A stretch of 41,935 bases of DNA, from assembly GCA_037382465.1 (NCBI GenBank), contig JARRPX010000011.1, forward strand, positions 1 to 41,935. The letters are read 5' to 3'. The first letter of the stretch is position 1. Each line of letters opens with the position of its first letter. The notes beneath the pieces are model-generated. The model was not told where the DNA came from, did no database searches, and saw only the letters and a list, made by a program, of their open reading frames with translations. Below are positions 1 through 41,935 of the stretch, one piece after another. The translations under genes were made by a program, and so were the position numbers. Source of the stretch: Anaerolineales bacterium (GTDB lineage: Bacteria > Chloroflexota > Anaerolineae > Anaerolineales > E44-bin32).

Positions 1-628
1 CGTGGAGCTGGCCGAGAATGATTTCCAGGGCAAAAACAGCGCCTGCGATTGGGGCGTTGAAGGTGGCTGCCATGCCCCCGGCAGCTCCGCAGGCAACCAG
101 GTTCTTGATCCGTTCATCAGATAGATTGAAATACTGGCCAACGGTGGAACCGATCGCTGATCCGATCTGGGCGATGGGCCCTTCCCGGCCGACCGAACCC
201 CCACTGGCAATGCACACAGCAGAGGCCAGGGATTTAACGATTGCTACCACCGGGCGGATCCGGCCGCCTTTCAGAGCGACCGCTTCCATGACCTCAGGTA
301 CGCCGTGTCCTTTGGCTTCCCGGGCAAATTTATAGATCATCGGACCATAGATCAGGCCACCCAGGGCGGGGATGATCAGCAGGTACCAGGGCTGAAAACC
401 CTGGAGCAGTCCACCCAACTTGGTGAAGAACAGGTCCTGAAAGAAGGCAATCAGCCAACGAAAGAAGACGGCTCCCAAACCGGCTCCCACTCCAACCAGC
501 AAAGCGGTCAGGAAGATGGCCAGAGATTCCGGCAGCCGGTTGCTGTCTTGCAAACGTGTTAGGTAGCCCCGGAGCTTTTGAAAGGGGAGATGGAGGGATG
601 GCAGGAGTTTGCTCTGAGTCTGGCTCAT
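1..628 (-). CDS. ClC-family chloride channel / H+-antiporter, N-terminal part (runs off the left edge)
   Basis: Voltage-gated-chloride-channel (ClC) family membrane protein moving chloride or a similar anion across the inner membrane. The visible 209 residues start at an ATG with GGAGAG about 8 nt upstream. Hydrophobic helices lie at about 36-60 and 80-100. The family signatures are GHGVPE (107-112), GSVGREGP (144-151, with E149 at the position of the gating glutamate) and a Gly/Ala-rich stretch ending in NAPIAGAVFALE. A full ClC core is about 420 residues, so roughly half is missing beyond the window. A TACAAT box (minus strand, 666-671) may be its -10. Family assignment is secure; whether it is a channel or an antiporter, and whether CBS or TrkA-C domains follow, cannot be seen. 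Confidence 0.93.
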   Translation of the reverse strand, partial: MSQTQSKLLPSLHLPFQKLRGYLTRLQDSNRLPESLAIFLTALLVGVGAGLGAVFFRWLIAFFQDLFFTKLGGLLQGFQPWYLLIIPALGGLIYGPMIYKFAREAKGHGVPEVMEAVALKGGRIRPVVAIVKSLASAVCIASGGSVGREGPIAQIGSAIGSTVGQYFNLSDERIKNLVACGAAGGMAATFNAPIAGAVFALEIILGQLH

Positions 629-1185
629 GTTGATGCTCTCCAATCGCTAATAGCCTGATAATTGCATTGTACCCCTCCTTGAAATAAAACAACGCCGGAT
701 TGCTGAGAATCCAGGCGTTGGCGGTGAGGGTTCATCGTCACGTCTGAGGCTCAGCGGCACTAAGACTCATCCGATTCAGAAGAGAGTACACAGCAAAATA
801 TCCTACTCCAAGGGAAGCTGATTGGCAATGGGTTAAGCTGGGGATTTGAATAATTTCACTGCTGAAATCATGCAGGAACCGAGAGATTCCTCCCGGGCTC
901 TTGTTTGCTTGGATGATTTTCGCCCGCACCGGGAATTTGTGCTCTGGATTATCGGATTCGATCCCATTGCTGCGGAGCACGAAAGAGGAATTCTTCAACC
1001 AGAATTGAAGATCAGTTTAATTGGGAGGCAATATCAGAATGTAGTGAGGAACGAGAACACTATCAGGTTAATAATCAGGCTTGTTTAGAATTCAACAATA
1101 TCTGAGGTCAGGTAATTTAGCTTAACGCAAAGACTTTTCCTGTTTTCTCCTCTAAAATCTTGAAAGATAGGTTATTGAGGAGAAG
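629..1185. other. 557-bp stretch without a convincing gene
   Basis: Between the ClC gene and the small lipoprotein no reading frame has a ribosome binding site or family resemblance. Two overlapping frames exist (738-998 minus, TTG start; 846-1088 plus) but both look random. The stretch ends on its left with a strong minus-strand terminator hairpin (690-720), which suggests that something on the minus strand here is, or was, transcribed. A 7-bp inverted repeat (TCTTCAA/TTGAAGA) lies at about 993-1012. TAAAAT near 1152-1157 may be the -10 box of the following lipoprotein gene. Confidence 0.5.
682..720 (-). terminator. Rho-independent terminator, minus strand
   Basis: CAACGCCGGATT (690-701) pairs with AATCC-A-GGCGTTG (708-720), a 12-bp stem with one bulged A and a 6-nt loop. 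On the minus strand it is followed by TTTTATTT. It sits upstream of the ClC gene and has no clear gene to terminate, since the next minus-strand gene ends at 1571. Confidence 0.75.
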
Positions 1186-1569
1186 ATGATGAGAACAAGC
1201 CGAGCTGCGAAATGGATCCTGCCATTCTGTCTTTTGTTGGGAGCCTGTACTTCATCCACCTGCCCGTCGGACACAATCAGCTATCTGACAGCGCCATATC
1301 CGACCGAGAGAGCGGACGCGAGTCTTGAGGAGCAGAGGATCGAGATTGGACGTCAGGAAGTTCTCGTTGATGAGGTGATCACCGAAGATTTTTGCAATGA
1401 CTCCTTATCTGGTGTGGTCTATGTCACCTGCGATATCCAGATTCCTGCCTGGGAAGAGGAAGCTTTATTTCTCCAGGATTGCGATTTGAAGATCAAGGAT
1501 GGCACGGTAATTTATGTAGAAGCTCATGGGAATCAAGCTTATTATGAAGGATGTTCCTGCCACGAGTAG
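1186..1569 (+). CDS. Small cysteine-containing lipoprotein of unknown function
   Basis: A 127-residue exported lipoprotein. Two basic residues and a hydrophobic run (WILPFCLLLGAC) form a signal peptide with lipobox LLGAC, so C21 would be the lipidated N-terminus. The mature part is acidic and holds several more cysteines, including a C-terminal CSC pair, which suggests disulfides or a metal site. GAGGAG lies just before tandem ATG codons; either could be the start, and the second has the better spacing. Function is not recognised. It ends 1 nt from the stop of the convergent methyltransferase gene. Confidence 0.75.
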   Translation: MMRTSRAAKWILPFCLLLGACTSSTCPSDTISYLTAPYPTERADASLEEQRIEIGRQEVLVDEVITEDFCNDSLSGVVYVTCDIQIPAWEEEALFLQDCDLKIKDGTVIYVEAHGNQAYYEGCSCHE

Positions 1570-1570
1570 A

Positions 1571-2143
1571 TCAATTGGATTCCAGGAGTTGTCTTTTGAT
1601 ATAAGCGGTTGTGGTATTTTCGGGGGAAAAAAGATATAAACGTGCTTTCCCTTTTTGGGATTTCTCTTTCATCCCAGGAAATAGAAACGTATTCGACACT
1701 ACCCGGGTATCTGGTTTAAGCTCCTGGAGCAGCTTGTCCTGGAGCTTTTTATTGGTATCGGGCAGTAAATAACAGGTCACCACATCAGCTCGGCTGAGAT
1801 CGTATTGAAAAAGGTTTCCCTGATGGACTTTCACCTGGTCACGCAGTCCCATCAATGTGATCAGGATCTGGCACCACAGCCAGCGCAGGGGATCGAGTTC
1901 GATGCCTACTGCCCGGGCTTGGTATTTTTTGGCGGCTGTGATCAGGATCCGGCCATCCCCACAGCCCAAATCGTAGATCAGCTCGCCAGGCTTGATTTCT
2001 GCCAGATCAAGCATATCCTGCACAGTGGACCTGGGTGTCGGGACCCAGGGTGCCCCGTGGGGGATGGTCCAGGTCAGGGAAATGCCCAGTACAAGGACTA
2101 TAAGAATGGGCGCTGCCAATAATGCTATCTGAACTGCTAGCAT
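1571..2143 (-). CDS. Membrane-anchored class I SAM-dependent methyltransferase
   Basis: A 190-residue protein with one N-terminal membrane helix (about 3-24), a short linker, then a Rossmann methyltransferase fold. Motif I is DLGCGDGR (58-65) and the acidic end of beta-2 is in GIELDP. The layout of a membrane helix followed by a small methyltransferase domain resembles the FAM173/ATPSCKMT protein-lysine methyltransferase group, but substrate is only a guess. The ATG at 2143 was chosen because it overlaps the end of the DinB-like gene (ATGCTAG) and has GGAAAGGA upstream. A longer in-frame start at 2263 would lie deep inside the upstream gene. The two genes are probably translationally coupled. 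Confidence 0.85.
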   Translation of the reverse strand: MLAVQIALLAAPILIVLVLGISLTWTIPHGAPWVPTPRSTVQDMLDLAEIKPGELIYDLGCGDGRILITAAKKYQARAVGIELDPLRWLWCQILITLMGLRDQVKVHQGNLFQYDLSRADVVTCYLLPDTNKKLQDKLLQELKPDTRVVSNTFLFPGMKEKSQKGKARLYLFSPENTTTAYIKRQLLESN

Positions 2144-2658
2144 TCGCCGATCCTTTCCTCCAACTCGCTGAGATGCTGGATCTCGTGCAGGACCAGGGTT
2201 CGGGTCTTCCAGTAAACCGATTCCTGACGCTTTTTGCCTGCTTCCCGGCCGGTTCGGAGCCATTCCTGAGTTGATAGTTTTTCCAGGACGCTGAGCAGCA
2301 GTAGGCGCCGGAGTTTGAAATACCCCAACAGATCAGCAAGCCCCAGTTTCTGATAGGACATCAGCTTCCCCCAGTCCCTCTCCGGGTGGATTTGCGGTAG
2401 ATTGGGTTCCTTCAGGAGCAGGATTTGATAGACGGCTTCCGTCAGACGGGCTTCCGAGTTTAGCAGATGGGTCAGGATTTCCCGGAAAGAGCGCTGACCT
2501 TCGCCGGGAGGTTGGATCAGGGCGGATTCTCCCTGCCCGAAAGCCAGGGCATCCAACCGGGCAGGTGCACCGCGCAGCAGATCAAGTAAGGTGGAAATGT
2601 TCTCGGTTGATGGTTGAGTTGTGATTTTCACGGCTAACTTCCAAGGAGTGTTGTCCAT
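2137..2658 (-). CDS. DinB-like four-helix metal-binding protein
   Basis: A 173-residue all-helical protein of the DinB/YfiT superfamily. Members are metal-dependent enzymes, often thiol-dependent S-transferases, or proteins of unknown role. The expected three histidine ligands are visible: H64 in the LTHLLNSE helix and H158/H162 in HEIQHLSE near the C-terminus. It overlaps the following methyltransferase by 7 nt, so the pair is an operon. Substrate is unknown. Family call is good because the HxxxH position at the C-terminus and the length (150-175 residues) both fit. Confidence 0.82.
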   Translation of the reverse strand: MDNTPWKLAVKITTQPSTENISTLLDLLRGAPARLDALAFGQGESALIQPPGEGQRSFREILTHLLNSEARLTEAVYQILLLKEPNLPQIHPERDWGKLMSYQKLGLADLLGYFKLRRLLLLSVLEKLSTQEWLRTGREAGKKRQESVYWKTRTLVLHEIQHLSELEERIGEC

Positions 2659-2845
2659 CTATTTTATATCATCATTTACTGCAGCAGCTGTTACATACCC
2701 TAGGAAGAGGCCTGGGAAGTGATGATTTCGTGATTTCCTTCCACCTTAGCAAGGTTGTTTTCCGGGTCTGTATCCCGTTTTAACGAGCTGGATCCGATTA
2801 TCAATAGCATACCCCCATCTCCCACGGACCTGGTTGGCAGCGTAG

Positions 2846-2851
2846 TATAAT
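2846..2851 (+). promoter_or_regulatory. -10 box of moaC (leaderless arrangement)
   Basis: TATAAT is followed by only seven bases and then the moaC ATG, leaving no room for a Shine-Dalgarno site. Transcription would start at or next to the start codon. No good -35 is seen. Confidence 0.6.
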
Positions 2852-2858
2852 CACAGCT

Positions 2859-3350
2859 ATGACAAAAAATCAACTATCCCACCTTGATCCCGCGGGAAAA
2901 GCGCAGATGGTCGATGTGGGTGATAAAAAAATCACTGACAGGATTGCGGTCGCCAGAGGCGAGGTCGAAGTTTCACCAGCTACTTATGAGCTGATCAAGG
3001 ATGGCGCGCTCAAAAAAGGGGATGTGCTGACAGTTGCTCAGATTGCTGGAATCAGCGCTGCGAAAAGGACTTCTGAGCTGATTCCCCTCTGTCATCCTCT
3101 TCAGCTGAATTCCATCCGGGTCGATATAGAGCTGGAACCTGAGCTTCCAGGCCTGATTATTGAGGCCGAGATCCGCTCAAGTGGGAAGACCGGAGTTGAA
3201 ATGGAAGCCCTCACAGCTGTTGCAGTAGCTGCCTTGACAGTCTATGATATGGCCAAAGCGGTTCAGAAGGATATCAAGATCGGCAACATCCGCCTGATTG
3301 AGAAAAGAGGTGGAAAATCAGGCGATTATCAAGCTCAGCAGGAAGGTTGA
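2859..3350 (+). CDS. moaC: Cyclic pyranopterin monophosphate synthase MoaC
   Basis: MoaC makes cyclic pyranopterin monophosphate from 3',8-cyclo-7,8-dihydro-GTP, the second step of molybdenum/tungsten cofactor synthesis in the cytoplasm. The 163-residue length is typical. Conserved blocks are MVDVGDK near the N-terminus, TDRIAVARG (26-34), LCHPL (77-81), and the C-terminal EMEALTAVAVAALTVYDM block with the following KAVQKD. The gene is followed after 1 nt by moaE and faces moaA tail to tail. The start codon sits 7 nt after a TATAAT box, so the mRNA is probably leaderless. Confidence 0.97.
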   Translation: MTKNQLSHLDPAGKAQMVDVGDKKITDRIAVARGEVEVSPATYELIKDGALKKGDVLTVAQIAGISAAKRTSELIPLCHPLQLNSIRVDIELEPELPGLIIEAEIRSSGKTGVEMEALTAVAVAALTVYDMAKAVQKDIKIGNIRLIEKRGGKSGDYQAQQEG

Positions 3351-3351
3351 T

Positions 3352-3810
3352 ATGACTGACCTGCCTACTTCGATCCATTTAACGGAAGACGATATTGATT
3401 TCAATCAAGTTGTGGAGGAGATTACTCTGCCAACTACCGGTGCAGTGGTGATCTTTTCGGGCACGGTCAGGGAGATTACCACTCGCAGTGACCGGCAGAC
3501 CTACTATTTAGAATACGAAGCTTATGAGGAAATGGCTCTGTCCAAGATGAACCAGATCGCAGATGAGATTCGGGAAAAGTGGCCGGCGGTGTTGGGTATC
3601 AGCATCGTTCACCGGGTAGGTACCCTCTATCCCGGGACACCAACGGTGCTGATCGCCTGCTCAGCGGCTCATCGTGATACAGGCGTATTCGAAGCTGCCC
3701 GCTATGGGATCGACCGTTTAAAACAGATTGTCACGATCTGGAAGAAAGAGGTAGGACCTAACGGCGAGGAATGGATCGAAGGGAATTACCAGCCTAAGCC
3801 CGGCGAATAA
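3352..3810 (+). CDS. moaE: Molybdopterin synthase catalytic subunit MoaE
   Basis: MoaE, with the thiocarboxylated sulfur carrier MoaD, converts cyclic pyranopterin monophosphate to molybdopterin. The 152-residue protein shows the AHRDTGVFEAARYGIDRLK block with conserved H107-R108 and the catalytic lysines K124 and K131/K132 in TIWKKE. The ATG at 3352 has GGAAGG 5 nt upstream and starts 1 nt after the moaC stop, so the longer frame starting at 3298 inside moaC is rejected. No moaD is visible in this window, so the sulfur carrier must be elsewhere. Confidence 0.96.
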   Translation: MTDLPTSIHLTEDDIDFNQVVEEITLPTTGAVVIFSGTVREITTRSDRQTYYLEYEAYEEMALSKMNQIADEIREKWPAVLGISIVHRVGTLYPGTPTVLIACSAAHRDTGVFEAARYGIDRLKQIVTIWKKEVGPNGEEWIEGNYQPKPGE

Positions 3811-3842
3811 TCGTTCAGTTAGGCCTCTGGCAATGATCTGAA

Positions 3843-4862
3843 TTAACCCCCGATATAAGACATCTCTATTCTGTCCTCATCCGAATTTCCTTCCGCAGTG
3901 CGGGTCTGGGAATAGTTGTCGGACCGGTTCCCCCACAGTGAAGCCAGGAAATTCTTCAGCTCCGTGTCACTGGCATCACCCCGCAGCAAGGACTTCAAGT
4001 CATGTCCTTGGTTGGCAAACAGGCAGGTGAATAGCTCGCCGGCAGAGGACATTCGCAGCCTGGTGCAGTTTCCGCAGAAGGGATCGGTCACCGAGGCGAT
4101 CAAGCCGATCTCGACCTCGCTGTCTTTATATTTCCACCGTTTTGCCACCTCGCTGGGGACGTCCGGCTCGACTGGAATAAGAGGGTGGACGGCCTGGAGG
4201 CGCTCCAATATTTGACGGGCGGGGACGACCTCATCCATCTTCCAACCGTTTGTGGATCCGACGTCCATGTACTCGATGAAGCGTAGAGTATGCCCTCGCT
4301 CCCGAAAATATTCAGCCATGGGTAAAATACTCTGGTCATTGACCCCACGTTTGACGACCATGTTGATCTTGATCGGGAACAGCTCCTGGTCTTCCGCGGC
4401 GCTGATACCATCCAGAACTTTCTGGACCGGGAAATTGACCCCATTCATAGCCATGAAGACCTCGTCCTCCAGGGAATCCAGACTGATTGTGACCCGATCC
4501 AGGCCTGCTTTTTTCAGGAGGGGAGCTTTCTTTGGTAAAAGCGAGCCGTTGGTAGTCATAGCCAGTTCTAAATCAGGGTGATTATCGCGGAGAATCTGAA
4601 CCAGGTCCTCGACATGAGCCCTGACGAGTGGTTCGCCCCCGGTTAGGCGGACTTTTCGCAGGCCGTAGGGTGCGACCGCTTTCACAAATCGGGCGATTTC
4701 ATCAATTGTCAGCAGTTCTTTTGTGGGCAGAAAGGGATAATCACTGCCAAAAATCTCTTTGGGCATACAGTATTGGCAGCGAAAATTGCAGCGATCTGTG
4801 ACCGAGATTCTCAAATCGGTAAAGGGTCGATCAAATTTGTCAAGAATCTGTTCATTGGACAT
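3843..4862 (-). CDS. moaA: GTP 3',8-cyclase MoaA (radical SAM)
   Basis: MoaA performs the first step of molybdopterin synthesis, cyclising GTP to 3',8-cyclo-7,8-dihydro-GTP with two [4Fe-4S] clusters. The 339-residue protein has the radical-SAM cluster cysteines C25, C29 and C32 (CNFRCQYC), the SAM motif LTGGEP (73-78), and the C-terminal cluster cysteines C263, C266 and C280. It ends in the conserved Gly-Gly tail. It is transcribed toward moaCE. Its leader holds a terminator-like hairpin (4894-4916) downstream of a likely promoter, so expression may be attenuated. Confidence 0.97.
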   Translation of the reverse strand: MSNEQILDKFDRPFTDLRISVTDRCNFRCQYCMPKEIFGSDYPFLPTKELLTIDEIARFVKAVAPYGLRKVRLTGGEPLVRAHVEDLVQILRDNHPDLELAMTTNGSLLPKKAPLLKKAGLDRVTISLDSLEDEVFMAMNGVNFPVQKVLDGISAAEDQELFPIKINMVVKRGVNDQSILPMAEYFRERGHTLRFIEYMDVGSTNGWKMDEVVPARQILERLQAVHPLIPVEPDVPSEVAKRWKYKDSEVEIGLIASVTDPFCGNCTRLRMSSAGELFTCLFANQGHDLKSLLRGDASDTELKNFLASLWGNRSDNYSQTRTAEGNSDEDRIEMSYIGG

Positions 4863-4893
4863 GAGACACCATTAAATACCATTAATATGGAGC

Positions 4894-4916
4894 AAAAACC
4901 AGGTTCCTGGGTTTTT
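4894..4916 (-). promoter_or_regulatory. Terminator-like hairpin in the moaA leader (possible attenuator)
   Basis: AAAAACCAGG and CCTGGGTTTTT pair across a 2-nt gap, with one extra G. Read on the minus strand, the stem runs straight into TTTTTG about 30 nt before the moaA start. It lies downstream of the putative moaA promoter, so it could stop transcription in the leader. Two ACCATTAA direct repeats (4868-4875, 4878-4885) lie between it and the gene. Confidence 0.45.
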
Positions 4917-4927
4917 GACGTTTCAGA

Positions 4928-4956
4928 ATTATATCATCTTACCCTATCCGGCCCAA
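4928..4956 (-). promoter_or_regulatory. Putative moaA promoter
   Basis: On the minus strand TTGGGC (4951-4956), a 17-nt spacer and a perfect TATAAT (4928-4933) predict a transcript with a leader of about 58 nt before moaA. Confidence 0.5.
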
Positions 4957-5064
4957 AGGCTCATCCTTCAAACGACTTTACAGCTGACAGAGTGCTGAGT
5001 GATCCCCAGACCAAGAAATTAAAGCTGATCAGGGGCTGCTGCCTGGTCAGGCAGATCCCGAAAT

Positions 5065-5093
5065 CTGACGGGCTGGGCTAAATGTGTTAAAAT
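5065..5093 (+). promoter_or_regulatory. Putative promoter of the tup operon
   Basis: CTGACG (5065-5070), a 17-nt spacer and TAAAAT (5088-5093) lie about 50 nt before tupB. The moaA and tup promoters are divergent within one 279-bp gap, which could allow joint control by a molybdate/tungstate regulator. No recognisable operator or Moco riboswitch is seen. Confidence 0.45.
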
Positions 5094-5141
5094 ACGCGAG
5101 TTATCGGTATTTACAAGTTAAATAGAAAGCAGATATTTAGA

Positions 5142-5804
5142 ATGGGTTCTAATTTCTTAGGTATTGTCGGGTTGTCTTTACAGGTATCCGGCCTGGCCTT
5201 GCTGTTCAGCACCTTGATTGGCGTCCCGGTGGGGGTGATTATCGGCTTGAACCGCTTTATAGGTCGCCGGTTAGCGGCTGTGGTTCTCTATACCGGTATG
5301 GGTTTCCCCCCTGTTGTTATTGGTTTGTTTGTCTACATTTTGCTTTCTCGAAGCAGCCCGATCGGGAGTCTCAACACCCCTTTCATCCCCAATCTCTTTA
5401 CTCCTAGCGCTATGGTCCTTGCCCAGACGATCATCTCCTTCCCTCTGGTAGCTGGTTTTACCATGGCCGCAGTGATGGGTGTGGATCCTGCTTTACGGAG
5501 ACAAACGATGTCCTTGGGAGCTACCAGGCACCAAACAGCCTTAACTGTGCTGTCAGAAGCGCGCACTGGCGTGATCGTTGCTGTCGCTGCTGGGTTTGGC
5601 AGTATCATCAGCGAGGTTGGCGCGGTGATGCTGGTAGGAGGGAATATTCAGGGGCAGACCAGAGTCATGACCACAGCGATCGTGCTTGAGACCCGCAAAG
5701 GGAACTTTGATCTGGCGATCTTGCTCGGATTGGTTCTGCTGTTGGTAACTTTTCTGGTGAATTTGCTCATTCTCAGACTCCAGGGGACGGTGTTCGATGA
5801 ATGA
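5142..5804 (+). CDS. tupB: Tungstate ABC transporter permease TupB
   Basis: Inner-membrane permease that takes up tungstate with TupA and TupC. The 220-residue protein is almost entirely hydrophobic with about five to six helices. It carries the cytoplasmic coupling loop with LGAT (RRQTMSLGATRHQTALTVL) and the SEVGAVMLVGGN segment typical of TupB and related anion permeases. It overlaps tupC by 8 nt and heads a tupB-tupC-tupA operon. A molybdate or vanadate specificity cannot be excluded from the permease alone, but the binding protein supports tungstate. Confidence 0.93.
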   Translation: MGSNFLGIVGLSLQVSGLALLFSTLIGVPVGVIIGLNRFIGRRLAAVVLYTGMGFPPVVIGLFVYILLSRSSPIGSLNTPFIPNLFTPSAMVLAQTIISFPLVAGFTMAAVMGVDPALRRQTMSLGATRHQTALTVLSEARTGVIVAVAAGFGSIISEVGAVMLVGGNIQGQTRVMTTAIVLETRKGNFDLAILLGLVLLLVTFLVNLLILRLQGTVFDE

Positions 5805-6528
5805 CAATTCGATCTATCATCTGGAGAATGTGACTAAATACTATGGTGACAAAAAAGTGCTCGATGTCAGATCTCTGGAGGTCCTTAAGGGGGAGAGATT
5901 GTGCATCGTTGGCCCCAGCGGTGCCGGGAAAAGTACCTTGCTGAGACTGATGAACTTCCTGGAACCGCCCGATGGGGGAGAAATCCAATTTCATCAGACT
6001 CGTTTCAGCCCTGCTGACCAGATCCCCCTGGAGGTGCGTCGTCAGGTGACCACGGTCTTTCAGCGGCCGATCCTGCTCAATCGCAGTGTTCTGGAGAATG
6101 TCAATTATGGTCTGCGCTTACGGGGAAACCTGGATGGAAAGGAACGTATCCAAAAATCTTTGCAGCAGGTCGGTCTGACTGATATAGCCCAACAAAAAGC
6201 TAACACTCTATCGGGTGGGGAAGCCCAGCGGGTTTCGCTAGCCCGGGCTATGGTTCTGCAACCCGAAGTGCTGCTGCTGGATGAACCCACCGCCAATCTG
6301 GATCCCTACAATGTAATGCTGATTGAGGACATCATTCAGAATCTCAATCGTCAGGGTGTGACCATTGTCCTGGTGACTCACAATATATTCCAGGCCCGCC
6401 GTCTGGCTGATCGGGTGGCGTTCCTTCTTGATGGGTCAATAATCGAGATCGCTCCCGTTGATCGTTTTTTCAACGCCCCTGCGGATCCACGGACAGCATC
6501 GTTTGTCAACGGCGATATGATCTATTAA
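5797..6528 (+). CDS. tupC: Tungstate ABC transporter ATP-binding protein TupC
   Basis: Cytoplasmic ATPase driving TupB. The 243 residues show Walker A GPSGAGKST (39-47), the Q-loop in TVFQRP, the signature LSGGEAQRVSLARAM, Walker B VLLLDEPTANLD and the H-loop VTHN. The start overlaps the tupB stop (ATGAATGA), a sign of translational coupling. There is no C-terminal TOBE/molybdate-binding domain, unlike ModC, so transporter control by internal oxyanion binding is not evident. Confidence 0.94.
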   Translation: MNDNSIYHLENVTKYYGDKKVLDVRSLEVLKGERLCIVGPSGAGKSTLLRLMNFLEPPDGGEIQFHQTRFSPADQIPLEVRRQVTTVFQRPILLNRSVLENVNYGLRLRGNLDGKERIQKSLQQVGLTDIAQQKANTLSGGEAQRVSLARAMVLQPEVLLLDEPTANLDPYNVMLIEDIIQNLNRQGVTIVLVTHNIFQARRLADRVAFLLDGSIIEIAPVDRFFNAPADPRTASFVNGDMIY

Positions 6529-6639
6529 GTCCTCAGTTGTAATTTGGAGTTTGGAGGCGTTGAAAAAATCCTGGGTCCGACTGGGGAAGGAAACAGATCT
6601 GGAAAAATATCCTGGTTTTACCAGTATAAAGGAGAGAGA

Positions 6640-7563
6640 ATGACCAAGAGATCAATCAGTGCAGTGAGTATTGCCCTGCTGCTGGTACTAGTACTGGGGG
6701 CTTGTGGTACTTCATCTCAAAAGCCAACGGCTGAGACAACAGATGTTAAGGGGAGTGATGTGGTGGAACCAGTCTCAGGGGAGGGTGAGAGGCAAGCACC
6801 AGCAAGACTGGTTCTGGCGACTACGACCTCGACTTATGACTCAGGACTGCTCGATACCATTCTGCCGGATTTTGAGGATATAAGCGGAGCTGAGGTGGAT
6901 GTGATCGCGGTAGGAACTGGTCAGGCGCTGTCTCTGGGAGAGAATGGTGACGCTGATGTGCTCCTGGTCCATGCCCGGGCCCGGGAGGACGCATTCATGG
7001 AAGCCGGTCATGGAGTTCGGCGGGAAGACGTGATGTACAATGATTTTGTGATTGTAGGACCTCCGGAGGATCCTGCCGGAATCAAAGGGATGAAGGATGC
7101 TGTCGAGGCATTTCAATCAATTGCTGATGTGGAAGCTCCCTTTGTCTCGCGGGGTGATGACTCGGGAACTAATATTAAAGAAAAAGCGATCTGGGGAGAA
7201 GCGGGACTTGAACCTGCTGGCGGTTGGTACATTTCTGTGGGTCAGGGAATGGGCGCTGTCTTGACCTTGGCGAATGAACAGCAAGCCTATACCTTGTCAG
7301 ACCGAGCCACGTATCTGGCGCGTACCTTGGAAGGAACCGATCTGGTGCTCTTAGTGGAAGGGGATCCGATCCTTTTCAATCCCTACGGGGTGATCGCTGT
7401 CAATCCGGATAAGAATCCTGAGATCAATAATGAACTTGCAAATTCGTTCATCGATTGGTTGATTTCCGTGCCAGTCCAAGATAAGATCAGCGATTTTGGG
7501 AGGGATGAGTTCGGCCAATCGCTGTTTGTGCCTGACTCCCAACCCTGGCGGGATGCTCATTAA
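6640..7563 (+). CDS. tupA: Tungstate-binding lipoprotein TupA
   Basis: Substrate-binding component of the tungstate transporter, anchored outside the membrane by lipid. A signal peptide ends in lipobox VLGAC (C22). The mature protein has the family hallmark TTTSTYDSG (61-69) that binds the oxyanion, then GTGQAL and the ADVLLVHAR block, and SRGDDSGTN further on, all typical of TupA. The ATG at 6640 has GGAGAGAG just before it and yields a proper signal peptide; a frame extended to 6544 lacks one. The length of 307 residues is slightly longer than usual because of a linker after the lipid anchor. Confidence 0.95.
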   Translation: MTKRSISAVSIALLLVLVLGACGTSSQKPTAETTDVKGSDVVEPVSGEGERQAPARLVLATTTSTYDSGLLDTILPDFEDISGAEVDVIAVGTGQALSLGENGDADVLLVHARAREDAFMEAGHGVRREDVMYNDFVIVGPPEDPAGIKGMKDAVEAFQSIADVEAPFVSRGDDSGTNIKEKAIWGEAGLEPAGGWYISVGQGMGAVLTLANEQQAYTLSDRATYLARTLEGTDLVLLVEGDPILFNPYGVIAVNPDKNPEINNELANSFIDWLISVPVQDKISDFGRDEFGQSLFVPDSQPWRDAH

Positions 7564-7699
7564 CCGATCTGGAGAGATTGTGGATATGGATAGTGGGGGA
7601 AGTTTAAATCAATTTCTTTCTTGGCGGTCAGATAGCTTGTTATGAGTGGGATAAGGTTTGAGTAAGAATACTCTCGGTCTGTTATGAGATCAGTTAGAT

Positions 7700-7731
7700 A
7701 AAAAAACCCCCACCGAAAAGATCGAGGGGGC
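7700..7731 (-). terminator. Terminator behind tRNA-Val, possibly also serving tupA
   Basis: CCCCC (7707-7711) and GGGGG (7726-7730) pair around a 14-nt loop. On the minus strand the stem is followed by seven T residues. The plus-strand side is only weakly T-rich, so service to tupA is possible but less sure. Confidence 0.7.
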
Positions 7732-7739
7732 TCTGTTTG

Positions 7740-7813
<74 letters not shown>

Positions 7814-7839
7814 GTATGTACTAGGAGTTTAATGGAAAC

Positions 7840-7852
7840 GCAGGCATCCTGC
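7840..7852 (-). terminator. Weak hairpin behind the NDK-like gene
   Basis: GCAGG and CCTGC form a 5-bp stem with a 3-nt loop, followed on the minus strand by GTTTCC. It may end transcription of the NDK-like gene before the tRNA, but the stem is short. Confidence 0.25.
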
Positions 7853-7868
7853 AAGATATTCCTCTCCC

Positions 7869-8519
7869 TTACACTGCGCTTCCCAAGATGATTCTCAGCA
7901 GCGTCTCGAGCTGCTTGGGGGTGATGTCCGGATTCTCCTGCTTGAGATAACTTCGAATCTGTTCTTTTTGATCGTCGCTGGCGGAACCGGCTTTTGCCAT
8001 CTGGACGCAGATTTCTCGCAGTTCCTGGGTGTGATTGGGGAGCGAGGGATCGTATCTCCGGGCGTACTCCTCGGGCGTCAGATCGAACTGGCCCTTGCGG
8101 ATACCCAGCTTCGCCCTCCACAAATCCGTCTCCCGCCGGCCGCTCTCGACGCTGTCCGAGAGATGGACGCAGTTAACGCCGGCGTAAATTCCAAAGCGGC
8201 CGCGGATCGTTTCGGGCGCAGCTTCGTGCGCCTGCGTCTTCCCCAGGAAAGCCCGCAGGCGTTCGACGGCAGCGTCGTCCGCGACCTCGATGAGCATCAC
8301 GTACACCGGGCAGGCCGTGACGTAATACTCCAGCCAGGGGTAAAAAGGCCGGTCCGCAACGTGCGCATAATGCTCGGCCGAAAGCGCGGCGTCCACCCGG
8401 CGCGTTTCGAAAGAAAGGATTTCCATATCATCGTTCGATAAAAATTCTTTCTCGATCGCCGCACCGACGTTCTTGCGCAGCACGGCATCCGCCTTGAGAA
8501 AAGTCAACAATTGTGCCAC
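7869..8519 (-). CDS. Nucleoside diphosphate kinase-like protein with C-terminal extension
   Basis: NDK transfers the gamma phosphate between nucleoside triphosphates and diphosphates through a phosphohistidine. From the GTG at 8519 the protein is 216 residues. An NDK domain (about 4-130) keeps K9, Y51, R89, T95, R106, N116 and catalytic H119 in NCVHLSDSVES. The usual KPD triad reads KAD, and about 70 extra charged residues follow the domain (NDK is normally 140-150). The GTG is preceded by AAGGTGG and places the NDK domain right at the N-terminus. Longer in-frame starts at 8585 (ATG, overlapping the -10 box TAGAAT) and 8618 are less likely. It could be an active kinase or a regulatory relative. 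Confidence 0.8.
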   Translation of the reverse strand: MAQLLTFLKADAVLRKNVGAAIEKEFLSNDDMEILSFETRRVDAALSAEHYAHVADRPFYPWLEYYVTACPVYVMLIEVADDAAVERLRAFLGKTQAHEAAPETIRGRFGIYAGVNCVHLSDSVESGRRETDLWRAKLGIRKGQFDLTPEEYARRYDPSLPNHTQELREICVQMAKAGSASDDQKEQIRSYLKQENPDITPKQLETLLRIILGSAV

Positions 8520-8583
8520 GTTTCCACCTTCTTCGATGAGTGTGTTTGATACACGCTCGACCAACGGGTCGCTCGCCGGCGTC

Positions 8584-8592
8584 ATTCTAGCA
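8584..8592 (-). promoter_or_regulatory. Extended -10 promoter of the NDK-like gene
   Basis: On the minus strand TGCTAGAAT forms an extended -10 element. No convincing -35 is seen. It is divergent from the promoter at 8612-8640, giving a compact two-way promoter region. Confidence 0.5.
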
Positions 8593-8611
8593 CAAAAGCA
8601 TGCGTGTTGGA

Positions 8612-8640
8612 TTTTCACCCCGTCTACACAGTGCTATAAT
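8612..8640 (+). promoter_or_regulatory. Promoter of the HAD / DUF389 pair
   Basis: TTTTCA (8612-8617), a 17-nt spacer ending in TGC, and a perfect TATAAT (8635-8640). The predicted leader is about 60 nt and ends in GAGGGAGG before the ATG at 8706. Confidence 0.7.
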
Positions 8641-8705
8641 GCGGACGGTGAATGGAGATTTGCGTGCTCGTGCCTGTAAATCAAAATCCACCTGCCGAGG
8701 GAGGC

Positions 8706-9176
8706 ATGATCGAACTCAACATACCCGGAAGGGGGCAGATCCAGATCGATCACCTGGTTTCCGACGTTAACGGCACACTGGCGCTCGACGGTCGTTTGAC
8801 GGACGGTGTGGCCAAAGCCCTGACATCTCTGATAGACAGGCTGGAAATCCACCTGTTGACCGCAGATACCCACGGCCGGCAGGACAGCATCGACCGTCAA
8901 TTGGGCTTGAACGCAGTCCGTATTCCGCCCGGCGGTGAGGCGGAAGCAAAAGCGAAATACGTACGTCGGTTGGGGGCTTCACGGGTGATCGCCTTGGGGC
9001 AAGGCGCGAACGACAGCGGGATGCTGCGGGATGCGGCGATCGGGATTTGTATCCTTTCGCAAGAAGGTCTCGCCGCGGAGGCTTTGAACGCCGCAGACAT
9101 CGTGACCCCGGATGTGCTTTCCGCCCTCGACTTAATCGATAATCCGATGCGACTGGTCGCCAGTTTACGCCGATGA
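8706..9176 (+). CDS. Soluble P-type-ATPase-like HAD phosphatase
   Basis: A 156-residue stand-alone HAD domain resembling the phosphorylation domain of P-type ATPases (the COG4087 type). Motif I is DVNGT (20-24), where D20 would be the phosphorylated aspartate and the second aspartate is Asn as is usual in this group. LLTADTHG follows as motif II and ALGQGANDSGML as motif IV. The ATG at 8706 has GAGGGAGG upstream; the frame extended to 8652 lacks a site. Its last 4 nt overlap the DUF389 gene (ATGA), so the two are coupled. Natural substrate is unknown. Confidence 0.82.
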   Translation: MIELNIPGRGQIQIDHLVSDVNGTLALDGRLTDGVAKALTSLIDRLEIHLLTADTHGRQDSIDRQLGLNAVRIPPGGEAEAKAKYVRRLGASRVIALGQGANDSGMLRDAAIGICILSQEGLAAEALNAADIVTPDVLSALDLIDNPMRLVASLRR

Positions 9177-10363
9177 GCATACAACCTACAGAACCCCTCA
9201 ACGATCCGGAAGAATTGTCTCCCGCAAGACGCCGACGCGCTCGTCGAATGCTCACGCAGCTGCGCGCGGATGAGCGCGAAGTCTTTCTCGAAAACCTGGC
9301 CCATTCCGTCTCTCCCAGCGTCGACCTCTTTCTTTATGCGATTCTCGCCGGATTGCTGGTCGGCCTGGGATTCAGCCTGGATCAAAACGCGCTCTTGATC
9401 GCCGGGGCATTGGCAACCCCGCGCATGGCGCCCATCGCAGGATTGGCCCTGGCCGCCGTTTCGGGATCGCCGCGCTTTTTCCTGCGCATGTTCGCCGCTT
9501 TGGCGGTGGCGCTGGTGCTGTTGAGCCTGGTGGCCGGCTTGAGTGGATGGATAACATCCTCGCTTTCATCGGGGGTCCTGCTTGCACTCGAACACGCCTC
9601 ACTGAATCTGGTCGACTTCGGATTGCTTCTCGTCGGTGCGGTTTTAATGTCGCTCTCGGTCGGACGCACCCAGCAGGTGCCCTTGTTGGCCAGCACGGCA
9701 GTGGCCTACGAGCTGGTCTTACCGCTGGGCGCCGCGGCCATCGGTTTGGTACAGGGAAATCCGGATTTGACGCAGGATGCGCTGCTCCTCTTCGGCCTTC
9801 ATCTCACCTGGGCGGTCGTCGCCAGCGTGGGGACGTTCGTGGCGTTGGGCTTTCGTCCGCTGACGGGTTACAGTCATTCCATCGCCACGGCGATCGTGCT
9901 CATCGGATTGGTCTCGCTGGTAAGCGCCCTGGGACTGGGTTACTCGGTCATGGCTTCCCTGCCCACACCGACGGTGACTCCAACGTTCACACCGACCGCT
10001 TCCGGCACGCCCACGATTACGGCCACCTTCACGGCCAGCGCCACGCCGACGGTGTCTGCAACCCCTACCGTGACACCCACCTTCACGGCGACAGCCACGC
10101 CGCTGCCGCCTCTGGCCATCGTGATCCAGACCGGCGATTTGGGAGGGTACCTGCGAGACGCCCCGGCCGGGGATATAACGGGATTTCTGCGGGACGGCGA
10201 CGAGGTGCGCATCATCGGCGACCCCGTCGAGGTGAACGGCGTGCTCTGGTGGCCCGTACGCACTTCCGACGGGAGCGTGGGGTGGCTGCACGGAGCCCTG
10301 ATCGCGACGGCGACTCCGACGCTGCCGATAGCTCCCACGGCAACGCCCTCTCCTGCACCGTAA
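9173..10363 (+). CDS. DUF389 membrane protein with Thr/Pro linker and extracytoplasmic SH3b domain
   Basis: A 396-residue membrane protein of unknown function. The N-terminus is basic and cytoplasmic (RRRRARR near 18-24). A DUF389-type core of about six helices follows (55-260), including GALATPRMAPIAGLALA. Then comes a Thr/Pro-rich linker (about 263-310, imperfect TPTVTPTFT repeats), an SH3b-like domain (about 312-380, with GYLRDAPAG and GVLWWPVRTSDGSVGWLHG), and a second short Thr/Pro tail. SH3b domains usually bind cell wall, so the tail is probably outside. It overlaps the upstream HAD gene by 4 nt. A second DUF389 domain occurs in this window in the large permease fusion at 28472. Confidence 0.82.
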   Translation: MSIQPTEPLNDPEELSPARRRRARRMLTQLRADEREVFLENLAHSVSPSVDLFLYAILAGLLVGLGFSLDQNALLIAGALATPRMAPIAGLALAAVSGSPRFFLRMFAALAVALVLLSLVAGLSGWITSSLSSGVLLALEHASLNLVDFGLLLVGAVLMSLSVGRTQQVPLLASTAVAYELVLPLGAAAIGLVQGNPDLTQDALLLFGLHLTWAVVASVGTFVALGFRPLTGYSHSIATAIVLIGLVSLVSALGLGYSVMASLPTPTVTPTFTPTASGTPTITATFTASATPTVSATPTVTPTFTATATPLPPLAIVIQTGDLGGYLRDAPAGDITGFLRDGDEVRIIGDPVEVNGVLWWPVRTSDGSVGWLHGALIATATPTLPIAPTATPSPAP

Positions 10364-10489
10364 TTTCGTTTAAGATTCTATAAAATACCAGCGAGGAATC
10401 ACGTACAGCGGCGTCGATCGGGTCTGAGAGACGATGAGATGGTTCACGCAGATCGAACTCGAGAGACGCAGTTTGGGACCGCGAGCGTA

Positions 10490-10518
10490 TTCAGGAACGA
10501 TCCTTTTTTAGGTAAAAT
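10490..10518 (+). promoter_or_regulatory. Possible promoter of the ParB-like/USP gene
   Basis: TTCAGG (10490-10495), a 17-nt spacer and TAAAAT (10513-10518), about 50 nt before the TTG start. The -35 match is weak. Confidence 0.35.
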
Positions 10519-10566
10519 CGTGAGTTGGTATATACGCTGTGGAAGTCGAACCCGAAGGAGTGAACG

Positions 10567-12291
10567 TTGAGCATCGTCTCGGCCATACAAGATTTCCGCC
10601 GTGCACGGCGGAGGGCATCCATGGAACAAATCGTCGCCCGATTCACCGGAAAGTCGGCCGAATTGCTTTCTTACGACGAAGTGCGAAAGAAGCTGCACGC
10701 CGTCGAAGAATCCGGGGAAGAACTGCGGAACATTCCTCTGGACGCGATCGTAGGCAGTGTCGACCGCTATACAGATTTCACGCGCAGTTTCCTGCCGCGC
10801 TACGACAGCGACATAGACCGCTGGATTCGGGTCCAGGTCGCGGTCACCGAGCCCACGGGACTGCCGCCTATCGAGGTGTATCAGATCGGCGAGGTGTATT
10901 TCGTACATGACGGCAATCATCGTGTGTCGGTCGCGCGCCAATTGGGAGCCGATCACATCCAGGCCTACGTGACCGAGGTGCACACCAAAGTCCCACTCTT
11001 GCCGGACGATCAGCCCGACGATCTCATCCTCAAGGCCGAATACGCCAAATTTCTCGAACACACGAAGATCGACCGTCTGCTTCCCGAAGTGAGTTTCATC
11101 CTCACCGTTCCCGGCCAGTACCGCCGCCTCGAAGAACACATTCAGGTTCATCATTACTTTATGGGCCTGGACCAACAGCGCGACGTTCCCTTCAACGAAG
11201 CCGTCGTCCATTGGTATGAAGAATATTACCTGCCGATCGTAGAGATCATCCGCGAGCGGGGAATCCTGCGGGAATTCCCCGGACGAACGGAAACAGACCT
11301 GTATCTATGGATCTCCGAGCACCGGGCCATTCTCGCCGAAAACTTCGGGCAAGAAATCCGTCCGGAGATTGCTGCAGAAGATTTGGCGGAAAACGTGGAC
11401 TCGCAAACCAAAAGCAGATTCACGAAAATCCTGGATAGAATCCGCAGCTTGATCACCGCCAACAAGCCGCGCTTTCGATTAAGACCGGAGCTGCGGCGCG
11501 ACAGGCTATTGGACAATGGCGATGTGGGTCCGTTGTTCGCCGATATTCTGGTGGGCGTCGGCGGCAGTGACGATCAATGGAACGCCCTCGGGCAAGCGCT
11601 GCAAGTGGCGAAGCGCGAAGGTGCGCGGATCAATGGGCTGCAAGTGCTTCCTTCCGAGGCGGCATTGGAAAACGAGGCGGCTCAATCGCTTCGTCAGACC
11701 TTCAAACAACGCTGTGCACAGGAAGGGATCGAAGGAACGCTTAATTTCAGCGTCGGGGACGTTTCGGAAAGACTGCGCCAAAGATCGCGATTCAACGATC
11801 TCGTGATCGTCAATCTGGCGTATCCGCCCGAGCCGAGGCCAACCTCCAGGCTGAGCTCCGGATTCAGCAAACTCGTCCGCAATTGCCCGAGACCGATCCT
11901 GGCCGTACCCCGGGTGGTCTCCGCATTGAACCGGGGATTATTGGCGTACGACGGAAGCCCCAAAGCGGATGAAGCTTTGTTCGTCAGCGCCTATCTGGCT
12001 TTGCGCTGGAAAATCCCCATCACGGTCGTCGTTGTAGACGATGAGAAAATCGAGAGCGGCAAGACGATGCACCGCGTCCAATCGTATTTCAAACACCAGG
12101 GAGTACATGCCCATTACGTGATGGAGGTGGGCGATGTTTCGGATGCGATCCTACGCACTGCCGACGAGGATCACAGCGAATTGATCATCATGGGGGGCTA
12201 CGGCGCCGCGCCCGTCAAGGAAGTCATGATTGGCAGCGCCGTCGATCAGATCCTGCGTGAAAGTCGAACTCCGACGCTGATCTGCAATTGA
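10567..12291 (+). CDS. ParB-like N-terminal domain fused to two universal stress protein domains
   Basis: A 574-residue soluble protein. Residues about 50-140 resemble a ParB/Srx-like fold, with the nucleotide-binding-type motif VHDGNHRVSVARQ and the following YVTEV strand. A helical middle region (about 150-300) is not recognised. Two USP domains follow: about 320-445 and 454-574. The second has MGGYGAAPVKEVMIGSA, which fits the ATP-binding G-2x-G-9x-G-S/A pattern; the first is degenerate. The start is TTG with AAGGAG 7 nt upstream. It stands between the DUF389-SH3b gene and the zinc transporter, with its own possible promoter. Role is unknown; a stress-linked nucleotide sensor is an inference. 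Confidence 0.78.
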   Translation: MSIVSAIQDFRRARRRASMEQIVARFTGKSAELLSYDEVRKKLHAVEESGEELRNIPLDAIVGSVDRYTDFTRSFLPRYDSDIDRWIRVQVAVTEPTGLPPIEVYQIGEVYFVHDGNHRVSVARQLGADHIQAYVTEVHTKVPLLPDDQPDDLILKAEYAKFLEHTKIDRLLPEVSFILTVPGQYRRLEEHIQVHHYFMGLDQQRDVPFNEAVVHWYEEYYLPIVEIIRERGILREFPGRTETDLYLWISEHRAILAENFGQEIRPEIAAEDLAENVDSQTKSRFTKILDRIRSLITANKPRFRLRPELRRDRLLDNGDVGPLFADILVGVGGSDDQWNALGQALQVAKREGARINGLQVLPSEAALENEAAQSLRQTFKQRCAQEGIEGTLNFSVGDVSERLRQRSRFNDLVIVNLAYPPEPRPTSRLSSGFSKLVRNCPRPILAVPRVVSALNRGLLAYDGSPKADEALFVSAYLALRWKIPITVVVVDDEKIESGKTMHRVQSYFKHQGVHAHYVMEVGDVSDAILRTADEDHSELIIMGGYGAAPVKEVMIGSAVDQILRESRTPTLICN

Positions 12292-12337
12292 CGCGCCGAT
12301 TCGAACGAAACTGGCCCCGAAAAGAGGTTGACCGACC

Positions 12338-13342
12338 ATGTCTGACTGGCACAACGCCCATTTCCTCCAAGTGCTGATCATCTGTGCGGCCGTATTGACG
12401 GGATGCTCCTCTGGATTATCCGCAGGAGGATCAAACGACATCGCATCCTTGACCACACCGCTTGCCGACCTGAAACCCGTCCAGCTCGCTGGTGGAGAGA
12501 AATTACGCCTCGTGATCACGACCGACATCGTCGCCGATGTCGTGCAAAACGTGGGTGGAGACGAAATCGAAGTCGTCACACTCATCCCGACCGGCGTCGA
12601 CCCGCATACCTTCCAGGCATCTCCAGCAGACCTGCGCACCATGACCGAGGCGCATGCGATCATACTCAACGGTGCCGGTTTGGAGGAATTCCTGTATCAA
12701 ACATTGTCGCAGATCCCCAAGGAGGTGCCCATCATCTCCCTTTCGGAGGGTATCGAACTGCGGCAATTTTCTGCCGATCAAGTTTCCCGGGCACAAGACG
12801 GCGAACACGCAGGCACCGACCCGCACGTCTGGTTCGATCCTTTGAACGTCATGGTTTGGACAGACAACAGCGCGCAGCTTTTGGGCACTCTGGATGCACA
12901 AAACCGAGACGCCTATGCCGAAAATGCCCGCGAGTACGTCGAAGCACTGGTTTCGCTGGACGAGTGGATAAAACAAATGGTTGCAGAGATCCCGGAACCA
13001 AACCGGAAACTGGTCACGGATCACCTGGCCTTCGGCTACTTCGCCCAGCGCTACGGCTTCGAAATGGTTGGAGCGGTTGTACCGGCCTACAGCACGGATG
13101 CGGAACCCTCCGCACGAGAACTTGCCGACCTGAATGACAAGATCAAGGCGCAGGGAATCCCGGCCCTTTTTGTAGGCATCACGACCAACCCCCAACTTAC
13201 TGCGCTGATTGCCCAGGATACCGATGTCAAATTGGTATCGCTCTATATCGGCTCGCTTAGCAAACCCGGCGGACCGGCCGATACCTACATACGATTCATG
13301 CAGTATGATGTTAATGCCATCGTCCAGGCTTTAGCCAAGTGA
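12338..13342 (+). CDS. znuA: Zinc/manganese ABC transporter substrate-binding lipoprotein (ZnuA-like)
   Basis: Extracytoplasmic metal-binding protein of the cluster A-I family. The signal peptide ends at C23 (VLTGC). Three histidine ligands line up: H91 (VDPHTFQ), H164 (TDPHVWFDP) and H230 (TDHLAFGYF). Histidine at the third site favours zinc over manganese, where glutamate is usual. The usual fourth acidic ligand is not obvious in the SLYIGSLSKPGG segment, and the His-rich loop of classic ZnuA is minimal. It starts the operon with AGAGG before the ATG and is followed after 7 nt by the ATPase. Confidence 0.88.
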   Translation: MSDWHNAHFLQVLIICAAVLTGCSSGLSAGGSNDIASLTTPLADLKPVQLAGGEKLRLVITTDIVADVVQNVGGDEIEVVTLIPTGVDPHTFQASPADLRTMTEAHAIILNGAGLEEFLYQTLSQIPKEVPIISLSEGIELRQFSADQVSRAQDGEHAGTDPHVWFDPLNVMVWTDNSAQLLGTLDAQNRDAYAENAREYVEALVSLDEWIKQMVAEIPEPNRKLVTDHLAFGYFAQRYGFEMVGAVVPAYSTDAEPSARELADLNDKIKAQGIPALFVGITTNPQLTALIAQDTDVKLVSLYIGSLSKPGGPADTYIRFMQYDVNAIVQALAK

Positions 13343-13349
13343 GGTTTGT

Positions 13350-14177
13350 ATGGCCCAATTGATCACACGGCCACCCAGCCACGATCGAGAAGCGCCGGCG
13401 TTGTCCATGGAAGCGGTACGCCTCGAGTATGACGGCACTGTCGTCCTGCACGGCGTGACGGCCGAAATTCAAGCCGGTGAACTCGTCGCCATCGTCGGCC
13501 CCAACGGCGCCGGGAAGACAACCCTGCTAAAAATCGTGGCCGGCATTTTGAAACCCGACGCGGGAAGCATACGCGTGTTCGGCCATCGGCCCGGCGGACA
13601 CGTTTGTATCGCCTACGTGCCGCAGCGCAGTCAAGTGGATTTGTCTTTTCCCGTGACCGTGGCTGAAGTGGTCATGATGGGACGCATTCGCAAGATCGGC
13701 CCCTTCCGCTGGCCGAGCAAGGACGATTGGACGTTCGTGCATCATGCGCTGCAACGTGTCGGAATGACCGAGTACACCGATCGACAAATTGGCGAGTTGT
13801 CCGGCGGCCAACAGCAGCGGGTGTTCCTGGCACAAGCGCTCGCGCAGGAAGCGGAAATCATCCTGCTCGATGAACCCTTCACCGGACTCGACCTCTCCAG
13901 CCAGGAAGCGATTCTGTCCATGCTGGAAGATTTGAAAGCGAGCAGCGTAGCCATACTCGTTTCGACACACGACCTCAGTCTGGCGAACGAACGATTCGAC
14001 AGAGTGATGCTGCTCAACCGACGTTTGATCGCCGTCGGAATTCCGGCCGAGGTGTTCACCCGGTCGAATCTGCTGGAAGCATACGGGGGGCACGTTCACG
14101 ATCTGCCGGAAGCAGGAGGCACGATGGTCCTTGCAGAACCTTGCTGCGGCGACGACACGGAGGCGAAACGTGGCTGA
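13350..14177 (+). CDS. znuC: Zinc/manganese ABC transporter ATP-binding protein
   Basis: Cytoplasmic ATPase of the metal importer. The 275 residues carry Walker A GPNGAGKTT (50-58), the Q-loop VPQRSQVD, signature LSGGQQQRVFLAQAL, Walker B IILLDEPFTGLD and H-loop STHDLS. An N-terminal extension of about 18 polar residues precedes the domain. The C-terminus ends in a CC pair and a charged tail that overlaps the permease start by 8 nt. The gene order binding protein, ATPase, permease is that of znu/mnt/troA-type operons. Confidence 0.9.
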   Translation: MAQLITRPPSHDREAPALSMEAVRLEYDGTVVLHGVTAEIQAGELVAIVGPNGAGKTTLLKIVAGILKPDAGSIRVFGHRPGGHVCIAYVPQRSQVDLSFPVTVAEVVMMGRIRKIGPFRWPSKDDWTFVHHALQRVGMTEYTDRQIGELSGGQQQRVFLAQALAQEAEIILLDEPFTGLDLSSQEAILSMLEDLKASSVAILVSTHDLSLANERFDRVMLLNRRLIAVGIPAEVFTRSNLLEAYGGHVHDLPEAGGTMVLAEPCCGDDTEAKRG

Positions 14178-15027
14178 GTGGACGCAGTGGCTGGTCGAGC
14201 CCTTTCGCTACGAGTTCATGCTGCGCGGCCTGTGGGCTTCACTGATCGTCGGTGTGGTTTGTCCGGTTCTGGGAACGTACGTCGTCCTGCGGGGCATGGC
14301 CTTCCTCGGAGATGCGCTGGCGCACATCATCCTGCCGGGAGTGGTCATCGCTTTCATGATCGGATGGCCGCTCCCCGTCGGCGCGCTGATCATCGGCGTC
14401 GTGGCCGCGTTGTCGATCGGCGCCATCGGACGGCGCGCAGAAATCAAAGAAGACGCGGCGATCGGCGTGGTGTTCGCCGGAGCCTTTGCCCTCGGCGTGG
14501 CGCTGATTTCAGTCCAGCGCAGTTATGCCGTCGACCTCACCCACATCCTCTTCGGCAACTTGTTGGGCGTCTCGACTGCGGACATCCGCTTGATGCTCGC
14601 GCTGGGCGTGGTCGTCATGCTGGCGATCTTTGCCTTCTACAAGGAATTTCTGGTGCTGTCCTTCGATCCCGTTCTGGCGGCGACGCTGCGCCTCCCCGTG
14701 ACCTTTCTGCAAAACCTGCTGCTGGTATTGTTGGCCATCGTGATCGTGATTTCGCTCCAGGCGGTAGGCGTTGCCCTGGTTTTGGCCATGCTCGTCACGC
14801 CTGCCTCGGCCGCCCTCTTGCTTGCGCGCCGGCTGCCGGTGATGATGCTGCTTTCTACGGGGATCGGTGTGTTCTCTTCTGTGGTAGGTTTGTATCTCTC
14901 GTACTACGCGGACATCGTCTCCGGATCGGCGATCGTACTGGTGGCGACTCTCTTCTTTGGGGTGGTCTTCCTGTTTGCTCCACGCAAGGGTGTGCTCTCG
15001 AGCCTGCTGAGACGAAATCACGGCTGA
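14170..15027 (+). CDS. znuB: Zinc/manganese ABC transporter permease
   Basis: Inner-membrane ABC-3 family permease with about eight helices over 285 residues. Family features are the LRGMAFLGDALAHIILPGVV block near the N-terminus and QAVGVALVLAMLVTPASAA near the C-terminus. The start is GTG at 14170, preceded by GGAGG and overlapping the ATPase stop (GTGGCTGA). The longer frame starting at 14131 lies further inside the ATPase gene and is unlikely. Specificity (Zn or Mn) follows from the binding protein. Confidence 0.92.
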   Translation: MAEWTQWLVEPFRYEFMLRGLWASLIVGVVCPVLGTYVVLRGMAFLGDALAHIILPGVVIAFMIGWPLPVGALIIGVVAALSIGAIGRRAEIKEDAAIGVVFAGAFALGVALISVQRSYAVDLTHILFGNLLGVSTADIRLMLALGVVVMLAIFAFYKEFLVLSFDPVLAATLRLPVTFLQNLLLVLLAIVIVISLQAVGVALVLAMLVTPASAALLLARRLPVMMLLSTGIGVFSSVVGLYLSYYADIVSGSAIVLVATLFFGVVFLFAPRKGVLSSLLRRNHG

Positions 15028-15160
15028 ACGATTCTCGCTGCTGATTTTCACGATTCACAAACGGGCATGTACGCTGATATCCACATTGCGTGGTTCCAGG
15101 TTCGAACGTGAATCCGCCTGCCTCGCACAATTGTCCGCGCAACCTTACTCTAGGGTCATT

Positions 15161-15188
15161 TTGCAACCATCTCCGAAGGGTTTATCAT
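15161..15188 (+). promoter_or_regulatory. Promoter of the histidine kinase gene (leaderless)
   Basis: TTGCAA (15161-15166), a 16-nt spacer and TATCAT (15183-15188), with the ATG only 7 nt behind. No Shine-Dalgarno site fits, so the mRNA probably begins at the start codon. Confidence 0.55.
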
Positions 15189-15195
15189 TGGAAAC

Positions 15196-16953
15196 ATGTT
15201 TCGAGTGCACGATCGCTACCCCTTGGATTCGATCGATTGGGTGATTTTCAGCACGCGCGGTTTGTTCCTCACCGCGCTGCCGCTGGTCGCCGGATTCGGC
15301 GGGATTCTCACCAAAACGCTGATCATCCTGTTCACCGGCTGGCTCTTTTTCACGCTGCTGACCAGCCTGCTTCGCGTCGGTGGGTGGCGGCCGCGTTGGC
15401 TCGAAGCCGTCGCCGCGGCGATCGAGACGGGTTTCGCGGTGAGCTGCGTCGTCCTCTCCGGGAGATTGGACAGTCCACTCTGGTGGAGTCTGTTGATCGG
15501 CCCCACGAGAGTCGCGCTGGCGTACGGCCTGGCGCCGTCTACAGCGATGACCGCCGCGGGGTTGTTGGCTTATGTCGTCGAGAGCGTGGTTACGAGTTCG
15601 TACGTCGCTCAAGATTGGCCCATTCTCACGATACTCGGGATCGTCATCCTGCTCTGCGCCTGCGTGCTCGGCTGGCTTGCAAAGCGAGTACACACGATTG
15701 CCGAGCAAATCGGGCACGAAGAAGGGTTGAGCCTGAGCCAGGTGCGGGAACGTGAACGCGAGCGGGCACGCGCGGTCTTTTCCATGGCTGCGGAACTCAG
15801 TTCGACCTTGAATTACGAGCGCGTTCTGGACATGGCCCTCGACATCAGCGCCCAATCTCTCGCCGACATCGACTCCGAGACGACGGATTTGGTCAGCGCG
15901 CTGCTGCTGTTTTCAAGCGGAGAAATGCACGTCGTTTCCGATCGGGGATTAACGCATGCCGACCGCCGCATCACGTTTCCCGGGGAGCAAGGCGTCCTGG
16001 ATCGCACGTTGATCAGTGGGGAACCGCGCCTGACCCGCAACCCGAGCGAAGACCCGGAATTGCAGCGTGTGGTCGGCCTGCACGGCCGCCAGGTGGTCCT
16101 GAGTATTCCGCTTTCCGCAGGATTGGAAACCTACGGCGTGCTTCTCTTTGCCCATCGCGAACCGCATTACTTCACCGCAGAGCGAGTCGAAATCCTATGG
16201 GCGATCGCACAGCAAGCCATGATTGCACTCCAGAACGCACGTCTTTATCGGGATCTCGAGCAGGAAAAGGAACGCATCACGGAAATCCAGGAAGAAGCGC
16301 GCAAGAAATTGGCGCGCGATCTACACGATGGCCCAACGCAAACCATCGCCGCCATCGCCATGCGGGTCAACTTCGCCCGGCGCTTGATGGAGCGCGATCC
16401 CCAGGCCGCATCCGAAGAACTCTACAAGGTGGAGGACATGGCGCGGCGCACGACGAAGGAAATCCGGCACATGCTCTTCACGCTGCGGCCGTTGATCCTC
16501 GAATCCCAGGGGATGGTCGCAGCGCTCATGCAGTTGGCGGAGAAGATGCGCGAGACCCACGGCCAGAACATCATCATCACTGCCGATCCCGAAGCGGCCG
16601 AAGACATGGAGATGGCCGGCCAGGGTGTCGTGTTTTACATTGCCGAAGAGGCGATCAACAACGCCCGCAAACACGCGGAGGCGGAGCACATCTGGGTGCG
16701 CCTCGAGCGGCGCGAGGACATGTTCGTGCTCGAAGTGGAGGACGACGGCGTGGGTTTCAACGTGGGCGCCGTCGACGCCAATTACGAACAACGCGGCAGT
16801 TTGGGAATCGTCAACATGCGCGAGCGCGCCGAGTTGGTCAATGGCGTGCTGCACATCGAATCCGCCGAAGGCCGGGGCACGTGCATCACCGTTTACGTCC
16901 CGCTGAGCGACGAAAGCGCCGAACGCCTGCACAAACCGGGTTTCGTGTACTGA
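15196..16953 (+). CDS. Membrane sensor histidine kinase, GAF + HisKA_3 + HATPase_c (NarL/LiaS type)
   Basis: A 585-residue sensor kinase. About five to six helices fill residues 15-155. A short coiled region (about 160-190) and a GAF domain (about 195-355) follow. The dimerisation helix has the HisKA_3 signature ARDLHDGPTQT with phospho-acceptor H377. The ATPase domain shows the N-box EEAINNARKHA, G1 motif DDGVGF and G2 motif GSLGIVNMRERAEL. Such kinases pair with NarL/LuxR-type response regulators, but none is adjacent, so it is an orphan here. The signal is unknown. Upstream is the zinc transporter and downstream trxB. Confidence 0.9.
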   Translation: MFRVHDRYPLDSIDWVIFSTRGLFLTALPLVAGFGGILTKTLIILFTGWLFFTLLTSLLRVGGWRPRWLEAVAAAIETGFAVSCVVLSGRLDSPLWWSLLIGPTRVALAYGLAPSTAMTAAGLLAYVVESVVTSSYVAQDWPILTILGIVILLCACVLGWLAKRVHTIAEQIGHEEGLSLSQVRERERERARAVFSMAAELSSTLNYERVLDMALDISAQSLADIDSETTDLVSALLLFSSGEMHVVSDRGLTHADRRITFPGEQGVLDRTLISGEPRLTRNPSEDPELQRVVGLHGRQVVLSIPLSAGLETYGVLLFAHREPHYFTAERVEILWAIAQQAMIALQNARLYRDLEQEKERITEIQEEARKKLARDLHDGPTQTIAAIAMRVNFARRLMERDPQAASEELYKVEDMARRTTKEIRHMLFTLRPLILESQGMVAALMQLAEKMRETHGQNIIITADPEAAEDMEMAGQGVVFYIAEEAINNARKHAEAEHIWVRLERREDMFVLEVEDDGVGFNVGAVDANYEQRGSLGIVNMRERAELVNGVLHIESAEGRGTCITVYVPLSDESAERLHKPGFVY

Positions 16954-17152
16954 CCGCTTCCTGGAAACGGCGAACGCACACGAGCAGCGTCACGTGTGCC
17001 GGAGCCGGGTAAGATAGCGACCGCCCCACACGTCTAATCCGTGAGTGCATACAGCGTACAACACACTGCGAAATGGGCTTTGGGGAAATTTGTGGATTAT
17101 GCTGGTATGCTGTAGATATCATTCATACTACGATAGATAAAGCGAGGCGCGA

Positions 17153-18076
17153 ATGCAGAAGGAAAAAGTCATCATCATCGGATCGGGGCCTGCCGGCATG
17201 ACCGCGGCACTCTACACGGCGCGAGCCCAATTGGAACCCCTCGTGATTACCGGCAGCCTGCTGGGCGGCCAGATCTCACTCACCAGCGAAGTTGAAAATT
17301 ATCCCGGCTTTCCCGAGGGCACAACCGGACCGGAACTGGTGGAACTGATGCAGAAACAAGCCGAACGCTTCGGGGCGCGCTTCGTGATGGACGAGGTAGC
17401 CGAAGTCGATTTCAACCAGGGAGCCCCCTTTCGCATCAAAACACTCGAAGAAGAGTATGAAGCGGAAGCGGCCATCGTCTGTATGGGCGCGTCCCCCAAA
17501 CGGCTCGGCGTACCCGGAGAAGATGAAATGATCGGGCGCGGCGTGTCGTACTGCGCGACGTGCGACGGTTTTTTCTTCCGCGATAAAGACGTCGTCGTGG
17601 TCGGTGGCGGCGACAGCGCCCTGGAAGAAGGACTATTCCTGACCCGCTTCGCGAATCGAGTACGCATCATCCATCGGCGCGACGAACTCCGTGCCGGCGA
17701 GGCCTTGAAACGGCGCGCCTTCGCAAACGAAAAAATCAGCTTTATCTGGGACACGGTGGTCGAGGAAATTCAAGGGAACGGCAAGGTGCAAAAGGTGCGC
17801 CTGCGCAACGTGAAGTCGAACGCCACGAGCGAGCTGGAAACGGATGGAGTCTTTATCTTCATCGGCCATTATCCCAACTCCGATCTCTTCAAGGGCAAGC
17901 TGGAAATGGATAAGGTGGGCTATCTGCTCACCGATGCGCGGATGATGACCAGCACTGCGGGGGTCTTCGCCGCGGGCGAGATTCAAGACGCCGTCTTCCG
18001 CCAGATTGCCACATCGGTCGGACAAGGCTGTGCGGCAGCGATGATGACCGAACGCTGGCTCGAGGCACGGGAATGA
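17153..18076 (+). CDS. trxB: Thioredoxin-disulfide reductase
   Basis: FAD flavoprotein passing electrons from NADPH to thioredoxin. The 307-residue length is standard. FAD-binding GSGPAG lies at 10-15, the redox pair C134/C137 in CATCDG, the NADPH-binding GGGDSA at 151-156, and the C-terminal FAGEIQD block near 280. HRRDELRA suggests normal NADPH use. GCGAGG precedes the ATG. Monocistronic by position; the convergent rdgB follows after a short gap. Confidence 0.95.
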
Positions 18077-18108
18077 TTCCGGAGTAAAATCCCCGAACAG
18101 CCGCTTCG

Positions 18109-18699
18109 TCAAATCCCCATTCTTCGTTTCAAGATCGGCAGCATTTCGCGCATCGCGTGGGCGCGGTGACTTACTCGATTCTTCTGGCGCACGGGCAACT
18201 CCGCCATCGTCTGGTCTGTGTCTTGCACCAGAAAAATGGGATCGTATCCGAAACCGTGCTCTCCCCGCTCCTCGGGGATGATCTCGCCCGGGCACGCCCC
18301 TGTGGCGATATCGGTCGACCCCTCGGGATCGGCGAGAGCCAGCGTGCAGTAAAAACGAGCCCGCCACGGTCTGGGGTGGGGTTGCAGCAGTTGGAGCAGG
18401 TAGCGGCGCCTGTCGGCGTCCGACCCGCCAACGATGCGTGCGGAAAATTTTCCAGGCGCACCGTGTAAGGCTTCGACCTCCAACCCGCTATCGTCGGCGA
18501 GCGCGTAGAGACCCGAGGCGCGTGCAAAAGCCAGGGCCTTCTTAATGGCGTTCGCGGCGTAGTCCTCGCCCGTTTCCTCTACGTGCAGTTCGAGGCCGAG
18601 GGCTGCGGGTTCGACGAGCGAAAGGGGTAGATTTTCAAGCAGCGCATGCAATTCGCGCAGCTTTCCGGGATTGTTACTTGCGATCAGCAGGGACGACAT
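18109..18699 (-). CDS. rdgB: XTP/dITP diphosphatase (HAM1/RdgB family)
   Basis: House-cleaning pyrophosphatase that removes ITP, dITP and XTP from the nucleotide pool. The 196 residues show ASNNPGK near the N-terminus (family T/S-x-N-x-x-K), DDSGLEVEALHGAPGKFSAR in the middle, and FGYDPIFLV with a C-terminal SHRAHAM block. All catalytic acidic residues appear intact. GGAGCG lies before the ATG. It is convergent with trxB and divergent from the DUF177 gene across an AT-rich gap. Confidence 0.95.
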   Translation of the reverse strand: MSSLLIASNNPGKLRELHALLENLPLSLVEPAALGLELHVEETGEDYAANAIKKALAFARASGLYALADDSGLEVEALHGAPGKFSARIVGGSDADRRRYLLQLLQPHPRPWRARFYCTLALADPEGSTDIATGACPGEIIPEERGEHGFGYDPIFLVQDTDQTMAELPVRQKNRVSHRAHAMREMLPILKRRMGI

Positions 18700-18747
18700 G
18701 TGCCACGCTCCATGTGTTTTTGGCTACTCGAACAGTACTAAACCGCC

Positions 18748-18786
18748 ACATATATGGGTTATATTAACACAACACCATATATATGG
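18748..18786. repeat. AT-rich repeated palindrome between rdgB and the DUF177 gene
   Basis: CCATATATATGG (18775-18786) is a perfect 12-bp palindrome. A related CACATATATGGG lies about 27 bp upstream (from 18748). The setting, an AT-rich island between two divergent genes in GC-rich DNA, suits a repressor or architectural-protein site, but no known regulator motif is recognised. Confidence 0.4.
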
Positions 18787-18836
18787 GGTACATTTTTCAA
18801 AAAATACTTTGTTATGTTTAGTATTAGCGCGCCGGC

Positions 18837-18865
18837 TTGACCTCGATTGCTACTTATGTTATAAT
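18837..18865 (+). promoter_or_regulatory. Strong promoter of the DUF177 - sigma factor unit
   Basis: TTGACC (18837-18842), exactly 17 nt, then TATAAT (18860-18865) with an upstream TG (extended -10). This is the best vegetative promoter in the window. Transcription would start near 18872. Confidence 0.8.
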
Positions 18866-18907
18866 GCGGGAGCTTTTTTGGTATTACGTTTGCAAGGTGG
18901 TGCACAA

Positions 18908-19420
18908 CTGAACCTTCGTCATCCGTTGCGGCTTAATGTCGGGTTCTTGTTGAACGAGAGCATCGGCTGCAGTCGCAACGTTGAATATAACGTCGACAGC
19001 GCTCAACTCGGCGAAGACTTGAAGGTGAATGCGCTTCAAGGTTCACTCGACCTCACGCGGACAAGTCTGGGAATCCTGGTCGAAGGGTCGCTGCAGGGAA
19101 AATTGAGTCTCGAATGTGTGCGTTGTTTGAGTTCTTTCGATCAAAATCTCACCGGCGTCTTCGAAGATCTTTTTATCTACCCTGCCAGTCGTGCGGATGA
19201 TCCCTTGCTCGCCATCCCCGAAACCGCCGTTCTCGACCTGACACCCGTCCTGCGTGAGTACCTGTTGTTGGACGTGCCGATTCAACCGCTTTGTCGTCCA
19301 GATTGCAAGGGCCTCTGCCCAATTTGTGGAGAATTGATCACCGACAAGAAATGCGATCATCACCAAGACGAGATCGACCCTCGCTTTGAGGTGTTGAGAG
19401 CATTGCTGCCAAAGTCGTAA
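18908..19420 (+). CDS. DUF177 / YceD family protein
   Basis: A small protein of the YceD/DUF177 family, linked in other bacteria to 23S rRNA accumulation and the rpmF-plsX region. The C-terminus has the typical cysteine cluster CRPDCKGLCPICG and a DPRFEVL tail. The open frame reaches back to an ATG at 18671, but the promoter at 18837-18865 lies inside that stretch, so the start must be after about 18872. No ATG or GTG is in frame there. A CTG at 18908 has AAGGTGG 7 nt upstream and yields a typical N-terminus (xNLRHPLRLNVGF). A TTG at 18890 without a site is the alternative. 170 residues from CTG. Confidence 0.78.
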   Translation: MNLRHPLRLNVGFLLNESIGCSRNVEYNVDSAQLGEDLKVNALQGSLDLTRTSLGILVEGSLQGKLSLECVRCLSSFDQNLTGVFEDLFIYPASRADDPLLAIPETAVLDLTPVLREYLLLDVPIQPLCRPDCKGLCPICGELITDKKCDHHQDEIDPRFEVLRALLPKS

Positions 19421-19492
19421 CCGACGTTAGGTTGTCCTGACACACATCAAGCCGATAAGTTCTTCTCCTGTACTGCCGCCAGGAGGGCATCC

Positions 19493-20668
19493 ATGAGTGT
19501 ATCTAAGGATCGGTGGGAAAAACGAGAAGCCTTCGCCGCCCTGCTAGAAAAGGGGGATTTCCAGGGATATATCACCATGCGCGATATCTTCCGCGTTTTC
19601 CCGGAAGCTGAAGACATCGAAGAGCGCATCGAACGATTGCAGACTTTTTTCCAGAGCGCTGGAATCGAAGTATTCGAAGAACAAACCCAGGTTCCGGAGC
19701 ATTTCCAACAAGAAACATCTGTGGACGGCAACCACGGTATTGACCTCAGCGCCATTTCGAGTGACGACACCGTGGGCCTTTATTTAAAGGAAATGGCACG
19801 CGTCCCGCTGCTCAACACGGAGGAAGAGGTCGACCTGGCCAAGCGCATCGAGCAGGGCAACAAAGCCGAGGAGCGCCTGCTGAAATCCAACGGGAAATGC
19901 AGCGCCCAAAAGCGCAGCGAACTTCAGGCGTACGTTCAAGATGCGCTGGCCGCCCGCGATCACCTGATCAAAGCCAACACGCGCCTCGTGGTCAGTATCG
20001 CCAAACGCTACATGGGGCGAGGCGTCCCGTTCCTCGACCTGATCCAGGAAGGCAACCTGGGTTTGATGAAGGCAGTGGAAAAATTCGATTATCACCGCGG
20101 ATACCGCTTCAGCACCTACGCCACCTGGTGGATCCGCCAGACGATCACCCGCGCCATCGCCGATCAGGGCCGTACGATTCGCGTCCCCGTCCACATGTCC
20201 GACCGTATCCGCCGACTTTATAAAGTGGCCCGCCAGCTCGAACAAGAGTTGGGGCGAAAACCGACACCCGAGGAAATCGCCCGCGTGCTCGATGTCGATC
20301 CCCGCAAGGTGCAGTGGATGATGCGCGTCTCATGGAGACCCCTCTCGCTGGAAAGCCCGGTCGGGGAGGAAGAAGACACTGAACTCGGTTCCTTCGTCGA
20401 GGACGACACCACCCCGACACCGACGCAGAGCGCATATCAAAACCTGCTGCGCGAGAAGGTCGAGGAAGTTCTGAGTACGCTCAGCCCGCGCGAGGCGCGA
20501 ATACTGCGGCTGCGCTTCGGCCTGCACAACGGCAGACCCTACACCCTGGAAGAGGTGGGCCAAAAATTCGGCTTGACGCGAGAGCGCATCCGCCAAATCG
20601 AGGGTAAAGCCCTGCGCAGGCTGCGGCACCCCCGCCGCTCACGCCAACTGCGCGATTACCTGAGTTGA
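19493..20668 (+). CDS. rpoD: RNA polymerase primary sigma factor (RpoD/SigA)
   Basis: Vegetative sigma-70 factor of 391 residues. Region 1.2 starts at about 85 ([17 protein letters not shown]). Region 2 has [33 protein letters not shown] and the -10-recognising [14 protein letters not shown]. Region 3 follows ([10 protein letters not shown]). Region 4.2 is the helix-turn-helix [19 protein letters not shown]. The first 80 residues form a short region-1.1-like part. AGGAGGGC lies 6 nt before the ATG. It follows the DUF177 gene by 72 nt without its own clear promoter and ends at a strong terminator. Confidence 0.95.
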
Positions 20669-20710
20669 CGAGCGGCTCACAGCCGAAGACGAACTTTCAT
20701 TAAAATAGAA

Positions 20711-20753
20711 CGGTCCCGCCATCGACTAATTCTACGGCGGGGCCGATTTGTTT
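20711..20753 (+). terminator. Rho-independent terminator behind rpoD
   Basis: CGGTCCCGCC (20711-20720) pairs with GGCGGGGCCG (20736-20745), 10 bp with one T-G wobble, followed by ATTTGTTT. Confidence 0.75.
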
Positions 20754-20799
20754 AAGTCCTGGAATGCTGCTGGATGCAGCCCGGGACGATTCGCCCCGC

Positions 20800-21051
20800 T
20801 CACACACGCATGTGTTTGCCGCCGAGATCCTCGGGCCGGCGGCATAAAAGCCATACGCAATCCGCCTGGCGATAGGCCAGTTCATACACCTTCTCGTCCG
20901 CAGACATTACCAGGAAATGTACTTCCCCATCTTGCTCCCAGCGCCGCCCAAGGGAAGCGATGGCCACGCGCTCGTCGTTCCACAGGAAAGCCAGGGGACG
21001 AATCGACCCGTCGGTTTCAAATTTCGCCTCGACGGCAATGGGATAACTCAT
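20800..21051 (-). CDS. Small DUF6504-like protein
   Basis: An 83-residue protein of unknown function. It begins SYPIAVEAKF, has a central FLWNDERVAIASLGRRWEQDG segment and a short C-terminal strand region, resembling the DUF6504 family found in Chloroflexota and Actinomycetota. The ATG overlaps the stop of the pncC gene (ATGA), which fixes the start. A longer open frame in the same register only shadows pncC. Confidence 0.7.
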   Translation of the reverse strand: MSYPIAVEAKFETDGSIRPLAFLWNDERVAIASLGRRWEQDGEVHFLVMSADEKVYELAYRQADCVWLLCRRPEDLGGKHMRV

Positions 21052-21539
21052 TCCAGTTCCTCCAGGTAATCCCACAATAAACGTAGCGCCGCCGTGGCGG
21101 ACTGCGCCTTGTTCGCCGCACGATCCCCGTCCCATACATGGCGTTCCACACGCGTGCCCATCGAACCACTGACGCCGACGAAGGTCAATCCAACCGGTTT
21201 CTCTTCCGTACCGCCGCCCGGACCGGCGAGCCCCGTCACGGAGACGCCGATGTCGGCCTCCAGCGCCCGGCGTGCCCCCTGGGCCATCTCGCGCGCCGTT
21301 TCTTCGCTGACCGCGCCGTCGCGATCGAGCACTTCCTGGCTCACGCCCAGCAGCCGTATTTTGGTCTTGTTGGCGTAGGCCACGATGCCGCCCAAAAAAT
21401 AATCGGACGACCCGGGTACGTTGGTGATGCGGTGCGCGATCAAACCCGCCGTGCAGGATTCGGCCGTCGCCAGAGTCAACTTGCGCCGCCGCAAACTCTC
21501 TCCGATTTGCCTTTCCAAGCTGTTTTCCATCATCCTCAC
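21048..21539 (-). CDS. pncC: Nicotinamide-nucleotide amidase (CinA C-terminal domain, PncC)
   Basis: Converts nicotinamide mononucleotide to nicotinic acid mononucleotide and ammonia in NAD recycling. The 163-residue protein is the stand-alone CinA C-terminal domain. Motifs are TAESCTAGLIAHRITNVPGSS near the N-terminus (catalytic Ser and Lys region), YANKTKIRLLGV, SVTGLAGPGGGTEEKPVG. The GTG at 21539 has AAGG 5 nt upstream; ATG codons 2 and 3 codons later are alternatives. It is divergent from xseA with only 75 bp between and coupled to the DUF6504-like gene. Confidence 0.92.
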   Translation of the reverse strand: MRMMENSLERQIGESLRRRKLTLATAESCTAGLIAHRITNVPGSSDYFLGGIVAYANKTKIRLLGVSQEVLDRDGAVSEETAREMAQGARRALEADIGVSVTGLAGPGGGTEEKPVGLTFVGVSGSMGTRVERHVWDGDRAANKAQSATAALRLLWDYLEELE

Positions 21540-21579
21540 ACCGGCCTTTCACCTCTACCGCTCATTATACCCGCATGGG

Positions 21580-21608
21580 TTGACAGCCAGACGCCCGTTC
21601 GGTATGCT
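21580..21608 (+). promoter_or_regulatory. Promoter of xseA (leaderless)
   Basis: Perfect TTGACA (21580-21585), 17-nt spacer, TATGCT (21603-21608). The GTG start of xseA follows after 6 nt, at the expected transcription start. Confidence 0.7.
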
Positions 21609-21614
21609 TCGCGC

Positions 21615-22862
21615 GTGGAACAATTCTCGCTCTTTGGCCTGGAATCGCAGATCTGGACCGTCGTCGATCTGACGCGCTACATTCGCCAATCTCTGGAGAG
21701 CGACTACCGCCTGGGAGATCTCTGGGTCTCCGGAGAAGTCTCCAACGTATCTCGACCTTCCTCCGGCCACCTCTATTTCACACTCAAAGACGAGCAGGCT
21801 TCGCTCCGCTGCGTCATGTGGCGCTCCGAGGTCTCCACACAGACCTATCTTCCGCAGGACGGCGACTCGATCGAAGTCCACGGGCACATCAGCGTCTACG
21901 AGGCCGGGGGACAATATCAGCTGTATGCGGACGAACTGCAGAAAGCGGGTGAAGGTGCGTTGTATCAGCGCTTCCTGCGTCTCAAGGCGCGTTTGGAATC
22001 CGAAGGCTTGTTCGACGCCTCCCGCAAGCGGGAACTCCCGCCCTGGCCGGAACGGCTGGGGATCGTCACCTCGCCGACGGGCGCAGCGCTGCAGGATGTG
22101 CTCAACGTCCTGCGCCGGCGCTTCCCGCTCACGACGGTCATCCTGGCGCCAACCCCCGTCCAGGGAGACGAAGCACCTGCGGGGATCATCGGCGCGCTGC
22201 AGGCGTTGAACCAGTACGGACGGGTGGACGTCATCCTGCTCGTGCGCGGCGGAGGCTCGATCGAAGACCTGTGGGCGTTCAACGACGAAGGCGTGGCGCA
22301 GGCGATCGCCGCCTCGCAGGTCCCCGTGGTCGCCGGTATCGGACACGCCTCGGATCTCGTCATTGCGGATCTCGTTGCAGACGTGCATGCCCCGACTCCT
22401 TCGGCGGCAGCCGAGATAGCAACCCCGGACCGGGAGACTCTGGCCCAGGCGCTGCACGATCTTCTCCTCGAACTCGGGCAAGTCTTTGGCGAGCGGCTTT
22501 TGGTTTTGCGTGACAAATTATCCCGTCTCACGCGAGCGCTGCAGCTTGCCTCCCCGCGGGCAAAGATAGCCGGCGCACGGCAGCGGGTGGACGAATTGAG
22601 CGCACGCGCGCTGGCCGAAATGCGCCACGCGTTGGCGCTGCGCCGGTCTGCGGTGAAAGGGACGCTGAACACGCTGCGCGCCGTGGGGCCCGAATCCGTG
22701 CTGTCCCGAGGCTACGCCATCGTCCGGCGCGCCGCCGACGACAAAATTGTCCGTTCGACGCACCAGGTTGCCGTGGGCGACTCCTTGAATCTGCGCCTGC
22801 TCGACGGCACGATCGGCGCCACCACCGACCGCATCGAGCCTTCCCCCGAGGAAGAAGAATAA
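21615..22862 (+). CDS. xseA: Exodeoxyribonuclease VII large subunit
   Basis: Catalytic subunit of exonuclease VII, which degrades single-stranded DNA with several XseB subunits. The 415 residues start with an OB-fold domain (about 15-110, GEVSNVSRPSSGHLYFTLKD), then the nuclease core with GIVTSPTGAALQDVL, VRGGGSIEDLWAFNDE and GIGHASD, then a long coiled C-terminal part and a final SRGYAIVRR beta segment. GTG at 21615 was chosen because family proteins begin a few residues before the OB fold and a TTGACA/TATGCT promoter ends just before it. The frame open back to 21138 is antisense to pncC. Its partner xseB is 1.85 kb downstream. Confidence 0.94.
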   Translation: MEQFSLFGLESQIWTVVDLTRYIRQSLESDYRLGDLWVSGEVSNVSRPSSGHLYFTLKDEQASLRCVMWRSEVSTQTYLPQDGDSIEVHGHISVYEAGGQYQLYADELQKAGEGALYQRFLRLKARLESEGLFDASRKRELPPWPERLGIVTSPTGAALQDVLNVLRRRFPLTTVILAPTPVQGDEAPAGIIGALQALNQYGRVDVILLVRGGGSIEDLWAFNDEGVAQAIAASQVPVVAGIGHASDLVIADLVADVHAPTPSAAAEIATPDRETLAQALHDLLLELGQVFGERLLVLRDKLSRLTRALQLASPRAKIAGARQRVDELSARALAEMRHALALRRSAVKGTLNTLRAVGPESVLSRGYAIVRRAADDKIVRSTHQVAVGDSLNLRLLDGTIGATTDRIEPSPEEEE

Positions 22863-22953
22863 CCCCCCTATCGAGTCGCTGGAATACCCTTTGCAAGCGC
22901 CATGATCCGTGTGGAATCGCAGGCACAGGAGAGATGCCGAGCAATGCTTTTCG

Positions 22954-24606
22954 CTACTCAGAAGCCGTGGTCACATCGAGGAAGTTGAAAGGCTGACTCC
23001 ACGTGGAGTAGTAACTTCGATCAGGCAGTAAAGGCAAATCCGCCCCGAAATAATGGGCAAAGATCAGACGGAACGAATTCACCGGGGTAATCGTTGAAGG
23101 CAGTTGATCTTCGGGATATCCGGGCAGGAAATAGGCGTTGAGAATCCCCAATCGCTCCTGCATGTTGGTGTTCGCCGCCGATTCGTAGTCCAACTGCATC
23201 CCCGGGCCATGATCGCCCTGCAAGATGATGATCGGCGGCCGCTCGCTGCGTGCGAGTATCGATAAGATCATCTTCTCCACCCGGCCATTCAGGTAAGCGA
23301 GTTGATCGCGGTAACCGCTGCGATATTCCTCCTGCGTGCCGGGGAACGCGTCCCCGTCCATAAAGCTGAAGCGGAAGTGGTGGTGGATTTCCTCACCATC
23401 CGGGCCGAAAACGAAAGGCGGATGGGGAATGACGATGTGGGCGAAGACGAATTTCGGCGCGGACAAATCGACTGCCTCGGGAATGTTATCCAGCAGATAA
23501 TTTACGAGATCCCGGTGACTTTGATATCCGGGATAATACGTCGGAGCGCCCAACCCGCTGGCGAGCGCCTGCACTGCGGGAAGCGCACTGGTCTCCATCA
23601 GCAGCCCCTCGAGGGGAGTGACCGCACGCTGCGGCGCGGCGAAATAGCGATCGGCGTTATCCAACTCGGTCGGTCGATAGCCGGAGTCGAATGCGACGAT
23701 TTGGTAGCCCTGCTTTTCCAAATAATCGCGGACGGTATTGGAGCGAATCATGCGCATCAAAGCGAGGCGAGCATCCGCACCGGCGTCGGACGTCGAGAGC
23801 AACTTGTCGAGATACTCAACGTTGAGCGAGGAGGCCAGTGAAAGGCTGGTCTGGACGTAGTTGCTTCGGCTCTGTCCGGCAACGAAAAATCCCTGAGACT
23901 CCAGAAAATCCAGGAACGACTGGTTGTCAAAGGCGTAGAACGTCTCGAGCACATCCGCCCGGCCGTATCCATCCAGGATGATGTAGTAAATATCGGGCTT
24001 GGAACTCGCAGCGGTATCGCCGGCTTGGGTCTCGATCGACCGGGGCATCGGCCACGCTTTCCTTCGTTCGAACTCGAAACGGACGAGCTGCGCCAGCGGC
24101 AGAAAGAGTGTGACCAGTGCCATCCCCGTCATCAGGCGCCCAATCGATTCCCAATTCAGCCGCGAACGCAGGATGCCCAAAACGATGATGATGAAGAGCA
24201 ATATCCAAACACCACCCAGCAGCCAATGGTTGCCGATTAAGCCCAGGCGTGAGAAGAGATTGAAGGAGGATTGCGTGACCAACCCGTAATACACGTGTCC
24301 GTAGGAAAAAAACAGGAGTATGAAAAGCGAGCACAGCATGGCGCAGCGCTGTTTGTCCCCGATCCACCTTTGCAGCACGAGCAGCGCGAGCAACGTCCCC
24401 AGGACCAAAATAAGCAGCGCACGCACGCCGGCAAGCGGGCTGATCTCCGGCGCGTTGTGGGCCATCAGGGAAACCATCGGCACCGCAGCAAAAATCACCG
24501 GATGCGTCACCCAGCGATTTGCGAGCCAACGATAGGCCGACTTCAGCCTGGTAAAGACGGCCTGTTTGGATCGCTGCCGGGATTCATTCATGCCGGATTC
24601 CACCAT
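22954..24606 (-). CDS. Membrane sulfatase / alkaline-phosphatase-superfamily protein
   Basis: A 550-residue inner-membrane protein. About five helices occupy 35-180 and a catalytic domain of the sulfatase/phosphoglycerol-transferase type follows outside the membrane. Metal and catalytic signatures are IILDGYGR (D212), a possible nucleophile in YVQTSLSLASS (T253), HIVIPHPPFVFGP and QGDHGPGM. LTA synthases and lipid-head-group transferases have this plan, but the substrate cannot be read. A second ATG at 24591 with GGTGG upstream is an equally good start. The gene is inverted between xseA and xseB. Confidence 0.8.
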   Translation of the reverse strand: MVESGMNESRQRSKQAVFTRLKSAYRWLANRWVTHPVIFAAVPMVSLMAHNAPEISPLAGVRALLILVLGTLLALLVLQRWIGDKQRCAMLCSLFILLFFSYGHVYYGLVTQSSFNLFSRLGLIGNHWLLGGVWILLFIIIVLGILRSRLNWESIGRLMTGMALVTLFLPLAQLVRFEFERRKAWPMPRSIETQAGDTAASSKPDIYYIILDGYGRADVLETFYAFDNQSFLDFLESQGFFVAGQSRSNYVQTSLSLASSLNVEYLDKLLSTSDAGADARLALMRMIRSNTVRDYLEKQGYQIVAFDSGYRPTELDNADRYFAAPQRAVTPLEGLLMETSALPAVQALASGLGAPTYYPGYQSHRDLVNYLLDNIPEAVDLSAPKFVFAHIVIPHPPFVFGPDGEEIHHHFRFSFMDGDAFPGTQEEYRSGYRDQLAYLNGRVEKMILSILARSERPPIIILQGDHGPGMQLDYESAANTNMQERLGILNAYFLPGYPEDQLPSTITPVNSFRLIFAHYFGADLPLLPDRSYYSTWSQPFNFLDVTTASE

Positions 24607-24628
24607 GTCCCTCGTTTCGCATGCGAAC

Positions 24629-24647
24629 GACTGTCCTTCGGGCAGTC
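24629..24647. other. TTCG-loop hairpin between divergent genes
   Basis: GACTGTCC TTCG GGCAGTC forms a 7-bp stem with one bulged T and a very stable TTCG tetraloop. It lies between the sulfatase-like gene and xseB and on the minus strand would sit in the sulfatase leader. Confidence 0.35.
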
Positions 24648-24654
24648 ATTCTAG

Positions 24655-24660
24655 TATAAA
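24655..24660 (+). promoter_or_regulatory. -10 box of xseB
   Basis: TATAAA about 48 nt before xseB. On the opposite strand overlapping TAGAAT/TATACT boxes could serve the sulfatase-like gene, making a two-way promoter. Confidence 0.4.
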
Positions 24661-24707
24661 ATGCAAAGGGGTGCATTCACAGCGATCGTTCGACTCAGGA
24701 GAGGAAC

Positions 24708-24959
24708 ATGGCGAAAGAAAAGACTGCGGATCAGTTGAGTTACGAAGAGGCATTTGAGGAATTGGAATCGATCGTCGAGCAGTTACAAACTGCGGACTTA
24801 GCCTTGGAGAAGGCACTTTCTCTGTTCGAACGCGGCCAGGCTCTTTCTGCACGCTGCAACGAATTGCTCGAAGAGGCGCAGTTGAAGCTCCGTCAATTGG
24901 TGCCCGACGAAACGGGAGGCTACGTCGAAGCGGATTCGATCGACGACGGTGAAAACTGA
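24708..24959 (+). CDS. xseB: Exodeoxyribonuclease VII small subunit
   Basis: Small helical subunit of exonuclease VII. The 83 residues contain the family pattern SYEEAFEELESIVEQLQTAD followed by LEKALSLFERGQAL and a second helix with CNELLEEAQLKL. AGGAGAGG lies just before the ATG. Usually xseB directly follows xseA; here an inverted sulfatase-like gene separates them. An alpha/beta hydrolase gene follows after 30 nt in the same direction. Confidence 0.93.
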   Translation: MAKEKTADQLSYEEAFEELESIVEQLQTADLALEKALSLFERGQALSARCNELLEEAQLKLRQLVPDETGGYVEADSIDDGEN

Positions 24960-24989
24960 AGTGTCGACACGCCGCGAACGATAGCGAGG

Positions 24990-25937
24990 ATGTTAAACGA
25001 TATGCAGCAGTTCCTGACGCGAAGCAGCGTCTTCGTCGACGGTGAAAAGGTGGGATACAGCACTTACAAAATCGACGCGCGCGACGACACAAGGCGGCTG
25101 AAAAACAAATTGGAAAACAAACTGGAAGGCAATCTCATCGTCTACCTGCCGGGACACGTGCAGCCGGTAGACGCTGCGCGAGAGCTGCATACCGCGATCG
25201 TACAGGCAAGCCGGGCCGGAGTTTTATGGAGCGTCGATATCGATCCACCCAAGGGCGGTGATCCGGTTAAAGCGGCGGCGTTGATCCAGATCCTGCGCCG
25301 GGAGGCACTCGGCAACCTGTTCGAAAACCCCATCCTGGCTCAGGAACATTTCAAAGTGACCGTCACCGGTTGGTCCCACGGCGGCGCCGAAGCGCTGCGT
25401 GTCGCCGAATTGGCGCCCGACACGGTCGAATGTGTGATCGCTCTTTGTACCGCGGGGCTGGATATGCTGCCCACGCCGCGATTGATCGGCCGGCTGCCAC
25501 GAGAGATCGCCCGGGTCACCAGAGAGTCCTATCGAAAGCGCTTTGCAACGCTTCGGCCCAGTTTACGCTTCGGGCTACAGTTGACTCGTGGATTTGCGGC
25601 CGATCTCGTGCACACCCGCTCCCCCATGCGCCTCGTCAGCGATCTTCGATGGGTCGGCAAGAAAGTCGTCGGACCACAATACGGCTACAAAGGCAGCGTG
25701 GTCATCATCCTCAGTGAGCACGACGCTTTTTTCCATTGGCGGGAACTGTTTCCCAATTGTGCCCGGGTCGAGGATGTCGGCGAACATCTCGAGCATTACT
25801 ACCAACGGAACTTCCCCAACGTAAGAGGCTTTGATTTACGCGTGCTCCCGGGAAGCCATCTTTCGCCGGAGCTTCACGCCGCGGAATATCTTCAAAACGC
25901 CCAGGAAGCGCTGGATCAAATGGGAATGGTTTTATAG
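24990..25937 (+). CDS. Alpha/beta hydrolase of unknown substrate
   Basis: A 315-residue alpha/beta hydrolase fold protein without a signal peptide. The nucleophile elbow is GWSHGG (S129), the likely acid D245 in LSEHDAFFHW, and the base H290 in LPGSHLSPE. These are spaced as in esterases/lipases. The oxyanion region is probably YLPGHVQPVD (51-60). The first 50 residues are polar and unassigned. The upstream GAGG touches the first ATG, so a second ATG at 25002 is also possible. It probably shares the xseB transcript and converges with murJ 11 nt away. Confidence 0.82.
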   Translation: MLNDMQQFLTRSSVFVDGEKVGYSTYKIDARDDTRRLKNKLENKLEGNLIVYLPGHVQPVDAARELHTAIVQASRAGVLWSVDIDPPKGGDPVKAAALIQILRREALGNLFENPILAQEHFKVTVTGWSHGGAEALRVAELAPDTVECVIALCTAGLDMLPTPRLIGRLPREIARVTRESYRKRFATLRPSLRFGLQLTRGFAADLVHTRSPMRLVSDLRWVGKKVVGPQYGYKGSVVIILSEHDAFFHWRELFPNCARVEDVGEHLEHYYQRNFPNVRGFDLRVLPGSHLSPELHAAEYLQNAQEALDQMGMVL

Positions 25938-25948
25938 AACGATCGGCT

Positions 25949-27520
25949 TCAGCGGGAGCGATCGATCAGAAATCCCGGAAGCTGTCGCGTTTCGGGCGAA
26001 CCCAAAGCCAGCGACATCAACCAGTAGACTCCAAAACCAACCAGTGCCCCACCAATTCCAATCAGCCAGGTCGAGCGCCCCCCTGTCAGCGCCAGCCAGA
26101 CCCACAGCACGAGCGACATACCCAGCGAGGCGCCGACGGTATTCAGCATGCCGTGTCCCGTCCGGGCCAGATCCAAACCACCCAGCCGCCTGTGCAAAAG
26201 CCACAGCAGCGCGGTGCACTCCAGCGTAGTGGCGAGAGAATTCGCGAGTGCCAGACCACCGTGCGGCATCCAGCCGATGCGCTCGAACAGCGCAGAAAAT
26301 GCCAGGCTGAAGAGGACGTTCGAGCCCATCATCACGGCACCGACGGCGACGGGTGTGCGCGTGTCGTGCATGGCATAGAAGGCTCGAACGATGATCTCGA
26401 GCACCGAGTGGCCCACCAGGCCCACGCCCCACCAAAGCAGCGCCCAGGAGACCTGTTCGGTGGATTGTGCACCGAACGCGCCGCGCTCGAAAAGCAAAGT
26501 GACGATCGGCTTGCGCAGCAAGATCAACCCCATACTGGCCGGCAGCGCCAAAAAGAGCACACCGCGCAGCGTGTTCGAAAAGGAACGGCGCAGCTCTTCG
26601 ATTTTTCCCCTGGCGAACTGCTCCGAGAATGTAGGCAGGGCAGCGATGGCCGTGGCCTGCGCGATCACCGCCTGGGGCATGAGCATCAATTGAAAGGCAA
26701 AGGTTAGCGCGCTGAGGCTGCCCTCCGGCTGCCCGGAAGCCAGGATCGTGTTGACCCAAAAATTGAGCTGTACGACGGCCACACCCAGCAGGCGGGGCAT
26801 CATCAAGCGTCCCACCTCGCGCACTGCAGGCATCTCCAACCCCAGAGTGCGCTGATAGCTTGGCTTTAACATTCGCAGGGCAGGCAATTGCACGAATAAA
26901 TGCAGCAATGCCCCCAAAACAGTTCCCCAGGCCAGGCCGAAAATACCCAGGGGCGGCACGAGAAACAAGACACCAAATATCAATCCGAGACGGTAGCACG
27001 CCGGTGCGAGCGCCGGCAGGGCGAAATGCTGATGGGCGTTGAGCGTCGCCATCAATATCCCGCTCAGTCCGAAAATCGCCGGCGAGAGCAGCATGATGCG
27101 CAGCAGTGAAACCGTGAGGCGGATTTGTTCGGCGTCCTTGTAACCCGGAGCCAGAATCGTACGCACCAACCACGGGGCTGCGACGGCCGCCGTCACGCTC
27201 AACACGCCCAGGATGATGAGGATCAGATTGACGACGGAGGAAGTAAGTCGCCAGCTCCCCTTGCGATCGTTTCGAGCAAGAAAACCCGTGAGCGTGGGGA
27301 GGAAAGCGGATGCGAGAGCCCCGCCTGCGATCAGGTTGAAGAGCGTCTCCGGAAGGCGGTTGGCCGTGTAAAAAGCGTCGAGTCTGGCGCCGGTGCCAAA
27401 GGCGTTGGTGATGAGTACCTGACTCGCCAGCCCCGAAAGGCTGGAGAGTGCGAAACCGATCATAACGATGCCCGCAGCACGTGTGATGCGCCGATCAGCA
27501 GATTCGTGGTTTTTACTCAT
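25949..27520 (-). CDS. murJ: Lipid II flippase MurJ (MviN family)
   Basis: Moves lipid-linked peptidoglycan precursors across the membrane. The 523-residue protein has about 14 hydrophobic helices and the MviN signature near the N-terminus: AFGTGARLDAFYTANRLPETLFNL in the family position, then GALASAFLPTLTGFLARN. The middle has the ATAIAALPTFSEQFARG and LFERGAF blocks. A TATAAT box ends 8 nt before the ATG, so the mRNA is probably leaderless. Start is supported by that box and by family alignment from memory. Presence implies peptidoglycan or a related wall polymer. Confidence 0.93.
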   Translation of the reverse strand: MSKNHESADRRITRAAGIVMIGFALSSLSGLASQVLITNAFGTGARLDAFYTANRLPETLFNLIAGGALASAFLPTLTGFLARNDRKGSWRLTSSVVNLILIILGVLSVTAAVAAPWLVRTILAPGYKDAEQIRLTVSLLRIMLLSPAIFGLSGILMATLNAHQHFALPALAPACYRLGLIFGVLFLVPPLGIFGLAWGTVLGALLHLFVQLPALRMLKPSYQRTLGLEMPAVREVGRLMMPRLLGVAVVQLNFWVNTILASGQPEGSLSALTFAFQLMLMPQAVIAQATAIAALPTFSEQFARGKIEELRRSFSNTLRGVLFLALPASMGLILLRKPIVTLLFERGAFGAQSTEQVSWALLWWGVGLVGHSVLEIIVRAFYAMHDTRTPVAVGAVMMGSNVLFSLAFSALFERIGWMPHGGLALANSLATTLECTALLWLLHRRLGGLDLARTGHGMLNTVGASLGMSLVLWVWLALTGGRSTWLIGIGGALVGFGVYWLMSLALGSPETRQLPGFLIDRSR

Positions 27521-27528
27521 GGTTTTTG

Positions 27529-27534
27529 ATTATA
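27529..27534 (-). promoter_or_regulatory. -10 box of murJ (leaderless)
   Basis: TATAAT on the minus strand, 8 nt before the murJ ATG. The -35 region is weak. Confidence 0.55.
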
Positions 27535-27686
27535 CAGGATGTAAAAACAATATGGGATGCACACCATAAAATAGATCCGGGTATCAGAATTCCGCTTCGC
27601 GGCGAAGCATGAGATGTATGAGGCTATAAAATGGATGCGGAAAAGGGTACACTATGCAGTAGTCGTGGGCCCGGAGGTACTCGGAC

Positions 27687-28439
27687 ATGCAAGAGCAATA
27701 CGAAAAAATGGTCGACTACTACGATGCGCTCTATTCCTTCAAGGATTATCGCGAAGAAGCAGACAAACTGCATCAGCTCATCTGCAAGAATAAACGCTCG
27801 GACGGCATGGCACTGCTTGATGTTGCCTGTGGGACGGGGCAGCATCTGTTTCATCTGGAGAAACATTACCAGGTGGAGGGTTTGGATCTCAATCCGCAGA
27901 TGCTGGAGATCGCTCGCCAACGCTGTGCGGAAGTGCTCTTTCACCAGGGCAACATGCTGGATTTTGAACTCGGCCGCCGCTTCGATGTGGTGACCTGCCT
28001 CTTCAGCTCGATCGGATACGTCAAAAATCTGGCAGAACTGAAGCTTGCGATAAACAACATGGCTTGCCATTTGCTTCCCGGCGGCGTGCTGATCGTAGAA
28101 CCCTGGCTCAGCCCGGACAATTACATCAGCGGCGGACCGCACGCGCTTTTCGTCGATGAACCCGAACTCAAGATCGCCCGCATGAATATAAGCGAGGAGC
28201 ATGACGGTGTTGCGATCCTGAACATGCACCATCTGGTTGCCAGACCGGAGGGGATAGAGTATTTTGTTGAGAGGCACGAGTTGGTCTTGTTTACCGACGA
28301 GCAATACCGTCAGGCTTTCGAGGCGAGCGGCCTGGGGTACATATTCGACCCCCATGGCCTGACGGGCAGAAATCTACTCATCGGGCTGCAGCCGATGGAG
28401 CGAGAAGCAGCCTGGCCGTACCACCACTCGGACAGATGA
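27687..28439 (+). CDS. Class I SAM-dependent methyltransferase
   Basis: A 250-residue cytoplasmic methyltransferase. Motif I is DVACGTGQHL (45-54), the acidic beta-2 end is GLDLNPQML, and LLPGGVLIVEPWL marks motif post-III. The N-terminal YYDALYSFKDYREEADKL helix and overall layout resemble small-molecule N-methyltransferases of the DesVI/TylM1 type, but this is only a resemblance. GGAGG lies 9 nt before the ATG. It is followed after 32 nt by the large permease fusion in the same direction, probably on one transcript. Confidence 0.85.
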   Translation: MQEQYEKMVDYYDALYSFKDYREEADKLHQLICKNKRSDGMALLDVACGTGQHLFHLEKHYQVEGLDLNPQMLEIARQRCAEVLFHQGNMLDFELGRRFDVVTCLFSSIGYVKNLAELKLAINNMACHLLPGGVLIVEPWLSPDNYISGGPHALFVDEPELKIARMNISEEHDGVAILNMHHLVARPEGIEYFVERHELVLFTDEQYRQAFEASGLGYIFDPHGLTGRNLLIGLQPMEREAAWPYHHSDR

Positions 28440-28471
28440 CCGTAGACGCGTGAGAAGGATGGTCAAATTCA

Positions 28472-31400
28472 ATGGCAGTTGAACCGGACGACTTTCTGGG
28501 TGAAATTCGCTTGGGGCGGCAGTTGTCGACGGTGTGGCAAGTCGCATCCGGCGGACTGGTGATCAGTTTCGCATTGGCATTTTTGGTCTCCGGCAGGGTG
28601 GTCTCCTTCATCGGTCTCATCTCCCCGTTCGCAACGCTGTTGACGCTGCTGGTCGTGACGTTCACGATTCTGAACATCCTCGAACTTCTCGCCGGAAGCA
28701 GCGATCACGGTGGCACGTACACATTGATACACGAAACCCTCGGGGGCTTGGGCGGTTTTATGGCCGGATGGGTGATTTTCGCCGGGAGCGTGGCATTGGC
28801 GGCAAGCTTCATACATTCCGCCGCAGGCCAAATGGCATTATTCCTTCAGTTGCCGGCGGATACCGGAATGTCCCTGGCGCTGGGTTTCTTGCTCCTGCTC
28901 GTCGTTTTCCAGATTTTCCGGCTGATCCCTCGCCGCACGTGGCTCGGTCCCATTTTGACGGTCCTGGCACTGATCGTCGCGGTGTTGATCGTCGATATAT
29001 TCCTGAAATACAATCCGCACATCGACGGCGGATCGATGGATTTCATCTCCGCTGATTTCATGCGCTCTGCCGCCTGGCTATTTGTGGCCTACGGAGCGAT
29101 CGAGGCGGTCATGGCTTCCCGCCGGCAGATCCGGGATGCACAGCAACGACTGCCCCGGAGTTTGTTTGCCACGCTGCTGATCGGCAGTTTGGCCATCATC
29201 GCATTCGAGTTTCTGCCCTCGGCCATTCCGCAGAGCCTGACAGCGCTGGCATTGAGCGATATGCCGTCTGCGCTGCAGCAATCCGGTTTTCTTCCCGGAA
29301 GGCTGATCTATGCGATCACCTTCCTGTTGTTCGCATTCGCGGCGAACGCTTGTTTGGTGATGGGTGCGCGGCAGTTGAACGCACTCAGCCGCCAGGGAGC
29401 ACTGCCGCCGATCCTTCGTTGGCTGAGACGTCCGTTCCAGGTGCAGCCCCTCATTTTCGGTTTGATCCTGGTCATCGCCGCGCCCTTGTTGATTTGGGTG
29501 CGCATTGAATGGCTGCTGGACGCAGCCGCAGGCTTTTTCCTGGTCTCTGCATTTCTGCTGAACATCGCCGCCTTGATCAGCCGGCGCACGGAACCGAATC
29601 GTCGACGCACCCTGCAGGTACCTTTTTATCCCCTGGTTCCTTTGACCGCACTGGTTTTTTGCGCGGCCATGTGGATCGCCTTGCCCGGTGATGGATTGCT
29701 CGGAAATGCCGTTTGGGTTGCGCTGGGATTGCTGCTCTACGTCGCTTACAGCCGGATGCACCTGATCGAAGCGCAGGAAGGAGTCCTCGTTTTCCGGCGC
29801 GCGCCGGGTAGAGAGAAAAAGACAGGAGATTATCGAATTTTGGTGCCCATCAGTGCCGGGGTGGAACGGCATTGGATGCTGAGTTTGGCGACGGCGCTTG
29901 CCCATCAAACGAACGGCGAGGTGATTCCATTACAGGTCATCCCGATCGCCGACCCACTGGCTATCGCCGAAGGCGGACGCATCGCCAGCGAGCGCAACAC
30001 GCTCTTTCAATGGTCCACCCGGGTTGCCGCAAAGAGCGACGTACCTACGTTTCCGATCACCCGTCTTGCACGTTCCGTACCCGACGGGATCCTGGAAACC
30101 GCCGATGAAGAAAATTGCGATCTGATCCTGCTATCCTGGGTCGTACGTACAGAACAACAAGGTGTGCACATGGGGCGCGTCCTCGATCCCGTCATTCGCC
30201 GGGCGCCGTGTGACGTTGCGGTCGCTGCGCTGCACTCCGAATACATAAACGCCATCGTTTCGGAAGCCACTTCGCGCCATTCAGAACGAGACAAGATGGA
30301 GGCCGCCGTCGATGGACCCGCTGCATTAAACATCAAAAAAATCCTTGTCCCCACGGCAGGCGGTCCGCATGCCCCATTGGCGACGCGGTTGGCCATGCTA
30401 CTGGCTCACGAGTTCGACGCCTCGATGAGCGTGGTCTACGTGGCAGACCCCGATTCTACGGAAGAGCAGCTCGCGCGCGGCCATTCCTGGATCGACAAGA
30501 CGATTCGGAGCATGCGCGAACAGGTAAGCCGTCTATCCAAGGCGGGAGGTCAAACGTTCGATTTCGATCAACTCCCGTTTACTCGCCAGGTGGTTGAGGC
30601 AGAAAGCGTCGTCGACGGCATTGCGCAGGCGGGTTCCGAAAACGATCTGGTCTTTATCGGCGCCTCCGAGGAAAGCTTGATCGACCAAGTCCTCTTCGGC
30701 ACGATCCCGGAACTGGTCGCTCGCGTCTGTGCTACGCCGGTGTTGATGGTGAAGCGCTTTCGCGGTCTGCGGCGATTTTGGCTGCAGCGCGCCTGGGACA
30801 CCATCTTCGGCGCGGTGCCGACGCTGGAGCGCCAGGAGCAGGTCGAGATATACCGCGAGGTACGGGAGGGCGCTCGCCCGGATGTGGATTTCTTCATCAT
30901 GATCGGGCTTTCGGCGGTCATCGCCACTTTCGGATTGCTGCAGGACAGTACGGCAGTGATCATCGGGGCGATGCTCGTGGCGCCGCTGTTCACCCCGATA
31001 TTGGCCTTCAGTTTGGGGATCGTGCAGGGTGATGTGCGCCTGCTCAGTCTGGCCGTGGAAGCGGCGATCAAAGGGATCGCATTGGCCATCGGTCTGAGCA
31101 TCCTGCTCACTGCGATTTCGCCGCTGCGCACTGAGACGGCAGAAATCATGTCGCGCACGCACCCCAATCTTTTTGATCTGGCGGTCGCGCTTGCTTCCGG
31201 AGCCGCAGGTGCGTACGCCGTCGCGCGCAAGGACGTGGCAGCTGCACTGCCAGGCGTCGCCATAGCCGCCGCGTTGGTGCCCCCGTTGGGCGTCGTCGGC
31301 ATTGGCCTGGCCATGGGGGAAGCGCGGACGGCCTGGGGCGGATTTCTGCTCTTCATCACCAACCTGATCGCCATCACCCTCGCCGGCTCCGTGACTTTGC

Positions 31401-31792
31401 TCTTGCTCGGCTTCCGTCCTTCCCCGCGAGCGATGCGCAAAGGTCATCTTCAACGCGGAATCGTAGCATCTCTCTTGCTGCTCATCGCCATCAGCATCCC
31501 CCTGGCGTCCGTCTTTATCGAGTCAGTAGAAATTTCCCACATCCGCCAAGTCGTCGGCGCAACGGTCAGGCAGCAGATGCAATCAGAAGCAGGTTATACC
31601 CTGGAAACAATGGACATCGAACTTGGCGACGCGCGAGTCGTCGATGTGTCCATAACGATCTATGCGAGTAATGAACTGAAATCCCCAATTCTGGAGGATC
31701 TCCAGAGTCAGCTGGAAGATGCACTCGGCCGTCCCATTCATCTGCAGGTCGAGAGCGTCCCGGTCGAATCCTTTGAGCTGCGTCCGAAATAG
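28472..31792 (+). CDS. APC-type permease fused to two USP domains and a DUF389 membrane domain
   Basis: An uninterrupted 1106-codon frame. Residues about 20-430 hold about twelve helices of the amino acid/polyamine/organocation (APC) permease fold. Two USP domains follow at about 450-590 and 620-760 (second: ILVPTAGGPHAP at its start, GASEESLIDQVLFGT at the nucleotide-binding loop). After a helical linker a DUF389 domain spans about 795-990 (IIGAMLVAPLFTPILAFSLG, AAALVPPLGVVGIGLAMG). One more helix (about 992-1012) leads to a C-terminal domain of about 95 residues. APC-USP fusions are known; joining DUF389 as well is unusual. Substrate is unknown. A terminator-like hairpin follows at 31877. 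Confidence 0.88.
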   Translation: MAVEPDDFLGEIRLGRQLSTVWQVASGGLVISFALAFLVSGRVVSFIGLISPFATLLTLLVVTFTILNILELLAGSSDHGGTYTLIHETLGGLGGFMAGWVIFAGSVALAASFIHSAAGQMALFLQLPADTGMSLALGFLLLLVVFQIFRLIPRRTWLGPILTVLALIVAVLIVDIFLKYNPHIDGGSMDFISADFMRSAAWLFVAYGAIEAVMASRRQIRDAQQRLPRSLFATLLIGSLAIIAFEFLPSAIPQSLTALALSDMPSALQQSGFLPGRLIYAITFLLFAFAANACLVMGARQLNALSRQGALPPILRWLRRPFQVQPLIFGLILVIAAPLLIWVRIEWLLDAAAGFFLVSAFLLNIAALISRRTEPNRRRTLQVPFYPLVPLTALVFCAAMWIALPGDGLLGNAVWVALGLLLYVAYSRMHLIEAQEGVLVFRRAPGREKKTGDYRILVPISAGVERHWMLSLATALAHQTNGEVIPLQVIPIADPLAIAEGGRIASERNTLFQWSTRVAAKSDVPTFPITRLARSVPDGILETADEENCDLILLSWVVRTEQQGVHMGRVLDPVIRRAPCDVAVAALHSEYINAIVSEATSRHSERDKMEAAVDGPAALNIKKILVPTAGGPHAPLATRLAMLLAHEFDASMSVVYVADPDSTEEQLARGHSWIDKTIRSMREQVSRLSKAGGQTFDFDQLPFTRQVVEAESVVDGIAQAGSENDLVFIGASEESLIDQVLFGTIPELVARVCATPVLMVKRFRGLRRFWLQRAWDTIFGAVPTLERQEQVEIYREVREGARPDVDFFIMIGLSAVIATFGLLQDSTAVIIGAMLVAPLFTPILAFSLGIVQGDVRLLSLAVEAAIKGIALAIGLSILLTAISPLRTETAEIMSRTHPNLFDLAVALASGAAGAYAVARKDVAAALPGVAIAAALVPPLGVVGIGLAMGEARTAWGGFLLFITNLIAITLAGSVTLLLLGFRPSPRAMRKGHLQRGIVASLLLLIAISIPLASVFIESVEISHIRQVVGATVRQQMQSEAGYTLETMDIELGDARVVDVSITIYASNELKSPILEDLQSQLEDALGRPIHLQVESVPVESFELRPK

Positions 31793-31876
31793 ATGAATCG
31801 TCGCTGCGCCGGTCACCGGCCGGTGGATGAGAGTAAACGATCCTTGCTCGTGGTTTCGATTTTCTCTTTGAATCAT

Positions 31877-31909
31877 GAGAGCCGGGTACGCCGGGCCCGG
31901 CTCTCTCTT
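31877..31909 (+). terminator. Hairpin terminator behind the permease fusion
   Basis: GAGAGCCGGG (31877-31886) and CCCGGCTCTC (31896-31905) form a perfect 10-bp stem with a 9-nt loop, followed by a short TCTT. The weak T-tract lowers certainty. Confidence 0.55.
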
Positions 31910-32019
31910 AAGGAGGAGAAGAAGAGATCTACCCTTCCATATTTACTATACTGCGATCCGGTTCTTTCACGCGGGACGCTTGTCTGACGTTTAACCTACG
32001 CAATCCCTACGCTGGATCG

Positions 32020-32050
32020 CGATACACGCCGCCGACGCCGCCGTGTATCG
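32020..32050. repeat. Inverted repeat before the methyltransferase gene
   Basis: CGATACACG (32020-32028) and CGTGTATCG (32042-32050) are perfect inverted copies separated by 13 bp, ending 36 bp before the gene. It could be an operator for a dimeric regulator or an RNA hairpin. Confidence 0.4.
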
Positions 32051-32086
32051 ACACTCACCGGCGATCGTGCATCGGGTAATCGTCGA

Positions 32087-32686
32087 ATGGAAAACTTACA
32101 AAATTGGCTCGAGGGGATCTCCAGCGGACACGCCCTCGATCTGGGAGCCGGCGAGGGGGAATTCGCTTTGGAACTCGCAGAACGAGGTTTTCGAGTGGAC
32201 GCCGTGGAAGGCGACGCCCGGGTCTACAAACACCTGGCGGCTGCCTGCCTCGACACTCCGGTTGCCGCCCATCATGCCGATGTGATGGATTTCCCCATAC
32301 CACCGTCAGTCTACGACCTGATCGTCGCCCAGGCCGTGCTGCACTTCCTTCGCCCGACGCAACTCTGGACTCTGGCCGATCGACTCGTCGCAGGGCTCAT
32401 TCCGGGTGGGATACTCCTGGCCGAAGTCTTTACCACGGACGATCCGGGCTGCGTGGCGTTGAAGGAATCCGGTGCAACCCAAATCGAACCCAACACCTTC
32501 CTGGCGCCCGAACCGGTTGGTTTGATTCACTACTTCGCAGCGGGGGAGCTGCGCAGGGTTTTCGCCCCGCTTGAAGTTCTCGAGTACGACGAATCGCGCC
32601 GGGCCGATCCACGATCGGAAGACGGCTTTCACGCCGGCGCATGTCTCCTGGCCAGACGCCCACGACCGGTGAAAATCGACGTTTGA
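32087..32686 (+). CDS. Small class I SAM-dependent methyltransferase (TehB-like)
   Basis: A 199-residue methyltransferase with motif I DLGAGEGE (18-25), beta-2 AVEGDARV, and the LIPGGILLAEVF block. The compact domain that starts almost at motif I resembles TehB/UbiE-type small methyltransferases. The substrate is unknown. The start has no clear ribosome site; the upstream 9-bp inverted repeat may be regulatory. It precedes the lactate-permease gene by 64 nt, which has its own promoter. Confidence 0.82.
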   Translation: MENLQNWLEGISSGHALDLGAGEGEFALELAERGFRVDAVEGDARVYKHLAAACLDTPVAAHHADVMDFPIPPSVYDLIVAQAVLHFLRPTQLWTLADRLVAGLIPGGILLAEVFTTDDPGCVALKESGATQIEPNTFLAPEPVGLIHYFAAGELRRVFAPLEVLEYDESRRADPRSEDGFHAGACLLARRPRPVKIDV

Positions 32687-32712
32687 AGCGTTCGGAACAC
32701 AATTCGACCCCA

Positions 32713-32721
32713 TGCTATAAT
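32713..32721 (+). promoter_or_regulatory. Extended -10 promoter of the lactate permease gene
   Basis: TGCTATAAT, about 30 nt before the ATG, with no good -35. The same TGC-TATAAT string occurs at 8632-8640. Confidence 0.6.
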
Positions 32722-32750
32722 GCGCCACGTTTGCAGGGTTCGTTACGAAG

Positions 32751-34295
32751 ATGCTGCTCGATTGGTTACTGGCGATCACTCCCATCCTTCTGATCATCAT
32801 TTTGATGGTTCGATTCGGATGGGGCGCCGCCATGGCCGGCCCCGCTGGCTGGGCATTAACCGTTTGTCTTGCGGCGGCGCGTTTCGGCGCCGGTATTCGG
32901 CTGCTGGCCGTGAGCCACGCCAAGGCGCTGCTGCTCGGTCTGGACGTGCTGCTCATCGTCTGGGGCGCTTTTCTCCTCTACCGTGTTTTTGACGAAGCGG
33001 GCGCGATTGCGGTCATCGGCAGGACCCTGCCGCAGTTGACCGCCGATCGCGGTATGCAGGCTTTGTTGATCGGCTGGCTTTTTGCCACCTTCCTTCAAGG
33101 AATCGGCGGTTTCGGCGTGCCTGTAGCCGTCACCGCACCCCTGCTCGTGGGCCTCGGCTTTGCGCCCCTGACGGCCGTTATCCTGCCCACGATCGGGCAT
33201 GCCTGGGCCGTCACTTTCGGCTCGCTGGGTTCCTCCTTTCAGGCGCTGATCGCCGCCTCCAACCTGCCCGGCGGCACCCTGGCCGCACCGGCGGCAGCCT
33301 TGCTGGGTCTTGCCGGAATTGGTTCAGGCTTCATGGTCGCCCAGGTCGCCGATGGTTTGCGATCGGCGCGCAAATTGACGCTTCCGATTCTGACCCTCGG
33401 CGTGCTGATGGGCCTTACCCAGTTGTTCTTGGCGACCCACGGATTGTGGAACATCGCCAGCTTCGGCGCAGGGATGGTCGGCCTGCTCGCGGGCGTCACC
33501 CTGGCACGACGCTACCGCGGGGGAAGCGCGACACAAGATCGAACCCCCATCGACGCGCGCCCATTCCGGATCGCGGTATCGGGTTATCTGGTTCTGATCC
33601 TTGTCACGTTCGTCGTTCAATTCATACCCGGTGTGAACCAGCTTCTCGGCGCGATCGAGATTCGCATTGCCTTCCCCGAAACGGAGACGGCACGCGGCTT
33701 TATCACTCCCGCCGGATACGGCCGCATCATTCCGCTCCTGCGCCATGCCGGAGCGATCCTGGGTTACGCAGCGCTGATATCTTTCCTGATCTACCGCAGA
33801 TACGGCCTGTACCGACCCCGCGCAGGTCGTCGGATTCTGACGGACACGGCGAGACGCTTGATTCCCTCCAGCGTGGGGATTCTCTCCATGGTCGCCATGG
33901 CCGTGGTGATGACCCACACCGGGATGACGGACGTCCTCGCGAGCGGATTGGCCTTATGGGTGGCCAGGGCATTTCCATTCCTGTCGACGTGGCTCGGCGC
34001 CTTGGGGGCCTTCATCACGGGATCGAACACCAATTCCAATTTGATCTTCGCCATGCTGCAGCGCCGGACGGCCGAATTGCTGCAATTCAACCTGCCCTGG
34101 ATACTTGCCGCGCAGACGGCAGGAGCCGCCATCGGATCGGTCGTATCCCCGACCAAGATCCTGGTTGGGGTGAGCACCACACAAATGGCGAACGACGAAG
34201 GAACTGCGCTGAGGGCGATGCTGCGCTACATCTTACCGCTGCTGCTCGGCGTGGCGCTGGTTGCCTGGATCGCCATAAGCCTATCGTCTCCCTGA
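32751..34295 (+). CDS. L-lactate permease family transporter (LctP/LldP)
   Basis: A 514-residue inner-membrane carrier with about twelve to fourteen helices. Family blocks visible are FLQGIGGFGVPVAVTAPLLVG (near 115), TIGHAWAVTFGSLGSSF and the GALGAFITGSNTNSN block near 420, then AAIGSVVSPTKILVG. Members take up lactate or glycolate with protons. The D-2-hydroxyacid dehydrogenase 82 nt downstream makes a hydroxyacid role attractive, although the two genes have separate promoters. Substrate is not proven by sequence, so no symbol is given. Confidence 0.9.
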   Translation: MLLDWLLAITPILLIIILMVRFGWGAAMAGPAGWALTVCLAAARFGAGIRLLAVSHAKALLLGLDVLLIVWGAFLLYRVFDEAGAIAVIGRTLPQLTADRGMQALLIGWLFATFLQGIGGFGVPVAVTAPLLVGLGFAPLTAVILPTIGHAWAVTFGSLGSSFQALIAASNLPGGTLAAPAAALLGLAGIGSGFMVAQVADGLRSARKLTLPILTLGVLMGLTQLFLATHGLWNIASFGAGMVGLLAGVTLARRYRGGSATQDRTPIDARPFRIAVSGYLVLILVTFVVQFIPGVNQLLGAIEIRIAFPETETARGFITPAGYGRIIPLLRHAGAILGYAALISFLIYRRYGLYRPRAGRRILTDTARRLIPSSVGILSMVAMAVVMTHTGMTDVLASGLALWVARAFPFLSTWLGALGAFITGSNTNSNLIFAMLQRRTAELLQFNLPWILAAQTAGAAIGSVVSPTKILVGVSTTQMANDEGTALRAMLRYILPLLLGVALVAWIAISLSSP

Positions 34296-34364
34296 GGACG
34301 CCCTCCAGAGCCGCCCAAACGCAAATCGGCAGATCGTGGTTTTCCGATTACATGCCGAATGATG

Positions 34365-34370
34365 TACAAT
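34365..34370 (+). promoter_or_regulatory. -10 box of the hydroxyacid dehydrogenase gene (leaderless)
   Basis: TACAAT followed by 7 nt and the ATG at 34378. A weak -35 (TTCCGA, 34342-34347) lies 17 nt upstream. This decides the start against the ATG at 34369, which overlaps the box. Confidence 0.5.
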
Positions 34371-34377
34371 GGCACCC

Positions 34378-35391
34378 ATGGACGAAGTCTACGTTCTGTT
34401 TACACTGCCGCTTGAAGATTCCCTGGTGGAGCGTATTAAAGACGTTTCGCCGCGGCTCCAGGTTAGCGTCCATCCCACCTCGTCCGGGGAGAACATTCCT
34501 GAGGACCTGCTTGCCGATGTAGAAGTACTCTACACGCTGCATGCTCTCCCGGAACCTGAGGCGGTTCCCGAACTGCGTTGGATTCAATTTCATTCGGCCG
34601 GCATCGATCACGTCATCGATCATCCACTGCTGCAAACGGACGTTCAAGTGACGACACTCAGCGGAGCGGCGGCGCCGCAGATGGCGGAGTTCGCGGTCAT
34701 GTCGATGCTGGCCCTTGGTCACAAACTGCTCGACATCATCTCCGATCCCCCGGAGGAACGCTGGGGAGAAAAGCGCTATCAGCGCTATGAGCCCCTCGAA
34801 CTTCGAGGGAGTACCGTTGGCATCATTGGCTACGGCAGCGTCGGGCGCGAGATCGCCCGTCTGTGCTATGCGTTCGGTGCGGACGTGCTGGCGTCCAAGC
34901 GGGATTTGAAGAATTTACAGGACACAGGGTATTGTCTGGAAGGTTTGGGAGATCCCGCCGCCGATGTTCCCAAGCGGCTGTATCCGCCGGAGGCGCTGCG
35001 CTCGATGGCCGCTTTGTGCGATTTCCTGGTGGTTACCGTCCCCTTGACGGCGGCTACACGCGGCTTGATCGGGACGGAAATTTTCGACGCGATGAAGCCC
35101 TCGACGTTCCTCATCGACGTATCACGCGGCGGCGTTGTCGATCACGGCGCTTTGCTGGAAGCGCTGAAGACGGAAAAACTCGCCGGGGCCGCATTGGACG
35201 TGTATCCGGTTGAACCCCTGCCCGATTCCAGCCCGCTTTGGGAAATGCCAAACGTGATCCTGTCGCCCCACATCGCCGGTTCTTCGGCCGTCTACGATGA
35301 GCGGGCGATGGATTTGTTTGCGGAGAATCTCTTCCGTTATCTTTCCGATCGACCGCTGTTGAATTTGTATCGTTCGGACTTGACTTACTGA
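34378..35391 (+). CDS. NAD-dependent D-2-hydroxyacid dehydrogenase
   Basis: A 337-residue oxidoreductase of the D-isomer-specific 2-hydroxyacid dehydrogenase family, reducing a 2-keto acid or oxidising a D-2-hydroxyacid. The NAD site is GYGSVG (151-156). Catalytic residues are all present: R250 (DVSRGG), E279 (YPVEP) and H298 (SPHIAG). The N-terminal substrate domain is degenerate, so the substrate is open. An insertion around 175-205 (LKNLQDTGYCLEGL region) replaces the usual dinucleotide-domain loop. It forms an operon with the HAD hydrolase 9 nt downstream. Confidence 0.9.
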   Translation: MDEVYVLFTLPLEDSLVERIKDVSPRLQVSVHPTSSGENIPEDLLADVEVLYTLHALPEPEAVPELRWIQFHSAGIDHVIDHPLLQTDVQVTTLSGAAAPQMAEFAVMSMLALGHKLLDIISDPPEERWGEKRYQRYEPLELRGSTVGIIGYGSVGREIARLCYAFGADVLASKRDLKNLQDTGYCLEGLGDPAADVPKRLYPPEALRSMAALCDFLVVTVPLTAATRGLIGTEIFDAMKPSTFLIDVSRGGVVDHGALLEALKTEKLAGAALDVYPVEPLPDSSPLWEMPNVILSPHIAGSSAVYDERAMDLFAENLFRYLSDRPLLNLYRSDLTY

Positions 35392-35400
35392 GGCGCGCGC

Positions 35401-36147
35401 ATGATACGAGGGGTCATTTTTGATTTTGGCTCGACGTTGATCGCCTTCCGCGGTGAAGCGAGTGAGGTGCGCGCCCTTGCCACGCGGGCGATGGTGAAAA
35501 AACTAAACGAGGAAAGCGTCCGCCTTGACAATGACGTGTTTATCCAGCGCTTTTACGAATTGCTCGAGACAAGCTTTGCGGCACGTGAGGCTTCGAACAT
35601 CGAAATCTCATCCATGTCCGTTTTACGTCTCGTACTGACCGAGTTTGGCTATGCGGCTGTCGCAGACGAAACGCTCGAACATGCGTTGGCGTGTTTCTAC
35701 AAGCATTTCGAAGATCACTGGGAACCGATGTCCGATCTACTCGCAGTGCTCGATGAAATTCATGAAGCCGACTACCGTCTTGGCATGATCTCAAACGCCG
35801 GCAATGCTGCCAACGTACAACGTCTGATCGATAAAGCCGGCATCCGGAAATATTTCGATCCCGTCCTGATCTCCTCTGAAGTTGGCCTGCGCAAACCGCA
35901 CAGACTGCTGTTCGAAACCGTGCTCCGCAGATGGCAGCTCCCCGCCGAGCAGGTGGTAATGATCGGAGACATGTTGAAAGCGGACGTACTTGGCGCCCAG
36001 CAGGTCGGTATGCATCAGATCTGGATTACGGCTGAAGCGGACAACGAAAACAACCACCAACACGCTGTTGACATCGTGCCCGAAGCAACGGCGAAAATCC
36101 TGCGCGATGTTCCCGCACTGATCCGAAGTCTAACTTCCCGGGGATAG
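35401..36147 (+). CDS. HAD-superfamily hydrolase
   Basis: A 248-residue Rossmann-like hydrolase of the HAD subfamily with a helical cap (about 15-95). Motif I reads DFGSTL (D8), where glycine replaces the second aspartate that normally acts as general acid. Motif II is MISNAG, motif III is in GLRKPH, and motif IV is MIGDMLKADV. Loss of the general acid is seen in some phosphatase subgroups and may slow or change the reaction. TGAGGCG lies before the ATG; the gene follows the dehydrogenase by 9 nt, so a shared pathway or metabolite repair role is plausible. Confidence 0.85.
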   Translation: MIRGVIFDFGSTLIAFRGEASEVRALATRAMVKKLNEESVRLDNDVFIQRFYELLETSFAAREASNIEISSMSVLRLVLTEFGYAAVADETLEHALACFYKHFEDHWEPMSDLLAVLDEIHEADYRLGMISNAGNAANVQRLIDKAGIRKYFDPVLISSEVGLRKPHRLLFETVLRRWQLPAEQVVMIGDMLKADVLGAQQVGMHQIWITAEADNENNHQHAVDIVPEATAKILRDVPALIRSLTSRG

Positions 36148-36284
36148 CCCAACTGGAACGTCAGAGCTCACAATCTCGCTTCTTCCGGTTCCGAAAGACG
36201 CAGCACAGCGTACAACCCTGTCCTCTGCGGGACGTATAGATGATGGAACGAAACATTTCTAGAAGAGTTTTCGTGGAGGCTACC

Positions 36285-37172
36285 ATGCGGAAAACCGCAT
36301 TTCTACTCGTTGGAATCACGGCATCGCTGGCGACGCTGGCCTGTAGTTTCAACTTTTTACCGCTGCGCACCAGCATACGGATGGATAAACTCGAGACCGG
36401 TCCGACGGTTGCCGAAGAGGTGGAAATTCCCGTACCCGATGCGGAGGTCAAGACCAGTCTCGAGATCCTCATGGGCGCCGGCGAATTGTACGTTCGCCCG
36501 GGAGCCGAGAATGCACTTCTCCAGGGCACGGTCAGCTACAACGTCGAAGAGTTCGCCCCACACATCATCACTGAATACGGATATATCCAGCTGCGGCAGG
36601 GAGAAGAAGAATCGGGTGAATACACTTTCCCCGATATCAGCGGAGACGTGGAAAACACCTGGGATTTACGTTTGGGGGACGAAGCAATGGAATTGATCCT
36701 CACCGTTGGCGCCTCGCGCAGCGATATCGAACTGGGCGGTCTGGCCATCAACGATCTGCGTGTGACGCAGGGGGCATCCGACTTCGAGCTGTCCTTTTCG
36801 GAAGCGAACAGGATTGAAATGTCCACCTTGCGCTTCACGGGCGGCGCTTCGGATGCGGAACTGAACGGGTTGGCCAACGCAAATGCCCGGGATATTTTCT
36901 TCACCGGCGGCGCTGGCCGCTATACGTTAGATTTCAGCGGTGATTTACAGGACGACATGTACGTGAAGATCGAAGCGGGTCTGGGAGAGGTGATCATCAT
37001 CGTCCCTGAGGGAATCGCTGGGAGAATCGAATTCGAGGGTGCCCTGGCGGATGTCGATGCGTATGATGATTGGCACCGCTCCGGAGACACGTATACGCTC
37101 GAAGGAACGGGCGCCAGGATCACCTTCGAGATCTCCATGGGTCTTGGCAGTCTGCAGCTGCGCAACTGGTGA
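36285..37172 (+). CDS. Toast-rack / LiaF-like surface lipoprotein
   Basis: A 295-residue exported lipoprotein. The signal peptide ends at C20 (ATLAC). The mature part is rich in beta strands with repeated glycine turns (MGAGELYVRPG, VTQGASDFELSF, FTGGASDAEL, FTGGAGRYTLDFSG), the pattern of toast-rack (DUF2154) and LiaF C-terminal-type beta solenoids. These are often part of envelope-stress sensing, but no LiaSR pair is adjacent. The ATG at 36285 has GGAGG 6 nt upstream; an extension to 36240 would spoil the signal peptide. A terminator follows. Confidence 0.8.
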   Translation: MRKTAFLLVGITASLATLACSFNFLPLRTSIRMDKLETGPTVAEEVEIPVPDAEVKTSLEILMGAGELYVRPGAENALLQGTVSYNVEEFAPHIITEYGYIQLRQGEEESGEYTFPDISGDVENTWDLRLGDEAMELILTVGASRSDIELGGLAINDLRVTQGASDFELSFSEANRIEMSTLRFTGGASDAELNGLANANARDIFFTGGAGRYTLDFSGDLQDDMYVKIEAGLGEVIIIVPEGIAGRIEFEGALADVDAYDDWHRSGDTYTLEGTGARITFEISMGLGSLQLRNW

Positions 37173-37207
37173 CGCTCAACGAGCGTATCGACGGCAGTGA
37201 TCGGTAT

Positions 37208-37240
37208 GGACGGGCGCTTCGCCCGTCCTTTCGATTCTTT
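37208..37240 (+). terminator. Terminator behind the toast-rack lipoprotein gene
   Basis: GGACGGGCG (37208-37216) and CGCCCGTCC (37220-37228) form a perfect 9-bp stem with a CTT loop, followed by TTTCGATTCTTT. Confidence 0.75.
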
Positions 37241-37247
37241 CCCAGGA

Positions 37248-38831
37248 TCAGGGTAACGCAGCGCCCTTCGTCTCGCTGTATATCATGGATAGAATCTCGT
37301 CCGCTTCTTCCGCGGTGGCCAACCTGGGACGGCCTTCGTCCGTCAGCATCATAGGCACGACTTCGATTTCCCGCACGCCGCCTGAATCCAGCCAAACATT
37401 GAGTAATGCGGTTTGGTAAATGTCTCCGTCGTCGAAGACGAAGTTGCCCAATCCGTACACGATCACACCCTGATTGTAAAATTCAATCCCCTGCAGGACG
37501 TGCGCGTGATGGCCCAGAACGAGATCGGCGCCGGCGTCGATCGCCGTGTGGGCGGCAGTCACCTGCGGTAGGCTGGGCTGGACCACGTATTCGTAACCGC
37601 TGTGCAGCAGTACGACAACGATGTCGGCGAGCGGCCGCACGGCGGCGATGTCCGCCCGCATCTGCTCGGGATCGGCCCAGGACACGCCGGGCTGATTCTG
37701 CGTGGCCGTCCAGGAACGTGCGTCAAAACCGCGCACCTCGACCGGTACGTCTACGTAGGACAGAAATGCGATGTTCGTTCCGTTCGCGGTCAGGATGACC
37801 GGTGCAGCGGCGGCAGCCGCATCTTCCCCCGCGCCCACGGATTGGACGTGGTTTTTCTCCAGCAGAGAGATTGCGTCCAGTAGCGCTTCGGGACCATAGT
37901 CCATGGCGTGGTTGTTTGCCAGCGAAAGCAGGTCGAAGCCCGCGATGGCGAACGACCGTGCGGCTTCCGCAGGGGCGCGGAACGTGTAGCCCTTGTCGAC
38001 CGGCGCACCCTGCTCCCCCATGGCACATTCGAGATTCCCTACGGTGACGTCCGCCGTGGAGAGAAAATCGAAAACCAGTTCGAACGGAAAGATCGGATTG
38101 CCGTTCGCAATTCTCTCGCCGATGCGCCTGTCCAGCATGACGTCGCCCACGGCAACCAGGTGCGTGGCCGCATCGAATCCAAGGCGGCCGGCGATCAACG
38201 ATCCGATCTCCGCAGCCTCCGCTTCGAAGCCCTGCACCGAGATCACGCTCCATCTCTGTCTCAGTGGATATTCAGCATCACCGGGATGTGCGCCATCGAC
38301 CGTCAGCGATTTGAGTTTTGGGGTCATGTCCACCCAATCCAGGACCGCAACGAACGGAGAAGGTTCTAGGCGCATTTCCTGCGCCTGCTCCAGGGAGACA
38401 TCTTCCCACGCCGAGGTGAACGGGACCGCCAGGGCCAGAACACGTTCGCCTGCGGGCACACCTTCATCGCCGGGGACGAGCGCCAGATCGGTAACGCCTC
38501 GATCCAGCCACTGGCCAGGGTCGTCGTCCACCATGAGCTGCCACCTGTCTGGTGAATCCAATGCGGCAATCGCCTGCTCGGCCAGACCGGCCCAACGCTC
38601 CGGAACGACCATCCGGACCGGTTCGGGACTCGGCGTGATCGTGAAGGTCGATGTTGGGGAGGAGATTGCCTGCGCAAACGGCTCTGTCGCCGCTGCGAGT
38701 GTACTCGAAGGAAATGGGTCCGGCGTTGAACCGCCCGCAACCTTCGCCGCACATGCGTTGACGAACGCGCCAAGCAGGACGGCCAGCAAGAGCGCGCGCA
38801 GATACGTTGGAAGTTTGATCGTTCGCAACAT
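37248..38831 (-). CDS. CapA-family metallophosphatase-like lipoprotein with binding-protein-like N-terminal domain
   Basis: A 527-residue lipoprotein (C27 in FVNAC). Residues about 222-490 are a CapA/PgsA-type calcineurin-like domain: VGDVMLDRR (D230), NLECAM (N266, E268), LANNHAMDYG (N306-H308), LLHSGYEY and GHHAHVLQG (H441, H442, H444). CapA proteins are linked to poly-gamma-glutamate or other capsule synthesis, but many copies have other roles. Residues about 70-215 look like a periplasmic binding-protein half (VPFTSAWEDVSLEQAQ), an uncommon addition. The ATG follows a TACAAT box by 8 nt, so the mRNA is probably leaderless. Confidence 0.83.
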   Translation of the reverse strand: MLRTIKLPTYLRALLLAVLLGAFVNACAAKVAGGSTPDPFPSSTLAAATEPFAQAISSPTSTFTITPSPEPVRMVVPERWAGLAEQAIAALDSPDRWQLMVDDDPGQWLDRGVTDLALVPGDEGVPAGERVLALAVPFTSAWEDVSLEQAQEMRLEPSPFVAVLDWVDMTPKLKSLTVDGAHPGDAEYPLRQRWSVISVQGFEAEAAEIGSLIAGRLGFDAATHLVAVGDVMLDRRIGERIANGNPIFPFELVFDFLSTADVTVGNLECAMGEQGAPVDKGYTFRAPAEAARSFAIAGFDLLSLANNHAMDYGPEALLDAISLLEKNHVQSVGAGEDAAAAAAPVILTANGTNIAFLSYVDVPVEVRGFDARSWTATQNQPGVSWADPEQMRADIAAVRPLADIVVVLLHSGYEYVVQPSLPQVTAAHTAIDAGADLVLGHHAHVLQGIEFYNQGVIVYGLGNFVFDDGDIYQTALLNVWLDSGGVREIEVVPMMLTDEGRPRLATAEEADEILSMIYSETKGAALP

Positions 38832-38839
38832 TACCTTGC

Positions 38840-38845
38840 ATTGTA
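38840..38845 (-). promoter_or_regulatory. -10 box of the CapA-like gene (leaderless)
   Basis: TACAAT on the minus strand, 8 nt before the ATG. Confidence 0.5.
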
Positions 38846-38894
38846 TCCTTCTTTATCTGATACCGCGAAAAAGCACTTTCGTGCAGCCATAAGA

Positions 38895-38935
38895 ACAGAA
38901 AAGACTCCCTGGAACGAAATTGCTCCCAGGGAGTC
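38895..38935 (-). terminator. Terminator behind the VWA lipoprotein gene
   Basis: GACTCCCTGG (38903-38912) and CCAGGGAGTC (38926-38935) form a perfect 10-bp stem with a 13-nt loop. On the minus strand the stem is followed by TTTTCTGTTC. Confidence 0.75.
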
Positions 38936-38961
38936 GCAATGCAGATTCCGCTTTACGACGA

Positions 38962-40290
38962 TTATTGAGAGAACGTCAGAGGAGCGAGTTCTTCCTCGAT
39001 CATGCGAACCACCAATTCGTCGAGCGAGAGCACGCTGTAATCATCGACGTGATGGGTCGTGTCGTCTCCGGGCGCCCCGCCGGCGCCGTAGGTGAGGAAG
39101 AGGAATTTGCCGCTGCTGATCTGGGCCAACTGGCGGAAAACATATTCGCCCTGATCGTCCAAACCGCTGGACGCCAGCGGATAGATCTTGATCCCCATTT
39201 CGGCCGCGGCGAAGACGTCCGCCGCGTAGTCGTAATCCTGGGCGTAATCGAGATGGGGCGGTGCATCGGCCAGGAGAAAGATCAAACTGACCGTGGCCTC
39301 GCCGCGCCACTCCGGCAGGTGAATGGCGTTGTGCAATCCCTCGTTGAGGCTTTCCGGATAATCTCCACCACCGTCGGCCCGGACCCGGGCAAGCTCTTCG
39401 GTGAAAGCCGCCACGTCGGGCGTGAAGTCAAACGTGCGGCTGACAAACAGGTCCCCTCGATCGCGGTAGATGGTCATCCCAAAACGCACGTTGGGATTCG
39501 ACGGCAGTGCTTCGATCTGCTCGGAAACGGCGATCATGTTTTCCTTCAACTGTGCAATCTCGTCACTCATACTGCCTGTGGCATCAATCAGGAAGTGCAC
39601 GTCGAGGCGTAGCGGCTGCGTGGACGATTCGGCGTCGAGCGTGACGGCGTGTTCCAGGTCTTCCCGGTCCATGACTTGGGAAACTTCCCGGCCATCTTTG
39701 GCCACAACGATCTCCAGTTTTTCGAGATCGGACTCCGGGTAAGCGTTGGGAAAGAACAACACGCTTCCGTCGCTGTGAGTCGTGAGCCGGGCGAGGCGGT
39801 CGCCATTCTCGTCGAGGACGGTCACTTCCGCCCCAAGCACGGGCTGCCCTTGCGCGTTGGAGACGGTAATGGTGTGTCGACCGGTGACATCGACATCGTG
39901 GACGTCGATCCCCCACTCCGTAAAACGCAGTCGATAGAGCAGGTAGTCGTCCCATTCGGCGTTGTCATCCACACTGCCCGCCCGCAGGTTCGGCGCCTGG
40001 CTGCCGCTGGCAGGTTCACTTTCCAGCTTAACCGCACCAACGGCGGCTTCTTCCAGCTCGACCGGCGGTTCAGCGGCGGGAAGTTCGGCGAAGGAATCTG
40101 CCCCGGCAGCCACACCTTCGGCAGCCGGCTCAGCCGAATCGCTCCATCCTGCTTCCCCGTCCCAGTCGATCCATCCCCCGCCCTCTTTTCCGCTCGACCC
40201 AACGAGTGGGTCCATCACGCTGCAAGCCCCGAGGCCAAGGGTGAGGATCATCAGGATGTACGTCCAACGTATATCGGCTTTGTTCTTCAT
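38962..40290 (-). CDS. VWA-domain surface lipoprotein
   Basis: A 442-residue lipoprotein (lipobox GLGAC, C23). An acidic Ala/Glu-rich low-complexity spacer (about 40-110) leads to a carboxypeptidase-regulatory-like beta domain (about 135-200, GQPVLGAEVTVLDENGDRL). A von Willebrand A domain follows (about 228-435) with the metal-ion-dependent adhesion motif DATGS (236-240). Such domains bind protein partners or surfaces through a divalent cation. GGAGAGGAG lies before the ATG. It is in line with the CapA-like gene and the sortase fusion gene on the same strand, with hairpins between. Confidence 0.87.
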   Translation of the reverse strand: MKNKADIRWTYILMILTLGLGACSVMDPLVGSSGKEGGGWIDWDGEAGWSDSAEPAAEGVAAGADSFAELPAAEPPVELEEAAVGAVKLESEPASGSQAPNLRAGSVDDNAEWDDYLLYRLRFTEWGIDVHDVDVTGRHTITVSNAQGQPVLGAEVTVLDENGDRLARLTTHSDGSVLFFPNAYPESDLEKLEIVVAKDGREVSQVMDREDLEHAVTLDAESSTQPLRLDVHFLIDATGSMSDEIAQLKENMIAVSEQIEALPSNPNVRFGMTIYRDRGDLFVSRTFDFTPDVAAFTEELARVRADGGGDYPESLNEGLHNAIHLPEWRGEATVSLIFLLADAPPHLDYAQDYDYAADVFAAAEMGIKIYPLASSGLDDQGEYVFRQLAQISSGKFLFLTYGAGGAPGDDTTHHVDDYSVLSLDELVVRMIEEELAPLTFSQ

Positions 40291-40353
40291 CGGGTTCTCC
40301 TCTCTTCAGGGAGATGGATCATGATCGGATGTGATCTTTAGACGCAGAAGGAT

Positions 40354-40382
40354 CAGGCTTTGTTCCCGGGGAACAAAGCCTG
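40354..40382. terminator. Long perfect hairpin between the sortase fusion and VWA genes
   Basis: CAGGCTTTGTTCC (40354-40366) and GGAACAAAGCCTG (40370-40382) pair perfectly over 13 bp with a 3-nt loop. No T-run follows on either strand, so it may be a factor-assisted terminator or an mRNA-stabilising end for the sortase fusion gene, which stops 60 nt away. Confidence 0.5.
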
Positions 40383-40441
40383 GCGATTGGATACGAGTCA
40401 CGTTCGAGGATGCGAATTGAGACTGCAGAACTTGCGATTGA

Positions 40442-41935
40442 TTAAGGTTGGGGTTCCACGCTGACCAGAACGGCCCGCACGACGGTGCGCCAACGGTAGG
40501 TTCCGCTTTGCTCGTCGAAACCGCCGCAGGTGATCAAGGTGACCCAATCCAGATCTTCGTGGCCGAGTGACGACGTGTCCTCGGGGTGGACCCAGCTCAC
40601 TTCACGCACGGAATAAACGTAGCGCATACCAAAGAAATGGATGACGACCTCGTCTCCCCAGGAGAGGCGGCCGAGATTTGCAAACGGTCCGGGCAATCCG
40701 GAGGGCAGCGTCACGTGGCCGGTGATGGCGGTGTTGCCCTGCCAGGTTGGGAATGCCGTTCCTTGAAGATAGCCGGCGTCGCCCCACAACCAGCTTACGT
40801 CCCACCCGCTCTCGGTCTTCGGGACGCCAACGATGGGGATGTCGACGTCTAATTTTGGAATTTCGAGTCCGAGCGTAAAGTAACTCTTGTACCGTTCGCT
40901 CTGCGACTGCGCGGGCAGCGAAGTCACCACGCCGGGTGCAAAGCCCGTTTCCGGCAGTCCCCCTGGTTCGAAGATGTTCAGGAAGAAATCATCGTCGTTG
41001 TTGGTCAGATCTTCGTCCAACGAGGAAGTCGTCAAACCGACGCTGTTGGTGCCGCCCGGAGGTTCGCCCAAAGCGTTCACTTGGGTGGTGACGGTGATGG
41101 TGTAGAAATCGGTGGACGACACGGTGCCCATGTCGATCGTGACCGTGTTGCCGGCGATGGTGACGGGTTGTCCCTCGTCCGGCACTATCGTCACGCCGAT
41201 GACGTCCAGGAAGACGGGCAGGGTGTCGACGACTTCCACATCGAGCGCATCTGTGTTGCCCTCGTTTTCCACCGTAATGGTGAAGACCACGATGTCACCC
41301 ACGGAAGCCGTAGCCGGATCGCCGGTCTTGGTCAGCGCGGGGTCGATAATCGTGGCCACCGTGACGCTGGCGTCGTCCTCGTCGTCCTCCGATTGATCGC
41401 CGTCATCGTTGTCTGGTGTGGAATCGGGATCGTAGAGACCGCTGGCGATCACCTGGGCGACGTTGGTGGAAGTGCCAACGACATCGACGGTGGCCTGGAA
41501 GGTGAGGATGGCGCTCGTGCCACTCGCCAGGGAATTTACGTCCCAGGTCAATACCGGAACGGCAGAGTCGTCGTTGCTATCACCACCGGTGATACTGCTC
41601 GGAACGTACGTCAAGCCGGCCGGTATGACGTCTTCGACAACGATGTTGGTGGCCGTGTCCGGACCCGAGTTGTTCAGCGTAAGGGTGAAAATGACCGTGT
41701 CGCCGAGATCGGGCGAGGTGTCGTTGACGATCTTGACCAGGCTGAGATCCGCGGACGGCAGCTGGTAGCCGAAGTCCGAGTCGTTGTAGTCTTCCCCGGC
41801 GGTCAATCCGGTGACAGCATCGGGGTCCGTGCCGCCGGTCAAGACGTAGCCGGTGAGCACCCCGCCGGTGTCGGTCACGTCGACGATGTAGTCCCCGGCG
41901 GACAATCCGCTGAAGTCGTACGCACCGCCGCCTGC
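40442..41935 (-). CDS. SdrD-B/DUF11 surface protein with internal LPETG motif and C-terminal sortase domain (5' end missing)
   Basis: The frame is open to the right window edge, so the N-terminus and signal peptide are not seen; 497 residues are visible. Numbering from the leucine codon at 41905: an SdrD-B-like fragment (up to about 50), two DUF11-type adhesive repeats (about 51-185 and 186-310), then LPETG at 317-321 (40943-40957), a linker of about 25 residues, and a sortase domain (about 347-480). Sortase residues H397 (ITGHVT), C460 (TLITC) and R473 line up with the His-Cys-Arg triad of SrtA. No transmembrane segment or basic tail follows the LPETG or the sortase. A stand-alone sortase or its substrate would normally be separate proteins. 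Confidence 0.88.
   Translation of the reverse strand, partial: AGGGAYDFSGLSAGDYIVDVTDTGGVLTGYVLTGGTDPDAVTGLTAGEDYNDSDFGYQLPSADLSLVKIVNDTSPDLGDTVIFTLTLNNSGPDTATNIVVEDVIPAGLTYVPSSITGGDSNDDSAVPVLTWDVNSLASGTSAILTFQATVDVVGTSTNVAQVIASGLYDPDSTPDNDDGDQSEDDEDDASVTVATIIDPALTKTGDPATASVGDIVVFTITVENEGNTDALDVEVVDTLPVFLDVIGVTIVPDEGQPVTIAGNTVTIDMGTVSSTDFYTITVTTQVNALGEPPGGTNSVGLTTSSLDEDLTNNDDDFFLNIFEPGGLPETGFAPGVVTSLPAQSQSERYKSYFTLGLEIPKLDVDIPIVGVPKTESGWDVSWLWGDAGYLQGTAFPTWQGNTAITGHVTLPSGLPGPFANLGRLSWGDEVVIHFFGMRYVYSVREVSWVHPEDTSSLGHEDLDWVTLITCGGFDEQSGTYRWRTVVRAVLVSVEPQP

Follow-up and report, generated by a model that had tools for sequence, protein, structure and literature searches.

A sorting motif joined to a sortase domain in a conserved C-terminal module of exported proteins from Anaerolineales

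One clade appears to have joined a sortase and a sorting motif into a single C-terminal module and to use it in place of the helix-and-tail signal of classical surface proteins, so that many large surface proteins of Anaerolineales seem to bring along their own cutting and anchoring enzyme. Sortases are usually viewed as separate membrane enzymes that serve many substrates. We lean towards the reading that the module sorts itself: the motif would be both lid and substrate, it would be cut in cis at the Thr-Gly bond, and the sortase would then be shed.

The window analysed here is the entire contig C11 of a draft genome (G000) of Anaerolineales, 41,935 bp in length. An open reading frame of 497 amino acids (40442..41935, minus strand, as for all parts of the protein below) encodes a DUF11-LPETG-sortase protein, the 5′ end of which is cut by the contig end. 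The first DUF11 repeat (41405..41749; residues 63-177) was recognized by Pfam at 93.8 bits, and the second (40988..41338) overlaps the isopeptide-forming fimbrial domain model TIGR04226. Directly after a GG pair comes the LPETG sorting motif (L327-G331 of 497; 40943..40957). It is followed by FAPG (40931..40942), by the linker VVTSLPAQSQSERYKSYFTLGL (40865..40930), which has about 20 residues, and by a sortase domain (PF04203; 40463..40867; residues 357-491, E 1e-20) with the catalytic residues His407 (40715..40717), Cys470 (40526..40528) and Arg483 (40487..40489). The protein ends about 28 residues beyond the Cys, and no membrane helix or hydrophobic segment was seen past the sortase. Thus, frame translation and Pfam bear out the original prediction, which described LPETG, FAPG, a short linker and a sortase with an intact His-Cys-Arg triad, placed where a classical signal has its helix and basic tail. 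That prediction named the same triad residues but numbered them H397, C460 and R473, counting from a TTG codon at 41905; in the 497-residue frame they are H407, C470 and R483. Three neighbouring genes have no obvious link to sortases: a secreted or lipoprotein-like von Willebrand A protein (38962-40290, minus strand), a PGA_cap (CapA-like) protein (37248-38831, minus strand) and a toast_rack-like protein (36240-37172, plus strand).

The TTG codon at 41905 does not hold as the start of the protein. Because the window is a whole contig, the N-terminus has been cut by the assembly at the contig end. Contig C49 of the same genome carries an open frame of 1,344 residues that runs off the contig end; positions 1-127 of C49 overlap the window end (41935), with 7 mismatches over these 127 bp, and the overlap falls within an SdrD-B-like repeat. 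Furthermore, over about 950-990 amino acids the C49 frame shares 54-56% identity with the N-terminal regions of L082 and L092, which are two other LPxTG-sortase proteins. On these grounds, the missing N-terminal part of the window protein is probably on C49, as one gene broken by the assembly. The 7 mismatches may instead reflect a repeat or a strain difference.

The motif is strictly conserved. In an alignment of 81 relatives, which are about 40-60% identical to the window protein, P, T, G and F of [L/I/M]PxTGF are invariant in all 81, and the first position is only L, M or I. Position x is a free site (2.99 bits of entropy) and the residues upstream of the motif vary freely. Beyond the F, the A and P of FAPG are more than 90% conserved, and the linker keeps its length and a consensus, VTxLPxQPxxxxY. 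The distance to the enzyme is also fixed: [L/M/I]PxTG lies 139-144 residues upstream of the catalytic Thr-Cys in 82 of 82 scored sortases (four further rows scored as having no motif were second, spurious domain matches in the same proteins). As a background, the upstream parts of these proteins contain 15 [LIM]PxTG in 117,957 residues, or about 0.006 per 45-residue segment. Because 81 of 81 relatives keep the motif at a fixed spacing, its occurrence by chance is ruled out. Divergent paralogues in genome G176 retain IPQTGF and IPDTGY. In one further protein (L113:8357-10513), the motif before the sortase is accompanied by an additional LPLTGF, which lies about 57 residues from the N-terminal end.

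The His, Cys and Arg of the triad are likewise invariant in the 81 sequences. This rules out a dead sortase that serves merely as an anchor domain, and the fused sortase is apparently active. The original prediction was to be given up if relatives with the same fusion had lost the LPETG; they keep it without exception, at a fixed spacing, next to an intact triad and within one clade.

We then consider the distribution of the module. In a search of 201 Chloroflexota genomes with the C-terminal part, the strong matches were C-terminal in frames of 500-3,628 amino acids whose parts follow in the same order as in the window protein. In a profile search of 400 genomes, 32 genomes had a match with an E value of 1e-30 or lower, and 28 of these belong to the window's own taxonomic order. 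In a scan of GTDB with one genome per species, seeded with a sortase peptide and not with the motif, 79 loci were obtained; nearly all were labelled Anaerolineales, Anaerolineaceae, Anaerolineae or Chloroflexi, and they include Leptolinea tardivitalis YMTK-2 and Leptolinea sp. HRD-7. One contig with an Anaerolineales-type fusion (L080) is labelled Acidithiobacillus ferrivorans (MAG), probably through a binning error. Among viral contigs, 142 pattern matches included no confirmed relative. Among plasmids, there was a single fused relative that has the motif, and it lies on a Chloroflexota plasmid; the remaining plasmid matches had less than 60% identity, and most of those listed carry the annotation of a class C sortase. 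The fused gene in question (L267; LPQTGF; plasmid plas-ZRK, CP069395, 180 kb) adjoins a heliorhodopsin gene, and its product is annotated only as a "DUF11 domain-containing protein" in the record.

The motif is absent from 30 Chloroflexota sortases outside the clade, several of which are inside longer frames. Therefore, the idea that any sortase fusion carries the motif is ruled out: L196-L205 are Chloroflexota sortases in longer frames that lack it. Five of these (L198, L199, L200, L201 and L205) have the sortase in the middle of a frame of 412-720 amino acids, after a Thr/Pro-rich stretch and without LPxTG, and represent a different fusion type. In a tree of the sortase core, from which the motif columns were removed, all motif carriers fall on one side of a single branch (SH-aLRT 89; this was a quick tree with several long branches), so that one change of the motif trait is required. 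The sequences thus place the origin of the motif-sortase module in one clade. Two close relatives, L260 (169 amino acids, apparently truncated) and L261 (203 amino acids), are unfused and both lack the motif. They are consistent, if weakly, with the motif and the fusion going together; the evidence is weak because both may be decayed copies.

The upstream partners of the module are unrelated to each other. According to Pfam, they comprise DUF11, FG-GAP, several bacterial Ig-like domains, beta-propellers and a Ser/Thr kinase. Most complete frames begin with one signal-peptide-like segment, and no helix follows the sortase in any complete fused frame examined. Taken together, this is how a C-terminal sorting signal looks that is portable between proteins. 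The original prediction called the upstream part adhesive; this suits the DUF11 repeats of the window protein, but the module is used more broadly, behind unrelated proteins, one of which is a membrane Ser/Thr kinase. In the latter (L052:1549-3939, from G176), a Ser/Thr protein kinase recognized by Pfam is followed by a hydrophobic helix, after which come a stalk of extracellular type, LPRTGFAPG and the sortase. This protein is possibly a receptor kinase, the outer part of which could be covalently anchored. A second kinase-like reading frame lies directly downstream of it.

Classical substrates also exist in the order. Five genomes, including that of the window, each encode one small protein with LPxTGF, a membrane helix and a basic tail (L137/L211:1688-2254 on contig C15 of the window's genome; L146, L167, L169 and L170). 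It is built of an N-terminal cytoplasmic part, a helix, a Thr/Ala-rich stalk, LP(N/V)TGF, a second helix and the basic tail, and is apparently the sole classical LPxTGF substrate of those five genomes. These signals were counted by an LPxTGF DNA pattern together with reading frames. The model TIGR01167 was rejected as a counter: it was too unspecific, with matches (E up to 1) in every one of the 14 control genomes. Because F follows LPxTG in both the fused and the classical layouts, the sequences suggest one recognition rule common to both.

The window's genome also encodes a separate membrane-bound sortase on contig C106. Together with the LPxTGF of the canonical signal in the same genome, this raises the idea that the motif is cut in trans, by another copy or by the C106 sortase, while the attached sortase serves other substrates. 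However, the fused chain lacks a membrane helix and a basic tail that could keep it in place for a membrane sortase, and the strict spacing between the motif and the attached sortase would be left without explanation. We therefore regard cutting in trans as improbable.

Structure models put the motif in the lid position of class C sortases. AlphaFold2 models of the window protein (mean pLDDT 93.6) and the L. tardivitalis protein (mean pLDDT 91.5) both form a sortase barrel. In both, the motif and the linker are modelled as an ordered coil ahead of the first strand, and the linker has no long secondary structure. The block means of pLDDT for residues 11-40 were 86, 97 and 90 in the window model, and 74, 94 and 94 in the corresponding blocks of the L. 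tardivitalis model. This high modelled confidence, by which the segment after the motif appears as part of the domain, would suit an ancestral sorting signal that was absorbed into the sortase fold and has no catalytic meaning. Such a leftover is very hard to credit, because x is free but P, T, G and F are constant in 81 sequences, a pattern that speaks for substrate recognition more than for packing.

For most class A and E sortases, the alignment with the models starts only at model residue 33-40; for class C sortases, it starts at model residue 4-13. Class C (pilus) sortases carry a DP(W/F/Y) lid. Model residue 11 corresponds to residue 54 of 2w1j, residue 80 of 3o0p and residue 45 of 3tbe, and in the second model residue 13 corresponds to residue 56 of 2w1j. 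The published lid residues are D58-P59-W60 in S. pneumoniae SrtC1 and K48-D49-P50-Y51-S52 in S. agalactiae SrtC1; the class C lid occupies the active-site groove, and Asp49 of the lid forms a pair with the catalytic Arg (PMC3166054). Assuming that the structural alignment is ungapped there, L-P of LPETG falls over D-P of the class C lid. In the sequence profile, TGFAP is matched to PGLDPF, the lid region of 24rr. Sequence alignments set either PETG against IPGMG or TGFAP against PGLDP, and these stretches lie at the lid or immediately ahead of it. Thus, the register of the motif against the lid is uncertain between the structural pairing (LP with DP) and these sequence pairings. An Enterococcus durans class C sortase (L266) has an IPGMG seven residues upstream of its DPF lid motif, so that the alignment can pair this IPGMG with LPETG. 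Because the motif overlies the class C lid, which occupies the active-site groove, it is modelled in or beside the active site, and the lid superposition suggests that it may lie within reach of the Cys in the same chain.

The same superposition in both models could mean that LPxTGF is a permanent pseudo-substrate, an autoinhibitory lid that shuts the active site, like the DP(W/F/Y) lid of class C sortases, and is displaced and not cut, while the sortase serves other proteins such as the small protein with LPxTGF, helix and basic tail. Class C sortases are the best solved relatives of the profile, the fixed spacing of the motif suits a lid, and a canonical LPxTGF substrate is present in five genomes. 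Nevertheless, an uncut lid needs neither an invariant Thr-Gly nor the L/I/M-P-any-T-G tolerance, and class C lids read DP(W/F/Y) instead. Moreover, G176 has at least seven fused sortases, divergent ones included, but no classical signal among the LPxTGF pattern hits that were read. We consider a permanent lid unlikely, although it is the strongest competitor of self-sorting.

For self-sorting, we infer cleavage, action in cis and transfer to an amine. After export, the sortase would fold, and C470 would attack the T330-G331 bond of its own chain. A thioester would form between the sortase Cys and the upstream protein, which would then be handed to an amine, either of the cell wall or of a lysine in another surface protein. 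The sortase, now beginning with GFAP, would be the leaving group and would be shed; the cut that releases it would also remove its lid. The tolerance of the motif (L/I/M, P, any residue, T, G, F) resembles the usual pattern of a sortase substrate, including the scissile Gly. The invariance of this Gly favours a motif that is cut, because a mere pseudo-substrate would not need it. Against self-sorting, L052, with its kinase and transmembrane helix, needs no anchoring to the wall, and one enzyme per substrate molecule is costly. The module may further be a natural, portable lid-as-motif device across the Anaerolineales, used even on a receptor-like kinase, in which a single-use enzyme stays closed until an amine arrives and is cut once. 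We put this fuller picture forward tentatively, at slightly less than an even chance.

Finally, we compared the module with known systems. The window protein scored 74.2 bits against PF04203 (cut-off 26.6) and has the triad of a sortase. Its scores stayed below the cut-offs of the class models: 53.1 versus 160 for class C (NF033745), 38.0 versus 165 for class D (NF033746), 34.0 versus 160 for class E (NF033747) and 34.3 versus 166 for class F (NF033748). Class C sortases (S. pneumoniae SrtC-1, 2w1j; S. agalactiae SrtC1, 3tbe and 3rbk) share the fold and the triad. The module differs from them in that the segment over the lid reads a full LPxTGF and not DP(W/F/Y), in its fusion to a large exported protein, and in lacking their C-terminal transmembrane segment. 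With the classical cell-wall sorting signal it shares an LPxTG that lies close to the C-terminus in a variety of exported surface proteins, but the sortase domain takes the place of the helix and basic tail.

The pieces of the module are known; in the open-access papers searched, we found only engineered versions and no description of a natural fusion of this kind in Chloroflexi or Anaerolineae, of its conservation or of its C-terminal use on unrelated proteins. In GBSSrtC1-lidM, the lid KDPYS of a class C sortase was replaced by IPNTG (PMC3166054), so that a sorting motif is likewise placed in a sortase lid. However, that protein is man-made, has no cargo and carries Cys184Ala, whereas the Anaerolineales module is natural and retains the catalytic Cys. 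Because the IPNTG of this construct was disordered and the active site empty, docking of a lid-borne motif cannot be assumed. The engineered self-cleaving fusions have a sortase, LPETG and a partner in one chain, as does the window protein, in which the triad is intact and the reach of the motif is suggested by the lid superposition. Fusions with LPETG between sortase and partner cleave themselves, with release in cis upon activation (PMC4658790), and Mao 2004, as referenced there, concerns a self-cleaving sortase-LPETG fusion. Therefore, cleavage within a fusion is chemically ordinary. These are laboratory constructs of S. aureus SrtA, and the fusion of PMC4658790 is arranged as SrtA-LPETG-target, opposite to the window protein. 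If the Anaerolineales module is cut in cis, it would be the natural counterpart of the self-cleaving sortase fusions used in protein purification and a natural lid-as-substrate sortase, and it would explain how these little-studied bacteria display very large proteins.
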